Source of the DNA: Lachnospiraceae bacterium
GTDB lineage: Bacteria > Bacillota > Clostridia > Lachnospirales > Lachnospiraceae
Assembly (NCBI GenBank): GCA_024691305.1
Contig: JAILNS010000032.1
Coordinates: 1-64,000, forward strand
Reading direction: 5' to 3'
Length of the DNA: 64,000 nucleotides
The notes under the pieces are model-generated. The model made no database searches and had not been told where the DNA came from. It saw nothing but the letters and a program-made list of their open reading frames with translations. Below are positions 1 to 64,000 of this stretch, piece after piece. The number at the start of each line of letters is the position of its first letter. Within the stretch, counting starts at the first letter, position 1. The position numbers were made by a program, and so were the translations under genes.

Positions 1-165
1 ACTCATGGTCTTGCGGTCATGATGATGTTTGACAGTTACAGATTATCCAAGGAAGAAGCAGTGCAGATGATGTATGATGTCGGCCTTAAGATGCTAAAGA
101 ATATTGGGATCGCCCCGCCTGAAAAGCCTAAGGAGATCACCTGCCCGCCCGGTGAAAAGGCGTGA
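1..165 (+). CDS. 3' end of a truncated CDS, product not identifiable (…MMMFDSYRLSKEEAVQMMYDVGLKMLKNIGIAPPEKPKEITCPPGEKA*)
   Basis: Open frame 1 from the window edge to TGA at 163-165. Confidence 0.6.
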   Translation, partial: THGLAVMMMFDSYRLSKEEAVQMMYDVGLKMLKNIGIAPPEKPKEITCPPGEKA

Positions 166-190
166 CCGAAGCCACGCCTTAACATTCTTT
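157..190 (+). terminator. Probable intrinsic terminator overlapping the stop codon of the truncated CDS
   Basis: AAGGCGTG (157-164) pairs with CACGCCTT (173-180), followed by a T-rich stretch. Confidence 0.5.
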
Positions 191-270
191 TAATTCTAAC
201 AGTATTTACTGTCTTATGACGCCCCGCCTTGCCGGGGGTTATTTATATTGCTCTCATAAATATGCTTGTT

Positions 271-1209
271 TTATAACGAGGCATCGGGTCCGTGCTCTTT
301 GACGGCATGTTCACGTTTGTATTTTAAAGAGTCGGCGGTCTTTTTATCTATAAATTTCTGGGTTTTAACTATATATAAGGATCCGTCCTCAGCCTTTCTC
401 AGTCTTATCTTGCTTTTCATGAGTCCGTGAACCGGACATTCGGATACTCCCAGAAAATGGCGGTTATTAGTAGTAAACCATTTAACATACTTTTTGGTGT
501 TTTCTCCACATAGATAACATTTGGATGACATTACCTCCTTATCGCTAAGGGCGCGTTCACGGCTTTCAAAGGGGCGGGAAATATATTTGTAATGATCATC
601 GAATACTGTATGTATCTCATGCTCTTTATCTTTTGGAAGATGAAAAACGTCATAAGAGCAGTGGCTTAGAACGTCTCTGGGAATCCGCTCAAGGATAAGA
701 GCAGTATAATAAGCGTCCGAAAAAGCTCTGTGAAAGGGAATGTCCTTCTCTATCCCCAAATGATCTATGGCAAACTCGAGGTTTCTTCTTTCTTTGAAAT
801 CAAAAGCTATACTGAAAAGCTTTTGAACATCCAGGAAGGCGATCGGTCCGTTGGCGAGCGGTTTGATGTCAAAATGACGCATGTTCCGCTGAAGTTCGGT
901 GAGATCCAAAGGCCCCCAGGTACAGAAGAAAGGTTCGTCTCCACACCAGTTTTTAAAGTCTTCATAAACTGCCGGGAAAGGATCACCGCTTTGAAGCTGT
1001 TGCATCTGCAGGTGTATCAGATTACCCGTGATGGAATGCATGGTCGTATAAACCTGCGGCTTCACAAGTCTTGAGAATTCACTTATCATGTTGCGGTCGC
1101 TGCCAAGTTTTAATGCACCTATTTCAACTATCTCAAAAGGCATGGCAGGATCGGAGTCTTCAGGCTTGCTTGCCTGATTCCATTCAAGGTCAAGTACAAT
1201 GTAATTCAT
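271..1209 (-). CDS. DEDDh 3'-5' exonuclease family protein (KapD/DnaQ-like)
   Basis: YIVLDLEWNQ…EIVEIGALKL exonuclease motif I; start trimmed to the MNYIVLDLEW Met. Confidence 0.8.
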   Translation of the reverse strand: MNYIVLDLEWNQASKPEDSDPAMPFEIVEIGALKLGSDRNMISEFSRLVKPQVYTTMHSITGNLIHLQMQQLQSGDPFPAVYEDFKNWCGDEPFFCTWGPLDLTELQRNMRHFDIKPLANGPIAFLDVQKLFSIAFDFKERRNLEFAIDHLGIEKDIPFHRAFSDAYYTALILERIPRDVLSHCSYDVFHLPKDKEHEIHTVFDDHYKYISRPFESRERALSDKEVMSSKCYLCGENTKKYVKWFTTNNRHFLGVSECPVHGLMKSKIRLRKAEDGSLYIVKTQKFIDKKTADSLKYKREHAVKEHGPDASL

Positions 1210-1254
1210 ATGACAATTATACGCTAAAACAGACATATATGGTAATATATATCT

Positions 1255-1899
1255 ATGCGTTTAAGAAATATTACAGGTTCAAGAGAGATAATAGCAGACA
1301 GTAAATGGTGCAGGGAAACGCCTAAAGATATGGCGGGTAAGTGGCGTGAGCATTTTGGAAACGATCATCCGCTGTATGTGGAGATCGGAATGGGAAAAGG
1401 CAGATTTCTTATGGATAATGCCGCATCTTACCCGGATATCGATTATGTCGGGATAGAAAAATATTCCAGTGTCTTATTAAGGGGCATACAGAAACTGGAG
1501 GAAGAACCGCTTCCAAATGTTTCCCTGATCCGTATGGAGGCCGAGTATATAACAGATGTCTTTGCAAAAGGAGAAGTGGACAGGATTTATTTAAACTTCT
1601 CGGATCCCTGGCCTAAGGACCGTCATGCCAAAAGAAGACTGCCTTCAAGGGAATTCCTGGCCCGATATTCCGAAATTCTCGTTCCCGGAGGGACGGTCGA
1701 GTTTAAAACGGATAACCGGCCGCTGTTTGATTTTGCGATAGAAGAAGTTGAGGCTGCAGGTTGGGATATGGAGATATGTACCTATGATCTTCATGCAGAT
1801 GAAGAACTCATGCGTAACAATATAATGACCGAATATGAAGAAAAGTTTTCGTCTATCGGAAATCCCATATGCAAATACGTGATCAAAAGGCCGGACTGA
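1255..1899 (+). CDS. trmB: tRNA (guanine-N7-)-methyltransferase
   Basis: YVEIGMGKGRFL SAM motif and NFSDPWPKDRHAKRRL signature. Confidence 0.95.
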   Translation: MRLRNITGSREIIADSKWCRETPKDMAGKWREHFGNDHPLYVEIGMGKGRFLMDNAASYPDIDYVGIEKYSSVLLRGIQKLEEEPLPNVSLIRMEAEYITDVFAKGEVDRIYLNFSDPWPKDRHAKRRLPSREFLARYSEILVPGGTVEFKTDNRPLFDFAIEEVEAAGWDMEICTYDLHADEELMRNNIMTEYEEKFSSIGNPICKYVIKRPD

Positions 1900-1903
1900 G
1901 ATT

Positions 1904-2404
1904 ATGAACATAGTTCTTCATCAACCTGAAATGCCGGCAAATACCGGGAATATAGGCAGAACCTGTCTTGCCACGAATACGCCGCTTCATCTGATAGAGC
2001 CGCTCGGTTTCCAGTTAAACGACAAGGCACTCAAACGAGCGGGACTTGATTACTGGCATGAACTTGATGTAACCAAATACGACGACTATACTGATTTTTG
2101 TGCTAAACACCCGGGAGTAACGGTATGGAAGGCAACTACCAAGGCACATAAAACATATGCGGATGTGGTATACGGTCCTGACGATTATATAATGTTCGGA
2201 AAAGAATCCGCCGGAATTCCCGAGGAGATCCTTGTAGAAGATGAGGAACACTGTATCCGGATCCCCATGGCTCCGGATATCAGAAGCCTTAATCTGTCAA
2301 ATGCTGTTGCAATAGTGTTATATGAGGCTTTAAGACAGCAGGGATTTGCGGGACTTGAGGATTACGGCAAGCTTCACAGGCTTTCGTGGAAGAGCGATAC
2401 ATAG
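1904..2404 (+). CDS. trmL: tRNA (cytidine/uridine-2'-O-)-methyltransferase TrmL-like (SPOUT)
   Basis: MNIVLHQPEMPANTGNIGRTC and IPMAPDIRSLNLSNAVAIVLYEALRQ motifs. Confidence 0.93.
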   Translation: MNIVLHQPEMPANTGNIGRTCLATNTPLHLIEPLGFQLNDKALKRAGLDYWHELDVTKYDDYTDFCAKHPGVTVWKATTKAHKTYADVVYGPDDYIMFGKESAGIPEEILVEDEEHCIRIPMAPDIRSLNLSNAVAIVLYEALRQQGFAGLEDYGKLHRLSWKSDT

Positions 2405-2413
2405 ATTTTTAAA

Positions 2414-3913
2414 ATGATTAAAGACGGGACTCGCAGAAAAAAAACAATAAGGTTTCATATTTCAGCGGTCATATTAATGGCCTTTTTTTCGGTGTCCTTT
2501 TTTTTCGGGTCATATAATGAGGCTTATGCAGCCAAGTCAGGTGCCGCCGGGACACAGGAAGAAATGGATCAAAATGCGGAGGCACGAAAAGAACTGCCGA
2601 TAGAGACAAATGATATCCCCGGATGGCCTGCAGGTCCGGAGATCGGAGCCGAGGCTGCCATACTCATGGATGTAGATACGGGTACGATCCTTTATGCGAA
2701 GAATATCCACGAAGAATTGTATCCTGCAAGTACCACCAAACTTCTTACCTGTCTGTTAGCGGATGAAAAGGGTAATATGGCGGACATGGTGCCATTTAGC
2801 TATGAAGCGGTACATTCGGTACCTTTGGACGGATCCAGCATAGGTATGGATGCGGGACAGTCCATAACACTCGAAGAGTGTCTGTACGGGATAATGGTCG
2901 GCAGTGCCAATGAAGTGGCAAATGCAGTCGCCGAATATACTTCCGGTTCCATCGAGGAGTTCACTAAGCTCATGAATGAAAGAGCTGCCGAACTAGGCTG
3001 TACGAATTCCCATTTTACCAACACGAACGGTCTTCACGATGAGGATCATTATACTTCCGCCTACGATCTGGCACTCATTGCAAAAGAGTATTTCTCTAAC
3101 GATATGCTTGCCCGTATAGCGAACACTCCAAGGTATCACTTTGAACCTACCGATACCCAGCCGGACGATTTTTATCTGAAAAATAAGCATGCACTCATAA
3201 ACGGAGAGGTCGCTTATGAGGGTATCCGTGGCGGAAAAACCGGTTTTACGAGCGATGCAAGACAGACTCTCGTCACGTGTTGCGAGAGGGCGGGAATGCG
3301 CCTTATCTGTGTAATAATGATGGAGGAGACACCGAATCAGTTTTATGACACTGTAACTCTTTTTGATTACGGATACAGTAACTTTTCTCTTGTAAAAGTC
3401 AGTGATTACGAGACGGAATTTACAACGGAAGAGAAGAGTTTCTTTAAAACGGGATCCGATATATTCGGAAATTCCGCACCGTTCCTTTCCATGAATCCCG
3501 ACAGCAGGATAGTACTTCCAAATACCGTAAGTTTTGACGATCTGGATACGGAGGTATCGTTTGAAACAGGGGATGCGGTGGCACAGATCGGATATACCTT
3601 CCACGGAAGGGAACTTGGAACAGCACTTGTGGAAATAGTCGACAACAGCCAGCCCGGATATGAGTTTGAGCACGTTTCCGAAGAAGAGATAGAAGAAGGC
3701 AATTCCGGGATAGCGATAGAAAGAGAAGGTCAGACGGTATTCCTGAACGTGAAGCTTATAATACTTATCGTTTCGGGAACGGCAGTACTCATAGGTATCA
3801 TAATAGTCCTGATACGCCTCGGAAAAGAATACCATTTTTCCGGAAGAAGGGAAGGAAAGAGACGCAGGAAATTCCACAGACACGGAGGCAGAAATGGCGA
3901 TCTGTACCTATGA
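2414..3913 (+). CDS. D-alanyl-D-alanine carboxypeptidase (penicillin-binding protein 5 family, S11)
   Basis: N-terminal signal anchor, ASTTKLLTCLL (SxxK), SANEVANAVAE (SxN), GGKTGFT (KTG), C-terminal TM helix. Confidence 0.95.
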   Translation: MIKDGTRRKKTIRFHISAVILMAFFSVSFFFGSYNEAYAAKSGAAGTQEEMDQNAEARKELPIETNDIPGWPAGPEIGAEAAILMDVDTGTILYAKNIHEELYPASTTKLLTCLLADEKGNMADMVPFSYEAVHSVPLDGSSIGMDAGQSITLEECLYGIMVGSANEVANAVAEYTSGSIEEFTKLMNERAAELGCTNSHFTNTNGLHDEDHYTSAYDLALIAKEYFSNDMLARIANTPRYHFEPTDTQPDDFYLKNKHALINGEVAYEGIRGGKTGFTSDARQTLVTCCERAGMRLICVIMMEETPNQFYDTVTLFDYGYSNFSLVKVSDYETEFTTEEKSFFKTGSDIFGNSAPFLSMNPDSRIVLPNTVSFDDLDTEVSFETGDAVAQIGYTFHGRELGTALVEIVDNSQPGYEFEHVSEEEIEEGNSGIAIEREGQTVFLNVKLIILIVSGTAVLIGIIIVLIRLGKEYHFSGRREGKRRRKFHRHGGRNGDLYL

Positions 3914-5990
3914 TCCTTCCTACTGGCAGGATTTTGACAGTGGAAACAGTTTGGAATGGGTCCTTACCGCAGGAAACGGAGCTTATGCCGGGGGATCCTT
4001 GATCGGTGGGCGAAACAGGACTCATCAGGCATATCTTGTAGCTTCGTTAAAAGCTCCGACCAACAGATATGCGGTTCTTGACAACATCACCGAGCATGTG
4101 AGTATAGACGGTACAGACTATGATCTTGAGGCGATACAGCACAAGGGAAAGGTCTGTTCTAAAGGATATAAATATCTTAAAAAAGTAACATATGACGGAA
4201 CGATAAGGTTCGAATACGAACTGAATGCATCCGCAGAGCATGAGTGTGAGTCGGGTGTATGTGCAATGAGCTTAAAAAAGCATATTGCTCTTGTTAAGGG
4301 TGAAAATACCGTTACGATCGATTATGAGATCATAAATTTCTCTGCCGATGAGGCAAAGATCTGTCTTACTCCCAAATTTGATTTCAGAGAACACAATACG
4401 CTTAAGAAAGCCTCAGAGCTTAACTTTAGTTTTATTCTCAAGGATGACACGGTTTCGCTTATTCCTGATGAAAAAGATGATATACGGATAGATTTAAGCA
4501 TAAGCGAAGGCTGTTTTTGGGAACTTGAGGATAAGTATGATAAGGATATAGAGCTGCAGACCGAAGTTGACCTTGAGACCGAGGGGCTGTGCGATTCCTT
4601 CATGCCATACAATATACTTATAGAGGCAGGTCCCGGAGAGTCAAAACATATATCCGTCGTATGCAGCGTGGTAAGCGGTGATAGCGGCCGTTTCGTGGCA
4701 GCAGGCACTGCCCGTAAGCTCATAAACGGGGTAAAAGAGTATTATAAAGATCTTGAGGATCGCGCAGAGACGGCCATGAACGGGACTTTCATAGATCCTT
4801 CGCATAAAGAACTCTTCGACAGGCTTGTTCTGGCGGCCGATCATTTTATCTGTGAGCGCAGATCGACAGGCCTAAAAACCGTACTGGCAGGACTTCCCTG
4901 GTTTACGGACTGGGGCAGGGATACCATGATCGCATTTACCGGGCTCACTCTTTGTACCGTCCGGTTTGATGATGCAAGGGAGATTCTTAAGTCTTTTGCA
5001 TTATATGAAAAAAACGGACTCATACCCAATATGTTTCCCGATGATGGCAAAGAACCGTTATATAACACTGCCGACGCATCATTATGGTTTTTTATAGCGG
5101 TATATAACTGTTTAAGATATGATCCTGACAGCAGGGACTTCATCAGGACCGAAATATATCCGACCCTTCTGCATATCATAACAGCATATGAAAAGGGCAC
5201 GGATAACAGCATTTATATGGAAGAGTCCGGACTCATACATGCGGGCAGCGGACTTGATCAGGTTACATGGATGGATGTGAGGGTCGGAGATCTGGTTGTA
5301 ACCCCAAGACACGGATGTCCCGTAGAGATCAATGCTCTTTGGTATAATGCGCTTAGGATAGCCGTATCCTTGGCGGATATGTTTGGGGATCCGGATACGG
5401 CTAAGCACTGTAATAGTCTTTCGAAGCGTGTTTTGGAAGTATTTGAAAAAACATATTTTAATCCCGAAACAGGATGTTTGTATGATGTTGTAAGCGGATA
5501 TACCAAAGACGGATATACGGACAGGGATCCTTCGATAAGGCCCAATCAGGTATATGCGGTCTCTCTTCCTTTTTCTCCTTTAAGCGAGGAGGCAGCGCTT
5601 TCCGTAGTCAATGTTGTGGAAGAGAGGTTATATGTTGGGGTAGCTATAAGGTCACTTGAACCTTCGCATCCGGACTATCACCCCGAATACAGGGGAGCAC
5701 TAAAAAAAAGGGATATGAGTTATCATCAGGGTACCGCCTGGGGATTTCTTCTCGGTGCCTATATAGAAGCATATTATAAAGTTCATAGCCGGGAAAAAGA
5801 CATAAAAGAGCGCCTGGATAAACTGTTTGAGCCGGTAAGGAAGCATTTGACAGATGAAAACTGTATATGTGGGATCTGTGAGATATTTGAAGGAGCCCCG
5901 CCACATTTAGGGCGGGGCTGCTATACTCAGGCCTGGTCTGTAGGCGAGATATTAAGGGTTTTGTGTGAATATCTTATTGGAAACGAGTAG
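3894..5990 (+). CDS. Glycogen debranching enzyme / amylo-alpha-1,6-glucosidase
   Basis: GDE N-terminal domain plus LPWFTDWGRDTMIAFTGLTL and C-terminal (alpha/alpha)6 motifs; start overlaps the previous CDS by 20 nt. Confidence 0.92.
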   Translation: MAICTYDPSYWQDFDSGNSLEWVLTAGNGAYAGGSLIGGRNRTHQAYLVASLKAPTNRYAVLDNITEHVSIDGTDYDLEAIQHKGKVCSKGYKYLKKVTYDGTIRFEYELNASAEHECESGVCAMSLKKHIALVKGENTVTIDYEIINFSADEAKICLTPKFDFREHNTLKKASELNFSFILKDDTVSLIPDEKDDIRIDLSISEGCFWELEDKYDKDIELQTEVDLETEGLCDSFMPYNILIEAGPGESKHISVVCSVVSGDSGRFVAAGTARKLINGVKEYYKDLEDRAETAMNGTFIDPSHKELFDRLVLAADHFICERRSTGLKTVLAGLPWFTDWGRDTMIAFTGLTLCTVRFDDAREILKSFALYEKNGLIPNMFPDDGKEPLYNTADASLWFFIAVYNCLRYDPDSRDFIRTEIYPTLLHIITAYEKGTDNSIYMEESGLIHAGSGLDQVTWMDVRVGDLVVTPRHGCPVEINALWYNALRIAVSLADMFGDPDTAKHCNSLSKRVLEVFEKTYFNPETGCLYDVVSGYTKDGYTDRDPSIRPNQVYAVSLPFSPLSEEAALSVVNVVEERLYVGVAIRSLEPSHPDYHPEYRGALKKRDMSYHQGTAWGFLLGAYIEAYYKVHSREKDIKERLDKLFEPVRKHLTDENCICGICEIFEGAPPHLGRGCYTQAWSVGEILRVLCEYLIGNE

Positions 5991-7143
5991 GTCCGTCACC
6001 TATGGATACTACATAGAATTCCGGAGTCAGATCGTATTTTTCCTTGTATGCTTTGGTAAGAGTTTCTTTGAAGGCCTCTACCGCATCGTCTTTTACTATA
6101 CTTACGGTGCAGCCTCCGAAGCCGCCGCCGGTTATCCTTGAACCGACCACTCCGTCACAGGACCATGCTGCATCTACCAAAACATCTATCTCGGGACATG
6201 ATACCTCATAATCATCCCTTAATGAAACATGACTTGCGTTCATCAGTTTACCGAAACTGTCAAGATCACCGTCTCTAAGAGCTTGTACGGCTTTGATCGT
6301 GCGCTGGTTTTCATATACTGCATGATGCGCTCTTAAAGCTCTGGTCGGATCTTTTATTGCGGATCTGTATTTTTCAAAATCTTCTTCCGAAAGATCGCCG
6401 AGTGACGTGATGTTTGTAACTGTCTGTAATTCTTCGAGGGCCTTTTCACAGGATGACCGTCTCTCATTATATGCCGAATCAACTAATGAATGCTTAACTT
6501 TACTGTTTGTAACGACTATCTTATATCCGTTTAAAACGATGGGGGCATAGTCGTAATTTAATGTGTTACAGTCAAGGAAGATCGCATTATCTTTTTTGCC
6601 CATTGCGGAAGCAAACTGATCCATGATACCGCAGTTCATTCCGTTATAGTTGTTCTCGCTGTACTGGCCGATCGTCGCAAGGTCCACATTGGTCACTTCG
6701 TCGAGCTTAAAAAGGTCGCGGAGCATGAAACCTGTAAGTACCTCTAAAGAAGCTGACGAGGAAAGCCCGCTTCCTGCGGGGATATCTCCGGTTATGACCA
6801 TGTCAAAGCCGGTATCTATTTTGAGTCCGCGTCCGATAAATGCCCAGACAACACCCTTGGGATAGTTGGTCCATCCGGCTTCTTCGGAAGGATTAAGGTC
6901 ATCCAGGGAGGTTTCATATACTCCTTTGAGCGACTGGTTGATAGAGAAAAAGCGGATCACTCTGTCATCGCGTTTTCTTGCGGCTGCGTAGGTTCCGATA
7001 GTGAGTGCACAGGGAAAAACATGTCCACCGTTATAATCCGTATGCTCTCCTATCAGATTTACGCGTCCCGGAGCAAAGTAGGTACGGATATCGCCTTCTG
7101 CTCCGAATAATTCTATGAATTTGTCATATACACTTTTTTGCAT
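5974..7143 (-). CDS. galK: Galactokinase
   Basis: GRVNLIGEHTDYNGGHVFPCAL, PAGSGLSSSASLE and GGGFGGCT motifs. Confidence 0.97.
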   Translation of the reverse strand: MQKSVYDKFIELFGAEGDIRTYFAPGRVNLIGEHTDYNGGHVFPCALTIGTYAAARKRDDRVIRFFSINQSLKGVYETSLDDLNPSEEAGWTNYPKGVVWAFIGRGLKIDTGFDMVITGDIPAGSGLSSSASLEVLTGFMLRDLFKLDEVTNVDLATIGQYSENNYNGMNCGIMDQFASAMGKKDNAIFLDCNTLNYDYAPIVLNGYKIVVTNSKVKHSLVDSAYNERRSSCEKALEELQTVTNITSLGDLSEEDFEKYRSAIKDPTRALRAHHAVYENQRTIKAVQALRDGDLDSFGKLMNASHVSLRDDYEVSCPEIDVLVDAAWSCDGVVGSRITGGGFGGCTVSIVKDDAVEAFKETLTKAYKEKYDLTPEFYVVSIGDGPTRFQ

Positions 7144-7186
7144 TCTGTTACCCCTCTGTGAGTCAATATTCTGTATAATAAAATAT

Positions 7187-7321
7187 GGGTGTGCCGGATA
7201 TCATTCTTAGCAGGCACGCTTGCGCTGCACACGCCTCGCAGCGGATGCCGGGCTCGAAAATACCTCGCCGGGCACCGGCGGGCGTGAAAGCACCTGCTTA
7301 AGAATATTATCCGGCACACCC
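7187..7321. repeat. Structured palindromic intergenic element, copy 1
   Basis: Perfect 14-bp terminal inverted repeat GGGTGTGCCGGATA (7187-7200)/TATCCGGCACACCC (7308-7321), continuing imperfectly to GCAGG/CCTGC. The ~90-nt core is shared with 36979-37106. Confidence 0.85.
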
Positions 7322-7365
7322 TACCGCTCACAGTATACATTATCACAGAGGGAACTGTAAATCAT

Positions 7366-8013
7366 ATGAGAATAACAAAAAAGGATATAGAAACAAGGCT
7401 TCCGAAGATACTTGAGAGGCTGGATGAAAAATACGGCACAGAGTATGTCTGCTATCTGACGCATGAAAATGCATGGCAGCTTCTTATAGCCACGATATTG
7501 TCAGCTCAGTGCACGGATGCGAGGGTAAATATCGTAACAAAGGATCTGTATGTGAAATATCCTACGGTACAGGCTTTTGCACAAGCTAATCTTAAGGAAC
7601 TTGAACAGGATATCCATTCCACCGGGTTTTATCACAACAAGGCCAAAAATATCATCGCATGCTGTAAAAAACTCATGGAAGACTACGGCGGAGAGGTCCC
7701 ATCTGATCTAGATGAACTCACTAAACTACCAGGAGTCGGGCGAAAGACCGCAAATGTTATCAGGGGGAATATATACAATATACCAAGCATAGTTGTGGAT
7801 ACACATGTAAAAAGGATATCCCGTAAACTCGGTCTTACGAACAACGAGGACCCGGTTAAGATAGAGTATGATCTTATGAAGATACTGCCTAAGGATCACT
7901 GGATAACATGGAATATTCATATAATCACTCTGGGACGTACGATATGCAAGGCTCCTACGCCTAAATGCGATGAATGTTTTTTGCGGGACATCTGTCCTTC
8001 GTGTTATAATTAA
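7366..8013 (+). CDS. nth: Endonuclease III
   Basis: HhH motif LPGVGRKTANVI, VDTHVKRISRKLGL, C-terminal 4Fe-4S cysteines CkaPTPKCDECFLRDIC. Confidence 0.97.
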   Translation: MRITKKDIETRLPKILERLDEKYGTEYVCYLTHENAWQLLIATILSAQCTDARVNIVTKDLYVKYPTVQAFAQANLKELEQDIHSTGFYHNKAKNIIACCKKLMEDYGGEVPSDLDELTKLPGVGRKTANVIRGNIYNIPSIVVDTHVKRISRKLGLTNNEDPVKIEYDLMKILPKDHWITWNIHIITLGRTICKAPTPKCDECFLRDICPSCYN

Positions 8014-8019
8014 ATTTGT

Positions 8020-9831
8020 ATGGACGTTGTTATAGATCTTCGTTTACTAATCGTTATAGTGGCGCTTTTTTTGGGAATGGTCGCGCTTGTGGTCTGGCTC
8101 ATTATCCGAAACAGACTGAATATGCCTGACTATAGGAAACTTGTGGCCACAACGAAGGAACTCGAAGAAAGCCGTAAAGAACTTGAGAATGCGAGGAATG
8201 CGGCTGAAGAAGCGACCAAGACCGTACATGAACTCATGAATACCGCTTCATGGACTCTTCATATGGACAAAGACGGTCAGATGACCGGCGTTGAGAGCAG
8301 CGCAGAGTTCAGGTATCTTTTAAACGGAAATACCGATATGGATATTCCGGATTATCAATTATGGCTTAATTCTCTTCATCCCGATTATAAGGATCGTATC
8401 ACTGCCAAAATAGATAAAGCGGCTCATGGAAAAGGCATTTATGATGAGGTCTTTTTGTTGCATGACAGAACCGGTACATACAGATGGTACCGTGGAACCG
8501 GAGAACTGGTTCCCGAGGGTGACGGAACGGCATTTCGGGGCATTATACAGGATGTAAACGAAGAAAAGCAAAAAGAAATACTTAATGCCGAGAGGCTTGC
8601 CGCACTCGAAGACCTTGAGAAATCACAGGAAGCACTTAAGGAAGCCCTTGAAGAAGCGCAGCACGCCAATAAGGCCAAGAGTGAGTTCTTAAGTAATATG
8701 TCTCATGATATCCGTACTCCCATGAATGCGGTCATCGGTTTTACTGAACTTGCAATAGAAAACCGCGAGGATCCCGAAGCCGTCAAAGGCTATCTTGAGA
8801 AGATACAGACTTCCGGAAATCATCTGCTGATGCTCATAAACGATATTCTTGACATGAGCAAGATAGAGAGCGGACGCATAAATATAGAATACGCCCGTTG
8901 TGATCTTAAAGAACTTATTGCCTCCCTGGAGAAGATAGTAGACGGAGATGCAAGAAGCCGCAAGGTGAACTTTAAATGTGAGCTTGAGAATATGGCTGAA
9001 AGCGTGGTCTTATGTGACAGGCTAAGGGTAAATCAGATACTTTTAAACTGCATAGGAAACTCGGTTAAATTCACCCCGGAAGGCGGATATGTTGAGTTAA
9101 GGGTTCAGAAACTAAACGGAGAAGATCCCGACCATGCGGATTTTTCTTTTATCATCGCAGATACCGGTATAGGTATGAGTAAAGAATTCCTTGAGAAACT
9201 GTTTGAGCCGTTCGAACGAGAAAGGACTTCTACAATAAGCAGGATCCAGGGCACCGGACTCGGAATGGCCATAACCAGGAATCTGGTCGAGATGATGGGC
9301 GGAACTATTGATGTGGAGAGCCGTGAAGGCGAAGGGACCACATATACGATCACCTTGAATTTTGAACTTGTGCATGAGAGATGTGAGCAGACCGGTAATC
9401 AGGCACAGGATGATATCACGATAGAGGAGATGGCTGCCGGGGTTAAGGGCCTGCATGTATTACTTGTAGACGACAATGGCACAAACAGGCTTGTGGCAAA
9501 AGGCGTATTCAGATCCAGGGGAATAAGTGCCGATGAAGCAACAAACGGAGCCCAGGCGGTTGAGATAATCAAAAATGCGGCCTTCGGTGAATATGATGTA
9601 ATTCTTATGGATGTTCAGATGCCTGTTATGGACGGACTTACCGCCGCAGACAATATCAGGGCATTGGAAGATCCTGAACTTGCGCAGATCCCGATCCTTG
9701 CAATGACCGCAAATGCATTCGCCGAAGACCGGGATGAGTGCCTTGCTCACGGGATGAATGATTATATAGCCAAACCCTACAAACCGGATGAACTTATTCG
9801 GAAATTGTATTTTTGCGTGAAAAACAATTGA
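8020..9831 (+). CDS. Hybrid sensor histidine kinase / response regulator
   Basis: N-terminal TM, coiled coil, PAS-like region, FLSNMSHDIRTPMNAVIGF H-box, HATPase (DTGIGM, GTGLGMAI), C-terminal REC (VDDN, MDVQMPVMDG). Confidence 0.95.
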   Translation: MDVVIDLRLLIVIVALFLGMVALVVWLIIRNRLNMPDYRKLVATTKELEESRKELENARNAAEEATKTVHELMNTASWTLHMDKDGQMTGVESSAEFRYLLNGNTDMDIPDYQLWLNSLHPDYKDRITAKIDKAAHGKGIYDEVFLLHDRTGTYRWYRGTGELVPEGDGTAFRGIIQDVNEEKQKEILNAERLAALEDLEKSQEALKEALEEAQHANKAKSEFLSNMSHDIRTPMNAVIGFTELAIENREDPEAVKGYLEKIQTSGNHLLMLINDILDMSKIESGRINIEYARCDLKELIASLEKIVDGDARSRKVNFKCELENMAESVVLCDRLRVNQILLNCIGNSVKFTPEGGYVELRVQKLNGEDPDHADFSFIIADTGIGMSKEFLEKLFEPFERERTSTISRIQGTGLGMAITRNLVEMMGGTIDVESREGEGTTYTITLNFELVHERCEQTGNQAQDDITIEEMAAGVKGLHVLLVDDNGTNRLVAKGVFRSRGISADEATNGAQAVEIIKNAAFGEYDVILMDVQMPVMDGLTAADNIRALEDPELAQIPILAMTANAFAEDRDECLAHGMNDYIAKPYKPDELIRKLYFCVKNN

Positions 9832-9856
9832 TTATGCGTCATTCAGGATGTATAAT
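9828..9856 (+). promoter_or_regulatory. Predicted sigma-A promoter for the ECF-coaX operon
   Basis: TTGATT (9828-9833), 17-nt spacer, TATAAT (9851-9856). Confidence 0.65.
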
Positions 9857-9917
9857 TCCAACGACATAAATAAATTTGCACTATACCCGGTTAAGGGACA
9901 GTAGCAGGAGGAGAAAA

Positions 9918-10514
9918 ATGAATAATAAAACAAAAACACTTGTAGGTATTGGCTTGCTGACCGCGATCGTTGTTGTATTACAGGCGCTCGCAATAGGCAT
10001 CAGATTCGGGTTGTTCAATATTACACTGGTATTGGTACCCATCATTGTAGGTGTTGCTCTTTACGGTTATTGGGCAGGTGTATGGCTTGGAGCCGTATTC
10101 GGACTTGTAGTCCTGTTTACCGATGCGGGTGTTTTTCTTGCGATAAGCATTCCCGGAACGATAATCACATGTCTTCTTAAAGGTATTCTCGCAGGTCTTC
10201 TTGCAGGTCTCGCTTACAAAGCACTGGAATCCAAAAATACACTTATTGCCGTAATTGTTGCAGGTATCGTTGCACCTGTTGTAAATACGGGCGTATTTCT
10301 TTTGGGATGCCGTCTCTTCTTCTTTGATACGATCAAGGAATGGGCAGCAGGAGCAGGATTCGAAAATGCGGGATTATATATGATCACAGCCTTTGTCGGA
10401 CTTAACTTCCTGGTTGAACTTGCCATAAACCTTATCTTAAGTACAGTTATCGTTCGTATCATCCAGATCGGAAGAAAGAGCGGAGCAGCCGTAGATACAG
10501 GTAAGGAGGATTAA
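9918..10514 (+). CDS. ECF transporter S component (pantothenate is a candidate substrate, by linkage to coaX)
   Basis: Multi-TM hydrophobic protein with S-component-like pattern; RBS AGGAGGAG upstream of ATG 9918; followed immediately by coaX. Confidence 0.75.
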   Translation: MNNKTKTLVGIGLLTAIVVVLQALAIGIRFGLFNITLVLVPIIVGVALYGYWAGVWLGAVFGLVVLFTDAGVFLAISIPGTIITCLLKGILAGLLAGLAYKALESKNTLIAVIVAGIVAPVVNTGVFLLGCRLFFFDTIKEWAAGAGFENAGLYMITAFVGLNFLVELAINLILSTVIVRIIQIGRKSGAAVDTGKED

Positions 10515-10519
10515 TACAT

Positions 10520-11293
10520 ATGATCCTGGCGATAGACCTTGGCAATACAAATGTTACGTTCGGCTGTCTCGACGAGAATACGGGAGAGATATTTTTTGAA
10601 GAGCGTATACATACCGATTTTAAAAGCACATCGGTTGAATATGCGGTTCAGATAAAGACTATTATGGATATCAGGGGAGTATCCGCTGACGATATCACGG
10701 GCGGAATTCTTTCATCATCGGTTCCGCCGGTCACAAGACAGGTAAGAAACGCTGCGGAAATGATCCTTAAGAAGCCCGTCATTGAAGTAGGCCCCGGCAT
10801 TAAGACAGGTGTCGATATCAAGATAGACGATCCGGCTTCTCTTGGCCCCGATCTTCTGGTCGGCGCTGTCGCAGGCCTGGCTGAGTACGGATCACCGATC
10901 ATTCTCGTGGATATGGGCACCGCTACTACGATTTCCGTTATTGATGATCAAAAGCGCTTTATGGGCGGTATGATCATGCCGGGTGTAAAGGTGTCGATCA
11001 ACGGATTGACGGCCAATGCCGCACATCTTCCGGATATTGCCATTGAACTTCCCGATAAACTTATAAACGGTACTACCGTAGGTGCGATGCAAAGCGGTAG
11101 CGTATACGGACATGCTGCATGTATAGACGGTATGGTAGACCGTATTTGGGAAGACTTAGGATACAGGACCAAGGTTGTGGCTACGGGTGGTTTTGCGAGA
11201 ACGGTCATTCCGTGCTGTAAGACAGATATAGTCATAGACTCACAACTTCTCATTAAGGGATTATGTATCCTTTATCAGAAGAACCACAAATAA
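10520..11293 (+). CDS. coaX: Type III pantothenate kinase
   Basis: MILAIDLGNTNVTFG, DLLVGAVAG, VDMGTATTISV motifs. Confidence 0.96.
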   Translation: MILAIDLGNTNVTFGCLDENTGEIFFEERIHTDFKSTSVEYAVQIKTIMDIRGVSADDITGGILSSSVPPVTRQVRNAAEMILKKPVIEVGPGIKTGVDIKIDDPASLGPDLLVGAVAGLAEYGSPIILVDMGTATTISVIDDQKRFMGGMIMPGVKVSINGLTANAAHLPDIAIELPDKLINGTTVGAMQSGSVYGHAACIDGMVDRIWEDLGYRTKVVATGGFARTVIPCCKTDIVIDSQLLIKGLCILYQKNHK

Positions 11294-11320
11294 GAAGTTT
11301 ATGATAATTTTTTAGGTAAT

Positions 11321-11929
11321 TTATTTAAGATATGAATTCAGGGAATCGATGATGGAAGCCTTAAGAGGAGTATTTAAGGTTTCTGCTACGGGTAAAAGAG
11401 CTCGTATGGAATCGGTATCTCCCATATCCGAATAGATAGAAGCAAGACATTTATATGTGCCGCTCACGTCGGTCTGTGTTGAGACAGCGTACTCAAGGAC
11501 CTCGCGGGCGGCATTTGTGTCGCCGATCGAAATAAGTTCATTGGCCCATTTTTGAAGAGTCTGCGCAAGAAGAGTATAGCGCTGGTCATATAGTGTCAAA
11601 AGGGTTATATTTGGAGCGCCGTATTTGAGTTTTAGGTCAGTATTACTGATACCGGTCAGATTAACGACCGGAGACTTGGAAAGTTCGACTATAGTATCTA
11701 TGCAGGATGCTATGGTATTATTATCAGTATGAAGGGATATAGGAAGAGTATCCAACGGAATGGCCAGATAGTTAAGGTCATCCAGGGGTTTTCTTCTGAC
11801 GGAATTGGCTGCATGCTCTTTTTCCCAGAATTCCTGCTCGCTTTGAGCATATGTGTTTTTGGTTCTTCGTGTAGCGATGGCTATGATCAGACTGACTACC
11901 AGTGCACTTGCCAAAAGAAACAGGTTCAT
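11321..11929 (-). CDS. Hypothetical membrane-anchored protein
   Basis: N-terminal TM (MNLFLLASALVVSLIIAIATRR) plus an alpha-helical, TPR-like C-terminal part. Confidence 0.7.
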   Translation of the reverse strand: MNLFLLASALVVSLIIAIATRRTKNTYAQSEQEFWEKEHAANSVRRKPLDDLNYLAIPLDTLPISLHTDNNTIASCIDTIVELSKSPVVNLTGISNTDLKLKYGAPNITLLTLYDQRYTLLAQTLQKWANELISIGDTNAAREVLEYAVSTQTDVSGTYKCLASIYSDMGDTDSIRALLPVAETLNTPLKASIIDSLNSYLK

Positions 11930-11973
11930 CTATAATCCTTTCTGAAAGACAAATCGTAAGTTTAGGAGCAGTT

Positions 11974-12084
11974 ATGCAGGGTCAAAGTGGAAAGAAACGC
12001 CGCAGACAGATAATTTCATCAATTATTATAATCATAATAATTCTGGTTATGGTAGTTCCGACCATTCTGACATTAGTTGGATGA
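11974..12084 (+). CDS. Small membrane protein, 36 aa (MQGQSGKKRRRQIISSIIIIIIILVMVVPTILTLVG)
   Basis: Internal ATG of ORF 11902-12084 with RBS AGGAG at 11964-11968; basic N-terminus then a single TM helix. Confidence 0.6.
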   Translation: MQGQSGKKRRRQIISSIIIIIIILVMVVPTILTLVG

Positions 12085-12144
12085 TAACTGCACTCTGTGT
12101 TGGCTTTTTCTACCAACATCATAGCATATATTCAGGAGCAAGTA

Positions 12145-13650
12145 ATGCGTAATATAGCAAAGCTGATAACAGGTATAATAGCCGCAACAGGTATAGGGCT
12201 GTTAACGACTATCAGTATAGAAGCGGCACCGGGGTCGGGAATCGAGACCGGTGTTTTTGCAGATGATATAAGCCTGTCCGGCATGAGCGAGGATGAGGCG
12301 GTGAAGGCTGTCAAAGCCCGGGTATATGAGAGGGGAGCTGCCTCCATTACCATAACCGACGGAGCTGAGTTTAGCAGAACTTTTACCGGAGGCGATATCG
12401 GATATTCATGGGTCAACGAATCCATCATAAATGAAGCGGCATCTCTCGGTAAGTCCGGTGATATTGTGACACGCTACATGGCACTTAAGGATCTTACACG
12501 TTCGCCTAAAGTTTATGATATAGAATATTCGGTGGATGAGACTCTTCTTTCTGCCATAGTCGGTGAATGTGCCGCTGAATATGACAGGGAAGCTGTGAAT
12601 GCTTCTTTAACCAAAAACGGTGAGGGATTTAACATTACCGAGGGAGTTGCGGGAAGAGTCATAGATCAGGCTTCCGTTATTTCCGGGCTTTCCGAGTATC
12701 TTGTAAACGAATGGGACGGATCCCCCTATACATATAATATGAAAGTCGATGTTGTAGAGCCCCTTGGCAGTTACGAAGACCTGTCAAAAGTAAAAGATGT
12801 ACTTGGTACATTCAGCACCAGTTATTCAACATCAGGCTCATCAAGATCTGCGAATATAGCAAATGCCTGCGGACTTATAAACGGAACAACGGTCTATCCG
12901 GGTGAAGAGTTTTCAACTCTTGAAAAGATAACTCCTTTTTCGGAGGCAAACGGTTATTTCATGGCCGGTTCATATTTAAACGGTCAGGTTGTCGACAGCC
13001 TGGGCGGAGGTATATGTCAGGTATCGACTACGCTTTATAACGCGGCACTTCTGTCGGAACTTGAGATCAGCGAAAGACATAATCATTCGATGATCATAGG
13101 ATATGTAAAACCCAGCATGGATGCGGCTATCGCAGAATCGTCGGGCAAGAATTTCAAATTTATCAATAATACGGACTATCCTATATATATAGACGGATAT
13201 ACCACAGCGGAAAAAAGAATAGTCTTTACCATATACGGTGTTGAGACGAGAGCGGCTACGCATTCCGTTACATATGAGAGTGAAGTACTTGAAACGACCG
13301 CACCCGAAACTGACATGATATATACCGATGCGGGACAGCCTGCAGGCTTCAGCTCGGGAATACAGTCCGCTCATATAGGATATAAGGCCCGCCTTTGGAA
13401 AAATACATATGAAAACGGTGAACTGGTAAGCCGTGATGAAATAAATTCCAGCACATATAAGATGTCTCCGAGGAGCATCACGATCGGAGTGGCAACAGAC
13501 AATGCCGATATCTATAATATGCTCATGGAGGCAGCGGCATCGGGAAGTGCGGATACTGCTGCTGCCGCGGCAGCTACAGCGGCGTCGATCCTTACTCCCG
13601 CTCCTGCTCCCGAAGCACAGGGAGAAGCAGTGGCCGAAGCCACTCAGTAA
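12145..13650 (+). CDS. VanW family protein with N-terminal peptidoglycan-binding-like region
   Basis: GGGICQVSTTLYNAALLSELEISERHNHSMIIGYVKPSMDAAI… VanW signature; start moved to ATG 12145 with RBS CAGGAG. Confidence 0.9.
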   Translation: MRNIAKLITGIIAATGIGLLTTISIEAAPGSGIETGVFADDISLSGMSEDEAVKAVKARVYERGAASITITDGAEFSRTFTGGDIGYSWVNESIINEAASLGKSGDIVTRYMALKDLTRSPKVYDIEYSVDETLLSAIVGECAAEYDREAVNASLTKNGEGFNITEGVAGRVIDQASVISGLSEYLVNEWDGSPYTYNMKVDVVEPLGSYEDLSKVKDVLGTFSTSYSTSGSSRSANIANACGLINGTTVYPGEEFSTLEKITPFSEANGYFMAGSYLNGQVVDSLGGGICQVSTTLYNAALLSELEISERHNHSMIIGYVKPSMDAAIAESSGKNFKFINNTDYPIYIDGYTTAEKRIVFTIYGVETRAATHSVTYESEVLETTAPETDMIYTDAGQPAGFSSGIQSAHIGYKARLWKNTYENGELVSRDEINSSTYKMSPRSITIGVATDNADIYNMLMEAAASGSADTAAAAAATAASILTPAPAPEAQGEAVAEATQ

Positions 13651-13655
13651 CATAT

Positions 13656-14690
13656 ATGAGAACAGGTGTATTACCGTCTAATATATATGACAGGGCAGTA
13701 TATAAGCCCGTACATAAATATAATAAGGACAGAGGTACAGTCTGCGAAACAGCCTGTGCCTCTTCGTATTCTTCGAAGCCTTTTTATCCGGTATGTGTAT
13801 ACGCAGAGTTATCTGGCCTTACTGAAAACCTGTCCGGAGAAATTGAAGTGTATATGCTCCATTTTGTCGGACAGTGTATGGAAAAAAATCTTCGGATCCC
13901 CGATTCTGTCATTGTCGGTGTGACGATGCCCGAAACCTTTGAAGAGCCCATGTTACGCAGTTTCATTTCTTTTTTGACTAAGGTGTGCGGAAAATGGGAG
14001 CTTGGGATAAAAGATGTATTCGTAAGGACATCTGCAGCGGTCAACAGGATCCAGTTTGTATTTACGGCTTCATATGATATAAGTACGGAAGATATATCCA
14101 ATACAGCGGACATAAGTGTTACAGCCAAAAGTAATTCATATGACGGCTTTGATCTGGTCATAACAGGGTATGCAGGTGCATTTGGCGGACGTCTTCTTAC
14201 GGAAAGAAACTTAAGCAGCCTGTCTCAAAGATTTAGCATAAACTACCTTGACAAAGCAAGGACTGTCGCATGCGGGGACCGGTGTGATATGCTGAACATA
14301 CTTGATGTTATCAGCACTCAGGCAGCGACAGACAGGCCTCGTATATTTAGTGCCGGAGAGGGCGGTATATATGCCGCACTTTGGAATCTCGGAGAGTCTT
14401 TAGGCTGTGGGATGAATGTCTATCAAAAAAAGATACCGGTATACCAGGAGACCATAGAGATATGTAATCATCTGGATGTCGATCCGTATAAACTTGAGAG
14501 TGCGGGATGTCTGGTTTTTGCGGTATCCGACGGACCTGAATTTTGTAAGGCGCTTGAACAAAAAGGAATAGATTCTTCTCATATTGGGTGCTTGACGAGG
14601 GACCTTAAGCGTGTAATCATAAACGGAGGGGAAGAACGCTTTTTAAATCTGCCCGATATGGATGAATTATATCGAAAAAAAGATGATTGA
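13656..14690 (+). CDS. AIR synthase-related (HypE/ThiL-fold) protein
   Basis: GEGGIYAALWNLGESLGCGMNVYQKKIPVYQETIEICNHLDVDPYKLESAGCLVFAV resembles the AIRS C-terminal domain. Confidence 0.65.
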   Translation: MRTGVLPSNIYDRAVYKPVHKYNKDRGTVCETACASSYSSKPFYPVCVYAELSGLTENLSGEIEVYMLHFVGQCMEKNLRIPDSVIVGVTMPETFEEPMLRSFISFLTKVCGKWELGIKDVFVRTSAAVNRIQFVFTASYDISTEDISNTADISVTAKSNSYDGFDLVITGYAGAFGGRLLTERNLSSLSQRFSINYLDKARTVACGDRCDMLNILDVISTQAATDRPRIFSAGEGGIYAALWNLGESLGCGMNVYQKKIPVYQETIEICNHLDVDPYKLESAGCLVFAVSDGPEFCKALEQKGIDSSHIGCLTRDLKRVIINGGEERFLNLPDMDELYRKKDD

Positions 14691-14731
14691 ACGGATAAAC
14701 AGTTTTATTATTACAGGGGGATATAAGGAGT

Positions 14732-15223
14732 ATGGAAAATATTCGCGAAGCAATTCTTACAACAATTGAGAAGAACAGCCGGATAGATTTAAGTGAACTG
14801 GCGATAAGACTCGGAGTTTCGGAACCCGATATAGCCAACACTTTGGAAGAACTTGAGAGTGAGGGTGTGATCTGCGGTTATCATACAATGATAGACTGGG
14901 ACAAGACCTCTATAGATAAGGTTTCCGCTCTCATCGAGGTCAGAGTTACACCACAGAGGGAAGAGGGATTTGACCGTATCGCAGAGCGTATTTACAACTA
15001 TCCTGAGGTTAACAGTGTATATCTTATATCAGGCGGCTATGACCTTCTGGTAACACTTGAAGGAAAATCCTTAAAGGAAGTATCGCAGTTTGTATCGGAT
15101 AAATTGTCCACTCTTGATACGGTAATCTCTACTGCAACTCATTTCATATTAAAGAGATACAAAGATCACGGTACCATAATGGATACCAGAACCGAAGACG
15201 TAAGAGAGAAGGTGTCACCTTGA
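14732..15223 (+). CDS. Lrp/AsnC family transcriptional regulator
   Basis: N-terminal HTH (RIDLSELAIRLGVSEPDIANTLEELESEGVICGY) and RAM domain. Confidence 0.92.
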   Translation: MENIREAILTTIEKNSRIDLSELAIRLGVSEPDIANTLEELESEGVICGYHTMIDWDKTSIDKVSALIEVRVTPQREEGFDRIAERIYNYPEVNSVYLISGGYDLLVTLEGKSLKEVSQFVSDKLSTLDTVISTATHFILKRYKDHGTIMDTRTEDVREKVSP

Positions 15224-16383
15224 GAAACCCTCTGTCAGAGACCATAGTTAATATCAAGCCCTCCGGGATACGTAAGTTTTTTGATATAGTTGCGGAAATG
15301 AACGATCCCGAAGTGATATCCTTAGGTGTGGGCGAGCCTGATTTTGACACACCGTGGCATATCCGTGATGAGGGTATTTACTCGCTGGAAAAAGGCCGTA
15401 CATTCTATACTTCAAATGCCGGCCTTATGGAGCTTCGCCGTGAGATATGCAATTATCTTAAGCGTCGTTTCAACGTGGAATATGATCCCCGCAAGCAGGT
15501 TCTGATAACCGTAGGAGGTTCAGAGGCTATAGATATAGGACTCAGAGCGATCCTTGATCCCGGGGATGAGGTTATAATTCCCCAGCCCTGTTATGTTTCT
15601 TATGAACCTTGTACGATACTGGCAGGCGGAAAGCCTGTGATCGTAAATCTGAAGGCGGAAAACGAATTCAGGCTGACCGCTAAGGAACTTGAAGATGCCA
15701 TTACCCCAAAGACCAAGCTTCTCATCCTTCCTTTTCCTAACAATCCTACCGGTGCGATCATGGAAAGGAACGATCTTGAGGCTATAGCGGAAGTTATCAT
15801 AAAGCATGATCTTTTGGTCATGTCCGATGAGATATATGCTGAGCTTTCATATAAAGAAAAACATGTGACGATAGCAGAGATCCCGGGAATGAAGGAGAGG
15901 ACGATACTGATAAACGGATTCTCCAAGGCTTATGCGATGACCGGATGGCGTATGGGATATGTGTGCGGTCCTGATGCGATCATAGAGCAGATGACCAAGA
16001 TCCATCAGTTTGCTATCATGTGTGCTCCGACCACAAGCCAGTATGCAGCGATAGAAGCACTCAAAAACGGTGATGATGACGTGGAAGAGATGCGCAGGGC
16101 TTATGATCAGAGAAGACGTTATCTTGTACACGAATTCAGGGAGATCGGAATGGATTGTTTCGAACCTTTCGGAGCTTTTTATGTATTTCCTTCAATTCAG
16201 AGATTCAATATGACTTCGGATGAGTTTGCGACCAGACTTTTGAAAGATCAGAAACTTGCAGTTGTTCCGGGTACTGCCTTCGGTGACTGCGGTGAAGGTT
16301 TCCTTCGTATTTCTTATGCATATTCGATAGAGAACCTGAAAAAAGCGATGGGCAGGATCAGGAAATTTGTGGAAACACTTTAA
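15220..16383 (+). CDS. PLP-dependent class I/II aminotransferase
   Basis: SLGVGEPDFDTPWHI, PFPNNPTGAIM, NGFSKAYAMTGWRMGY; TTG start overlapping the lrp stop. Confidence 0.95.
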   Translation: MRNPLSETIVNIKPSGIRKFFDIVAEMNDPEVISLGVGEPDFDTPWHIRDEGIYSLEKGRTFYTSNAGLMELRREICNYLKRRFNVEYDPRKQVLITVGGSEAIDIGLRAILDPGDEVIIPQPCYVSYEPCTILAGGKPVIVNLKAENEFRLTAKELEDAITPKTKLLILPFPNNPTGAIMERNDLEAIAEVIIKHDLLVMSDEIYAELSYKEKHVTIAEIPGMKERTILINGFSKAYAMTGWRMGYVCGPDAIIEQMTKIHQFAIMCAPTTSQYAAIEALKNGDDDVEEMRRAYDQRRRYLVHEFREIGMDCFEPFGAFYVFPSIQRFNMTSDEFATRLLKDQKLAVVPGTAFGDCGEGFLRISYAYSIENLKKAMGRIRKFVETL

Positions 16384-16397
16384 ACAGACGGCGGACC

Positions 16398-17807
16398 ATG
16401 AAACAACTCGGATTACAGGAATATATAACTACATCGGATGAGATATCTGCGCTTCTCCAGGCTGCAAATGTCGGTAATGTCTGTGCGGAAAAGATGACAC
16501 TTAAGGAGATGCTCCATTTTGAACTCCTTAAATTTGCGGTCTATCTTGCCGACGCAAACGGTGATATGGACGAGCGGGAAGTAGATGTAATACAGGAATC
16601 TCTCGGGATAACAAGTACGATCGAAGAACTTGCCGCAATGAAGAAAAAAGAAGTCGTTGCGGGAAGATTCGGAGAGAAGATACCTTCTGTCCTTAAATAC
16701 CCCGTACTTGCGGATGCGGCACACAAGATAAGCCCCGATCCGTATCGCGGGCAGAAGGCCATGGTCTTTTATGATACATTCAAACTGTTCGGCCAGACCA
16801 TACTTGCGGTTCATACCAATGAGGTCGATGAACTTGAAGTATCCAGATATACCGAATATATCGAGCGGATGGAGAAATTCATCAAAAGCTACGGCATCTG
16901 GTATGCTGGCGATCAGAAGATATATCGTCCCATAGAGCCTGCAATGGAAGAAACCGCGGAATCACAGGAAGAAAAGGCGGCGAAGCTGGAAGAACTGCTG
17001 TCGGAGTTTAACGGACTGACCGGACTAGGCAGCGTTAAGCATCAGGTGAATTCGCTGGTCAATCTCATGCGCGTACAGAAAATGAGACAGGAGCAGGGGC
17101 TTAAGAGTTCCGATGTCTCCAAGCATATGGTCTTTTCCGGTAATCCCGGTACAGGTAAGACGACCGTTGCCAGAATGCTTGCGGAAATATATAAGTACCT
17201 CGGAGTCCTTTCCAAGGGACAGCTTGTGGAGGTAGACAGGGGAGGACTTGTCAAAGGATTCGTAGGCCAGACCGCAACCCGTGTACAGGAAGTAGTAGAT
17301 GAAGCACTTGGCGGAATTCTCTTTATAGATGAGGCTTATACCTTGACCGTTGGAAAAGGTGAGGGCGATTTCGGACAGGAAGCCGTGGACACACTTCTTA
17401 AATCCATGGAAGACCATCGAAGTGAACTTATAGTCATCGTTGCGGGATACACGGATCTGATGGAGCAGTTTCTTAATTCGAACCCCGGTCTTAAGTCGAG
17501 GTTTTCAAACTTTATCTTTTTCGAGGATTATACAGCCGATGAGCTTCTCGATATCCTGCATAAGATGCTTGAAAAACAGGAATATGTTCTGTCCGAAGAT
17601 GCCGAAGTCAAGGCACGCGAGATGATAGAGGATCGTATCGCAAACAAACCCGATAACTTTGCCAATGCCCGCGATATCAGAAACTTCATGGAGCATGCGA
17701 TATCGAATCATGCCTGTCGTGTAGTGGGTATCAAGAATGCCGATTCTGACAAGAATATCCTTTCAACGCTTGAGGTGGAAGACCTCGAGCCGTGGAAGAA
17801 CGAATAA
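16398..17807 (+). CDS. AAA family ATPase (CbbX/SpoVK-like) with N-terminal TerB-like helical domain
   Basis: FSGNPGTGKTTVARMLAEIYKYLGVL…GILFIDEAYTL; N-terminal ADANGDMDEREV. Confidence 0.9.
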   Translation: MKQLGLQEYITTSDEISALLQAANVGNVCAEKMTLKEMLHFELLKFAVYLADANGDMDEREVDVIQESLGITSTIEELAAMKKKEVVAGRFGEKIPSVLKYPVLADAAHKISPDPYRGQKAMVFYDTFKLFGQTILAVHTNEVDELEVSRYTEYIERMEKFIKSYGIWYAGDQKIYRPIEPAMEETAESQEEKAAKLEELLSEFNGLTGLGSVKHQVNSLVNLMRVQKMRQEQGLKSSDVSKHMVFSGNPGTGKTTVARMLAEIYKYLGVLSKGQLVEVDRGGLVKGFVGQTATRVQEVVDEALGGILFIDEAYTLTVGKGEGDFGQEAVDTLLKSMEDHRSELIVIVAGYTDLMEQFLNSNPGLKSRFSNFIFFEDYTADELLDILHKMLEKQEYVLSEDAEVKAREMIEDRIANKPDNFANARDIRNFMEHAISNHACRVVGIKNADSDKNILSTLEVEDLEPWKNE

Positions 17808-17813
17808 AAGTTT

Positions 17814-18119
17814 ATGAAGATAGAATACGATGATGCACTTCGCGGATATATGCAAAAACACAACAAATCCAATATACTGGTGGATATAGCATCTACCGAT
17901 AACTGTGACTTTGATGTGACGGAGCTTTATTTAAGATTTATATCCCAAAAGCATGCAGACAGGATACTGGGATCAGGAAAAGGTTTTAAGGCATATGATG
18001 CGCCGGTCGGTCAGATCATCTTTCCGCAGTACAAATTGAGTATTTCCGATACGGTCAGAGTATCCCTTAAGTCTTTTTTGTTTATCAAATGGCTTAAACA
18101 GGACGGAGTAAAGCTTTAA
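17814..18119 (+). CDS. Hypothetical protein, 101 aa
   Basis: Co-oriented ORF 6 nt downstream of the AAA ATPase. Confidence 0.7.
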   Translation: MKIEYDDALRGYMQKHNKSNILVDIASTDNCDFDVTELYLRFISQKHADRILGSGKGFKAYDAPVGQIIFPQYKLSISDTVRVSLKSFLFIKWLKQDGVKL

Positions 18120-18141
18120 TATCAAACATCAAATATATACG

Positions 18142-18176
18142 GCTGCCGCACTGTTTTGTGTGACAGCTTTTATTTT
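18142..18176 (+). terminator. Probable intrinsic terminator
   Basis: GCTGCCGCAC-tgtttt-GTGTGACAGC stem-loop (one mismatch, one wobble) followed by TTTTATTTTA. Confidence 0.65.
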
Positions 18177-18247
18177 ACAGGACAGGTTTTGCGTAAAACC
18201 AGCCACATATAAGCGATATTTTGTTTTTTATTTAAGGAGGACCGGAA

Positions 18248-18901
18248 ATGAATATCGAGCATATTTTGGGAGCATGTGATCATACTCTTCTTAAGCAGGA
18301 AGCCACATGGGAGGATATAAAGCAGATACTTGATGATGCGATAAGATTTAAGACGGCATCTGTCTGTATACCGCCGTGTTATGTGAAACCGGCCAGGGAG
18401 TATGTCGGAGATAAGATGAAGATATGTACCGTGATCGGATTCCCTAACGGTAACATGACCGTAAATACCAAGGTTTTCGAGACAAAAGACGCGATAAGTG
18501 ATGGCGCGGACGAGATAGATATGGTCATAAATATCGGTCGTTTAAAAGGCGGGGATACGGACTATGTGCTGAAAGAGATAAAACAGATAAAAGCAGCATG
18601 CGACGATCATATTTTGAAAGTCATCATAGAGACATGCCTGCTTACAGAAGAAGAAAAGATCACGATGTGTAAGATCGTGACGGAGTCAGGCGCCGATTAT
18701 ATCAAGACATCCACAGGTTTTTCAACGGGCGGTGCGACATTTGAAGATGTTAAGCTAATGAAAGAAAATGTGGGTCCGAATGTGAAGATCAAGGCAGCAG
18801 GCGGGATATCGTCACTAGAGGATGCGGAGAAATATATAGAACTTGGAGCCGATCGTCTGGGAACCAGCCGGGTTGTTAAGATAGTTAAAGAACAGTTGTA
18901 A
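18248..18901 (+). CDS. deoC: Deoxyribose-phosphate aldolase
   Basis: [22 protein letters not shown]-like [37 protein letters not shown]. Confidence 0.97.
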
Positions 18902-18927
18902 AAATGTGAAGATGTATGGGGGACAGT

Positions 18928-21900
18928 ATGGGAGAGTATTTGGAAAAGGATTACAAAAGCACACCTTTTGGTGACAAAACACTGGGGATCGAGGAGCGTA
19001 TCGACTGGCTGATAAGCGAACTTACACTTGATGAAAAACTGCATATGCTGGCTTCGGGTTCCGGCGGCGTTGAAAGACTTGGCATTCCCATGTGCAAGCT
19101 CGGAGGCGAGGCTGCACACGGAGTCGAGGCAAGAAATGATCAAAATGGTATAGGTGAGGCGGATGAAACCACGTCTTTTCCGCAGCCTATCGGAATGAGT
19201 TCATCCTGGGATACAGCACGAATACGGGAAGCAGGCAAAGTTACAGGAAAAGAGGCCAGAGCGGTTTATTCAAAACGTCTCTGGGGCGGTCTGTCCAGAT
19301 GGGCACCTACCATCGATCTGTTAAGGGATCCCAGATGGGGAAGAAATGAGGAAGCTTACGGCGAAGATCCCATGCAGGTTGGAGCAATGTCTTCTGCGTA
19401 TATCAGGGGAATGCAGGGTGATGAACCCGGAAAACTGCTTTGCGCCGCTACTCTTAAGCATTTTTATGCAAACAATACAGAGATCGGACGGGGATGGAAG
19501 AACTCATCCATAAGTCCAAGAAACAAATATGAGCTTTATCTTGAGCCTTTCAGAAGAGCCATTGAGGATGGCAAAGTAGAAGGTGTCATGACTGCCTACA
19601 ACCGTATAAACGGTGTTCAGGGGCTTTTTAACAGTGATGTCAAAAAAATACTGAAAGAAGAGTTTGGTCTTACTCATGCGGTTTCGGACGGCGGAGCTAT
19701 GGAACTGGCCGCATCTTTTTCTCATGTTACGGGAATGAATGCGGAAACTGCAGCCATTTCCGTAAAAGCCGGGGTAGATGCGCTTAGCGGAAAGCCGGAT
19801 CTCGTATATGAAGCGGTACGTGATGCTTATGAAATGGGTCTTTTGGATGAAGAGGATATCGATACAGCCATAAGGAATACATACAGGACCAGATTAAAAC
19901 TTGGTGTATTTGATGAGCACGATCCTGCGCCTCAGGATGCATTAAGCAATCCGGACGTGACAGATCAAAGGTACGATATGATAACCTACGATGATCTGTG
20001 TACCTCCAAAAACGCACAGGTATGTAAGGAACTCAGCGATGCATCCGTTGTACTTCTTAAAAACGATGGAATCCTTCCAAAGAGCATATTAAGTGATACC
20101 GTACTTATCGGTCCTGTCGGTGATAAGTGGTATCAGGACTGGTACGGTGGAAGTGCTCCCCGCAGGGTATCCGTATTTGACGGTTTAAAAGAGTATTCCG
20201 AAAATATGACTTATACAGACGGATGTGATGTCATAAAGCTTAAATGCGGCGATAAGTATTTATGTACCGGAAAAGACGACAGGCTTATGCTTGGTGACGA
20301 GCCGGGCACCTTTGTTCTGGAAGACTGGGGAGAAGGTTCATACACATTAAGAAGTGCAGAAAGCGGAAAGTATATTATTACAAGGCTCACCGAAGATGCC
20401 GAACAGGGAATCGCAACCGCAGAGGAACAAAAAGACACCGGCCTTAAGCCTTTTGGGGAAGTATATGTAAATGCCGGGCAGATATTCAGCTGGTTTGATC
20501 TTGAAGTATTCAGGATAGAACAGATGCCTGATAAGCAGACAGCAGTATTTAAGGACAGATTCGGGAATCCGCTTTGTTATAACCAAGAAGGTCTTATCTG
20601 TTCCGTAAAGGAAAGAATTCTAAATGACAGAGATGTAAAAGACAAAGGCATTTATGCTCCGCTTGTTGTCAGCATGGAAACAGTACAAAACGGGATCGAA
20701 GCGGCCAAAGAAAAAGCAGCAGTTGCCAAAACCGTGATCTTGGCACTCGGGCATCATCCGATGGTAAATGCAAAGGAAGAGGTAGACCGGGCAACGATAG
20801 AGTTTATCCCTTACCAGCAAAAACTGTTTGATGAGATATATAAGGTAAACCGTAATATTATCGTAGTTTTGCTCAGTGATTATCCTTTTTCGATAAATGA
20901 GATAAATGACAAGGCAAGGGCTGTGATCTGGTCTGCAACCGGGTCGGAGTGTATGGGCAATTCCATAGCGGACACACTCACAGGTAAGGTTCACCCCGCA
21001 GGAAGACTCACGCAGACCTGGTTTAAGTCAGATGCGGATCTTCCCGACATAGACGATTACGATATTATTGGGAATGAGCGTACATACAGATATTTTAAGG
21101 GTGACGTGCTCTATCCTTTCGGATACGGACTGGATTATACGGAGCTTTCTTATTCGGATATGAAGGTGGAGATGAGCGAGGGCAGTCCGGATGAAAACCC
21201 TAAAAACCCCGGTGTTGTCCGTAAAAATCCCGGTCAGCCGGTAAATGTCTATGATAGAATACGTGCGGATAAGCGCAGAATATGCGTCAAGCTTAAATTG
21301 ACCAATACGGGTGAATATGTATCCGATGAAGTGGTGCAGATCTATGCTAAGTTCCCTGTAAGCCGGATCAAAAGACCGCTTAAGCAGCTTATAGCATTTG
21401 ACAGAGTAAAGGATATCGCTCCCGGGGAAACCAGAGCGGTTGCATTCGATATACCGGTAAGAGAACTTGCCTGCTATGATGTGATCAGCGAATCGCTTAT
21501 AATAGAGCAGGGAACATATGAGATATGTGCCGGTGCTTCAAGTGAGGATATAAGGCTGAGCCGGACGCTTGAGATAGCCGGAACAAAGCCCGGTCTCAGA
21601 GATATGTGGGTTAAGATCAAGGCCGACCACTACGATGAGCAGTCGGGCACTCAGATAGTGGAAGGGTTGTACGGATATAATGCCCTGATGCCCTGTGGCC
21701 TTAGCGTATATGAACCTTCGCAGGACGGACACATGATCGTGTCATACAGAGACTGTTCGATGTCCGGATGCGAAAAAGAACTTCGTATACACGGGATCGC
21801 ATCCTCTGATGTATATCTTAAGGTATATATTGATGATAAAGAGGCGGGAAGCCTTAAGTTTAATACCCGTGAGTATGAGAAGAATCCTTCCGAAGCCAAA

Positions 21901-22092
21901 AACCGTATGCCAAGAGCCGTTTGCGACGAAGAAGGAAGAAAGGGATCATGGCCGCTTCTCTGGGCCGATATCAGGATACCTCTTGATATGAGTGCGGCAC
22001 TTAAAGATTCGTCTGCTTCTCATACGATACGTATCGAGGCAGACGGCCCGTTTAAATATGACTGGTTTATGTGTATTGGGGAAAGAGAATGA
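18928..22092 (+). CDS. Glycoside hydrolase family 3 enzyme with an internal beta-trefoil/fascin-like insert
   Basis: GH3 N-terminal (GGEAAHGVEARN, RDPRWGRNEEAYGEDP, VSDGGAMELA) and C-terminal (YPFGYGLDYTELSYS, fibronectin III-like) motifs; insert approx 20221-20637. Confidence 0.9.
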   Translation: MGEYLEKDYKSTPFGDKTLGIEERIDWLISELTLDEKLHMLASGSGGVERLGIPMCKLGGEAAHGVEARNDQNGIGEADETTSFPQPIGMSSSWDTARIREAGKVTGKEARAVYSKRLWGGLSRWAPTIDLLRDPRWGRNEEAYGEDPMQVGAMSSAYIRGMQGDEPGKLLCAATLKHFYANNTEIGRGWKNSSISPRNKYELYLEPFRRAIEDGKVEGVMTAYNRINGVQGLFNSDVKKILKEEFGLTHAVSDGGAMELAASFSHVTGMNAETAAISVKAGVDALSGKPDLVYEAVRDAYEMGLLDEEDIDTAIRNTYRTRLKLGVFDEHDPAPQDALSNPDVTDQRYDMITYDDLCTSKNAQVCKELSDASVVLLKNDGILPKSILSDTVLIGPVGDKWYQDWYGGSAPRRVSVFDGLKEYSENMTYTDGCDVIKLKCGDKYLCTGKDDRLMLGDEPGTFVLEDWGEGSYTLRSAESGKYIITRLTEDAEQGIATAEEQKDTGLKPFGEVYVNAGQIFSWFDLEVFRIEQMPDKQTAVFKDRFGNPLCYNQEGLICSVKERILNDRDVKDKGIYAPLVVSMETVQNGIEAAKEKAAVAKTVILALGHHPMVNAKEEVDRATIEFIPYQQKLFDEIYKVNRNIIVVLLSDYPFSINEINDKARAVIWSATGSECMGNSIADTLTGKVHPAGRLTQTWFKSDADLPDIDDYDIIGNERTYRYFKGDVLYPFGYGLDYTELSYSDMKVEMSEGSPDENPKNPGVVRKNPGQPVNVYDRIRADKRRICVKLKLTNTGEYVSDEVVQIYAKFPVSRIKRPLKQLIAFDRVKDIAPGETRAVAFDIPVRELACYDVISESLIIEQGTYEICAGASSEDIRLSRTLEIAGTKPGLRDMWVKIKADHYDEQSGTQIVEGLYGYNALMPCGLSVYEPSQDGHMIVSYRDCSMSGCEKELRIHGIASSDVYLKVYIDDKEAGSLKFNTREYEKNPSEAKNRMPRAVCDEEGRKGSWPLLWADIRIPLDMSAALKDSSASHTIRIEADGPFKYDWFMCIGERE

Positions 22093-23876
22093 ATACTGAA
22101 AAAATAAGTCTTATATACCCGAAGATCAAAATAAGGAATGAGTCCGGTGAAGTCATAAGGGTGACTGAACCCGGGTACAAAACATTAAACGAAGAGACTA
22201 TCCATAATCTGGGACTCGATGCGATAGTGCAATCCCTTTCGCCCATAGAGGCTGAAAGAGCATTTATAATGCGTGTTTTGTCTCATACCACACTTGACCC
22301 TTATGTTGCGGGATACAGAGCGGATGTATTCGAGGATATCCTTAATTTCCCGTCTCTTAGGGAAGACATGATGAAGATCCTTGATAAGATCAATTTCCTT
22401 AAGAGTTACGGAACATTCAAAAAAGAATATGAGGAATCGGCTTCCGCATTTGAACTGATCCATAGGCTTGAAGAGATAAATGACTACATAATATGTGTTG
22501 AAGCCATACATAACTGTCTTATCGGAACCGATATAAAGTCCGAGGGTCTTAACAATTTAAGGGAATATGTTGATAAGGTTTATAACGACAATGCTTTTTC
22601 CGAACTTAAGGAAGATATAAAGTCGCTCAAAGGTTCAACCTCTGAATTAAAGAGCATAACTCTCGGGATAAACTTAAACGAAAGGTTCGAAGCGGAGAGT
22701 ATCGGAGTCATATCGATAAATAATAAGAAGTTTAGTAAGTCAGGCGTCATAGGTAATTTCAGTGATGCCATCACTGCAAGAAAGGGCGGTGTGAAAGACG
22801 GAAACGAATGGGACGAGGATTACAGATTTCAGCCTTTTAAGGCGTCCGCAGTTGATATTGCAGCTTCGGTCGAAAGTCTCGGAAGGTTTAAGATAGCTTC
22901 ATCTTCTCCTATAGGTCTTCTGACCATGGCAGCGATACCACAGGCTGACTCGACGGTTGATGTGACCAGATACATGGACAGGATCGTAAATCACATGCTG
23001 TATATCACGGTCAAAAAACTAAAGTCCGTGCTTAATAAGTATGTGAACGTCACGATCACCGATATAACCGACCTGATCCCCGAATTTGTATATTATATCC
23101 GTTTCGCCGAATATGTCGAAAAGATGAAGGCAGCAGGCTATAAATTAAAAAAGGCCCGTGTTGTAGCGGGTGATGATGTGAAGTCGTCCGAAGCTGATAA
23201 GAAGGATCGTATTTATACAAGGGCACAGGGTGTATATAATATTCTTCTTGCCCAGTCTCATATCGCAGACAGGATCGATATCGTAAAAAACGATCTGGAT
23301 TTTGATACAGAACATCTTGTATATGTCCTGACCGGTGCAAACCGCGGGGGAAAGACCACGATCACAGTGGCTATAGGGCAGCTTTTTGTACTGGCACAGG
23401 GCGGGATATACATACCCGGTGATTATTTTGAATATACACCTGTCGACTGTATTTATACTCATTTTCCCGCCGATGAAGATAAGACGATGGATCTGGGACG
23501 TCTCGGCGAAGAGTGCAAGAGATTTAAGGAGCTGTATTCAGATGCGGGACCGAACAGTCTGATCCTTCTTAATGAAACCTTCTCCACCACATCATTTGAA
23601 GAGGGATATTATATAGCCAGAGATGCGATCCGTGCTCTTTTAAAAAAGGAAACACGTACGATATACAACACCCATATGCATAAGCTTGCGCGTGATATAG
23701 ATGAGATAAATAACGAAGCTTCGAAGGAAAATGAGGCAAAGGCGCAATCTCTTATCGTAAAAACAGACGGTGGAGAGCGTTCTTTTAAGATCGCCGTCGC
23801 ACCGCCCGAAGGAATGTCGTATGCGGAGGATATCGCCAAAAAATACGGTGTTACCTATGAAATGCTGACCGAGTAA
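22089..23876 (+). CDS. MutS-family ATPase lacking the N-terminal mismatch-recognition domain
   Basis: TGANRGGKTTITVAIGQLFVLAQGGIYIPGD (MutS-like Walker A), SLILLNETFSTTSFEEGYYIARDAI; ATG overlaps the GH3 stop. Confidence 0.85.
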   Translation: MNTEKISLIYPKIKIRNESGEVIRVTEPGYKTLNEETIHNLGLDAIVQSLSPIEAERAFIMRVLSHTTLDPYVAGYRADVFEDILNFPSLREDMMKILDKINFLKSYGTFKKEYEESASAFELIHRLEEINDYIICVEAIHNCLIGTDIKSEGLNNLREYVDKVYNDNAFSELKEDIKSLKGSTSELKSITLGINLNERFEAESIGVISINNKKFSKSGVIGNFSDAITARKGGVKDGNEWDEDYRFQPFKASAVDIAASVESLGRFKIASSSPIGLLTMAAIPQADSTVDVTRYMDRIVNHMLYITVKKLKSVLNKYVNVTITDITDLIPEFVYYIRFAEYVEKMKAAGYKLKKARVVAGDDVKSSEADKKDRIYTRAQGVYNILLAQSHIADRIDIVKNDLDFDTEHLVYVLTGANRGGKTTITVAIGQLFVLAQGGIYIPGDYFEYTPVDCIYTHFPADEDKTMDLGRLGEECKRFKELYSDAGPNSLILLNETFSTTSFEEGYYIARDAIRALLKKETRTIYNTHMHKLARDIDEINNEASKENEAKAQSLIVKTDGGERSFKIAVAPPEGMSYAEDIAKKYGVTYEMLTE

Positions 23877-25242
23877 AGACATACATGTTTCTTTTGGGTT
23901 TTTCGGCAGTCCGCATCAGCTTTTTCCAGGAAGGGCAGAATAAATAATAGCCGATCATACAGAACATGCCGAATCCGAAGGATATGGGAAAACAGTACAT
24001 TATATAGTCCCCGTCAATGAATCTCGATATGAGATATGCGACGGGGATTCTTACTGCCCATAGCATCATCATATTTATTAGGGTCGTATATCTTACACGT
24101 CCCGTTCCGTTTACTATACACGAGATCCCGTTAAATACAGCAAACATCCACTGGCTTAACATCATGATAGCAACAAAACCTCCTGCATAAGCAAGGACCT
24201 CGGGTTCATCCGTAAAAAGACGAAGTATAGGCATCCTGATGACGATGAATATAAGACCGAAGGCAAGTGTGATGGCTCCCGAAGCCGCGGGAATGCGGAA
24301 CTGGCCTTCTCTTAACCTGTCTATCCTGCCTGCACCGAAATTTTGTCCCGAGAAGGTGGTAGCTGCGGAGGATATACCGCTTATGGCCATATTTGCGATG
24401 CCGTTTACGCGTCCCGATACCGACCAGCCAGCCATAAATACCGATCCCTGCTCGTTAACGAGGGTCTGCAGTGCGACATGTCCGAATGAAAAAAGAGAAT
24501 TATTTAAACCTATCGGCAGTCCGATCGAAATAATGGATCTAAGTTCTTTTTTAACGAGTCCCCGGGGAAGGAAAGTAAATTCAAGTTCGGGGTAACGCCT
24601 CTTGATATAGATCATACTGACTATCCATGCGAGGTACATCGCTGTTCCCGTTGCGATGGCAACACCGCCAACACCCATTCCGAATGAAGCGACAAGTACT
24701 ACATCGAGGATGATATTGGTTATGCAGGATACTATGAGGAAGTAAAGGGAGGCTTTGCTGTCTCCGATACCACGCAGGATCCCGGCATTCATGTTATATC
24801 CGATATTGCCCATCGCGCTGCAAAGAACGATCCTGGTATAAAGCACGGCACTGTCCATAACATCCGACGGAACACTCATCATCTTTAATATAAAAGGTGC
24901 TATGAACCAGCCCAGTATGCTTATCGGAATTCCGCAAAGATAAACAAATGATATGGCGGTCTTGCAGGCATCATTAATCTTTCCGCGGTCGTTTGCACCT
25001 ACATGCTGTGAGATCAGTATGCTTACTCCGGTGCCTATTCCTAAGAATATGCAAAGAAGCACTTCCACGGGCTGTGAACTGGTACCCACCGCAGCCAGTG
25101 CGGTATGGTCACAGTAGTTTCCGATGACCAGTGTATCCACCGTGGTGTACAGGTATTGCAGGATATTGCCTGCGATTATCGGAAGTGCAAAAAGTATGAT
25201 GTTTTTCATTATCGGCCCGCGGGTCATGTCTATTTTTTTCAT
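23851..25242 (-). CDS. MATE family efflux transporter
   Basis: DMTRGPIMKNIILFALPIIAGNILQYLYTTVDTLVIG N-terminal MATE signature; 12-TM pattern. Confidence 0.95.
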   Translation of the reverse strand: MKKIDMTRGPIMKNIILFALPIIAGNILQYLYTTVDTLVIGNYCDHTALAAVGTSSQPVEVLLCIFLGIGTGVSILISQHVGANDRGKINDACKTAISFVYLCGIPISILGWFIAPFILKMMSVPSDVMDSAVLYTRIVLCSAMGNIGYNMNAGILRGIGDSKASLYFLIVSCITNIILDVVLVASFGMGVGGVAIATGTAMYLAWIVSMIYIKRRYPELEFTFLPRGLVKKELRSIISIGLPIGLNNSLFSFGHVALQTLVNEQGSVFMAGWSVSGRVNGIANMAISGISSAATTFSGQNFGAGRIDRLREGQFRIPAASGAITLAFGLIFIVIRMPILRLFTDEPEVLAYAGGFVAIMMLSQWMFAVFNGISCIVNGTGRVRYTTLINMMMLWAVRIPVAYLISRFIDGDYIMYCFPISFGFGMFCMIGYYLFCPSWKKLMRTAEKPKRNMYVFTRSAFHR

Positions 25243-27521
25243 GATAGTTTTATTCCGCTTTCGTTTAAGGCCCGGTAGAATCCCGAGATGGGGATCATGC
25301 TCTGGGCAAAATTCTTACTGCTCATGTTACCGACTATTACGGCATCTTCTTCCTTACGCTTGGATGATGTATATCCGGGTGAGTCACTTATCGCATTTTT
25401 GAAAGTCGCAAGCCCGTATTCGAGGTACCGTGAGTCACCGCTTAAATCGTATGCATAGGTCAGTGCCTCGAGGAGAAGCGTATTGTTTCCAAGCCGGTTA
25501 AGGCTCGGAAGTTCCTTATAGTAAAAGATCCCCCATTCAGGCACATAACAGTTTTCAACCAGGTCATCAACGGCGCGAAGGATCATTGCTTTTAATTCGG
25601 GATCGGGAAAGACCCTGTAATATCTCATAAGGCTTCCGACAGCCACGCAGATCATGAATCCGACTCTTATCAGAGTATTGTCTGTATAAGGAGCAAGCCA
25701 GTGGCCGTAGGTTTCTTCCCAAACTTTAAAGTCGTTTACGATGCGATCGCACTTAACGAGCCATGACTTATCCAGAGTTTCGGTATATAAGGCGGTAAGG
25801 GTTCTAAGTGCCCAACCGGTCTCTCTTGCATTGGCTTCGCCTACTTTTGAGTAAGCGGGCGTATCAAGGAGACGTTTGACATTTTCTCCTATGCCTATGG
25901 CAGTTTCAAGACCTCTTTCATCGCCTGAAAAATGATAATAGTCAAGAAGTCCTTCAACCCATTCGTGCGAACAGACCATGACTCCGTTTATCACATGCCC
26001 GGCGGTATGCTCCCATTGACCGCCGATATACATGGGATCTTCATGGTAGTGACACACGTCCACATCCATCCAATGGCTGCAGGATACCAGGTTGTAATCA
26101 AGAAATCTGCGCATCCCGCTTCTTACAAACATCAAAGCACATGCATGGGGGTAATCATATTCATTGTTGCACCATACAAGCCTTCCGCCGCCTCTTCCCT
26201 GCGCCGTATAGTTGCTGTCATAGGAATCACCGAAGTTGAGCATACCGTAGGCACGACAATGACCATCTGCACGGGCTGTCAGGTTTTGTTCGACCAAAGG
26301 GTCGTAACTGTCCGCAAAGATCTCGGGCCACACCCCTGATTCACGATGAACCTGCGGTGATACATAAGGTCTGTACGGCATCTGGTATACTATGCTTCTG
26401 TCATTTAGGGATTCGAGAGGTTCATCTTCTTTATGAAAATGAAGTAAAAACCTCTGTTCCCTTGCCATTCCGCTTTGAAGTGTAACTTCACCTGCACCTT
26501 GTGGAACGAGTATTATACGTATGCCTTCTTTGGAAGCTTCGAGTGCTTTGGGGAAATTTTGGTGCGCCTGATAAAGAGAAGCACATATTCCTCCGGTACT
26601 GTCTGTGACATCCGCAAAAAAAGTACCGTAGAAGACTTCTCCGAAATGTTCGTTTGCTTCTTTTATAAGCCAGTCTGCGTCTATGGTCTTACTGACTGTG
26701 CCTCCGATATCGCTTGTAAGATAAGAAGTTTTATAATTTGAAGAAGCGACACATGAGCGTATATCGGTATCCGGTGATTGAGTTAGACCGTGATCTTCAT
26801 CTTCACGGCGGATTTCAAAAGTAAGAGAACCTATAGTAAACGGATCGGGAGTTGTATTTATTATCCGGTAGGATACTTCGATCCAGGGTTTCCCTGCCGT
26901 AAAAGTAAGCCTGATTTCATGATCGAGAGAGAGATTGCTGTCTTTAAGGTTATGTTTTCCGGTGTTTTTTAAGATAATGCATACGGGACCTTCTTCTGCA
27001 ATTTCCCACTTGCCGAGGTTAAGAGAACTTTCTGCGGATTCGGAAGCTCCGGTAAGATTGTTTTTTGTAAGTAAGGGCCCCAAAAAACGTTCTTTGGAGA
27101 AGGTCTGTCCGAAAGACTTGATATTTTCGAAGACATTATCCGAAAAGTCGTTAACTGCAACGGAAAACTCTTCTCCTGTATCGTCTGTATGTGTGATAAC
27201 AGTGTATCCGTTATCGGTGCGGGTAAGTTTAAGCGGGTTATATCTTAAGACAGGAGGATTGGCCGCTCCCCGCAGGTCACAGTCTATGGTCATGGGTGCA
27301 TTGGCCGGTATGTCGGTCAGGAATCGTAAGAAAATGAATCTTACGGATCCGTCGTCATACAGAGACGTAACCTTTGACTGAAGGGGAAGAGCTTTCTCGT
27401 TTGCATACAGTTTTATGGATCCTGTATCGGTAAGTTTTCCTTTTGGAAGAGGAAAACCGATATAACAGGGTTCGGATTTTCTTTCATAACGATATAGTTT
27501 ATCTATGTGTATCTTTATCAA
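25239..27521 (-). CDS. PcRGLX/YetA-like protein (putative exo-rhamnogalacturonan lyase-related fold), no signal peptide
   Basis: N-terminal 'GFPLPKGKL…' RIFT-barrel-like region and central (alpha/alpha)-toroid-like HYHEDPMYIGGQWEHTAGHVINGVMVCSHEWVEGLLDYYHFSGDERGLETAI; assigned by resemblance only. Confidence 0.5.
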   Translation of the reverse strand: MIKIHIDKLYRYERKSEPCYIGFPLPKGKLTDTGSIKLYANEKALPLQSKVTSLYDDGSVRFIFLRFLTDIPANAPMTIDCDLRGAANPPVLRYNPLKLTRTDNGYTVITHTDDTGEEFSVAVNDFSDNVFENIKSFGQTFSKERFLGPLLTKNNLTGASESAESSLNLGKWEIAEEGPVCIILKNTGKHNLKDSNLSLDHEIRLTFTAGKPWIEVSYRIINTTPDPFTIGSLTFEIRREDEDHGLTQSPDTDIRSCVASSNYKTSYLTSDIGGTVSKTIDADWLIKEANEHFGEVFYGTFFADVTDSTGGICASLYQAHQNFPKALEASKEGIRIILVPQGAGEVTLQSGMAREQRFLLHFHKEDEPLESLNDRSIVYQMPYRPYVSPQVHRESGVWPEIFADSYDPLVEQNLTARADGHCRAYGMLNFGDSYDSNYTAQGRGGGRLVWCNNEYDYPHACALMFVRSGMRRFLDYNLVSCSHWMDVDVCHYHEDPMYIGGQWEHTAGHVINGVMVCSHEWVEGLLDYYHFSGDERGLETAIGIGENVKRLLDTPAYSKVGEANARETGWALRTLTALYTETLDKSWLVKCDRIVNDFKVWEETYGHWLAPYTDNTLIRVGFMICVAVGSLMRYYRVFPDPELKAMILRAVDDLVENCYVPEWGIFYYKELPSLNRLGNNTLLLEALTYAYDLSGDSRYLEYGLATFKNAISDSPGYTSSKRKEEDAVIVGNMSSKNFAQSMIPISGFYRALNESGIKLS

Positions 27522-27560
27522 AACTGTGCCTTTCTAAATTAAAGAAATTAAATTTATGAA

Positions 27561-27596
27561 TCCTATAGATGACTCATTTCTGAATCATCTATAGGA
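27561..27596. promoter_or_regulatory. Long inverted repeat in the divergent PcRGLX-like / araC intergenic region
   Basis: TCCTATAGATGA (27561-27572)/TCATCTATAGGA (27585-27596), perfect 12-bp arms, 12-nt spacer. Confidence 0.7.
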
Positions 27597-27725
27597 ATCC
27601 TGTATTACTTCCTCACTCTCACAATAAAATTATAAGTCACCAAAAATAAGAAAGCCTTTATAATAATGCCTGTTTATGAGTAGAATCTTTGAAATTATGA
27701 TATTATTGTTTCGGAGGATAACGAT

Positions 27726-28598
27726 ATGCCCATCAGTATGCCCGAAGAAGCCCTTATAACTGTTCAGAAAAGAAATCTGCCGTCTGCATTTGAAATGCCT
27801 CAGATGGAGATGGCCGTGACTCATTTTGCGCTGGTCTATCTCATATCAGGTGACAGGCGTATCATCACGCCCTACCAGCAGTTTGACGCACATGCCGGCA
27901 ACCTCACACTCATGCCGCCCCTTTTGTATCACAGGACTTTTTCTTTAAGCGATGCTCCGTATGATAATTATCTCGTCAAGATATCGGATAAGCTTGCAGA
28001 GGAGTTTTGCAGGGATATAGATCCGAATATATGGAGACATTTATACGATCAGAAGTATTTTTCCTTAAGGCCGGAAGACTCAGAGTCTGCGAGGAAGATA
28101 CTTGAAGACATGTTATATATATATGAACAAAATGAGGATTATGCCGAAACTGTGCTTAAAGGACTTATGTACAGACTGATGATCCTGTTGTGGGAAAAAA
28201 ATACCGCAAGCGATATGCTCGTATTTAAGAACAGGCTCTCCGAAAATATCATGGATGCGATGTATTATGTCGAACAAAACTATACCGAAGACATAAGACT
28301 TAAGGACGCGGCCAAAGAGGCGGGATTTTCCGAAGGTCATTTTTCGAGGCTGTTTACATCCCAGGTCGGTGTCCCTTTTTCAGAGTATCTGATCAATATA
28401 CGTTTAAGACATGCCAAAGAACTGTTGATAAATACGGATATGAGTGTATCCGAGATCGCGATGCATACGGGATTCTCAAATGCCGATTACCTGTCTGCGA
28501 GCTTTGGAAAACGCGAAGGATTTACTCCGACCGCATACAGGAAACAATCGGGAATAAAACACAGAAATGTACAAAATACGGTATTTACAAAAGGCTAA
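27726..28598 (+). CDS. AraC family transcriptional regulator (N-terminal cupin-like sensor)
   Basis: C-terminal double HTH (IRLKDAAKEAGFSEGHFSRLFTSQVGVPFSEYLINIRLRHAKELL…SEIAMHTGFSNADYLSASFGKREGFTPTAYRK). Confidence 0.93.
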   Translation: MPISMPEEALITVQKRNLPSAFEMPQMEMAVTHFALVYLISGDRRIITPYQQFDAHAGNLTLMPPLLYHRTFSLSDAPYDNYLVKISDKLAEEFCRDIDPNIWRHLYDQKYFSLRPEDSESARKILEDMLYIYEQNEDYAETVLKGLMYRLMILLWEKNTASDMLVFKNRLSENIMDAMYYVEQNYTEDIRLKDAAKEAGFSEGHFSRLFTSQVGVPFSEYLINIRLRHAKELLINTDMSVSEIAMHTGFSNADYLSASFGKREGFTPTAYRKQSGIKHRNVQNTVFTKG

Positions 28599-28672
28599 AT
28601 TTAGCCTATTCTAATATGTACTAATCGGAAATACCGGTGATGACCGGCTTTGTATGATCATAGAGGTGAAAT

Positions 28673-29716
28673 ATGGCAAAAACCGTAAAACTTGCCGATA
28701 TCGCTGAACGTGTGGGCGTCAGTATAGTTACCGTTTCCAAGGCGCTTTCCGGACAGAAGGGTGTCAGTGAAACTATGCGTGTGCGTATTCAGGCGATAGC
28801 GGATGAAATGGGTTACAAACAGCCCAGTGCTTACCGCAGGGAACAGGAAGAGGCCCGCAAGATCCGTGGCTATAATCTGGGAGTTCTCATCGCAGATTAT
28901 TATCTTGGCAAATACGAGAGTTTCTATTCACAGATGTACCAGCAGTTTGCAACACGCGCCGGGAGTAAAGGCTGCTTTTGCCTGCTCGAACTTGTGAGCC
29001 GTGAGCAGGAGAACGAGGTCAGGGTTCCGATGATGATCGCAGACAGAAGAGTCGATGGTATTGTGGTCATAGGTAAGCTCTCGACAGCATATCTCAAGAT
29101 GCTTAATGAATCCGGAATACCACTCGTGGGTCTTGACTTCTATACCAGTGATGACTCTATGGACAGCGTTATCAGTGACAGTTATTTCGGCGGCTACAGG
29201 ATGACGAATTATCTTATAGAAAAAGGCCATACCAAGATCGCCTATGTCGGAACGATCGGTGCAACCACATCTATTACAGACAGGTATATGGGATACAGAA
29301 AAGCACTGAACGAGAGCGGTCTGGATTTTAGAAAAGACTGGGTGATAGACGACAGACTTAAGAATAATGAGGGCGCAGATACACAGGGATATATAAATCT
29401 GCCCGATGAGATGCCTACCGCATTTATGTGTAACTCTGATCAGACCGCAGGTTTTCTTATAGATAAACTTGAGAAGAACGGATACCAGGTTCCTCAGGAT
29501 ATTTCCGTGGCTGCTTATGATAATTTTCTTCCCCCCGGGATATGCGATGTACGTATCACTACATATGAGGTTGATATGAAGGAAATGGCCAAAAGAGCCG
29601 TTTCCATGATCACACATAAGATCGCGGGAGAAAGCTATAAGACCGGTACCTATATAGTAGGGGGTCATATAGTGGAAAAGGACAGCGTTCGCGAGATCAG
29701 TTACAGACATTTTTAA
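28673..29716 (+). CDS. LacI family transcriptional regulator
   Basis: KLADIAERVGVSIVTVSKALSGQKGVSETMRVRI HTH plus a periplasmic-binding-like domain. Confidence 0.95.
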   Translation: MAKTVKLADIAERVGVSIVTVSKALSGQKGVSETMRVRIQAIADEMGYKQPSAYRREQEEARKIRGYNLGVLIADYYLGKYESFYSQMYQQFATRAGSKGCFCLLELVSREQENEVRVPMMIADRRVDGIVVIGKLSTAYLKMLNESGIPLVGLDFYTSDDSMDSVISDSYFGGYRMTNYLIEKGHTKIAYVGTIGATTSITDRYMGYRKALNESGLDFRKDWVIDDRLKNNEGADTQGYINLPDEMPTAFMCNSDQTAGFLIDKLEKNGYQVPQDISVAAYDNFLPPGICDVRITTYEVDMKEMAKRAVSMITHKIAGESYKTGTYIVGGHIVEKDSVREISYRHF

Positions 29717-29778
29717 GTAAAGATAACCTTGAGATTAAAAAAGAAAATTTAGCTCAATTTATTTATTTAGGTAAATTT

Positions 29779-29826
29779 AGCCTCTTGCATAAGATTCGAA
29801 AATCTGTGCAGGAGGCTTATTTTTTG
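29779..29826 (+). terminator. Intrinsic terminator of the lacI transcript
   Basis: AGCCTC-t-TGCA-ta-AGAT-tcgaaa-ATCT-g-TGCA-g-GAGGCT followed by TATTTTTTG. Confidence 0.85.
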
Positions 29827-29898
29827 TGGGTTTTATACAAAACCGAACCACAATAATTTAACATAACGGCAAAAAGTGATAGAAAAACAAAAATAAAC

Positions 29899-29926
29899 TT
29901 GACTAAAAAATAAAGCGGAATATACT
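29899..29926 (+). promoter_or_regulatory. Predicted promoter of the mannooligosaccharide ABC transporter operon
   Basis: TTGACT (29899-29904), 16-nt spacer, TATACT (29921-29926). Confidence 0.65.
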
Positions 29927-30009
29927 TAAATTAAGTTCAACACGAACCACTCATTAGCTAATGTTAGCTGATGTGAAATCTTATTCCAAATATAAAAGGG
30001 AGGAACAAA

Positions 30010-31497
30010 ATGAAAGCAAAAAAAGTTATGGCGCTTATGCTTAGCGCAACAATGCTTCTTGGTCTTACCGCATGTGGTGAAACTGCAGAGGCACCCGCTG
30101 CTGAACCGGCTGCAGAAGAAACTACCGAAGCAGCAGCAGAAGAGACTACAGAGGCAGCAGATACAGCTGCAGCTGAGACTACCGAAGCAGCAACAGAGGA
30201 GACCGCAGATGCAACAGCAGATGCAGGCGCACTCAGCTACACAACTCTTAATCTTGATGATTACACAGATTTTACGGCAACGATCAAGTACCTTCATCAC
30301 AAGACAGACCGTGAGGAAGACGGAACAATGGCAGCTATGATCGCTGAGTTCAACAAAGAGTTCCCTAACATCACAGTTACAACAGAAGGTGTTACCGATT
30401 ATGCAGAGGATTCACTTCTTCGTCTTTCTTCACAGGATGCAAGCTGGGGCGATATAATGCATATCCCCGCAGTTGATAAGAGTGATCTTGCAACATATTT
30501 CATGCCTCTTGATACTCTTGACAATCTTTCACAGCAGCTTAACTTCGTAAGCTCATGGTCATATGACGGACAGTGCTATGGTATTCCTTACATGGCTAAC
30601 GCACAGGGCGTTCTTTACAATAAGAAAGTCTTCAGCGATGCAGGTATCACAGAGCTTCCCAAGACTCCCGAAGAGTTCATAGCTGACCTTCAGGCGATCA
30701 AGGACAATACTGATGCTATTCCGCTTTACACAAACTATGCAGCAGGCTGGACCATGGGTGCATGGGATGCATATGTAGGAATCGTTTCAAACGGTGATGA
30801 TACATACATGAACCAGAAACTTGCTCATACAGCAGAGCCTTTCTCAGATCCCGGCGACGGAACAGGTGCTTACAATCTTTACAAGATCCTCTATGATGCG
30901 GTTGCTAACGGCCTTATCGAGGACGACTACACAACTACCGACTGGGAAGGCTGCAAGGGTATGCTTAACCGCGGCGAGATCGGAACAATGGTACTTGGTT
31001 CATGGGCATACGCTCAGATGCAGGAAGCAGGAGATACTCCTGAAGATGTAGGATATATGCCTTTCCCGATGTCAGTAGGCGGAACACAGTATGTATCTGC
31101 AGGTGGTGACTACAATTACGGTATCAACGTATATTCATCCGATGAAAATAAGACAGCAGCTCTTATCTTCGTTAAATGGATGACCGAGAAGTCCAACTGG
31201 TGCTACAACGAAGGTGGTTACACTGTAGTTAAGGATGGCAAGAACCCTGATATGTACGCAGCATTTGACGGATGTACAGTTCTTTCCGATCAGGATGCAC
31301 TTGATGGCGAAGCAACACTTCTTAACGATATGAACTCAGAGTCAGAGCTTTCTATCAACGCAGGTGGAAATGACAAGGTTCAGCGTATCGTTGAAGCAGC
31401 AGCTACCGGCTCAGAGACATTTGATGATATCATGGCAGACTGGAATACAGCTTGGCAGGATGCTCAGGAAGAGCTTGGCGTAGAAGTACTGTACTAA
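30010..31497 (+). CDS. ABC transporter extracellular solute-binding lipoprotein (sugar, family 1)
   Basis: Signal peptide with lipobox LGLTAC, Ala/Glu/Thr-rich linker, SBP fold motifs (YGIPYMANAQGVLYNKKVF). Confidence 0.95.
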   Translation: MKAKKVMALMLSATMLLGLTACGETAEAPAAEPAAEETTEAAAEETTEAADTAAAETTEAATEETADATADAGALSYTTLNLDDYTDFTATIKYLHHKTDREEDGTMAAMIAEFNKEFPNITVTTEGVTDYAEDSLLRLSSQDASWGDIMHIPAVDKSDLATYFMPLDTLDNLSQQLNFVSSWSYDGQCYGIPYMANAQGVLYNKKVFSDAGITELPKTPEEFIADLQAIKDNTDAIPLYTNYAAGWTMGAWDAYVGIVSNGDDTYMNQKLAHTAEPFSDPGDGTGAYNLYKILYDAVANGLIEDDYTTTDWEGCKGMLNRGEIGTMVLGSWAYAQMQEAGDTPEDVGYMPFPMSVGGTQYVSAGGDYNYGINVYSSDENKTAALIFVKWMTEKSNWCYNEGGYTVVKDGKNPDMYAAFDGCTVLSDQDALDGEATLLNDMNSESELSINAGGNDKVQRIVEAAATGSETFDDIMADWNTAWQDAQEELGVEVLY

Positions 31498-31553
31498 TTC
31501 ACAGGAATTACTCAGAACTTAATGATCGAAATATTTAAGTAGTAATGAGACGG

Positions 31554-31586
31554 GCCGGGGCGAGCTATCTCTCCCCGGCTTGTTCT
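31554..31586 (+). terminator. Stem-loop between SBP and permease genes (attenuator / 3' stabiliser)
   Basis: GCCGGGGcGAG-ctat-CTCtCCCCGGC followed by TTGTTCT. Confidence 0.7.
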
Positions 31587-31647
31587 ATCTAAAAACAAGG
31601 GACGAAAATTACTCCCGGTATTCAGGCCACAAGATTGGGGTGATCAA

Positions 31648-32655
31648 ATGGCGAACACTAAGACAGTTACAAAACCAAAAAGAACTTTCACGGAATGGCT
31701 TAGAAGCCGCGACGGCCAAAAAGCATTGGTCATGCTGGCGTTTATGGTCCTTCCGCTGCTTCTGCTTTTCGTATTTACATATCTTCCTTTCGGCGAGATG
31801 TTCGGTTTTTCTTTTTACAAGATGAAATATATCGGTGAAAGAAAGTTTGTGGGCCTTAAGAATTACGAGAAAGTCTTCTCAAGAGATGACTGCTTCGGAG
31901 CATTAAAACTCTCGCTTTACTATATGCTTGGATCGGTGGTTCAGCTTGCTATAGCTCTTTACCTTGCAACGATCCTAAGTTTTAAGGTAAGAGGCGGTGA
32001 TCTTTTTAAGGGCCTTATGTTTTTCCCGTTTCTCATAAACGGTATTGCCATAGGTTTTATATTCAAGTTTTTCTATACCAGAGGATTTGTTTTTGATACT
32101 GTGCTTCAGTGGTGCGGATTCCAGCTTGATAATCTGCCATACTGGTTGAGAGATCAGAGGATCAACAACTTCTCGCTGGTTGGAACGAGTGTATGGCGAT
32201 ACTTTGGACAGAATATGGTTCTGTTTATCGGTGCCATCATGTCGGTCGATGCTGAATTATATGAAGCAGCTACACTTGACGGGGCAAACAGATTCCAGCA
32301 GTTTAAGTATATTATCCTGCCCAGCATCAAGACCATCGTTACCTTAAATGTGATATTGTCGATAACCGGTTCACTAAGTGCTTTTGAACCTCCCTACGTT
32401 ATCACCGACGGTGCCAACGGCACAGGGACATATTTTGTTGTAATGCACCAGATAGCGCATGTACAGCAAAAAGTCGGTCTTGCTTCCGCAATGGCTATAG
32501 TGCTTTTGGTCATTATTTTCGTGGTGACCATCCTTCAGAAACTCTTCTTCAAATATGTATTTAAAAATGCAGAAGATGAGGATCCCAATGCAGCAAGAAA
32601 AAGGGATAAGAAAATAGCCCGTATTGCAGCAAAGAGGGGAGGTGCAAGAGCATGA
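31648..32655 (+). CDS. Carbohydrate ABC transporter permease (MalF-type)
   Basis: Multi-TM, YEAATLDGANRFQQFKYIILPSI EAA loop. Confidence 0.95.
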   Translation: MANTKTVTKPKRTFTEWLRSRDGQKALVMLAFMVLPLLLLFVFTYLPFGEMFGFSFYKMKYIGERKFVGLKNYEKVFSRDDCFGALKLSLYYMLGSVVQLAIALYLATILSFKVRGGDLFKGLMFFPFLINGIAIGFIFKFFYTRGFVFDTVLQWCGFQLDNLPYWLRDQRINNFSLVGTSVWRYFGQNMVLFIGAIMSVDAELYEAATLDGANRFQQFKYIILPSIKTIVTLNVILSITGSLSAFEPPYVITDGANGTGTYFVVMHQIAHVQQKVGLASAMAIVLLVIIFVVTILQKLFFKYVFKNAEDEDPNAARKRDKKIARIAAKRGGARA

Positions 32656-33506
32656 AGACAAATACACAAGCTAAGGCAGGTAAGGTGATCTGGCTTATCG
32701 TAGAGTATATATCGTTGATATTCTTCAGCTTTGTTGCGGTTATTCCCGTAGTAAGCTGCGTGATAACGGCTTTTAAAACTGATACCGAGTATCAGACGAC
32801 CAATGTAATGACACTTCCCGAAAGTTGGCTGAATTTTGAGAACTTTATTACGGCGTTTCAAAAGGCAAACATGGGCAGAGGCTTTATGAATTCGGCGATA
32901 ATTCTTGTGTCTGTGCTGCTTTTGTCTACCTTTATAGGAACTCAGCTGGCATATGTGCTTAACCGGTTTAAATTCTTCGGAAACGGGATAATCAGAAGTC
33001 TCTTCTTGTTTGCTTCACAGTTACCCGGAGTTGCCATGCAGGTTGCGTTATATGAGATCATGTATAAGATGCACATGATAAATTCCTTAATTGGGTATAT
33101 CATTCTGATGTGTGGAACTGATATAATATCAATATATATTTACATCCAATTTTTCGAAAATATCGATTATTCGCTCGATGAATCGGCAATAGTGGACGGT
33201 GCGAATTATTTCACGATATTTTATAGGATATTGCTTCCGCTACTTAAACCTGCCATCGTTACATCATGTATACTCAAGGGTGTAGGAACCTATAACGAAT
33301 ACTACTCAGCAAATCTTTACTTACAGGATAAGACCACATTAAATACTGTAGCAACTTCTTTATATACTTTCGTCGGTCCATTGGGCAGCAAATACAACCT
33401 GATCTGTGCCGGCGTTATAATCTCGCTTTTGCCTGCGCTCATAGTGTTCATAACCTGTCAGAAACAGATCTACAGCGGACTGACACAGGGTGCTGTCAAA
33501 GGATGA
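32652..33506 (+). CDS. Carbohydrate ABC transporter permease (MalG-type)
   Basis: Multi-TM, LDESAIVDGANYFTIFYRILLPLLKPA EAA loop. Confidence 0.95.
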   Translation: MKTNTQAKAGKVIWLIVEYISLIFFSFVAVIPVVSCVITAFKTDTEYQTTNVMTLPESWLNFENFITAFQKANMGRGFMNSAIILVSVLLLSTFIGTQLAYVLNRFKFFGNGIIRSLFLFASQLPGVAMQVALYEIMYKMHMINSLIGYIILMCGTDIISIYIYIQFFENIDYSLDESAIVDGANYFTIFYRILLPLLKPAIVTSCILKGVGTYNEYYSANLYLQDKTTLNTVATSLYTFVGPLGSKYNLICAGVIISLLPALIVFITCQKQIYSGLTQGAVKG

Positions 33507-33527
33507 TAATTACCGGAGTGAAGTAAA

Positions 33528-34697
33528 ATGTTTAAATACAAAGACGAGATCGAAAATCATCTTATTTATGACATCATTCCTTTTTGGAAAAAATTAAGGG
33601 ATGATGAGTATGGCGGCTATTACGGCTATGTCAGTTATGATCTGGATATCGACGAAAAAGCCGTAAAGGGCTGTATATTAAACAGTCGTATCACGTGGTT
33701 TTTTGCCAATGCATATGATGTGACCGCTGACGAGACACTGCTTGCGGAAGCACGTCACGGATACGAATTCTTAAGGGATCATTGTTATGACCGTGAAAAT
33801 GGTGGAGTATTCTGGTCTCTTAACTATGACGGAACCCCTGCGGATACGACCAAACATACATATAACCAGGCGTTTGCGATATATGCGCTAAGTTCTTACT
33901 ATGCGGTCAGTCATGACGCTGAAGCCTTAAACCTTGCGTATGATCTTTTTGATACGATCGAAGAAAAATGCCGTGACGATGAAGGATATCTTGAGGCATC
34001 CACTCGTGATTTTAAGCCGGAATCCAACGAGAAACTCTCCGAGAACGGGGTAATGGCTCAAAGGACCATGAATACCCTGCTTCATGTGTTTGAAGGATAT
34101 ACCGAACTTTACAGGGTCGGTCATAATGAAAAGGTTTCGGAAAGGATCAAATGGATACTCGATACCTTTGCCGATAAGGTTTATAACCCTAAGCTTCACA
34201 GACAGGAGGTGTTCTTTGATGCACATTACAACTCACTCATAGATCTTCACAGCTACGGACATGATATCGAGACCGCATGGCTTATAGACAGGGGGGTTGA
34301 GGTGCTTGGAGATCCTGCTTATGAAGCAAAGCTGACACCCATAACCAAAGATCTGACCGCAAACATATATAAAGTTGCTTTTGACGGACACAGCCTGTCT
34401 AACGAATGCGAAAGAGGCGTTGTCGATACCAAGCGTGTCTGGTGGGTTCAGGCGGAAACGCTCATCGGTTTCTTAAACGGATATATCAAAGATAAGTCTC
34501 ATAAGGAATTTCTTGAAGGTGCCGAATCCGTATGGGAATTCATAAGAGACAATGTTATCGATCCAAGATGCAGGGAATGGTACATGCATGTGGATCCCGA
34601 GGGCAATCCCGAGAAGGGCAGACCCATAGTTGAGCCCTGGAAGTGTCCTTATCACAACGGACGCATGTGTTTTGAAGTTATGAAAAGAGAATTCTGA
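33528..34697 (+). CDS. AGE-family epimerase, probable cello/mannobiose 2-epimerase
   Basis: AGE (alpha/alpha)6 barrel motifs ([56 protein letters not shown]); followed by GH130 genes. Confidence 0.9.
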
Positions 34698-34741
34698 CAG
34701 GGTTTTACAGGGAAAGAAAATTTTACGAAACGAGGGTAGAG

Positions 34742-35908
34742 ATGGTACACGAAAAGTATTATGAACTTCTTAAGGAACAGGAGAAGTTAATAACCAGAAA
34801 AAACAAAAAGAGTGATTTCTACAACGGTATCTATGACAGGTATGAATATCCGGTGCTTACCAGAGACCATATTCCGCTTACCTGGACATATGATATCAAC
34901 AAGGATACCAATCCTTATTTTATGGAAAGACTCGGTATCAATGCTGTTTTGAATTCAGGTGCCATATATCTGGATGGAAAGTATTATCTGGTAGCCAGGA
35001 TAGAAGGCAATGACCGAAAATCTTTCTTTGGCGTAGCGGTAAGTGATAACGGTATCGATAATTTCAGGTTTACCGACAGACCAATCCTATTGGAGGATAC
35101 CTGCCCCGAAGAGACCAATGTTTACGATATGCGTCTGACCAAGCATGAAGACGGATATATTTACGGAGTATTCTGTTCGGAAAGCAAGGACACTTCCGTA
35201 AATGACCTGTCCGCCGCAGTTGCCGCTGCAGGTATCGTAAGGACCAAGGATATGGTTAACTGGGAGAGGCTCGACAATCTGACTACCTTAAGGTCACCCC
35301 AGCAGAGGAACGTGCTTCTTCATCCTGAATTTGTCGACGGAAAATATGCTTTTTATACCAGACCCATGGATGATTTCATAGAGACCGGCAGCGGCGGCGG
35401 AATAGGATTCGGCTTAAGCGAGTCCATCGAGCATGCCGTGGTTGATGAAGAAAGAATGACCAGCCTTCGTAAGTATCACACGATCACCGAGGCAAAGAAC
35501 GGTGCAGGTGCTACTCCGATAAAGACAGACAAGGGCTGGATACATATTGCACACGGTGTAAGAAATACGGCAGCAGGCTTGCGTTACGTGATCTATGCTT
35601 TTGCCACGGCTCTTGACGATCCCGGACGTGTGATCGCAGAACCCGGCGGACTTCTTATAGGTCCCAGAGGCGCAGAGCGTGTAGGCGATGTAAGCAACGT
35701 CGTATTTATAAACGGCGCGATAGTCAATGAAAAAGACGAAGTATTCATGTATTACGCATCAAGCGATACGAGAATGCATGTAGCGACCACAACGATCGAT
35801 AAGCTGATAGATTATGTGTTCAATACCCCCGAGGATCCCGGAAGGAGTGTTGAATGTGTCGCTCAAAGAATTGGCCTTATAGATAAGAATCTTGAATTGC
35901 TTAAGTAA
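34742..35908 (+). CDS. GH130 family glycoside phosphorylase, GH130_1-like (4-O-beta-D-mannosyl-D-glucose phosphorylase candidate)
   Basis: [71 protein letters not shown]. Confidence 0.88.
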
Positions 35909-35940
35909 ATCAGTTTGGTTTTGATCATCAGGAGGAAAAT

Positions 35941-36960
35941 ATGAAGTATAAAATGATCGCACCTGCCGTACCCAATATGCCCTGGCAGGACAGACCCGAA
36001 GGAATCAAGGGAGCACCTATCTGGAGATATGATGCAAATCCCGTAGTTGACAGAAACCCTATTGAGGGAGTTGCGCGTATATTCAACTCAGCGGTAATGC
36101 CTTATGAAGGCAAGTTCATCGGTGTATTCCGCGGCGAGCAGACAAACGGAATTCCGTATGTATATCTTGGAAGGAGTGATGATGCTCTTCACTGGACATT
36201 CGATCAGGAGAAGGTTCCTTTTGTGGACGAAGAGGGTAAGCCCTTTATGCCTGTATATGCTTATGATCCCAGACTTGTTAAGGTTGAAGATACCTATTAT
36301 ATCATCTGGTGTGGAGATTTCTACGGAGCAGCCATAGGTATAGCTAAGACCAAGGATTTTAAGACCTTTACACGTATCGAAAATCCTTTCATACCTTTTA
36401 ACCGTAATGCGGTACTTTTCCCTCGTAAGATAAACGGCAATTTCGTAATGTTAAGCCGTCCTTCCGATTCGGGACATACACCTTTTGGAGACATCTTCTT
36501 AAGTGAAAGCCCTGATATGACTTACTGGGGCAAGCATCGTCACGTAATGGGACGCGGAAGTGAATGGTGGGAGTCGGTTAAGATCGGCGGAGGAGCAGCA
36601 CCCATCGAGACTTCAGAGGGATGGCTTCTGTTCTATCACGGTGTAAGTTCAACCTGCAACGGATTCGTATATTCGATCGGAGGAGCTATCCTTGATATCG
36701 ATCAGCCTTCGGTTGTTAAGTATCGTTGCGAGAACTTCATCCTCACTCCCGAAGCATCTTATGAAGAGAGAGGATTTGTTCCCAATGTTGTGTTCCCCTG
36801 CGCTACCATTCATGATTCCGAGACCAACAGGATCGCACTCTACTACGGAGCTGCTGACAGCGTAGTCGGACTGGCATTTTGTAACATGGATGACATCATT
36901 GATTATATCAAGGATCACAGTGTAGTAACCGAATCTGATACAGAGATCGGAAGAAGATAA
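35941..36960 (+). CDS. GH130 family glycoside phosphorylase, GH130_2-like (beta-1,4-mannooligosaccharide phosphorylase candidate)
   Basis: IARIFNSAVMPYEGKFIGVFRGE-type motif, YAYDPRLVKVEDTYYIIWCGD, WLLFYHGV. Confidence 0.9.
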   Translation: MKYKMIAPAVPNMPWQDRPEGIKGAPIWRYDANPVVDRNPIEGVARIFNSAVMPYEGKFIGVFRGEQTNGIPYVYLGRSDDALHWTFDQEKVPFVDEEGKPFMPVYAYDPRLVKVEDTYYIIWCGDFYGAAIGIAKTKDFKTFTRIENPFIPFNRNAVLFPRKINGNFVMLSRPSDSGHTPFGDIFLSESPDMTYWGKHRHVMGRGSEWWESVKIGGGAAPIETSEGWLLFYHGVSSTCNGFVYSIGGAILDIDQPSVVKYRCENFILTPEASYEERGFVPNVVFPCATIHDSETNRIALYYGAADSVVGLAFCNMDDIIDYIKDHSVVTESDTEIGRR

Positions 36961-36978
36961 TTGATCATTTAATGAAAC

Positions 36979-37106
36979 GGCTCACGACAACATTCAACGC
37001 AGGCACGCTTTCGCTACTCTCACCTCGCAGCGGCACTATGCTCGAAAAGACCTCGCTTAGTGCCGGCGGGTTCAAAGTACCTGCTTATGAATCGTTATCG
37101 TGAGCC
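36979..37106. repeat. Structured palindromic intergenic element, copy 2
   Basis: GGCTCACGACAAC…ATTCA..GCAGG (36979-37003) pairs with CCTGC…TGAAT..GTTATCGTGAGCC (37080-37106). The core aligns with copy 1 (GCAGGCACGCTTnCGCT, CCTCGCAGCGG, GCTCGAAAAnACCTCGC, CCGGCGGG, CCTGCTTA). Confidence 0.85.
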
Positions 37107-37127
37107 ATTTAGGATAAACCATAAATT

Positions 37128-38312
37128 ATGCAAAACGAATATAAGATAGATTACAATAAGGGACTTGTAGAAACCGGAAGTAGCAAACGCACAGGTTATA
37201 TAAAAAAGCTGTTTGACAGAGCAAAAGCCGGTGAAGATATCACGGTAGGTTTCCTGGGTGGAAGCATCACTCAGGGGTCGGTTGCGACCGATGATACACT
37301 GTGCTATGCATACAGGGTGTATGACTGGTTTGTCAAAACCTTTCCGAAGTCACACATAACATATGTGAACGCAGGAATAGGTGCGACGGATTCGGAGTAT
37401 GCGGCTGCGAGGCTTTCAGAACATCTTTTGTCTAAAAAGCCTGATTTTGTTCTCATGGAATTTTCCGTAAATGATGAGTGTAACGATCATTATCTTGAGA
37501 CCTATGAGGGAGCTGTAAGGCAGATACTTAATTCTAAACCGGACATCGCATTTATGCTTATGAACAATGTCTTTTACAATGACGGAGCAAGTGCCGAGCG
37601 CATCCACAGGGTTGTTGCAAGACATTATGGACTTCCTTCCGTAAGCATGAGGACCACGATATTTGATGCGATCCTTGCGGGTAATTTTGAAAAAGCTAAG
37701 ATAACTCCGGATGACCTGCATCCAAACGATGACGGACACGGGCTTGTAGCAGGTGTTATCACGACATATCTAGAGAGTGTGCTTTCCGGGAAAACCGATG
37801 GGGCACAGGCCTTGGATAGTGAAATGACAGATGGATCACAGTCCCCGGATGATAAAGGGACAGGGCTTCCAGCACCGATTTCACTTAACCGCTATGAAAG
37901 AAGCGTTAAATACGATAACAGAAATTCCGAACCGGTACTTAAGAAAATGTCCGGATTTACCAGGGATGAAACTCCCCGCACGGCAGTAAGAGACTGCTTT
38001 AAGGAGGGCTTTATCGCTACCGAAAAAGGCAGTTTTGCGGAATATGAAGTGACAGGTTCATGCATCGCGGTACAGTTTAGGCGCACTATAAATCTTCCCG
38101 CACCGGTAGCCAAAGTTACGGTTGACGGAAATGAAGATACTGCAGTCATACTTGATGCGAACTTTGATGAGACATGGGGCGATAAGCTTGTTCTCACCGA
38201 TATTTATATGAGCGAGAATGCAGCACTGCATAAGATAAGACTTGAGATCATAGAGACTCATCCTGATGATAAGGGAGATTTTTATCTTGCCGGGGTTATC
38301 GTGTCAGGATAA
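37128..38312 (+). CDS. SGNH/GDSL hydrolase with C-terminal beta-sandwich-like domain (CE17-like mannan acetylesterase candidate)
   Basis: Catalytic blocks GGSITQG, GIGATDS, FSVND, DDLHPNDDGH; located in the mannooligosaccharide locus. Confidence 0.8.
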   Translation: MQNEYKIDYNKGLVETGSSKRTGYIKKLFDRAKAGEDITVGFLGGSITQGSVATDDTLCYAYRVYDWFVKTFPKSHITYVNAGIGATDSEYAAARLSEHLLSKKPDFVLMEFSVNDECNDHYLETYEGAVRQILNSKPDIAFMLMNNVFYNDGASAERIHRVVARHYGLPSVSMRTTIFDAILAGNFEKAKITPDDLHPNDDGHGLVAGVITTYLESVLSGKTDGAQALDSEMTDGSQSPDDKGTGLPAPISLNRYERSVKYDNRNSEPVLKKMSGFTRDETPRTAVRDCFKEGFIATEKGSFAEYEVTGSCIAVQFRRTINLPAPVAKVTVDGNEDTAVILDANFDETWGDKLVLTDIYMSENAALHKIRLEIIETHPDDKGDFYLAGVIVSG

Positions 38313-38332
38313 ATATAAAGGTGGAATGATAA

Positions 38333-38962
38333 ATGTCCAAAGATCGTAACAAACAGCACTTTACGGATATAAGAAGGCTCACCGATAATCCTTTTTTGAA
38401 CCTGTATGAAATGGATGCTCTTGCTTCAAGCGGGGCTCCGTTTCATTATTATTTTGCTAGCAGGAGAAAAGACGAAAATATCCGTATACGCACCGGAAAA
38501 CTCGACCCGGAAGGTGTTTTGGTATATGCGATAGATGAAAACGATCCAAACAGGATACTTATGGTCTATCAGTACCGTTATCCGGTAGACAGAAATATGT
38601 ACGAACTTCCCGCAGGCCTTATAGAAGCGGGAGAAACTCCGGAAGAGGCCGGCGCCAGGGAGATCTTAGAAGAAACCGGAATGATCTTTACGCCGGTACA
38701 TGTGGAAGGTGCCGTACTAACGAGACCTTATATGCTCGCACAGGGTATATCCGATGAAACGGGTGTCAACGTATTCGGTACCGTAAAAGGAGAATTATCC
38801 ACATCATTTCAGGAAGATACCGAATACATAAAGCCTATGTGGGCCGATAAAAAAGAAGTAAAAAGGATCCTTTCAAGTGAAGTCACCTCGATGAGGGCTC
38901 AGCTTTTACTGAGCATGTTCTTACATTCCGATGAAAACGATCCTTTCGCATTTTTGAGATAA
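38333..38962 (+). CDS. NUDIX hydrolase (ADP-ribose pyrophosphatase-like)
   Basis: NUDIX box GLIEAGETPEEAGAREILEETGM. Confidence 0.93.
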   Translation: MSKDRNKQHFTDIRRLTDNPFLNLYEMDALASSGAPFHYYFASRRKDENIRIRTGKLDPEGVLVYAIDENDPNRILMVYQYRYPVDRNMYELPAGLIEAGETPEEAGAREILEETGMIFTPVHVEGAVLTRPYMLAQGISDETGVNVFGTVKGELSTSFQEDTEYIKPMWADKKEVKRILSSEVTSMRAQLLLSMFLHSDENDPFAFLR

Positions 38963-38987
38963 ATACAAAGACAGGCTTGGAGGAAAT

Positions 38988-41297
38988 ATGTTCAGAGAAG
39001 ATTTTGTATGGGGAGTTGCAACCAGCGGATATCAGGTAGAAGGACATACGCCGGATGACGGATCGGGGGTGTGTATGTGGGATGTTTTCTGCGATGAAGG
39101 CAGAGTCCCCCAAAATGCCAATACACGGCTTACCGTGGATGAAATGCACAGATATCCACAGGATTTTGAACTCATGCGTCTCATGGGTGTGAAAAATTAT
39201 CGTTTTTCACTGAACTGGTCGAGGATATTACCGGAAGGAACAGGCAGAGTAAACGAAAAAGGAATACAGTTCTATCGTGAGATGATCTCATGCATGCTGG
39301 ATAACGGTATAACTCCTTATATAACGCTGTATCATTGGGAATTGCCCGAAGCCCTTAACTTACGGGGCGGTTGGATGAACCGGGAGATAGTTGAATGGTT
39401 TGGTGAATATGCGAAAGTAGTTGCCGAGAATCTCTCCGATCTGTGTGACCATTTCATAACTCTCAATGAACCCCAGTGTTCCACCATGCTCGGATATTCT
39501 CTAGGCGAGCATGCACCGGGTCTTAAGGTAAACCGCAAGGAAACCTTTATCGTTGCGCATAATCTTCTGATGGCTCATGGTCAGGCTGTCATAAACTTAA
39601 GAAAGTATTCATGCCGTCCGGTTCAGATCGGGTTTTCACCCACATGCGGTGTTGCGATACCTGCGACCGACACCCCCGAAGATATCGAGGCTGCCCGCGA
39701 GGTATATTTCGGATTTTACGGAAGTGATGAAAGATGGGCTTGGAATGTATCCTGGTTTGTGGATCCCGTTATATTCGGAAGATATCCCGAGGAAGGTCTT
39801 AAAAAATTCAAAGATTATCTTCCAGAGTTTAAGGAAGAGGATATGAAACTTATAAACCAGCCTCTTGATTTCCTTGGACAAAATATTTACAACGGATATC
39901 CCGTGCACCGCGCCGAGGACGGATCCATCGAATTCCCTGAGATGGAGTGGGGATATTCCCACAATGACTGTGACTGGCCGACCAACAGTGAATCTTTGTA
40001 CTGGGGTGCAAAGTTTACGGCGCAGAGGTATCCGATCCCGTTATATATAACCGAAAACGGGATAGCGACCCACGACAGGGTAAGTGCGGACGGAAGGGTA
40101 CATGATGCGGACCGTATAGCCTTTTTGGATGATTATATAGGAGTTCTTCAACAGGTTGCCGATGAAGGAGCAGATATCAGAGGGTATTTCCTGTGGACCT
40201 TCCTTGATAATTTCGAGTGGGCGGAAGGTTATCGTAAGAGATTCGGTACTATATATGTGGACTTTCAAACTCAGCAAAGGATTGCCAAAGATTCGGCATA
40301 TTGGTATAAAGAAGTTATGGAGACAAACGGAGCAAACTTATCTGTAAATTCACATCCTTCGGGATTGATATTCATAAAACCGTCATTTTCGCATACGATC
40401 TGGGGCGGAAGCACCTTACGTGACGAATTCGGATATGACGAACCCGGGGATGATATAGGGGAATGCTGGGGAATATCGGCACATCCTCAGGGAGATGACG
40501 AAGTATTAAACGGTTTCTATGAAGGGATACGTCTCAGTGAACTCTGGGATAAGAAAAAAGAGATATTCGGGAATGCGGAAGGTGACAGGTTCCCTCTTCT
40601 TACAAAGATAATCTCAGCAAAAGAAGACCTGAGCATACAGGTTCATCCCAATGATGAGTATGCCGGAATCCATGAAAACGGATCTTTGGGTAAGATGGAA
40701 TGCTGGTATATCCTGGATGCCGAGCCCGGAAGCAAGCTCGTTGTAGGACATAATGCCAAAACCAAAGAAGAACTGGCTGATATGATTGATAACGGCAGGT
40801 GGAATGATCTGATCCGTCATGTGGATATCAAACCCGGAGATTTTATACAGATAGATCCGGGAACAGTTCATGCGATATGCGGTGGTGTAACACTCCTTGA
40901 AACACAGCAAAGCTCGGATATAACCTACAGACTCTATGATTATGACAGACTTTCAAACGGTAAACCCCGTCCCCTCCATCTGTCACAGTCTAAGGATGTT
41001 ATTATGGTTCCTTCTCCCGAAGCATCCTCCATGGTGGTACATGATGACTCGGATGAAGATATAATTCGCCTCATCAGATGCAGATATTACGAGGTATATC
41101 GCATAAGATGTAACGGTGACTTAAAGGCGGAATTTGACAGACCGTTCATGCTCATGAGTGTAGTCGAAGGCTCGGGAGTAATTGATTCCCATCCCGTCAA
41201 AAAGGGTGATCATTTCATAGTTCCTGCGGGCTATGGCAAGATAGGAATGCTCGGAGATATGAAGATCATCGCATCGTGTCTGCCGGGGGAGGATTGA
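38988..41297 (+). CDS. Fusion protein: GH1 beta-glycosidase (N-terminal ~445 aa) plus type I mannose-6-phosphate isomerase (C-terminal ~320 aa)
   Basis: GH1: DFVWGVATSGYQVEG, ITLNEPQC (acid/base), PLYITENGIA (nucleophile). ManA: FIKPSFSHTIWGGSTLRDEFGYD, GECWGISAHPQGDDEVLNG, SIQVHPNDEYA, GTVHAICGGVTLLETQQSSDITYRLYDYDR. One uninterrupted frame. Confidence 0.95.
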   Translation: MFREDFVWGVATSGYQVEGHTPDDGSGVCMWDVFCDEGRVPQNANTRLTVDEMHRYPQDFELMRLMGVKNYRFSLNWSRILPEGTGRVNEKGIQFYREMISCMLDNGITPYITLYHWELPEALNLRGGWMNREIVEWFGEYAKVVAENLSDLCDHFITLNEPQCSTMLGYSLGEHAPGLKVNRKETFIVAHNLLMAHGQAVINLRKYSCRPVQIGFSPTCGVAIPATDTPEDIEAAREVYFGFYGSDERWAWNVSWFVDPVIFGRYPEEGLKKFKDYLPEFKEEDMKLINQPLDFLGQNIYNGYPVHRAEDGSIEFPEMEWGYSHNDCDWPTNSESLYWGAKFTAQRYPIPLYITENGIATHDRVSADGRVHDADRIAFLDDYIGVLQQVADEGADIRGYFLWTFLDNFEWAEGYRKRFGTIYVDFQTQQRIAKDSAYWYKEVMETNGANLSVNSHPSGLIFIKPSFSHTIWGGSTLRDEFGYDEPGDDIGECWGISAHPQGDDEVLNGFYEGIRLSELWDKKKEIFGNAEGDRFPLLTKIISAKEDLSIQVHPNDEYAGIHENGSLGKMECWYILDAEPGSKLVVGHNAKTKEELADMIDNGRWNDLIRHVDIKPGDFIQIDPGTVHAICGGVTLLETQQSSDITYRLYDYDRLSNGKPRPLHLSQSKDVIMVPSPEASSMVVHDDSDEDIIRLIRCRYYEVYRIRCNGDLKAEFDRPFMLMSVVEGSGVIDSHPVKKGDHFIVPAGYGKIGMLGDMKIIASCLPGED

Positions 41298-41374
41298 CGG
41301 ATCCGGACTGCGGATGATGTATTTTCCGCAACCCATTGAATCTCCCGCGTTGATATTTGCGGAAACCCATACAG

Positions 41375-41403
41375 TTGTATTTATCCCCGTTTTTTAGTAA
41401 AAT
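41375..41403 (+). promoter_or_regulatory. Predicted promoter upstream of manC-like gene
   Basis: TTGTAT (41375-41380), 17-nt spacer, TAAAAT (41398-41403). Confidence 0.5.
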
Positions 41404-41442
41404 TAAGTATCTACGTGTATATGCAAAGTGCAGGGGGATAAT

Positions 41443-42777
41443 ATGAACATAGTTCTGCTTTCCGGTGGCTCGGGCAAGCGCCTGTGGCCACTTTCAAACG
41501 ATATCAGATCCAAGCAGTTCATCAAGATATTTAAGACCCCGGACGGTTCTTATGAGTCCATGGTCCAGAGGATGTACGGAAAGATCAGGATGATCGATCC
41601 TGACGCCGTAGTCACAATAGCTACATCCAAATCACAGGTATCCTCTATACATAATCAGATAGGAACGGATGTCGGTATTTCCGTGGAACCCTGCAGAAGG
41701 GATACTTTTCCGGCCATAGCCCTTGCTTCATCATACCTTCATCATGTACAGGGTGTCGGTGAAGATGAACCGGTCATAGTATGTCCTATCGATCCTTATG
41801 TTGAGGATGATTATTTTAAAACACTGTCTAAGTTAAGCGATCATGTGGCATCGAGCGATGCCAATCTTTCACTTATGGGTATCGAACCCACTTATCCCAG
41901 CGAAAAATACGGATACGTTATCCCTAAGACAAGATCCGAGTTTAGTCCTGTATCGTCTTTTAAAGAAAAACCCGATGAGCAGACCGCAAAAGAATATATA
42001 GAACAGGGTGCACTCTGGAATGCCGGAGTTTTCGGATTTAAGCTCGGGTATATGTTAAGGAAGACCGAGGAGATACTTGGGACTTCCGATTATAAGACTT
42101 TATTTGATACCTATGAAACCCTGACCAAGATCAGTTTTGATTATGCGGTGGGTGAAAAAGAACCGCTGATAGATGTATTAAGGTTTAGTGGTGAGTGGAA
42201 GGACCTTGGAACCTGGAACACCCTGACGGAAGCAATGGATGATACTGTCATTGGACAGGGCATCTTAAATGACAGTTGCGAGAACGTAAATATCTTAAAT
42301 GAACTTGATATGCCTGTTCTTGCTATGGGACTTAAAGATGTTATCATTGCAGCGAGTCCCGAAGGCATTCTGGTATCGGACCTTCATGAGTCGAGTTATA
42401 TCAAACCCTATGTTGATTCGTTAAGCAGTCCCGTAATGTTTGCGGAGAAATCCTGGGGAGAGTTCAGAGTCATCGATGTCGGAGACAGCAGCCTGACGAT
42501 CAGAGTTACATTAAATGCCGGCCATGAAATGAACTATCACTCCCATGAATACAGGGATGAGATATGGAATATCATAAGCGGCGAGGGAGCTGTGCTTATG
42601 AATGGGGAAGTAAAGAAGGTAGGTCCCGGTGATGTTATAAGTATTCCTGCGGGAGCAAAGCATATGATCCGGGCATTTACATCTCTTCGTCTGATGGAAA
42701 TACAGCTTGGAACGGATATCCGTGTGACCGATAAGATCAAATATGATAAGCCAGACGGTTGGGCAGATAATATATAA
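41443..42777 (+). CDS. Mannose-1-phosphate guanylyltransferase / type II phosphomannose isomerase-like (nucleotidyltransferase plus cupin)
   Basis: MNIVLLSGGSGKRLWPLSNDIRSKQF; ALWNAGVFGFK; C-terminal cupin MNYHSHEYRDEIWNIISGEGAVLMNGE. Confidence 0.88.
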   Translation: MNIVLLSGGSGKRLWPLSNDIRSKQFIKIFKTPDGSYESMVQRMYGKIRMIDPDAVVTIATSKSQVSSIHNQIGTDVGISVEPCRRDTFPAIALASSYLHHVQGVGEDEPVIVCPIDPYVEDDYFKTLSKLSDHVASSDANLSLMGIEPTYPSEKYGYVIPKTRSEFSPVSSFKEKPDEQTAKEYIEQGALWNAGVFGFKLGYMLRKTEEILGTSDYKTLFDTYETLTKISFDYAVGEKEPLIDVLRFSGEWKDLGTWNTLTEAMDDTVIGQGILNDSCENVNILNELDMPVLAMGLKDVIIAASPEGILVSDLHESSYIKPYVDSLSSPVMFAEKSWGEFRVIDVGDSSLTIRVTLNAGHEMNYHSHEYRDEIWNIISGEGAVLMNGEVKKVGPGDVISIPAGAKHMIRAFTSLRLMEIQLGTDIRVTDKIKYDKPDGWADNI

Positions 42778-42790
42778 AGGGGTGACGCAT

Positions 42791-44119
42791 ATGAAACTAA
42801 ATTACAAAAGAACATTTTTCATAGGACTCGCATTTTTGTCGATATGCGCTTTTTGGCAGATGTATGACAACATCATACCTCTCATGCTTCAGCAGACATT
42901 TCACTTAAACGAGACCATTACCGGTGCAATAATGGCTCTTGATAATGTTCTTGCGGTATTTTTACTTCCGGTACTCGGAACGATATCCGACAAAGTTGAT
43001 ACACCGATAGGCAAAAGAACGCCGTTTATCATAGTCGGAACCGTTTTGGCTGTAATATTCCTGTACCTGGTAGGACTGGCAAATAAGCATGCATCCCTTG
43101 CTATGTTCATATTGATGCTGTTTTTACTGCTTATATCTATGGGGCTTTACAGGTCACCTGCGGTTGCGCTGATGCCCGACTTAACCCCCAAGCCGCTCAG
43201 GAGCCAGGGGAATGCGGTCATAAACCTGATGGGGGCGATCGGCGGTGTTTATACACTGGTTCTTATCTCGCTGCTTTCCAAGGAAGGCACCGATTATATG
43301 CCGATCATCCTTGGCGTTATAGTGATAATGCTCATAGCCGTGATCGTGCTCATCCTTACAATCCGTGAGAAAAAACTTGCTCCGGAAGTTGCCAAAGAAA
43401 ATGAAGAATGGGAAGCGACACAGGCACTTGAAGCAGCTTCTTCCGATGACGAGGTTTTAAAATCCGCAGTTCAGACGGCAGAAGCAACAGAGCACGGCGG
43501 AGGGCTTCCGAAGGATGTAAAAAAGAGTCTCATATTTATACTTATATCCATAGCATTATGGTATGCAGCATATAATGCTGTTACTACCGCATGGTCAAGA
43601 TATGCGACAATGGTATGGAATATGAAAGACGGTGGATATGCAAGCTGTCTTATGGTCGGTACGGTTGCTGCCTGCTTAAGTTATATTCCGATCGGTATCG
43701 TGGCTTCCAAGATAGGGCGCAAAAAGACGATAATCATAGGTATAGTGATGATGCTCATAAGTTATCTTGCAGCTTGCTTTTATAATAATTTCTCGGCATC
43801 CATAAACTTTTTCTTTGTACTCATAGGAATAGGCTGGGCGGCGATCAATGTAAACTCTCTTCCCATGGTCGTTGAAATGTGTAAGGAATCGGATGTCGGA
43901 AAGTATACAGGCCTTTATTATACTTTTGCAATGTCGGCACAGATAGTGACTCCTATACTTTCGGGAGCGCTTCTTCAGTATGTTTCATACAGGACACTGT
44001 TCCCGTATTCATGCATATTTATGGTAGCGGCATTCATTACCATGAGCATGGTAAAACATGGTGACAATAAGCCCCAGAAGAAAGCCAACAAGCTTGAATA
44101 CATGGACGTTGATGATTAA
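42791..44119 (+). CDS. MFS transporter (sugar-cation/SUC-like)
   Basis: 12-TM pattern, GTISDKVDTPIGKRTPFIIVGT loop 2-3 motif. Confidence 0.9.
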   Translation: MKLNYKRTFFIGLAFLSICAFWQMYDNIIPLMLQQTFHLNETITGAIMALDNVLAVFLLPVLGTISDKVDTPIGKRTPFIIVGTVLAVIFLYLVGLANKHASLAMFILMLFLLLISMGLYRSPAVALMPDLTPKPLRSQGNAVINLMGAIGGVYTLVLISLLSKEGTDYMPIILGVIVIMLIAVIVLILTIREKKLAPEVAKENEEWEATQALEAASSDDEVLKSAVQTAEATEHGGGLPKDVKKSLIFILISIALWYAAYNAVTTAWSRYATMVWNMKDGGYASCLMVGTVAACLSYIPIGIVASKIGRKKTIIIGIVMMLISYLAACFYNNFSASINFFFVLIGIGWAAINVNSLPMVVEMCKESDVGKYTGLYYTFAMSAQIVTPILSGALLQYVSYRTLFPYSCIFMVAAFITMSMVKHGDNKPQKKANKLEYMDVDD

Positions 44120-44166
44120 TATAAGGCTACAACTTACTTAATTGATTTAGGCAGAAAAGAGGACGT

Positions 44167-45696
44167 ATGCAAAGCAGACAGATAGTGATAATAGGAGCCG
44201 GAGTCGTCGGTGCCTCCATAGCCAGAGAACTCTCCAAGAGAGAGGCGGATGTTCTGGTACTTGAGAGAGCAACGGATGTATGCGAAGGAACATCCAAGGC
44301 AAACAGCGGCATAGTCCATTCAGGATATGATGCAAAGCCCGGGACCATGAAGGCAAAATTTAATATCGAGGGCAGCAGGCTTATGCCCGAACTTTCAAAG
44401 GAACTTGATTTTCCTTTTAAAAACAACGGATCTCTGATCTTATGTTTTGATGAAGCTGATAGGAATAAGCTAAATGAGTTGCTTGAAAGAGGAAATAAGA
44501 ACGGTGTCGAAGGGCTAAAGATACTCTCCGGCGATGAAGTAAGGGCGATGGAACCCAATGTTTCCGATTCGGTTGTCGCAGCACTCTATGCTCCCACCGG
44601 CGGTATAGTAGATCCGTTCCTTTTAAATGTGGCCATGGCTGAAAATGCAGCCGTTAACGGGGTTGAATTCTCTTTTGACACCGAGGTTACAAAGGTCGCA
44701 AAGTGTAGTGAAGGCGGTTATGAGATCAAAGCCGTAAGACACCCTTCGATACGAAACGGGCAGGAAGAGGATGCGGACTGCGAAATACATGCAGACATCG
44801 TTATAAATGCCGCAGGTGTATATGCGGATAAATTCCACAATATGGTATCGGAGAGCAAGATACATATAACTCCCAGAAAAGGAGAATACTGTCTGCTTGA
44901 CAAAAAGGTCGGCGGATACGTATCTGCCACACTCTTCCAGCTTCCGACCGCAAAGGGTAAAGGTGTGCTCGTAACACCTACAGTTCACGGAAACCTTATG
45001 GTAGGTCCCACCGCTACGGATGTGGAAGATCACGACATGACGGATACCTCGGCTGAGGGTTTAAATTCGGTTATTTCCACGGGCGGTTTAAGTGTAAAGG
45101 CACTTCCCTCAAGAGGAAATATAATAACTTCATTTGCCGGACTAAGAGCACACGAAGACGGCGGTGACTTCATAATAAAGGAAGTAAACGATGCCCCCGG
45201 GTTCATAGATGCTGCAGGAATAGAATCTCCCGGACTTACGGCTGCTCCGGCCATAGGAAAATATGTGGCTGAGCTTACTGACGGAATTCTTGGTCTTAAG
45301 ATGAAGAGAGACTTTGAATCGGTAAGAAAGGGCATTCCGTGCATATCACTTGCAGATCAGGCCAAAAGAGAAGAACTTATAGCAAAGAACCCTTTGTATG
45401 CAAAGGTAATATGCAGATGCGAACTGGTTACCGAAGGAGAGATCGTCGATGCAATACACGGTCCTATAGGTGCGGTAACTTTGGACGGTGTAAAAAGAAG
45501 AGTCCGTGCGGGCATGGGGCGCTGTCAGGCAGGCTTTTGTACTCCCAAACAGGTCAATATCCTTGCAAGGGAGCTTGGAGTCGATATATCCAGGATAACT
45601 AAAAAGGGAGGGGATTCCGTACTCCTTACGGGATTTCCAAAAGAAGAACCCGGAGCGTGGGTGACTTCACCGAAAGGAGGTGCCGATCATGAATAA
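44167..45696 (+). CDS. FAD-dependent oxidoreductase, anaerobic glycerol-3-phosphate dehydrogenase GlpA-like with BFD-type [2Fe-2S] domain
   Basis: IVIIGAGVVGASIARELSKREADVLVLER; C-terminal CRCELVTEGEI…GMGRCQAGFC. Confidence 0.88.
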   Translation: MQSRQIVIIGAGVVGASIARELSKREADVLVLERATDVCEGTSKANSGIVHSGYDAKPGTMKAKFNIEGSRLMPELSKELDFPFKNNGSLILCFDEADRNKLNELLERGNKNGVEGLKILSGDEVRAMEPNVSDSVVAALYAPTGGIVDPFLLNVAMAENAAVNGVEFSFDTEVTKVAKCSEGGYEIKAVRHPSIRNGQEEDADCEIHADIVINAAGVYADKFHNMVSESKIHITPRKGEYCLLDKKVGGYVSATLFQLPTAKGKGVLVTPTVHGNLMVGPTATDVEDHDMTDTSAEGLNSVISTGGLSVKALPSRGNIITSFAGLRAHEDGGDFIIKEVNDAPGFIDAAGIESPGLTAAPAIGKYVAELTDGILGLKMKRDFESVRKGIPCISLADQAKREELIAKNPLYAKVICRCELVTEGEIVDAIHGPIGAVTLDGVKRRVRAGMGRCQAGFCTPKQVNILARELGVDISRITKKGGDSVLLTGFPKEEPGAWVTSPKGGADHE

Positions 45697-47005
45697 ACAT
45701 GTAAGTATCCTCATAATAGGTGGTGGCCCTGCGGGACTTGCGGCAGGTGTAGCGGCACATAAAGCAGGAGTCCACGATATTCTGATAGTCGAGCGTGACA
45801 TAAGACTCGGCGGGATCTTAAACCAGTGTATACATAACGGTTTCGGACTGCATACGTTCAAGGAAGAACTTACCGGCCCCGAATATGCGGACAGATATAT
45901 AAAGCAGGTGGAAGAACTTAAGGTTCCATACAGACTTGCTACCATAGTTACGGATCTGAAATTGTCCGATGACGGGCATACCAAGATAGTAACGACCATG
46001 GATGAAGAAGGCGGTTTGACCGTATATGAGGCAGACGCAGTGGTTCTTGCCATGGGATGCAGGGAGAGAGCAAGAGGTGCCTTAAATATTCCGGGAGAAA
46101 GACCCGCAGGTATATATACCGCAGGTACGGCTCAGTACTTTGTTAACCTGGAAGGTCGTATGCCCGGACGTGAGGTAGTGATACTTGGATCAGGTGATAT
46201 CGGCCTTATAATGGCAAGACGTATGACTCTTGAAGGCGCAAGTGTTAAGCTTGTTGCGGAGCTTCAGCCTTATTCCGGAGGCCTTAAGAGGAATATCGTA
46301 CAGTGTCTGGATGATTACGGAATACCGTTAATGCTCTCACATACGGTTGTCAAGATACACGGAGAAAAGAGGCTGACCGGTGTTACGATCGCCGAGGTCG
46401 ACGATCATTTAAGCCCTATTCCCGGAACAGAGCAGTATTATGACTGTGATACCCTTCTTTTAAGTTGCGGATTATTACCGGAGAACGAGCTTTCGGGACA
46501 GCTTGGAGTTACACTAAGTCCCGTTACCTCGGGAGCTGTTGTCAATGAAAGCCTGGAGACTTCTATCCCCGGTGTGTTCTCATGCGGTAACGTACTGCAT
46601 GTCCATGATCTGGTTGATTATGTTTCCGAGGAGGCATCTGCTGCAGGTAACCACGCTGCGGAATATATTAAGGAAATATCCGAAGGTGTAAATGTTCCTG
46701 ATTCAGACGACAAAGCAGCCGAAGGCCGGGTTATAGTCGTTACGGACGGCGGAGTCCGCTACAGTGTACCTTCTATACTCCGTCCCGATCATATGGCAGA
46801 TCTTACGACCATAAGATTCAGGGTAGGCGCAGTGTTTAAGGATGTCGATGTGGTGACTTACGCCGATGACAGAGAAGTCATGAGAATACATAAACGAGTA
46901 ATGGCGCCCGGCGAGATGGAACAGACTGTTTTAAGAAAAACAGATCTGCTAAAAGAAGGAACGCCGTCAACCTATCGTATAACGATAGAGAACAAACAGT
47001 CGTAA
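45689..47005 (+). CDS. FAD/NAD(P)-dependent oxidoreductase (partner subunit of GlpA-like protein)
   Basis: ILIIGGGPAGLAAGVAAHKAGV, VVILGSGDIGLIMARRM, GVFSCGNVLHVHDLVDYV; ATG 45689 preceded by AAAGGAGG. Confidence 0.9.
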   Translation: MNKHVSILIIGGGPAGLAAGVAAHKAGVHDILIVERDIRLGGILNQCIHNGFGLHTFKEELTGPEYADRYIKQVEELKVPYRLATIVTDLKLSDDGHTKIVTTMDEEGGLTVYEADAVVLAMGCRERARGALNIPGERPAGIYTAGTAQYFVNLEGRMPGREVVILGSGDIGLIMARRMTLEGASVKLVAELQPYSGGLKRNIVQCLDDYGIPLMLSHTVVKIHGEKRLTGVTIAEVDDHLSPIPGTEQYYDCDTLLLSCGLLPENELSGQLGVTLSPVTSGAVVNESLETSIPGVFSCGNVLHVHDLVDYVSEEASAAGNHAAEYIKEISEGVNVPDSDDKAAEGRVIVVTDGGVRYSVPSILRPDHMADLTTIRFRVGAVFKDVDVVTYADDREVMRIHKRVMAPGEMEQTVLRKTDLLKEGTPSTYRITIENKQS

Positions 47006-47017
47006 CGGGGGATAATA

Positions 47018-47386
47018 ATGGAACATAAGGAACTTATATGTATTAACTGCCCGATGGGCTGTATGTTAAGCGTCGATATAGACGATAACGGAGAAATGAA
47101 GGTTTCGGGCAATAACTGTCCAAGAGGAGATGTATATGCCCGCAAGGAACTGACGAATCCTACCAGGATCGTTACTTCCATAGTGAATGTCACAGAAGGG
47201 GAACTGCCCGTGGTGTCCGTAAAGACCAAAGAGGATATCCCCAAGGACAAGATAGATGAAGTTATAGCGGCGCTTAAAGGTGTAACGGTCGAGGCACCTG
47301 TCCTTATCGGTGAAGTGGTGCTTGATGATGTTGCAGGTACCGGAGTTGATGTTATTGCCACAAAGAATGTCAATCGTAAGCATTGA
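47018..47386 (+). CDS. DUF1667 family protein (Cys-rich, follows GlpA/GlpB-like genes)
   Basis: LICINCPMGCMLSVDI…GNNCPRGDVYARKELTNPTRIVTSIV. Confidence 0.88.
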   Translation: MEHKELICINCPMGCMLSVDIDDNGEMKVSGNNCPRGDVYARKELTNPTRIVTSIVNVTEGELPVVSVKTKEDIPKDKIDEVIAALKGVTVEAPVLIGEVVLDDVAGTGVDVIATKNVNRKH

Positions 47387-47426
47387 CCGGTTCATATTTT
47401 AATGTACCTGTTCAGAAGATTATAGT

Positions 47427-48221
47427 ATGAAGATTTCTGTCATAGTCGTAACGCTTAATGCGGGAGACGAACTTAAGGCTACGGTAAAAAGCATAGTTAC
47501 CCAGACTTACAGGGATTTAGAGATCATAGTCAAGGATGGCAGATCCTCCGACGGGTCGCTTAAGAAACTGCCCGACGATGAGAGGATACGCGTCGTATCA
47601 AGGCCGGATAAAGGGATTTATGATGCCATGAATCAGGCTCTTGAAGAAGTGAGCGGAGACTATGTACTCTTTTTAAATTGCGGTGATTATCTCTATGATG
47701 AGCATGCGATAGAGACCGCGGTATCATATATAGACGGACCGGGTCTGCTTGTATACGGTGATATCTTCGACAGGTCTTCCGGAGCGCGGGTTGCATCAAA
47801 TCCGGTAATAGATGAGTTTGCTCTGTACAGAAACGTACCATGCCATCAGGCCTGCATATATGACAGGAATATGCTTCTTATGCATCCTTTTAAGACCGAA
47901 TATAAGGTGAGAGCAGATTATGAGCAGTTTTTGTGGTGTTATTATATAGCCAAGGCAAAGTTCGTATACACAGGCAGCATATTGAGTTCATATATGGGCG
48001 GCGGGTTTTCCGAGCAAAAAGAAAACCGTAAGATATCGGCAGCGGAGCATACGGATATAGCCGAGAATTATATGCCCCATAAGCAGATAGTCAAATACAG
48101 GCGCAGGATGATAATGACCATGGCGCCGCTTCGCAGAGTCATTGCGGGAAATCCCGTAACGGGCGGAATATATAACAGGATAAAGTCCGCCATATACAAA
48201 AAGAAACTATCAGACAGTTAA
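47427..48221 (+). CDS. Glycosyltransferase family 2
   Basis: MKISVIVVTLNAGDELKATVKSIVTQTYRDLEIIVKDGRSSDGS. Confidence 0.92.
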   Translation: MKISVIVVTLNAGDELKATVKSIVTQTYRDLEIIVKDGRSSDGSLKKLPDDERIRVVSRPDKGIYDAMNQALEEVSGDYVLFLNCGDYLYDEHAIETAVSYIDGPGLLVYGDIFDRSSGARVASNPVIDEFALYRNVPCHQACIYDRNMLLMHPFKTEYKVRADYEQFLWCYYIAKAKFVYTGSILSSYMGGGFSEQKENRKISAAEHTDIAENYMPHKQIVKYRRRMIMTMAPLRRVIAGNPVTGGIYNRIKSAIYKKKLSDS

Positions 48222-48248
48222 GGTAACAGGTAAAAAAGGACAGTATAA

Positions 48249-49562
48249 ATGCGAGTTTTATGGGTTTGTAACCTGGCTATACCGGTCATAGCTACACAAC
48301 TTAATATTCCCGTATCCAACAGAGAAGGATGGCTTACCGGACTTATAGAAAAGATAAGTCTTAAACCGATAGGTGACCGCCTTACTCTTGCGGTCGCATT
48401 CCCCGTGGATGGAGCGGGTCTTGTCTATGACCGTGAGATCGTGATCAGTGAGAATTGTCGTATAAGAGCTTTCGGCTTTGGCGAGGATATAAACAAGTCA
48501 CATATTTATGATGAATCTCTTGAAGATACATTTCGCGGGATAATTAGTCAATATGATCCGGAGATAGTTCATATCTTCGGCTCTGAGTTTCCTCATACCC
48601 TGGCAGCGGTAAGGGCTTTTAACAAACCGGACAGGACGATAATAGGCTTACAGGGCATATGTTCACGCATAGCGGAAAGTTATACGGCCGACATACCTCT
48701 TACGGTCAAGTATGGTATTACATTTAGAGACGTTGTAAGAAGAGACAATGTATGGCAGCAGATAGACAAATTCCGCAAACGCGGCGTAAATGAGATAAAC
48801 GCCATTAAGCTTGTGGACAATGTTGCGGGAAGAACCGATTTTGACAAGGCAGTGGCCGAACAGATACATCCCGGGATTAAATACTATCATCTGGGAGAGA
48901 CCATGCGGCTTCCTTTTTATCAGGGAAGCTGGAAACTTGAAAGTTGTATCCCTCACAGTATTTTCCTAAGTCAGGGGGATTATCCTCTTAAAGGCTTTCA
49001 TTATGTGTTAAGGGCTATGCCGCGTATACTTGAAGAATATCCTGATGCTGTCGTTTATGTTGCGGGAGCGAATCTTCTGGCAAAAGAAAACTGGAAGGAT
49101 CGTATCAAAAGATGTTCATACGGCAGATATCTGGCAAAATTGATCCGTAAGTATCATTTAAAAGATCATGTTGTGATGCTTGGAAAACTAAGTGCCGATC
49201 AGATGAAAGAGCAGTATCTTGCAAGTAATGTATTTGTGTGCCCTTCATCTCTTGAGAATTCCCCGAATTCACTCGGCGAAGCGATGCTTCTCGGAGTACC
49301 GTGTGTGGCTTCAAACGTCGGAGGTATCCCCAGCTTGATGGTGGACGGGCAGGATGGAATCCTTTTTACGGCCGGTGATGTTGACGGACTCTCAGCAGGC
49401 ATAATGGAGATCTTTTCAAGTGAAGCCATTACAAGGGCGTACAGCAGAAACGCCAAGAAACATGCGCACGAAAACCATGATTCAGATAATAATTATTCCG
49501 CACTCATGATGATGTATTACAGCTTGACCGTTTTTGCGGAAGCCGAAAGGAATACCGAATGA
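48249..49562 (+). CDS. Glycosyltransferase family 4-like
   Basis: VFVCPSSLENSPNSLGEAMLLGVPCVASNVGGIPSLM. Confidence 0.92.
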   Translation: MRVLWVCNLAIPVIATQLNIPVSNREGWLTGLIEKISLKPIGDRLTLAVAFPVDGAGLVYDREIVISENCRIRAFGFGEDINKSHIYDESLEDTFRGIISQYDPEIVHIFGSEFPHTLAAVRAFNKPDRTIIGLQGICSRIAESYTADIPLTVKYGITFRDVVRRDNVWQQIDKFRKRGVNEINAIKLVDNVAGRTDFDKAVAEQIHPGIKYYHLGETMRLPFYQGSWKLESCIPHSIFLSQGDYPLKGFHYVLRAMPRILEEYPDAVVYVAGANLLAKENWKDRIKRCSYGRYLAKLIRKYHLKDHVVMLGKLSADQMKEQYLASNVFVCPSSLENSPNSLGEAMLLGVPCVASNVGGIPSLMVDGQDGILFTAGDVDGLSAGIMEIFSSEAITRAYSRNAKKHAHENHDSDNNYSALMMMYYSLTVFAEAERNTE

Positions 49563-50710
49563 CTTTTACATTTGTGTCCAATTACATAAATCATCATCAG
49601 CAGCCTTTCTGTGATGCAATGTATGAAAAACTCGGTGACGGTTTTACATTCGTTGCAACCATGCCCATGGAACAGGAAAGGATAGATATGGGGTGGAATA
49701 CGGAACTTGTTTCTCTTCCGTATGTGCGTCTTTTGTATGAAGATCCTTCTTGTGAGCAGCTTATCTACGAGAGTGATGTTGTTCTGATCGGATGGAGTGA
49801 AAGAGAAGATATAGCCCAGAAAAGGCTCAATTCGGGCAAACTCACTCTTCGTGTAAGCGAACGTATCTACCGCACCGGAACATATAAGGCGATAAGCCCG
49901 AGAGGCCTGATAGCCAAGTATAAAGAACATATCAGATACAGAAACAAACCCGTCTTTATGCTATGTGCAGGCGCGTATGTTGCCGCGGATTTTGCTCTTA
50001 TCCATGCATATCCCGGAAAAATGCTCAAATGGGGATATTTCCCTCCTTTTATCGAGTACAATACCGAGGATATAGACAGGCGGTTAAAAAATCCCAAAAG
50101 CATCCAGATCATATGGGTCGGAAGGTTCATATCCCTCAAGCATCCGGAATATATGGTAAGACTCGCAATGCGTCTTAAGGAAGAAGGCGAGAATTTCCAT
50201 ATCCATATGGTTGGAGACGGAGAAAAATTCGAAGAGATAAAGGATCTTGTACGTGAAAGAGGTCTTGAAGAGATCACCCTTCACGGACATCTTGCCCCCG
50301 ATGAAGTCAGGGCTCTTATGTCGGAATGTCATGTTCATATTTCTACATCCAACCATCTTGAAGGATGGGGAGCAGTAATAAATGAAGGTATGAACAGCGG
50401 ATGTATTGAAATCGCATGTGAGGAAATGGGAGCGGTTCCTTATCTTATTAAGGACAATGTAAACGGTCTTACATATCCTACGGAAGTATATGCATCTTTG
50501 GAACAGGTTGTATTAAGGGTATTCCACAACTGGCGCGGATATACACATCTTGGAAGCCGGGCATACCGTACCATCAGAGACGAGTGGAACGCAGAGGTCG
50601 CTTCGGACAGACTCATGGGACTTGTCAGAGCACTTTTGTACGATGAGGAATTTGCCGTACCCGAGAGCGGACCATTGTCTTTTGCACCGATAATACACGG
50701 ACACAGCTGA
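49559..50710 (+). CDS. Glycosyltransferase family 4-like
   Basis: IWVGRFISLKHPEYMVRLAMRLKEEG…VHISTSNHLEGWGAVINEGMNSGC. Confidence 0.88.
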   Translation: MTFTFVSNYINHHQQPFCDAMYEKLGDGFTFVATMPMEQERIDMGWNTELVSLPYVRLLYEDPSCEQLIYESDVVLIGWSEREDIAQKRLNSGKLTLRVSERIYRTGTYKAISPRGLIAKYKEHIRYRNKPVFMLCAGAYVAADFALIHAYPGKMLKWGYFPPFIEYNTEDIDRRLKNPKSIQIIWVGRFISLKHPEYMVRLAMRLKEEGENFHIHMVGDGEKFEEIKDLVRERGLEEITLHGHLAPDEVRALMSECHVHISTSNHLEGWGAVINEGMNSGCIEIACEEMGAVPYLIKDNVNGLTYPTEVYASLEQVVLRVFHNWRGYTHLGSRAYRTIRDEWNAEVASDRLMGLVRALLYDEEFAVPESGPLSFAPIIHGHS

Positions 50711-50715
50711 TCGAT

Positions 50716-51702
50716 ATGAAGATAAGTATCATAATACCTGTATATAATACCGAAGACTGCCTCGAAAAATGTGTGGCCTCCTGTCTTTCTCAGACATATG
50801 AGGACATAGAGATCCTTATCGTTGACGACGGATCTAAAGACGCCACCGCTCAGATAGCAGACGAACTGGCACTTAAGGACAGTCGTATTCGGGTATTTCA
50901 TAAAGAAAACGGCGGTTCATCCTCTGCAAGAAATCTTGGGATATCGAATGCACTGGGTGATTGTCTTGGCTTTGTGGATGCGGATGATTATATAGAACCT
51001 GACATGTATGAAAAACTTGCGGATATGATGGAGCGTAAGAGTCTTGACATTGTTCAGATATGCAGGGATGAGATAGGTCCGGAAGGCGAAAAACTGCCTA
51101 TGGTCGTGACTCCGCCTGCGGTTGAGATGACCGTTTCATCCGAAGATTTTCTTAAGGAACTTCTCCTGCATAAGGGAGATGCTTCTTTTTGCACCAAACT
51201 TACCAGACGTGAACTTTTTGATACAGCTGTTTTTCCGGAAGGGGAGTTAAACGAGGATTTCAGACTCATCACGACCATGCTTGAGCATACAGAGGCGGTA
51301 GGGATACTGCCCGATATCGGGTATCACGTATATTACCGTCCGGGAAGCAACACCAGAACTTCCAAAGACCGCTTTTCTCGTGTGTTTAAGGATATAGTCG
51401 TAAACGCCGACCGTATTGAGAGCATGGTACAAAGAGCATATCCTCAGCTTGAAACATACGCAAGAAGGTTTGCTCTCGTTCAAAGGCTCGATTATATGCT
51501 TCATATACCGGTTGCTATGATGAGCGATAAGGATCCTTTTTATATAGGGGTAAAAAAGTATCTGAGGGAACACCGGAAAGATATTTCGGACAATCCCTAC
51601 CTTACCGGTGATCAGAGAAAGAAACTTAAGCTTCTTGCCACGGCGCCTAAGACGGTGCGCTACATTCACGGTCTTACCATGAAGCTTAGGGGGATCGGTT
51701 AG
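50716..51702 (+). CDS. Glycosyltransferase family 2
   Basis: MKISIIIPVYNTEDCLEKCVASCLSQTYEDIEILIVDDGSKDAT…GFVDADDYIEPDMYEKL. Confidence 0.95.
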   Translation: MKISIIIPVYNTEDCLEKCVASCLSQTYEDIEILIVDDGSKDATAQIADELALKDSRIRVFHKENGGSSSARNLGISNALGDCLGFVDADDYIEPDMYEKLADMMERKSLDIVQICRDEIGPEGEKLPMVVTPPAVEMTVSSEDFLKELLLHKGDASFCTKLTRRELFDTAVFPEGELNEDFRLITTMLEHTEAVGILPDIGYHVYYRPGSNTRTSKDRFSRVFKDIVVNADRIESMVQRAYPQLETYARRFALVQRLDYMLHIPVAMMSDKDPFYIGVKKYLREHRKDISDNPYLTGDQRKKLKLLATAPKTVRYIHGLTMKLRGIG

Positions 51703-51706
51703 TCAT

Positions 51707-53224
51707 TTGCCTATGAAAAAACCTGATTTTTCGGACAAAAACAAAAGGATAGAAGTTATCATGTTAATGCTTACAGTCGTGATATGCATGATCGCGGCTG
51801 TAGTTTGCTGTTATCACAAGCAGGGTATGCATGAGGATGAGTTCTATTCATATTATTCAAGCAACAGAACAACGGGGCTTTACGTTGACGGCGAAGTAAG
51901 CCGCGACGCTATCCTTGATGAACTGACGGTACTTAAGGGAGAGGGTTTTAATTTTCCTCTGGTAAAAGAAGTACAGTCATGGGATGTTCATCCGCCGCTT
52001 TATTATTTTGTGCTTCATTTTGTTTGTTCTCTTTATCCTGAACATTTCAGCATGTGGCAGGGCCTGATCATCAATCTGGTCTGCTTTGCGATATGCATTT
52101 TTCTTATGAAAAGACTTGGGGATATCCTTATTCCCGATGCGCCTCTTGTATCTGTAATGGCTGCGCTTACCTGGGGTTTATCGGCCGCTGCACTGACGGG
52201 GGTGGTATTCATACGTATGTATATGCTTCTTACCGTGTGGGTACTTGCGGTCACAATACTTCATTTGAGCATGGATCCCGGCAGACCGAAATTTTATATC
52301 TTTCTTGGAATACTGACGTTTATGGGATTTATGACCCATTATTATTTCTTCATATGGCTTTTCTTTCTGGCTGTTTCATGGAATCTTCGGGAACTTATCG
52401 TAACGAAAAAAATAAAGACCATGATCCTCTACGGCATTACAATGGTTGTGACCTTCGGTCTGTGCTATGTTTTTTATCCCGCATTCCCGGCTCAGATGTT
52501 CAAGGGACAGCGTGGTGCACAGGCTACGGGTAATTTTATTGATGTCGCAAACACATGGGAGAGACTTTGCTTTTTTGCGGAAAAGATAAACCGTATAGGA
52601 TTCGGAGGAATCCTGTGGATATTGATAATAGCGATAGTGCTCCTTATGATCGCATGTAAGATCAAAAGTCCGGACCGGGATCCAAAGTGGGGCAATATCA
52701 TAGTGCTTACATGTGCTCTTATTGGTTACTTTGCAGTGGTTTCCAAGACTGCCCTGCTTCTCGGGGACAGTTCGATCAGGTATCAGATGCCGGTTCTTGG
52801 GGTAATGTATATATGTGTATTTGCTTACTTTTGGTCTCTTATCGGACGACTAAACCCCAAGCCTTTGGTATTTATGGGGATCATAGCGGCTGCGCTGATC
52901 ATTCTTAATCTTTCATCGGATGTTTTAAGCAACATTTCTTTTTTGTATCCCGAGACAAAAGAGCATATACAGAAGATATCGGAATATCCGGGAGCCGAAG
53001 CCGTGTATGTCTATCCTCCCGGACAGTCATGGACGATATGGTCACAAATGTCCGAAATGCTTGAATTTGACAGCATATTATGCATACCTTCCGGGGAAGA
53101 AGACAGGATAAATGAAATTTCCGTAAGGCCGCTTATCATTTTTTGCGATGTAAATGCCGATATAAATAACGGAAATATGCTTTTTAATGATAAATACTGT
53201 AATGTATATCTTATAGAGGAATGA
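51707..53224 (+). CDS. GT-C fold membrane glycosyltransferase (GT39/ArnT-like)
   Basis: Multi-TM; MHEDEFYSYYSSN first-loop acidic motif and WDVHPPLYYFVLH. Confidence 0.75.
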   Translation: MPMKKPDFSDKNKRIEVIMLMLTVVICMIAAVVCCYHKQGMHEDEFYSYYSSNRTTGLYVDGEVSRDAILDELTVLKGEGFNFPLVKEVQSWDVHPPLYYFVLHFVCSLYPEHFSMWQGLIINLVCFAICIFLMKRLGDILIPDAPLVSVMAALTWGLSAAALTGVVFIRMYMLLTVWVLAVTILHLSMDPGRPKFYIFLGILTFMGFMTHYYFFIWLFFLAVSWNLRELIVTKKIKTMILYGITMVVTFGLCYVFYPAFPAQMFKGQRGAQATGNFIDVANTWERLCFFAEKINRIGFGGILWILIIAIVLLMIACKIKSPDRDPKWGNIIVLTCALIGYFAVVSKTALLLGDSSIRYQMPVLGVMYICVFAYFWSLIGRLNPKPLVFMGIIAAALIILNLSSDVLSNISFLYPETKEHIQKISEYPGAEAVYVYPPGQSWTIWSQMSEMLEFDSILCIPSGEEDRINEISVRPLIIFCDVNADINNGNMLFNDKYCNVYLIEE

Positions 53225-53225
53225 C

Positions 53226-55271
53226 ATGGATATGAGAAATATTAAAAAAACCGTATCGATGATCTTAATATGTATATTTGTCGTTTGCTCATCCGCCGGG
53301 TGCGGAGCTTCGGGTGCATCGATATTCATGAAAGACGGTTCCATCGTAAATATCGGTAATACCGATCCGCAGGCCGAAGGAACAGACGGGACCGATAAGA
53401 GTGCGGATACCACTGCAGGAACCGACGGACAAAATGGGGAGACCGGTTCTGATTCCGGCTCAGAAGGCGGTTTGGGACATTATACCTATGAGGGTGAATA
53501 TGATCCCAGTGCAGATCCTTATATCACAGGCGGTGGTACATCTCCTTTTTACAATCCGGACGGTACAACTACGGCGGGAACTGCAACAGATCCAAACGGA
53601 CAGGATGCGGCTTCATTAACATCCGGAGATGGGGCTTCTACGGGAACTTCGGGCACACAGAATCCTTCAGGTACGCAGAGCCCTTCAAGTGGACAGACTT
53701 CTTCGGGAAGTAATTCAAATGCTTCCGAACCGAGAGAAACCGCTGATCTTGGAGGAACTGCCGTAGAACTTATAGATAATGCCACGGACGCACTTACAAG
53801 TGCCGTCCAGCGCAAGAACACCGACCTGTACGTTGCGACCACAGGAAATGATGATACAAATGACGGTTCGTATGACAGCCCGTATTTTACGATACAAAAA
53901 GCATTGGATACCGTAATGCCCGGAAATACCATCTATATATTGAGCGGTGTTTATAAGGGGGCTAACACGGCGTCCATCTCCGGAACTGCAGAGGCTCCTA
54001 TAAATATAACGGCATATCCCTCCGCATCCGTTACGGTATCTTTGGGAACCGGAGAGCGCGGGGCTGTATTTGATCTGAATGGTCAGTCCTATATAAATAT
54101 AAGCGGTATACGTATCGGTAATTCATATGCGACATGGGTTTACGGAGTATTCATGGATGCGGGGACCCATGACATAAATATCACCGGATGTGAGTTTTGC
54201 AACATGTCATGTACGGCAACTCCCGGAAATGGCGGAGCATATGCGGTTTTAGCCTACGGAAACGGAAATACCGAGGATAAAGCCGTCAAAAATATAAATG
54301 TATATAACAATAAGGTCCATAACATGAATACCGGATACAGCGAGGCACTGGCTGCATCGGGAAATGTAAGTGATGTTAAGTTTACCGGAAACATCGTTTA
54401 CCAGATCTCCAATATAGGTATCGATCTGTACGGCGGTGGCGGGTACTGCTCCGATCAGGATCTGGACAGACCGAGGAACTGTGAGATATCCGGAAATACC
54501 GTATATCAGTGTGTATGTCCCTACTGGTCCTGTGCCGGGATATATGTTTCCAATGCGCATGACTGCGTGGTCAAGGAAAACTTTTCATATGAGAATTCAT
54601 ATGGTATAGAAGTTGCGGCCGAAAACAATCATTATCTGTATCCCACAACGAAGATCTCCGTTACCGACAATACCGTTCATGATAACACCGACGGAGGTAT
54701 CACGATAGGCGGTGTGGATGCGGTCAATTCCGGTTTTGTTACCGACAGTTCGGTTACGGGGAATATCCTGTATAACAATGGGTATTACACTAATGACGGG
54801 GCAAACGGTGAACTCCATTTCGAGAAATGTGATGGCATAACCGTTACCGGCAATACCGTAAGAAATCATGATTATTCATATCCCGTCATCGGATGCGGCA
54901 AGACCAGTGAATACGTTAAAAACGTGAAATTTAACGACAATATGTATGCATACGATAAGCCTGCGAAGATCGTGTTTAAATTCCAGGGCAATGATTATGT
55001 GGGTCTTGATGCCTGGAATAAGTTCACGGGCGGAAAAGACAAGAGCCTCGGAGACAGCAGTAATACCGGCGGTACGAACGGAACTAACGGAACGACAGGT
55101 ACAACAGGAACCACCGGTACAACAGGAACCACGGGCACAACCGGAACTACCGGCACACCAGGAACCACCGGAACAACAGGAACGACAGGTACAACAGGAA
55201 CCACAGGAACGACAGGTACAACCGGTACAACGGGAACGACAGGCACAACCGGCACGACAACCACGAATTAA
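53226..55271 (+). CDS. Right-handed parallel beta-helix lipoprotein with C-terminal collagen-like (Gly-Thr-Thr)n tail
   Basis: Signal peptide and lipobox (VVCSSAGC); DLYVATTGNDDTNDGSYDSPYFTIQKALDTVMPGNTIYILSGVY (DUF1565-like); repeated GNTVY/DNTVH beta-helix rungs. Confidence 0.88.
   Translation: MDMRNIKKTVSMILICIFVVCSSAGCGASGASIFMKDGSIVNIGNTDPQAEGTDGTDKSADTTAGTDGQNGETGSDSGSEGGLGHYTYEGEYDPSADPYITGGGTSPFYNPDGTTTAGTATDPNGQDAASLTSGDGASTGTSGTQNPSGTQSPSSGQTSSGSNSNASEPRETADLGGTAVELIDNATDALTSAVQRKNTDLYVATTGNDDTNDGSYDSPYFTIQKALDTVMPGNTIYILSGVYKGANTASISGTAEAPINITAYPSASVTVSLGTGERGAVFDLNGQSYINISGIRIGNSYATWVYGVFMDAGTHDINITGCEFCNMSCTATPGNGGAYAVLAYGNGNTEDKAVKNINVYNNKVHNMNTGYSEALAASGNVSDVKFTGNIVYQISNIGIDLYGGGGYCSDQDLDRPRNCEISGNTVYQCVCPYWSCAGIYVSNAHDCVVKENFSYENSYGIEVAAENNHYLYPTTKISVTDNTVHDNTDGGITIGGVDAVNSGFVTDSSVTGNILYNNGYYTNDGANGELHFEKCDGITVTGNTVRNHDYSYPVIGCGKTSEYVKNVKFNDNMYAYDKPAKIVFKFQGNDYVGLDAWNKFTGGKDKSLGDSSNTGGTNGTNGTTGTTGTTGTTGTTGTTGTTGTPGTTGTTGTTGTTGTTGTTGTTGTTGTTGTTGTTTTN
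55071..55259 (+). repeat. Tandem 9-nt repeat encoding 21 Gly-X-Y triplets (GTN x2, GTT x18, GTP x1)
   Basis: Direct reading of codons from ggt-acg-aac at 55071 to ggc-acg-aca at 55259. Confidence 0.95.
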
Positions 55272-56101
55272 TGGAAACCATTGAACTTAAGTATTCCGGA
55301 ACAAACACATATCTTATAAAAGGTGAGAAAGGCCTGATCCTGTTTGATACGGGTTGGGCCGGAACTCTTCCCGCTTTTTGCAGGGCATTGGGAGATGTAA
55401 ATGTGCGGGTTCAGGATATAGATCATATCATCATCTCTCATTTTCATCCCGATCATATGGGTATAGCACAGGATATAGCAGATCTTGGTCCGTCTGTCGT
55501 GATAGCAGATATCCAGAGTAAATATATTCATTCTTCCGATCATATTTTTGAAAAAGACAAGACGACCCGCTTCAAGCCCATAAAAGATGAAAACATCATA
55601 TGTATTTCGATAGACGAAAGCAGATCTTTTCTTGAAAAACTGGGGATATACGGTGAACTGATATATACGCCCGGACACAGTGATGACAGCATTTCACTGT
55701 GGCTTGATGAAGGTTCTCTTTTCGTCGGGGATCTAAATCCTCTGTATGAACTTGAACTTCATAAGGGGACACGGACAGGCGCAAGCTGGGATAGGCTTCT
55801 AAAGCTTAATCCGGGTACTGTATATTACGGACATGCGCTTACGGCACATTTAAAAGGGCCGGATGATCCCGTCCCCTTAAAGTCTGATGACGCATCGTCT
55901 GCAGATGATCCATCCCGTGACATATTCTTACTTGTTGAAAAAATAATGAAATTCTCTGACAAAGGGTATTCCCTTGATAAGATTCAAAAAAAGACAGGGG
56001 CAGACCGGGGCTTTATCGAGGATGTGATAAGAATGTATCTTACTCATCAAAATGTCGGGGTCCGGGGAATACTCGACAGGATTGAGATCAAGAACAGATA
56101 A
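55271..56101 (+). CDS. MBL-fold metallohydrolase
   Basis: HIIISHFHPDHMG, TPGHSDDSISLWL, FVGDL; TAATG overlap with upstream gene. Confidence 0.92.
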   Translation: METIELKYSGTNTYLIKGEKGLILFDTGWAGTLPAFCRALGDVNVRVQDIDHIIISHFHPDHMGIAQDIADLGPSVVIADIQSKYIHSSDHIFEKDKTTRFKPIKDENIICISIDESRSFLEKLGIYGELIYTPGHSDDSISLWLDEGSLFVGDLNPLYELELHKGTRTGASWDRLLKLNPGTVYYGHALTAHLKGPDDPVPLKSDDASSADDPSRDIFLLVEKIMKFSDKGYSLDKIQKKTGADRGFIEDVIRMYLTHQNVGVRGILDRIEIKNR

Positions 56102-56184
56102 CGTTCATAACACAATATATGGTATAATAGATTGGATTATGTATATATAAAAAAGTATCGCAGGGAATTATAAGGTTTTTAATT

Positions 56185-56994
56185 ATGAAGAAACTTGGAT
56201 TTATAGGAATGGGAAATATGGCGCAGGCCATCGCCGGCGGATTCATTTCAAGGGGGATCATAGACGGAAATGATGTATACGCATATGCTCCCAATACCGG
56301 CAAATTAAAACAAAATGCGCAAAGGATCGGTTTTGAGCCTGCTGACAGTATCAGTAACCTGGTTGAGTCATCTGATACGGTTATAATGGCATGCAAACCT
56401 TATCAGATAGATTCTGTTCTTGATGAGATAAGCGCGTTGCTTAAAGGTAAGGCACTTTTGTCCATAGCACTTGGCTGGGACTACGCGAAATATAAAGATG
56501 CTTTTGAAAAAAGAAATGTTCCGCTTACAGGTAAAGACAGAGTCAGGATACAGTTTATCATGCCAAATACTCCCGCACAGGTTGGCGAGGGGGTATTCCT
56601 TTTTGAACAGATGCATACGCTTGACAATGAGGAGCGAATGCAGGTGATGGATGCTTTTTCGAAACTGGGTATGGTCAGGGAAATCTCCACAGATCTTATG
56701 GGGATCGGAGGAGCCATAACAGGATGCGGACCGGCATTCATCGATATGTATATAGAGGCAATGGGAGATGCTGCCGTTAAGTACGGTATACCTAGAAAAC
56801 TCGCTTACGAACTGGTAAGTGCAACGGTCAAAGGTACCGCAGCATTACAGATCGAGACGGGAACTCATCCCGGTGAACTCAAGGATGCGGTATGTTCACC
56901 CGGCGGATCGACGATACGCGGAGTTACGGCTCTCGAAGAGGCAGGATTCAGAGATGCCTGCATCAAGGCGATCGACGCGATACAGGGTAAATGA
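56185..56994 (+). CDS. proC: Pyrroline-5-carboxylate reductase
   Basis: KKLGFIGMGNMAQAIAGG; GCGPAFIDMYIEAMGDAAVKYG; HPGELKDAVCSPGGSTIRGV. Confidence 0.96.
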   Translation: MKKLGFIGMGNMAQAIAGGFISRGIIDGNDVYAYAPNTGKLKQNAQRIGFEPADSISNLVESSDTVIMACKPYQIDSVLDEISALLKGKALLSIALGWDYAKYKDAFEKRNVPLTGKDRVRIQFIMPNTPAQVGEGVFLFEQMHTLDNEERMQVMDAFSKLGMVREISTDLMGIGGAITGCGPAFIDMYIEAMGDAAVKYGIPRKLAYELVSATVKGTAALQIETGTHPGELKDAVCSPGGSTIRGVTALEEAGFRDACIKAIDAIQGK

Positions 56995-57066
56995 GCATCG
57001 ATCATTCTCCAATGACCGTAAAAAGGGACAGCATATAAGATAAACTTACGAAAAGAGGATATATAA

Positions 57067-59145
57067 ATGAACAAAGGACCATATTATATAACAACAGCCA
57101 TAGCGTATACCTCGGGAAAGCCTCATATAGGCAACTGTTACGAGATCATGCTGGCGGACTGTATAGCAAGATATAAGAAAGCGGATGGTTATGATGTGCA
57201 TTTCCAGACCGGATGTGATGAGCACGGACAGAAGATAGAGACCCGCGCCATAGAAGAAGATATGACTCCCAAGGCATTCGTTGATAAGACGGCCGGAGTT
57301 ATCAGGCATCTTTGGGACATGATGGGTACATCTTATGACAGATTCATACGAACAACGGATGAGGATCATGAACGTCAGATCCAGAAGATATTTAAGAAGT
57401 TTTATGATCAGGGCGATATTTACAAAGGATCATACGAGGGGCTTTACTGCACCGAGTGCGAAGCCTTTTATACCCAGGCGCAGTTAAAAGACGGCGCATG
57501 TCCTGTCTGCGGAGGCAAGGTACATCCCGAGCAGGAAGAAGCATATTTCTTTAAAATGAGCAAATATGCGCCTAAACTCATAGATTATATCAATTCACAT
57601 CCTGAATTCATTCAGCCTGTATCCCGCAAAAACGAGATGATGAACAATTTCCTTTTGCCGGGTCTTCAGGATCTGTGTGTATCCCGTACCTCATTTAAGT
57701 GGGGTATCCCGGTGGATTTCGATGATAAGCATGTTGTATATGTATGGCTTGATGCACTCAGTAACTATATCACCGGTATCGGATATGATGCTGACGGTAA
57801 TTCGAGCGACTTGTACAAAAAGTACTGGCCGGCGGATCTGCATCTTATCGGAAAAGATATAATCCGTTTCCATACTATATACTGGCCGATCTTCCTCATG
57901 GCATTAGGAGAGCCTCTTCCCAAGCAGATATTCGGACATCCATGGCTTTTACAGGGTGGAGAGAAGATGAGTAAGTCTAAAGGAAATGTTATCTATGTAG
58001 ACGATCTCATCGATGTATTCGGACTGGATGCGGTCCGCTACTTTGTTGTACATGAAATGCCCTATGAAAACGACGGAACAATTACCTGGGAACTCATGAC
58101 CGAAAGAGTGAACTCGGATCTTGCGAACACTCTCGGAAATCTGGTAAACCGCACGATAGGAATGAGCAACAAATATTTTGGCGGTACCGTAGAAGATAAG
58201 GGGGTTTATGAGCCCTCCATAGATGATGACATGAAGGCAGTGGTTACATCTGCGTATGACAAAGTTGAAAAATCCATGGAAACTCTGCATGCGGCTGATG
58301 CCCTGACCCAGATATTTGATGTATTTAAGAGACTCAATAAATATATAGATGAGACCGAACCATGGGTACTTGCCAAAGATCCTGACAAGAAAGACCGTCT
58401 TTCAACGGTGTTGTTCAATCTTTGTACCGGGATAATCGCAGGAGCTTCTCTTCTTGCACCTTTCCTTCCCGATACTGCACAGAAGATCTCGGATCAGATA
58501 GGGCTTAAGCTTCGTACATTTGATACGCTTGGAACGTTCGGTGAAGGTGGATGCACAAGTACTCACGTTACCGAAAGTCCCGAGATACTTTTTGCGCGTC
58601 TTGATAAGGAAGAGATCCTTGAAAAAGCAACTCAGATACAGAACAGACAGCGCTCTGAATTTATAGAACATCAAAGGGTTGCTTATGAGAATCTGGTAAA
58701 AGCAGGTAAGATGACCAAAGAAGAAGCCGACTCCGCATGGAAGGCATTAAACGGTGCAGGATCTTCCGATGATACAGCATCTTCTTCTGATCAGGAATAT
58801 ATCGATATCGAAGCCAAGGCAGAGATAGCATATGATGATTTTGCGGCACTTCAGTTACAGGTAGGGGAAGTGCTTGAGTGCGAAGAAGTTCCCAAGAGCA
58901 GAAAACTGCTTAAATTTAAGATAAGGATCGGTTCTGAAGTAAGACAAATCCTTTCCGGGATAAAAGCAAGTTACAGTCCTGATGAACTGGTTGGAAAGAA
59001 AGTAGTTGTGCTTGTCAATCTTAAACCTCGTGAGATAGCCGGAATGATGAGTGAGGGAATGATCCTAAGTGCCGAGGGCGCTGACGGTTCACTTTCATTG
59101 CTTACCATAGACAGGGATATGCCTGCAGGCGCAGAGGTTGGATGA
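57067..59145 (+). CDS. metG: Methionyl-tRNA synthetase (with C-terminal tRNA-binding domain)
   Basis: YYITTAIAYTSGKPHIGN, KMSKSKGN, C-terminal VGEVLECEEVPKSRKLLKFKIRIG. Confidence 0.97.
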   Translation: MNKGPYYITTAIAYTSGKPHIGNCYEIMLADCIARYKKADGYDVHFQTGCDEHGQKIETRAIEEDMTPKAFVDKTAGVIRHLWDMMGTSYDRFIRTTDEDHERQIQKIFKKFYDQGDIYKGSYEGLYCTECEAFYTQAQLKDGACPVCGGKVHPEQEEAYFFKMSKYAPKLIDYINSHPEFIQPVSRKNEMMNNFLLPGLQDLCVSRTSFKWGIPVDFDDKHVVYVWLDALSNYITGIGYDADGNSSDLYKKYWPADLHLIGKDIIRFHTIYWPIFLMALGEPLPKQIFGHPWLLQGGEKMSKSKGNVIYVDDLIDVFGLDAVRYFVVHEMPYENDGTITWELMTERVNSDLANTLGNLVNRTIGMSNKYFGGTVEDKGVYEPSIDDDMKAVVTSAYDKVEKSMETLHAADALTQIFDVFKRLNKYIDETEPWVLAKDPDKKDRLSTVLFNLCTGIIAGASLLAPFLPDTAQKISDQIGLKLRTFDTLGTFGEGGCTSTHVTESPEILFARLDKEEILEKATQIQNRQRSEFIEHQRVAYENLVKAGKMTKEEADSAWKALNGAGSSDDTASSSDQEYIDIEAKAEIAYDDFAALQLQVGEVLECEEVPKSRKLLKFKIRIGSEVRQILSGIKASYSPDELVGKKVVVLVNLKPREIAGMMSEGMILSAEGADGSLSLLTIDRDMPAGAEVG

Positions 59146-59172
59146 TAAACAGATTTCACGGAGGATGTGCAT

Positions 59173-60102
59173 ATGCGAAAAGAAGAGCTTAGCTTTGATT
59201 CACGCGACGGTATATCTCAGATTTATGCGGTGAAGTGGATTCCCGATACGGAGCCGAAAGCAGTGTTACAGATCACTCACGGAATGGCTGAACATATCGC
59301 CAGATATGAGGATTTTGCCCGGTTCATGTGCGGACACGGAATACTCGTGACCGGTGATGATCATTTAGGACACGGCAGGACCGCCAAGATCAACAATGCA
59401 AAGCAGGGATATATATGCGCAAAACATGGCGATACCGTGATGGTAAGAGATGAGCACAGACTCAAAAAGATTGTTCAGGGTGAGAATCCCGGAGTTCCGT
59501 ATTTTGTGCTCGGACATTCGATGGGATCTTTTATCATAAGGAATTATATGTACAGATACGGTACCGGAATAAACGGAGCGATCGTAATGGGAACCGGTAT
59601 GCAGCCCAGAGGACTTCTTTGTGTATCACGTGCGATGGCGGCGGTATCCGGCTTTTTGCTTGGTGATGATCATATACCCGCTGTCCTCAACTCACTTGCA
59701 TTCGGAAGTTATAACAAGCGGGTGAGAGATCCTCAAAACGATTATGAATGGCTCAGCAGGAACAAGGTTAACCAGCAAAAATACCTTGATGATCCGGATT
59801 GCGGTTTTACATTCACAGTAAACGGCTTCAAAGCACTGTTTAAACTCATATGGAAACTTACGGACAAGGAAAATATCAGCAAGATGCCCAAGTCCCTTCC
59901 GATACTCATGGTTTCGGGAGAAGAGGATCCGGTCGGTAATTACGGAGAAGCTGTCCGTCAGGTATATGATTCATACAAGGAACTCGGAATGGAGAATGTC
60001 ACGCTTAAATTATATCCCGAAGATCGTCATGAGATCCTTAATGAAGTAGATAACGAAACGGTTTATACCGACATTCTTAACTGGATAGAAGGACTTTTAT
60101 AA
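59173..60102 (+). CDS. Alpha/beta hydrolase (monoacylglycerol lipase-like)
   Basis: QITHGMAEHIARYEDFARF, FVLGHSMGSFI; ATG 59173 with GGAGGA RBS. Confidence 0.92.
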   Translation: MRKEELSFDSRDGISQIYAVKWIPDTEPKAVLQITHGMAEHIARYEDFARFMCGHGILVTGDDHLGHGRTAKINNAKQGYICAKHGDTVMVRDEHRLKKIVQGENPGVPYFVLGHSMGSFIIRNYMYRYGTGINGAIVMGTGMQPRGLLCVSRAMAAVSGFLLGDDHIPAVLNSLAFGSYNKRVRDPQNDYEWLSRNKVNQQKYLDDPDCGFTFTVNGFKALFKLIWKLTDKENISKMPKSLPILMVSGEEDPVGNYGEAVRQVYDSYKELGMENVTLKLYPEDRHEILNEVDNETVYTDILNWIEGLL

Positions 60103-60151
60103 TTCTGGTCAAAATATAGACTGTCAACGGGGCAGTTATGGAGGAATCATT

Positions 60152-61093
60152 ATGAAAAGATCATTGAAAAGGATCATCCAGAGTATGGCCGTTATATTTG
60201 CGGTATATATGCTTATGGGGATCAGTGCTTTTGCGGCAGATAAGGATACGGTCGTAGCACTCGGCGCAGACTTAAATGCTTCACAAAGAGCCACTGTTTT
60301 GTCTCTTATGGGAATGACTGAAGAAGATCTTACCAAATGTACAGTTATAACGGTCACCAATGCCGATGAGCACCAGTTTCTTGATGGTTATATCGACAGT
60401 TCTGTCATAGGTACCAAGGCACTTACGAGTGTTAAGATGACCAAGGCAGCTGCGGGAAGCGGAATAACCGTGACTACCCAGAATGTAAACTATTGCACAA
60501 CCGGTATGTACAGGAATGCGCTTCTTACCGCCGGAGTGGAAGACCGTGACGTACTGGTGGTAGCTCCGACGCCGGTATCGGGAACCGCAGGGCTTATAGG
60601 TGCAGTCAAAGCGTATGAAGCTTCTACCGGTACTGTCATAAAAAGTGAGGTTTTAGACGGAGCACTCGATGAGATGATAACCACAGGTGAACTGACCGAG
60701 CAGATTGAAAATGCAAACAGTGAGGATGTCGAAGCGCTTATAGCATGGCTCAAGAATATGATAGCCACCGGAAAACTCGACACTTCCGATGAAAACAGCA
60801 TCCGCAGTACCATAGCAGAGGGAGAAAAACAGTTCGGAGTTACTCTTACCGATGAGGAAAAACAGCAGATAGTCGATCTGCTTAAAAAACTTGATGCCCT
60901 GGGATTAAACGGCACATATCTTATAGGTCAGGCTGAGAATCTGTACAAACAATACGGTTCGGATGTTGTAAATCAGGCACAGGATGTTATAAATGAGGCT
61001 GTTGGAAATGCTGTAAGTCAGGCGACCAAAAGTTTTTTCTCAAGTATAAAAGACAGCTTCACAGGATTTTTCACGGGTTTGTTTGGCAGGTAA
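60152..61093 (+). CDS. DUF1002 domain-containing secreted protein
   Basis: Signal peptide; VALGADLNASQRATVLSLMG … TPVSGTAGLIGAVKAYE. Confidence 0.85.
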   Translation: MKRSLKRIIQSMAVIFAVYMLMGISAFAADKDTVVALGADLNASQRATVLSLMGMTEEDLTKCTVITVTNADEHQFLDGYIDSSVIGTKALTSVKMTKAAAGSGITVTTQNVNYCTTGMYRNALLTAGVEDRDVLVVAPTPVSGTAGLIGAVKAYEASTGTVIKSEVLDGALDEMITTGELTEQIENANSEDVEALIAWLKNMIATGKLDTSDENSIRSTIAEGEKQFGVTLTDEEKQQIVDLLKKLDALGLNGTYLIGQAENLYKQYGSDVVNQAQDVINEAVGNAVSQATKSFFSSIKDSFTGFFTGLFGR

Positions 61094-61096
61094 ATT

Positions 61097-61564
61097 ATGG
61101 ACGGCATCATATACAGAGTGGCTTACAGATCCGAATGGGATACGTGTATGGATCTGGCCTGGCGCACATTTGTTAAGTATGAAGCACCGGAATATACACA
61201 GGAAGGTATACAGAATTTCAAGGATTTTGTTACCGACGGCGTGTTAAAGACAATGTTTGAAAACGGTGTTTATAAGCTTTTTGTGGCCGTATATGAAAAA
61301 AAGATCATCGGAATCATATCGTTAAGAGATAATAATCATATATCCCTTCTTTTTGTCGAATCCAAATATCACAGGCAGGGAGTAGGTTCCGGACTTATGC
61401 AGTTTCTTGTTGAACATATGATCAACGTAATGAACTTAAGATCTCTTACCGTGAATGCTGCTCCTTACGGGGTTGAATTCTATCATAAACTGGGGTTTGA
61501 GGATACCGGCCCTGAGCAGGTGAATTCCGGTATCACTTACACACCGATGGTGCTGAATTTTTAA
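61097..61564 (+). CDS. GNAT family N-acetyltransferase
   Basis: LLFVESKYHRQGVGSGLMQFLVEH motif A. Confidence 0.92.
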   Translation: MDGIIYRVAYRSEWDTCMDLAWRTFVKYEAPEYTQEGIQNFKDFVTDGVLKTMFENGVYKLFVAVYEKKIIGIISLRDNNHISLLFVESKYHRQGVGSGLMQFLVEHMINVMNLRSLTVNAAPYGVEFYHKLGFEDTGPEQVNSGITYTPMVLNF

Positions 61565-61600
61565 TAACAGTATTTAATACATTATTATAAAGGAGTCACA

Positions 61601-62371
61601 ATGGGAAAATTTTTTGCTTTGGACAGTCCTGTCATGCGTTTTCTTTCGCGCCTTGCAGATCTTATGATACTTAATCTGCTCGTACTTATTACATGTATAC
61701 CGATCATCACGGTAGGTGCATCTTTATCCGCACTCCACTATGTCCTGATAAAAATGGTCAGGGATGAAGAAACATATATCACTAAGATGTATTTCAAATC
61801 TTTTAAGGAAAACTTTGCGCAGGGTACGATACTGTGGCTGATCGTCCTGCTTGTAGCTGCGGTGTTTGTGGGTGATTATTTTGTCTTTATCAGGGCAGGA
61901 AAAGAGTTTTCTATCGTATTCGTGGTGGCTGTTTTTGCAGTAGGAGTTTTATTCCTGATGACCAGCATGTATATCTTTCCTCTTCAGGCCAGATTTTACA
62001 ACACAGTCGGTCATACCTTAAAGAATGCATTTCTGGTCATGATCCTTAACTTCCCCAAGAGTATATGCATGCTTTTGCTGTATCTGGTTCCCGTAGTACT
62101 GCTTCTTGTATCGCCCATGGCTACGCCGTTTCTTATTATGTTCGGAATATCTGCACCTTCCCTTGGTGCAGTTTATCTGTACAGAAAAGTATTTTCACGT
62201 TTTGAACCCGAAACGGATGGGATCACTCCGGATATGGAATTCCAGGTAAATATGGAGGGTGTTGAGACCGAAGGCGAAGAGCAGGATAAAATGCCGGAAG
62301 AAACCCCGGATGAAACATTGAATAATGAGCCGGATGAAATGCACAATGAAGAGACGGATGAAACGGTTTAG
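61601..62371 (+). CDS. DUF624 (YesL-like) membrane protein with acidic C-terminal tail
   Basis: SRLADLMILNLLVLITCIPIITVGASLSALHYVLIKMVRDEETYI; low-complexity Asp/Glu/Thr tail. Confidence 0.88.
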   Translation: MGKFFALDSPVMRFLSRLADLMILNLLVLITCIPIITVGASLSALHYVLIKMVRDEETYITKMYFKSFKENFAQGTILWLIVLLVAAVFVGDYFVFIRAGKEFSIVFVVAVFAVGVLFLMTSMYIFPLQARFYNTVGHTLKNAFLVMILNFPKSICMLLLYLVPVVLLLVSPMATPFLIMFGISAPSLGAVYLYRKVFSRFEPETDGITPDMEFQVNMEGVETEGEEQDKMPEETPDETLNNEPDEMHNEETDETV

Positions 62372-62501
62372 GCATTTTGCATACATATCGGATATAATTT
62401 TGGGCAAATGAGGTATGGCGTACATCAGGCCCGAAATATATACTATATAACAGATTGCGGATTAGTCCGCTTATAAAAATGTTAATTTTCAGGAGGTAAA
62501 C

Positions 62502-63611
62502 ATGGCAAGTTTAAGTTTAACTAACATTTGCAAGGTGTATCCCAACGGTTTTGAAGCTGTTAAGGATTTCAACCTTCAGATCGAGGACAAAGAGTTCATC
62601 ATCTTCGTAGGCCCTTCAGGTTGTGGTAAGTCTACTACACTTCGTATGATCGCAGGTTTGGAAGATATTTCTTCCGGTGAACTGAAGATCGGCGACAGGA
62701 TTGTTAATGACGTAGAGCCTAAGGATCGTGATATCGCGATGGTATTCCAGAACTACGCTCTGTATCCTCATATGTCAGTTTATGATAACATGGCTTTTGG
62801 TCTTAAGCTTCGTAAAGTTCCGAAGGATGAGATCGACAAGATGGTTAAAGAAGCAGCTAAGATCCTTGACCTGTCAGCACTCCTTGATCGTAAGCCTAAG
62901 GCTTTGTCAGGTGGTCAGAGACAGCGTGTTGCCATGGGTCGTGCGATCGTTCGTAATCCTCAGGTATTCCTTATGGACGAGCCTCTTTCAAACCTGGATG
63001 CAAAACTTCGTGTACAGATGAGAATTGAGATCGCTAAGCTTCATCAGAGACTTGGAACCACCATCATCTACGTTACACATGACCAGACAGAGGCTATGAC
63101 TCTTGGTGATCGTATCGTTGTTATGAAGGATGGTGTTATCCAGCAGGTTGATACTCCTCAGAACCTTTATGAGAAGCCCGGTAATCTGTTCGTTGCAGGT
63201 TTCATGGGATCACCTCAGATGAACTTCCTTGATGCTGAAGTTGAGGTTAACGGCGACGAAGCCAGTCTTAAGGTTGGCGGCAAGGCTATTCCTCTTCCTC
63301 CTGCTAAGGCTAAGAAACTTATCGATGGCGGCTATAACGGAAAGACCGTTACATTCGGTATCCGTCCCGAGGATGTATATGATTCAGAGATGTTCATCGA
63401 GACAGCTAAATGCGTATTCGAGTCAAACATCAAGGTTTACGAGCTTCTCGGTGCTGAAGTTTATCTGTACTTTGATCTTGATGAGTTCCCGATCACTGCA
63501 AGAGTTGATTCCAGAACTACAGCAAGACCCGGCGATACAGTTAAGTTTGCATTCGATGTTGAGAAGATCCATATCTTTGACAAAGAGACAGAGCAGACCA
63601 TTACTAACTAA
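62502..63611 (+). CDS. Carbohydrate ABC transporter ATP-binding protein (MsmK/UgpC-type)
   Basis: GPSGCGKSTTLRMIAGLE, LSGGQRQRVAMGRAIVR, LMDEPLSNLDAKLR, TOBE domain. Confidence 0.95.
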   Translation: MASLSLTNICKVYPNGFEAVKDFNLQIEDKEFIIFVGPSGCGKSTTLRMIAGLEDISSGELKIGDRIVNDVEPKDRDIAMVFQNYALYPHMSVYDNMAFGLKLRKVPKDEIDKMVKEAAKILDLSALLDRKPKALSGGQRQRVAMGRAIVRNPQVFLMDEPLSNLDAKLRVQMRIEIAKLHQRLGTTIIYVTHDQTEAMTLGDRIVVMKDGVIQQVDTPQNLYEKPGNLFVAGFMGSPQMNFLDAEVEVNGDEASLKVGGKAIPLPPAKAKKLIDGGYNGKTVTFGIRPEDVYDSEMFIETAKCVFESNIKVYELLGAEVYLYFDLDEFPITARVDSRTTARPGDTVKFAFDVEKIHIFDKETEQTITN

Positions 63612-63629
63612 TCGTAATTATGGTAAGAT

Positions 63630-63665
63630 AAGGGAGATGGGTAACCATCTCCCTTTTATTTTTAT
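63630..63665 (+). terminator. Intrinsic terminator
   Basis: AAGGGAGATGG-gtaa-CCATCTCCCTT followed by TTATTTTTAT. Confidence 0.92.
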
Positions 63666-63697
63666 AAGTATCTGATATTAAATTCCGGAGGTAAAAA

Positions 63698-64000
63698 ATG
63701 ATATCGATCCAGACGATCAAGAACAGTATAGATGATCTAAAAGCGATCACTAAGACAGAATTTGCAATCTACGATACGCTTGGAGCTTTGCAGACAGCCA
63801 CGGGAGATATCGAAAAACCGGATAACTCCATACTCAGCAATTTTGCGGATTCGGCTGCTGACTCTCAGGTGGTCGGAGTACATCATCTGCTCAAGGTCAT
63901 GGACGGTGAGGAACCGATGTATATCCTGGATGCCGTCGGAAACGGTGAAGATACATATACTTATGCAAGGATAGCTGTCAGTTCGCTTCAGAATCTGATG
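63698..64000 (+). CDS. 5' part of a CDS running off the window; CdaR/PucR-like regulator is possible (MISIQTIKNSIDDLKAITKTEFAIYDTLGALQTATG…)
   Basis: RBS GGAGGT upstream of ATG 63698, open to window end; product assigned by weak resemblance. Confidence 0.55.
   Translation, partial: MISIQTIKNSIDDLKAITKTEFAIYDTLGALQTATGDIEKPDNSILSNFADSAADSQVVGVHHLLKVMDGEEPMYILDAVGNGEDTYTYARIAVSSLQNLM

What the first reader, a model, noticed from the sequence alone, without database searches (positions are those of the whole stretch)
7187..7321. Structured palindromic element, copy 1: 135-nt near-complete hairpin between galK and nth
The intergenic DNA folds almost end to end. P1 is a perfect 14-bp stem (GGGTGTGCCGGATA/TATCCGGCACACCC) continuing as ATTCTTA..GCAGG / CCTGC..TAAGAAT. 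Inside it, TGC..CACGCC pairs with GGCGTG..GCA (P2). Next, CGG.TGCC pairs with GGCA.CCG (P3), closing a loop GCTCGAAAATACCTCGC. This is far more structure than a terminator needs. It lacks a T-tract and lies between two divergent gene starts, so it is not a 3'-end terminator of either gene. It belongs to no feature class I recognise.
Basis: seen in the sequence. Interest (0 to 1): 0.85.

Follow-up and report, generated by a model that had tools for sequence, protein, structure and literature searches.

The report
Flipping palindromic DNA repeat, gut Lachnospiraceae
The hairpin is one copy of an apparently undescribed, repeated DNA element in the gut-bacterial family Lachnospiraceae that has a shared 90-base core inside long mirror-image arms; the arms differ at nearly every site yet always match each other, and the core can be found flipped between related species.

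Summary
The hairpin is real: 21 of 23 arm bases pair, fold z-score -7.7. It is one of 10 copies in this genome (second window copy at 36979-37106). It occurs in all 7 species of the genus, patchily across Lachnospiraceae, and in none of about 190 sampled genomes from other Clostridia families. It is not in Rfam.

The anatomy reverses that of an ordinary MITE: a conserved core (mini-hairpin, AG bulge, A.A mismatch, CTCGAAAATACCTCG loop region, strong covariation) sits between long arms that differ at each locus but match each other.

Between related genomes four things happen. The core flips in place (flanks 91-97% identical). Both arms can change together while core and flanks stay. Whole palindromes are present or absent. 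Cores become alike within a species.

Pairing is almost wholly Watson-Crick, arm G.T no commoner than A.C, and core orientation ignores transcription. So this looks like a DNA element, not an RNA or a terminator.

Most likely it is a REP/MITE-like palindromic repeat folding as single-stranded DNA. Template switching between arms (a known process) would keep arms matched and flip the core. The mobilising or binding protein is unknown; no Y1 (RAYT-type) transposase was detected in this genome.

The parts
7187..7321 (+). Whole palindromic element, copy 1 (between divergent ORFs read as galK and nth)
7187..7209 (+). Left arm, unique to this locus
   Evidence: 21/23 complementary to right arm; matches only itself and its partner in this genome
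7299..7321 (+). Right arm, complement of the left arm
7210..7298 (+). Conserved core, shared with 9 other copies in the genome (95% identical to the closest in the aligned core)
7218..7225 (+). Mini-hairpin GC-TTGC-GC, conserved with C-G to T-A covariation
7237..7280 (+). Apical hairpin: CGC-AG(bulge)-CGG-A-TGCC..., conserved AG bulge, position of the family's A.A mismatch, strong covariation
7253..7267 (+). Near-invariant loop region CTCGAAAATACCTCG, the family signature
36979..37106 (+). Second copy in the window: arms 36979-36996 and 37088-37106, core 36997-37087, loop 37041-37055
   Evidence: (109 bits, E 3.7e-26)

Best explanation
A chromosomal, REP/MITE-like interspersed palindromic DNA element of Lachnospiraceae. 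Shown: a conserved about 90-nt structured core is flanked by long near-perfect inverted arms that are specific to each locus; the element is intergenic and orientation-blind; elements sit at orthologous sites across species; whole palindromes (both arms plus core) are present or absent between close genomes; the core is inverted in place between close genomes; both arms can change together; cores are more alike within a species than between orthologous sites. Inferred: the element works as folded single-stranded DNA (or a cruciform) exposed during replication; polymerase template switching, or recombination, between the arms copies one arm onto the other, keeps them complementary while they drift or are replaced, and flips the core; cores are homogenised between loci by gene conversion or occasional re-insertion; the conserved loop, AG bulge, A.A mismatch and mini-hairpin are the binding site of an unidentified protein that spreads the element or uses it. 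No host benefit has been shown.
For: Copies: 10 in own genome, 3-14 in each of 7 genus genomes; 25 of 150 family genomes carry the exact loop; model R1 hits 5 of 6 same-family and none of about 190 other Clostridia genomes. Covariation: 93.3% of cells paired against 74.1% shuffled, 223 two-sided changes against 68, covariation score 0.555 against 0.200, slid structures at or below 45%. DNA-like pairing: arm mismatches G.T 96 and A.C 96; on the transcribed strand 64 and 61. Orientation: 25 co-directional, 27 opposed; 3 of about 77 copies inside an ORF call, the rest intergenic. Orthologous sites. In-place inversion: L194/L198 at 96-97% and L189/L190 at 91% flank identity, arms unmoved and core reversed; also L001/L023, L002/L010, L007/L033, L020/L034. 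Empty sites: L192/L213, L271/L297, L267/L288. Arm replacement: between G195 and G350 the core is 98.3% identical, five of eight loci keep arms at about 91-100%, three have both arms changed together. Concerted evolution: L001 core 95% to a paralogue, 77% to its orthologue L023. Published mechanism: template switching between inverted-repeat arms causes arm homogenisation and spacer inversion (PMC8604942).
Against: No inversion was seen in eight orthologous pairs of another genus, G195/G350, so flipping is not constant, and at least one genome in the clearest inverted pairs is a metagenome assembly. Published spacer inversions concern spacers of a few bases, not about 90. Block replacement of both arms needs a source for the new sequence, and none was found in the same genomes. 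No mobilising protein was identified: Y1 transposase was not detected in this genome and not linked to the motif elsewhere; the one motif near a Y1 gene (L164) looked incidental. No biochemical evidence of DNA folding or protein binding. In the apical stem of the core alone the G.T to A.C comparison is 37 to 15 in all and only 19 to 14 in distinct cases, which does not exclude some RNA-level constraint.
Confidence: 0.6

Rival explanations
1. Active non-autonomous mobile element moved by a hairpin-binding HUH (Y1, RAYT-like) or other single-strand transposase, i.e. a REP/REPIN-type MITE; persistence at orthologous sites is incidental.
For: Hairpin with conserved mismatch and loop resembles REP hairpins; identical copies with the same arms but different flanks 724 bp apart (L002/L003); empty sites; related two-hairpin versions in direct tandem.
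Against: No Y1 in own genome and one partial in the genus; in 12 element-bearing genomes Y1 genes are not flanked by the motif; no conserved ends or tags; many shared orthologous sites.
Confidence: 0.15
2. Structured non-coding RNA or cis-regulatory leader acting on neighbouring transcripts.
For: Strong covariation, very low folding energy, location close upstream of genes such as nth.
Against: Orientation random to transcription and flipped between species; arm G.T equals A.C; no Rfam match; no specific recurring neighbouring gene found.
Confidence: 0.1
3. Site-specific invertible switch (inverton) flipped by a recombinase to control neighbouring genes.
For: In-place inversion with arms fixed; flanking inverted repeats; intergenic.
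Against: Invertases bind motifs within the inverted repeats (PMC11892184), but here the repeats differ at nearly every locus and the only shared end motif, the mini-hairpin, is on one side; eight pairs show no inversion.
Confidence: 0.08
4. The core inserted into pre-existing hairpins such as intrinsic terminators, or the arms are inverted target duplications.
For: A few copies have a T-run outside the arms (5 of 81, against 5 of 243 control positions).
Against: Empty sites contain neither arm (L213, L297, L288); L002/L003 share arms but not flanks; 94% have no T-run.
Confidence: 0.04

Closest known systems
REP / REPIN elements (GTAG- and CGTC-tagged palindromic repeats, PMC3733652; REPINs, PMC3116915)
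   Same: Interspersed, palindromic, structure-conserved; CGTC REPs likewise lack a known dedicated transposase
   Different: REPs are 20-40 bp with a tetranucleotide tag at one end and stems shared within a family; here about 110-250 bp, no universal tag, arms unique per locus. A text search of the 2013 REP survey finds no mention of Clostridia or Firmicutes
MITEs
   Same: Short, non-coding, inverted repeats at the ends, present or absent as a unit
   Different: In MITEs the ends are conserved and recognised by the transposase; here the ends are unique and the middle is conserved
Quasipalindromes and spacer-inversion sites made by template switching (PMC8604942, PMC7202029)
   Same: Arm homogenisation and inversion of the spacer
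   Different: Those are chance sequences with spacers of a few bases; this is a repeated family with a conserved 90-nt core
Invertons / invertible promoters (PMC11892184)
   Same: DNA between inverted repeats found in both orientations, gut bacteria
   Different: No shared recombination site, arms differ at nearly every locus, switching within a culture not shown
Integron attC sites and other folded single-strand recombination sites (from general knowledge)
   Same: Function of the folded strand rather than the duplex sequence is proposed here too
   Different: attC has conserved ends and a variable middle and lies in cassette arrays with an integrase; the reverse here

Membership tests
REP / REPIN (RAYT-mobilised) | Short (20-40 bp) palindrome with GTAG or CGTC tag at one end | tested here: not met
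   Elements of 128-135 bp in the window and up to about 250 bp elsewhere; no tag shared by all copies. CGTC occurs next to the core in one subfamily only
REP / REPIN (RAYT-mobilised) | Associated Y1 tyrosine transposase flanked by the repeat | tested here: not met
   PF01797 not found in own genome, one partial match in the genus; Y1 loci in 12 element-bearing genomes not flanked by the motif. Own genome is 92.7% complete
MITE | Terminal inverted repeats conserved between copies | tested here: not met
   Arms unrelated between most copies of one genome and unique in it; exceptions are L002/L003 and subfamilies with partly shared arms
MITE | Present/absent polymorphism as one unit | tested here: met
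   L192/L213, L271/L297, L267/L288
MITE | Target-site duplication | tested here: inconclusive
   Junctions too diverged to call one
Inverton | Flanking inverted repeats with DNA found in both orientations | tested here: met
   Between species, not within a culture
Inverton | Shared recombinase motif in the inverted repeats | tested here: not met
   Arms locus-specific
Inverton | Recombinase-driven switching in a population | not testable with these tools
   Needs reads from clonal cultures
Rfam RNA families | Score above a family's gathering cut-off | tested here: not met
   No match in the window; best sub-threshold 14.8 bits
Intrinsic terminator | Stem followed by T-tract at a gene's 3' end | tested here: not met
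   No T-tract here; 5 of 81 copies overall; this copy lies between two gene starts

The most novel reading that the evidence does not exclude
A new class of genome-resident DNA structure: a conserved single-stranded DNA hairpin core, recognised by an unknown host or element protein, that keeps its place for long evolutionary times while its arms are repeatedly re-made as matched pairs, its orientation flips, and its core sequence is copied between loci.
Probability: 0.25. Interest if true: 0.8.

Novelty: new variant of a known kind. Interest (0 to 1): 0.6.

Why it matters
It is a recurrent but apparently undescribed repeat family in a major family of gut bacteria. Its conserved middle with unique, co-evolving arms is the opposite of the usual bacterial small repeat. 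It gives a natural record, over many loci and species, of arm homogenisation, matched arm replacement and spacer inversion in palindromes, processes so far studied mostly in reporters and in short chance palindromes. Because it flips and can lie in promoter regions it may also mislead assemblies, inverton surveys and RNA-motif searches.

Tried and rejected
Rfam at both thresholds: nothing. Phage, plasmid and viral collections: no convincing match, so not a phage or plasmid passenger at that sensitivity. Y1 transposase as carrier: not linked; L164 holds an IS200/IS605-like gene with its own hairpins. Search for a recurring neighbouring protein: clusters found were not close to the motif in a consistent way; inconclusive. 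Pre-existing hairpin or inverted target duplication as origin of the arms: contradicted by empty sites. Arms as guides copied from elsewhere in the genome: no second match. Terminator: 5 of 81 with a T-run. RNA-level selection on arms: G.U not above A.C, even oriented by transcription. Literature searches for a named family in Lachnospiraceae or Butyrivibrio gave nothing relevant; the library lacks most subscription papers.

Full report
OBSERVATION. The sequence at 7187-7321 is as described. The arms 7187-7209 and 7299-7321 pair at 21 of 23 positions; it is the only such inverted repeat (gap 70-140 nt) in the window and 20 shuffles gave none. Both strands fold far better than shuffles (z -7.7 and -7.3). 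The neighbours are ORFs starting at 7143 on the minus strand and at 7366 on the plus strand.

IT IS A REPEAT FAMILY. DNA search finds 8 copies in the assembly and a covariance model 10, two of them in this window (7197-7311 at 99 bits, 36986-37098 at 109 bits). All seven genomes of the genus have 3-14 matches. The exact loop CTCGAAAANACCTCG occurs in 25 of 150 sampled family genomes, against scattered single hits for the reversed control pattern. In 196 Clostridia genomes only same-family genomes matched, 5 of 6, and none of about 190 others. It was not found in phage, plasmid or viral collections at the sensitivity used.

ANATOMY. Alignment of 45 diverse cores gives: arms (P1) reaching to the core; a 2-bp mini-hairpin GC-TNNC-GC; a junction; a long apical hairpin with a conserved AG bulge, a conserved A.A mismatch and the loop region CTCGAAAATACCTCG. 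Named pairs are formed in 93.3% of cells against 74.1% in shuffles and at most 45% in slid structures; two-sided changes are 223 against 68. One-sided (wobble) changes are nearly absent, 10 cells. In another genus (G195, G350) the loop is about TAAAAAACA on an inner stem that also varies by locus, with the same mini-hairpin and lower stem. Shorter relatives made of one or two tandem hairpins with the same loop occur in Butyrivibrio and others.

THE ARMS. In each copy the arms are near-perfect complements (median about 32 nt, up to about 70) but unrelated between most copies of the same genome, even where cores are 90-97% identical. The arms tested match nothing significant in their genome except their partner and, for L002, its twin copy L003. 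Arm mismatches are 96 G.T and 96 A.C; on the transcribed strand of tandem gene pairs 64 and 61. An RNA stem would favour G.U over A.C. Core orientation is 25 with and 27 against transcription, and nearly all copies are intergenic (three fall in short ORF calls). These facts point to DNA, not RNA.

HISTORY. Many copies are at orthologous positions across species, so they are old. Yet the L001 core is 95% identical to a paralogue and 77% to its orthologue L023: cores become alike within a genome. In the closest pair of genomes with the window-type core, G019 and G020, two of three shared sites have the core exactly reversed between unmoved arms (L194/L198 with 96-97% identical flanks; L189/L190 with 91%), and one tandem pair is unchanged. 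Four of the more distant orthologous pairs are reversed too, while L005/L028 is not. In G195/G350 all eight shared copies keep orientation; there the core is 98.3% identical and arms average 81-82%: five loci keep arms at about 91-100%, three have both arms changed together. L272/L284 also has a more diverged core, so replacement of the whole element at one site is possible there; in L273/L283 the core is identical and only the outer parts of both arms changed. In L268/L278 the outer arms of one copy no longer pair well. Sites filled in one genome and empty in the other lack both arms (L192/L213, L271/L297, L267/L288), so the arms come and go with the core; whether these are insertions or deletions is not settled. 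One copy is partly deleted between short repeats (L277/L296).

MECHANISM. Template switching between inverted-repeat arms is known to homogenise arms and to invert the spacer (PMC8604942). Applied to a hairpin exposed on single-stranded DNA it explains matched arms, two-sided changes without G.U intermediates, matched block changes and flipping. It does not by itself explain the conserved core, its spread, or the source of new arm sequence. For the core I infer protein recognition, because the loop, AG bulge and A.A mismatch are the invariant parts while stems covary, as in REP hairpins read by a hairpin-binding transposase. No such protein was found: PF01797 is not detected in this genome (92.7% complete) and not linked to the element elsewhere.

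COMPARISON. It works like a REP/MITE-type palindromic repeat but fails their defining tests (tag, RAYT, conserved ends). It looks like an inverton but has no shared recombination site. It is not a terminator (5 of 81 with a T-run) and matches no Rfam RNA. CGTC REPs are a precedent for repeats without a known dedicated transposase (PMC3733652).

CAVEATS. Several genomes are metagenome assemblies; arms of about 24 nt are shorter than usual assembly k-mers, so inversion by misassembly is unlikely but not excluded. Gene calls are mechanical ORFs. Mobility, protein binding, DNA folding in vivo and any effect on genes are untested. The literature library is partial, so an existing name for this family cannot be excluded.

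Noticed in passing
window 36979-37106: Second copy of the same element, with different arms (GGCTCACGACAACATTCA / TGAATCGTTATCGTGAGCC).
   Followed up: yes
L043, L049, L064, L067, L088, L092, L121, L130, L131 (Robinsoniella-type genomes): Subfamily with arms of 50-75 bp whose outer and inner parts are shared between copies while a middle stretch of about 11 bp differs yet nearly always pairs.
   Followed up: partly
L063, L071, L078, L098, L106, L115, L116, L129: Small elements of one or two tandem hairpins with the same loop and A.A mismatch, in direct orientation, possibly a simpler ancestor or a mobile relative.
   Followed up: partly
L074, around position 5354 counted on the reverse strand: Tandem array of element units (GGCACATAACGGACGCTAAGCTC...).
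   Followed up: no
L069 726-887: Clostridiales-1 RNA (RF01699) lies about 100-150 nt from a copy of the element; probably chance (one case in 18 loci).
   Followed up: no
G000 contig C28 20-83 kb: Six of the ten copies of the genome lie on this one 171-kb contig; two are identical with identical arms, 724 bp apart.
   Followed up: no
window 55053-55277: Nine-base tandem repeat (GGNACNACN) in a coding-like stretch, probably a Gly-Thr-Thr-rich protein tail.
   Followed up: no
L198 600-860: Several tandem copies of a short repeat (TACTGCTTTGCACAAATACTCATTAAACC...) next to the inverted element in G020, expanded relative to the sister genome (L194).
   Followed up: no

Follow-up and report, generated by a model that had tools for sequence, protein, structure and literature searches.

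A hairpin-shaped DNA repeat of Lachnospiraceae with a conserved core and outer arms that change in concert

The 64,000-nucleotide stretch of Lachnospiraceae DNA analysed in this work (hereafter the window) carries two copies of a hairpin-shaped DNA repeat that appears to be undescribed, as judged from a search of the open literature. This element is probably a non-autonomous palindromic mobile repeat, with outer arms rewritten in concert by template switching and a core that is constrained at each locus. We read the covariation of the outer arms as mainly a mutational footprint and the conservation of the core as the sign of a function, both readings being drawn from sequence comparison. The repeat thus offers what is probably a clear example from nature of helices that covary strongly through the mutation process, beyond selection on RNA, and this bears on all covariation-based RNA discovery pipelines.

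Structure and distribution of the repeat

The initial annotation of the window had described two structured copies that share loop blocks around helices of different sequence that still pair, and all the sequences that it cited were found where it had placed them (Table 1). In copy 2 the blocks are GCAGG/CCTGC, CGCTTTCGCT, AGCGG and the P2 helix CGGCACTATGC/GCTTAGTGCCG with its loop TCGAAAAGACCTC, and the outermost pairing joins GGCTCACGA (36979-36987) with TCGTGAGCC (37098-37106). The helices of copy 1 are GGGTGTGCCGGATA/TATCCGGCACACCC, TGCC/GGCA and TGC/GCA, in agreement with the initial annotation. When copy 2 was used as query in a whole-genome BLAST, copy 1 was recovered with E=7e-13 and other copies in the same genome with E down to 6e-17; a single 17-base block gave 2 matches against 0.26 expected from shuffles. 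A repeat CCCTCTGTGA/TCACAGAGGG lying further out around copy 1 (7152-7161/7343-7352) was set aside, as it probably represents the ribosome-binding sites of both divergent genes.

Table 1. Positions of the two hairpin copies, their parts and their neighbouring genes in the window
Feature	Position	Strand	Remark
Copy 1, whole hairpin	7187..7321	+	between divergent galactokinase and HhH-GPD glycosylase
Copy 1, 5' outer arm GGGTGTGCCGGATA	7187..7200	+	
Copy 1, core, GCAGG through CCTGC	7210..7297	+	97% identity to same-genome C28 copies
Copy 1, 3' outer arm TATCCGGCACACCC	7308..7321	+	
Copy 1 neighbour, galactokinase	5974-7143	-	
Copy 1 neighbour, HhH-GPD (endonuclease III-like) glycosylase	7366-8013	+	
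Copy 2, whole hairpin	36979..37106	+	between GH130 and GDSL/SGNH hydrolase
Copy 2, 5' outer arm GGCTCACGACAACATTCAAC	36979..36998	+	locus-specific
Copy 2, core, GCAGG through CCTGC	36999..37084	+	alignment and fold
Copy 2, CGCTTTCGCT mini-hairpin block	37006..37015	+	family-wide covarying pair C-G/T-A
Copy 2, P1 ACTCTCACCTCGC / GGCGGGTTCAAAGTA, around P2	37016..37079	+	fold and covariation
Copy 2, AGCGG, invariant	37029..37033	+	family alignment
Copy 2, P2 hairpin CGGCACTATGC-TCGAAAAGACCTC-GCTTAGTGCCG	37031..37065	+	same-base mismatch T.T
Copy 2, 3' outer arm TTATGAATCGTTATCGTGAGCC	37085..37106	+	partner of 5' arm
Copy 2 neighbour, GH130	35941-36960	+	
Copy 2 neighbour, GDSL/SGNH hydrolase	37128-38312	+	

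Across the family the element measures about 110-260 bp and folds as one long hairpin, in which the constant core is made up of the CGCTnnCGCT mini-hairpin, the P1 helix, the AGCGG block and the P2 helix, whose loop is conserved. The invariant blocks are CGCTnnCGCT (or CGTTnnCACT, through a covarying pair), AGCGG and CTCGAAAAnACCTCG. P2 also has a conserved mismatch of two like bases, which is usually A.A; the window copies have T.T or G.G there. An alignment of 66 diverse cores gave a single consensus hairpin of 22 pairs, with 92.9% standard pairs; the mini-hairpin pair 26-31 covaries (CG in 60 cores, UA in 6). The test for helix divergence left without compensation, which the initial annotation had regarded as the outcome that speaks against a conserved fold, came out in favour of its observation; 15 of the 22 consensus pairs have changed on both sides. 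Comparison with a shuffled null was likewise in favour of its observation: covariation was 0.455 against 0.184 in shuffles (0/500), and registers slid along the alignment gave at most 0.107. In several loci (L390, L391, L392, L393, L395, L286 and L291) a P2-like insert of about 55 nt sits at the apical loop, at the P2 bulge or at the CGCTnnCGCT mini-hairpin.

A genome-wide covariance search, with a model built in this analysis, revealed further copies. Copy 2 received a score of 95 bits (E=6e-20) and copy 1 one of 85 bits, although both were part of the training set, and the window's genome proved to have 10 copies. Fuller scoring of four genomes gave 33-61 copies each; the counts per genome in the family survey are to be read as at least so many for many genomes. 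The dispersed family with a constant core and paired arms that had been suspected from two copies thus exists. Among Lachnospiraceae, 94 of 200 genomes (93 of 199 genera) have a match to the model; of 291 genomes sampled across the class, 7 were positive, and each of these belongs to Lachnospiraceae. A comparison with Rfam gave no match for the window at gathering scores and none for eight loci at E<=1, and the open literature searched on palindromic or interspersed repeats of Lachnospiraceae held nothing relevant. A major gut family in which roughly every second sampled genus carries the repeat thus appears to have it without an Rfam match or a published description. Carriage by phages or plasmids was rejected, as no match was obtained in phage and plasmid collections or, by exact pattern search, in IMG/VR.

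Genomic placement and mobility

Whether copies are always intergenic had been raised in the initial annotation, and this is almost always so, 91 of 98 copies lying outside large ORFs. Relative to genes, the 98 copies show no strand preference (27 and 34 co-directional in the two orientations, 21 convergent and 16 divergent). In G207, a tally of about 21 to 13 gave no significant replication-strand bias. Clustering of the ORFs around the first 188 loci for a recurrent neighbour or trans-acting gene returned only common transporter and enzyme families. No riboswitch-like fixing of strand or position relative to a gene class was found; indeed, the mixed orientations and the flips of orthologous copies rule out a strand-fixed riboswitch.

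Empty sites in sister species, another check named in the initial annotation, were found when the window's genus was compared by flank search and local alignment. The GH130-hydrolase junction of four species (G002, G003, G005 and G006) is without the copy 2 core and without either arm, and a pre-existing palindrome as target was therefore rejected at this site; in G001 the element is present there, inverted and with different arms. At the copy 1 junction the core is missing in G002, G003 and G006, a short palindrome is flipped between G002 and G003, and a comparison of G005 with G001 revealed homologous arms around an element inverted as a unit. The permease-permease junction has the element in G000, G001, G005 and G006, with dissimilar arms and a flip in G005, and G003 and G004 are without it. 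Orthologous flips of G001 were observed relative to both G000 and G005. The copies that four species of the genus carry at one junction could reflect recurrent insertion into a hot spot and not common descent.

Target-site duplications (TSDs) were confirmed in three relatives (G217, G080 and G140) and not for the window's own copies, which have no clear TSD or shared terminal repeat; the evidence for mobility comes from relatives. In G217, direct repeats of 8-14 nt border all 16 units of about 200 bp that have AGGTAATTGCGAAAC ends, whereas repeats of at least 7 nt occur in 1.6% of mismatched flanks. Of the 20 IS66-type units of G080 and G140, which have GTTACTGTTCACGGGG ends, 9 show repeats of 7 nt or more, in most cases 8, compared with 0.5% in the control, and G080 carries an IS66-family transposase gene between ends matching those of the IS66-type copies. 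Given these duplications and this gene, the unit travels in some genomes as a MITE of unrelated IS types. Ordinary descent of MITEs does not account for the finding of one core within end types that are unrelated to each other. A search for an autonomous parent identified none for the G217 ends or for the copies of the window's genome. In the latter genome, contig 28 carries two identical 133-nt units, each with both arms, at a distance of 724 bp. For the window's genome, the idea that the locus-specific arms are the true ends of the element, bordered by short TSDs, was also considered and rejected, the excess of flanking repeats being weak (at least 8 nt in 4 of 117 copies).

Smaller coreless IS66 palindromes of G140 (L284, L293 and L296) retain bits of the core or of a flanking arm and look like deletion derivatives. 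In the same genome, a 33-nt tandem repeat GTTACTGTTCACATGGGTCTGCGCACCTGTTGC on contig 37 (L292) contains the end sequence of the IS66-type elements. Many copies of G207 (L229-L248) end in AAAAGGGGCTGT/ACAGCCCCTTTT, with no target duplication, like a bidirectional terminator.

Outer arms, core and the source of the covariation

Arms and core were compared at five orthologous copies shared by G254 and G406, sister species of another genus. Orthologous cores are 95-100% identical, whereas paralogues within each genome are 79% identical; the core does therefore look constrained, as judged from five ortholog pairs in two species. Both outer arms were replaced at 3 of the 5 loci (identity of 0.59-0.76 over 45-nt arms). 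Pairing of the replaced arms is better within copies than across copies at two of these three loci and mixed at the third; at L341/L346, cross-copy pairing equals within-copy pairing in one species. An internal inversion of a core block was found in L085. Both there and in L127, it is the CGCTCTCGCT block that is inverted and lies across the hairpin from its usual place, as though the inner part had been turned over.

En-bloc compensatory change, stem extension and loop inversion have been reported as the signature of replication template switching in RNA genes (PMC8794818). The present element shares these features, and differs from the published cases in being a repeated DNA family with long arms around a constrained core. 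The concerted multi-base change of the arms, together with the inversion of loops and units, is thus read here as a footprint of template switching, because the arms are replaced together yet remain paired and lack, on the element strand, the G.U excess of an RNA helix. The initial annotation had taken compensatory helix change as evidence of selection on a fold; the change itself was borne out, but it does not by itself establish selection, since in orthologous loci of sister species the outer arms change en bloc, in both strands at once, and whole units flip.

In the course of events that we propose, three steps are seen directly in the comparisons. The unit comes and goes with its core and arms together. 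In some genomes it behaves as a MITE, dispersing with terminal inverted repeats and with TSDs like those left by DDE transposases, of which IS66 is one. Between orthologous loci, the two outer arms are replaced jointly and whole units invert, and the core hardly changes. DNA-polymerase template switching at the hairpin may copy one arm onto the other, by which pairing would be kept without selection. The core might be kept at each locus because its folded DNA or its transcript serves the cell. Its role would most likely be REP-like, such as protecting the 3' ends of mRNAs, acting in termination or serving as a site for nucleoid proteins or topoisomerase, and our best guess is that it acts as folded DNA or as an mRNA hairpin. 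Since the core is constrained per locus and the arms are freely rewritten, the function of the core is directly testable.

Alternative explanations and related elements

A structured RNA, either a cis-acting mRNA element or a small RNA in which selection on the RNA fold causes the compensatory changes, seems rather doubtful to us. Strong covariation, invariant loops and per-locus conservation of the core are consistent with it, and so is a two-hairpin relative in one other genus that lies 3-9 nt past a stop codon in 12 of 14 cases. The non-Watson-Crick pairs of the outer arms comprise 190 A.C and 148 G.T, a slight excess that fits an RNA made from the opposite strand, and the outermost P1 pair is U-G in 38 of the 66 aligned cores, which leaves room for an RNA role. 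However, the lack of strand preference relative to genes, the flips of orthologous copies and the lack of an Rfam match at E<=1 on eight loci argue against it, as does the rarity of G.U pairs in P2 (453 Watson-Crick, 8 G.T and 5 A.C) despite the free variation of this helix. The core might otherwise be a mobile hairpin that inserts in the tips or centres of palindromes (MITEs, terminators or its own copies) and hence is surrounded by unrelated paired arms. One core is indeed found within IS66-type MITEs, within units of another end type whose TSDs are longer, and within terminator-like palindromes. Because P2 also occurs alone and, as a hairpin of about 55 nt, nested at loops or bulges (L286/L291, L390-L393, L395), such a unit keeps some plausibility, but the four empty sites at the copy 2 junction are without a palindrome and the coreless IS66 palindromes (L284, L293 and L296) resemble deletion derivatives, and we consider it quite improbable. 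A bolder proposal, which appears unlikely, would see in the repeat a novel kind of mobile nucleic acid that acts in folded form: a small conserved hairpin, P2 with its core, would target the tips of other hairpins and palindromes and lodge in them, ride several unrelated transposons and then be retained through selection, locus by locus, as a working hairpin of DNA or RNA.

The initial annotation had also suggested a REP/RAYT- or attC-like element, and neither suggestion was upheld. A REP/REPIN-type element whose folded single strand is moved by a RAYT transposase of the Y1 HUH type would be in keeping with palindromic, intergenic copies in moderate number, with the mismatch in a conserved hairpin and with nested and solo hairpins. 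Nevertheless, Y1_Tnp, searched for at the Pfam threshold and present in 112 of 200 genomes, was not found in 23 of the 42 genomes with at least 10 copies, the window's genome being one of these, and it is not associated with the element (51/43/61/45; odds ratio 0.87, p=0.67). Moreover, the definition of REP/REPIN includes a GTAG/GTGG tetranucleotide 0-2 nt 5' of the hairpin (PMC6006769), and direct reading of the flanks of aligned copies revealed no constant guide of this type before the variable arms. Considering also the DDE-type TSDs of some genomes, we regard this mechanism as very unlikely and, with Y1_Tnp absent from many carriers, reject it as a general one. Integron attC sites resemble the repeat in that the fold is conserved and the stem sequence varies; in contrast to them, the repeat forms no cassette arrays, and its copies lie singly at scattered places, have no neighbouring gene in common and adjoin no recombinase gene.

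Like MITEs, the element that we interpret as a non-autonomous mobile repeat is short, palindromic, without ORF and dispersed within one genome, and it has inverted repeats with TSDs in G217 (16/16) and in G080 and G140 (9/20), as well as an IS66 relative with shared ends; for the window copies these ends are not demonstrable. It differs from MITEs by its folded core of about 80 nt, conserved across unrelated end types and 93 genera, by arms that are rewritten in place and by the unrecognisable ends of the window copies. With REP, BIME and REPIN elements (PMC3116915, PMC6006769) it shares intergenic palindromes in tens of copies, free orientation and a conserved hairpin with a mismatch, but its hairpin is far larger, its long arms are locus-specific, it lacks a GTAG-type guide and many of its carriers are without RAYT.

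The two-hairpin relative (genus g224; L396-L409 in G254 and G406) consists of GTTCTG-CTCTCG..CTCG-CCAGAAC followed by a P2 hairpin. The gene whose stop codon it follows is oriented antisense to it, several such genes encoding ABC transporter permeases, and this placement recalls that of REP elements at 3' ends. In L337, near position 3830, two adjacent P2 hairpins form an apparently multibranched fold closed by GGGAC/GTCCC, and likewise in another species of the same genus (L336). Finally, the element occurs in L154:600-1100 as a tandem array with a period of about 143 nt.

Follow-up and report, generated by a model that had tools for sequence, protein, structure and literature searches.

A GH1-mannose-6-phosphate isomerase fusion in a Lachnospiraceae beta-mannan utilisation locus: a genuine and seemingly old architecture with probably separable activities

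The window (the whole 64,000-nucleotide stretch of DNA analysed, from contig JAILNS010000032.1 of a Lachnospiraceae bacterium) contains a beta-mannan utilisation set, with GH130_1 and GH130_2 phosphorylases, an epimerase, an importer of the ABC rather than the PTS type and a deacetylase (Table 1). The initial annotation had described a manno-oligosaccharide phosphorolysis locus, and one for beta-1,4-manno-oligosaccharides agrees with the matches of both GH130 proteins, the epimerase and the CE17-like esterase to solved relatives. The solved structure closest to the esterase, 6hfz, is one we take to be the R. intestinalis esterase RiCEX. A two-domain fusion protein follows a NUDIX hydrolase gene, and the next gene encodes a ManC-like protein. 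No phosphomannomutase was found within the window; two PGM/PMM genes are located on other contigs of the genome, and two ROK-family genes occur elsewhere in the genome. Some 10 kb ahead of the operon, a gene for a 1058-aa GH3 protein (18916-22092) is overlapped at its end by the gene for a MutS domain V protein (22071-23876).

Table 1 Coordinates of the locus genes and of the fusion protein elements within the window
Feature	Position	Strand	Evidence
LacI-type regulator	28673..29716	+	N-terminal sequence; heads operons of congeners
ABC sugar importer: solute-binding protein and two permeases	30010..33506	+	Pfam on solute-binding protein; permeases from position and conserved synteny
Cellobiose/mannobiose 2-epimerase	33528..34697	+	3vw5, 424 bits; nearest are solved cellobiose 2-epimerases
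GH130_1 mannosylglucose phosphorylase	34742..35908	+	5ay9, 630 bits
GH130_2 manno-oligosaccharide phosphorylase	35941..36960	+	TM1225 480 bits, 5ayd 397 bits
GDSL esterase, CE17-like	37128..38312	+	6hfz closest solved, 387 bits
NUDIX hydrolase, directly upstream of fusion	38333..38962	+	Pfam
GH1-PMI fusion ORF, 769 aa	38988..41297	+	ORF reading, Pfam, NCBIfam
GH1 beta-glucosidase domain, residues 2-448	38991..40331	+	Pfam 452 bits, TIGR03356, Foldseek Ks5A7
E161, GH1 acid/base (TLNEP)	39468..39470	+	kept in 50/50 fused proteins
E356, GH1 nucleophile (ITENG)	40053..40055	+	kept in 50/50 fused proteins
Interdomain linker, residues 449-459 (11 residues)	40332..40364	+	sequence; modelled pLDDT about 82-94
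Type I mannose-6-phosphate isomerase (PMI) domain, residues 460-764	40365..41279	+	Pfam, NCBIfam, solved relatives

The fusion is encoded by an uninterrupted ORF (38988-41297, forward strand), whose frame, read on the window, contains 0 internal stops and is preceded by a clear Shine-Dalgarno sequence (GGAGGAAATATG). Pfam Glyco_hydro_1 covers residues 2-448 (profile positions 5-452/453, 452 bits), while PMI_typeI_cat (PF20511) and MPI_cupin (PF21621) match residues 463-560 and 695-764 respectively, and neither a stop nor an ATG was found in the linker. Solved relatives span both halves, the beta-glucosidase Ks5A7 aligning with residues 2-456 and Bacillus subtilis ManA (1qwr) with residues 458-762. 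An AlphaFold2 model based on an alignment of 44 fused sequences has a mean pLDDT of 92 and a pTM of 0.80. The earlier proposal of one ORF carrying a full GH1 and a full type I ManA domain is confirmed by the Pfam and NCBIfam domain matches and the lack of an internal stop. Pfam places Glyco_hydro_1 and PMI_typeI_cat/MPI_cupin on the one protein, and TLNEP (E161), ITENG (E356) and the linker (about 449-459) are found where they had been placed. The fusion is both the sole GH1 and the sole type I PMI found in the 2.66-Mb genome (93% complete).

The initial annotation did not recognise this pairing as an established architecture; it had, however, already been published for R. intestinalis (PMC6385246) and R. 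hominis (PMC9784577), and the window fusion is a further example of a GH1-PMI pairing described in Roseburia. RiGH1 of R. intestinalis L1-82 (ROSINTL182_05469/70) was reported as a bifunctional GH1 and PMI protein (La Rosa et al. 2019, Nat Commun, PMC6385246). It comprises 768 aa as compared with 769 aa here, with the same order of an N-terminal GH1 and a C-terminal PMI, but is spread over two locus tags, and the sequence joining these contains ambiguities, whereas the window contains one uninterrupted ORF. Its locus likewise serves beta-mannan utilisation and encodes GH130_1, GH130_2 and an epimerase, together with two acetyl esterases; the genes preceding the window fusion represent the pathway set out in that paper. 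The C-terminal part (RiGH1_D2) interconverts Man-6-P and Fru-6-P and has been placed in the pathway (PMC6385246). RhGH1-M6P of R. hominis A2-183 was annotated as a bifunctional GH1 and mannose 6-phosphate isomerase (2022, PMC9784577). By that annotation it has the same two domains within a manno-oligosaccharide locus, and it lies outside the proteins characterised in that paper; the R. hominis locus contains a PMM and a GH36, neither of which was found among the window genes scanned. The likeness of the window fusion to these two proteins is one of published descriptions rather than of sequence identity, and no further characterisation of the fusion was found in the literature beyond these two species. 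Fusions 60-61% identical to that of the window occur at three loci whose records bear the name uncultured Roseburia sp. (L052, L061 and L122). Two Pseudobutyrivibrio fusions (L059 and L064) have the same domains, 58-59% identity over residues 1-764 and a similar operon order, although in Pseudobutyrivibrio sp. ACV-2 (L064) a phosphomannomutase/phosphoglucomutase gene is directly downstream, where the window has the ManC-like gene.

A single ORF spanning essentially the whole query was present in 16 of 397 same-family genomes sampled (including that of the window), with the fusion split across contig ends in one further genome. The other whole-query ORFs of this sample are 53-61% identical to the window protein; taken over about 50 distinct proteins with this architecture, end-to-end identity ranges from 53 to 63%. 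A GTDB scan located the fusion in many Lachnospiraceae records, isolates included (Pseudobutyrivibrio xylanivorans DSM 14809, L059, and Pseudobutyrivibrio sp. ACV-2), and end-to-end homologues occur in the near-closed genomes G286 and G627. It was seen only in Lachnospiraceae, being absent outside the family among 344 genomes sampled across the order. A script identified 56 fused ORFs among the first 125 loci, 52 of them distinct, and 50 near-full-length proteins were used to assess residue conservation. That a sequencing or assembly error joined two genes, a concern raised by the initial annotation, has next to no probability: no stop lies between the domains, and more than 50 ORFs are homologous end to end, in isolates and near-closed genomes. 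Indeed, full-length homologues in many independent assemblies rule out an assembly artefact. A GH130 or epimerase gene was present in the available flank of 31 of 47 fused loci (near-duplicate records included); the remaining 16 flanks contain neither, so the link to mannan may not extend to every fused locus.

The PMI half passes the cut-off of the NCBIfam ManA model TIGR00218 (204.1 bits versus 116.2). Residues Q551, H553, E571, H628, R648 and R654 are invariant in the 50 distinct fused proteins; in keeping with type I PMIs in general, we take Q551, H553, E571 and H628 to form the metal site and R654 to belong to the active site. The nearest solved isomerase, B. subtilis ManA (1qwr), is also a type I PMI, but consists of a single domain, in contrast to the GH1-linked PMI of the window.

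The GH1 half exceeds the cut-off of the NCBIfam GH1 beta-glucosidase model TIGR03356 (487.2 bits versus 478.5). In addition to the two catalytic glutamates, H116, W117, Y301, W403, E410 and W411 are invariant in the 50 distinct near-full-length fused proteins, and Q16 is invariant in the 44-sequence alignment; the sugar-site residues (H116, E410, W411 and Q16) are thus kept across the fused proteins. The FEWxxGY motif, found in GH1 enzymes acting on non-phosphorylated sugars, is also retained. Both halves look like working enzymes, because their catalytic residues are invariant across the fused proteins. The nearest solved GH1 is Ks5A7 (9l0q), a single-domain protein without a PMI that is about 48% identical to the GH1 half, and the first half of the model superposes on it with a Foldseek TM-score of 0.96 when scaled to the Ks5A7 chain length. 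Ks5A7 cleaves pNP-beta-glucoside, pNP-beta-fucoside and cello-oligosaccharides, while pNP-beta-mannoside is not cleaved (PMC4468940). The GH1 half is most likely an intact retaining beta-glucosidase, with its substrate suggested by family and context; the literature found reports no GH1 activity for any member of the GH1-PMI fusion. A different specificity appears unlikely, be it that of a beta-mannosidase or of a 6-phospho-beta-glycosidase handing sugar-6-phosphates to the PMI. The mannan locus is consistent with such a reading, the GH1 family includes both activities, and a 6-phospho product would account for the pairing with a PMI. However, the GH1 half passes the beta-glucosidase cut-off and misses all 6-phospho-beta-glycosidase models by far (best 296.7 bits versus a cut-off of 610, NCBIfam), which led us to reject the latter identity. 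The retained FEWxxGY and the ABC importer in place of a PTS also argue against it, and the inability of Ks5A7 to cleave pNP-beta-mannoside speaks against a beta-mannosidase.

The fused proteins are not monophyletic in the PMI tree. Standalone PMIs branch from within them at several points, and constraining the fused PMIs to one clade was rejected (p-AU 6e-78). None of the six congeneric genomes contains a GH1, nor was a GH1 remnant found when searched for. All six keep the operon with a standalone PMI directly after the NUDIX gene, the most complete stretches running LacI, importer, epimerase, GH130 pair, CE17-like esterase, NUDIX, PMI, ManC and MFS. The NUDIX gene of the congeners separates the CE17-like esterase gene from that for the PMI, and its product is 76-78% identical to the window protein (38333-38962) where called. 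The PMIs of the congeners and the window make up a starred clade, positioned among fused relatives with support of 87-93. Both halves of the window protein group with fused relatives, L050 featuring in both trees; in the GH1 tree the window is placed with L050 (support 91, unstarred). That the congeners lost the GH1 seems a better reading than that the window lineage gained it separately. Capture of a GH1 by the window lineage alone is not favoured, given that both halves group with fused relatives and the congener PMIs nest among fused proteins, although a separate gain is still conceivable since the support in the GH1 tree is only 91 and unstarred.

In a genome from another genus (G596, L178), a scar of the GH1 C-terminal end is located at approximately 8900-8990, flanked by the genes for a GDSL esterase and an unfused PMI. 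At the protein level, none of 5000 shuffles scored as high; the comparison with the GH1 C-terminal end at the DNA level was not significant, nor was that with the GH1 N-terminal end (p 0.78). Loss of the other half is seen in L039:1150-2916 (reverse strand) and L082:7914-9824, where an intact-looking GH1 is followed at the C-terminal end by what is left of a PMI after deletion of its catalytic core. The GH1 glutamates and sugar-site residues are retained in both, the only change being N160S in one of them. We read these sequences as indicating that the fusion is old in Lachnospiraceae and has been undone many times. The repeated loss of either half suggests that the two activities are separable.

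A GH1 half that is catalytically dead in vivo, acting as a fold or scaffold for the PMI, is quite improbable. The congeners do manage without a GH1, and the published RiGH1_D1 construct, spanning residues 1-246, showed no activity towards G4, M4, M5, M6P, G6P and F6P, its role being termed "unclear" by the authors (PMC6385246). However, the glutamates and sugar-site residues are present in all 50 fused proteins and in L039 and L082, and the published limits of 1-246 and 247-768 split the GH1 barrel in half. By alignment with the window protein, given that a GH1 needs about 448 residues and taking the 768-aa protein as colinear, the 1-246 construct would keep the acid/base but lose the nucleophile (E356 in window numbering) and half of the barrel. 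The negative result would therefore be expected, and uninformative on the full domain.

Other in-frame fusions of the same parts were observed. PMIs that are 51-58% identical to that of the window, with the PMI residues intact, occur in L143-L146. In L146:7603-9693 (reverse strand) a CE17-like GDSL esterase is joined to the PMI (697 aa, halves matching 6hfz and 1qwr), and in L143:8797-11265 (forward strand) the PMI is joined to a GH5 (823 aa, nearest to the beta-1,3-1,4-glucanase 4x0v) and adjoins an epimerase gene. The PMI of L144:1558-3384 is joined to a PHP domain (with a close relative in L163), and that of L145:8200-10017 (reverse strand) to a DUF7402-like domain, a weak match below cut-off. 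A more distant PMI-ROK kinase fusion is present in L094:9323-11197, L097:9347-11200 and similar loci, directly 3' of a standalone GH1 that it often overlaps, which makes for a parallel grouping of GH1, PMI and kinase. In L021:1471-3861 (reverse strand), ManC (GMP) is joined to a more distant type I PMI (797 aa). The GH1 is itself found in frame with a CE2 carbohydrate esterase in L086:7956-10412, L087:7977-10418 and L040 (814-819 aa); these GH1s are 55-59% identical to, and nested inside, those of the PMI fusion. One could view the PMI as a recurrent covalent hub of Lachnospiraceae mannan loci, its partners in different species spanning GH1, CE17-like, GH5, PHP and DUF7402 or, for distant PMIs, ROK and ManC. 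On this view, a physical link between the processing of glycans and the provision of Fru-6-P would itself be under selection, for example for building a cytoplasmic mannan-degrading complex; we regard this as very doubtful.

The initial annotation had suggested that the fusion may tether hydrolysis to entry into glycolysis, a proposal that drew little support. A functional tether, by which the two steps would be channelled or co-regulated, is consistent with retention of the fusion in many genera, with a short linker that is confidently modelled (pLDDT about 82-94) and with the correlated distances of the two halves (Mantel r 0.72, 0 of 2000 permutations as high). However, r drops to 0.23 when divergent pairs are considered, and vertical descent alone yields a correlation. 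Glucose, the product of a beta-glucosidase, is not a PMI substrate, either half has been repeatedly lost, and congeneric species operate this operon with a standalone PMI and without a GH1. A tether is hence a poor prospect. The losses of either half and the alternative partners of the PMI point instead to co-expressed, separable activities with no obligatory tether, and the covalent link is probably a convenience rather than a means of channelling.

We therefore favour, with a probability of roughly 0.7, a cytoplasmic bifunctional enzyme of the beta-mannan utilisation locus with separable activities, sharing the RiGH1/RhGH1-M6P architecture. In the proposed route, imported oligosaccharides would be deacetylated and phosphorolysed by the GH130 enzymes to Man-1-P, which a mutase would pass on to the PMI. 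The C-terminal half would catalyse the last step, Man-6-P to Fru-6-P, by analogy with the activity of the R. intestinalis protein. The N-terminal GH1 would most likely strip non-reducing-end glucose both from imported glucomanno-oligosaccharides and from disaccharides of the cellobiose type, and this glucose removal would let the phosphorylases proceed. The covalent join would ensure 1:1 co-expression.

The fusion is thus settled as a genuine, old and family-wide architecture, and not an artefact. Beyond the Roseburia papers, the analysis adds the issue of the half-domain construct, the repeated losses of either half and the other fusion partners of the PMI. An apparently functionless domain of a known gut mannan degrader is probably an ordinary beta-glucosidase, and the repeated half losses offer a small natural test of whether fusing the enzymes of a catabolic operon has any importance other than co-expression.
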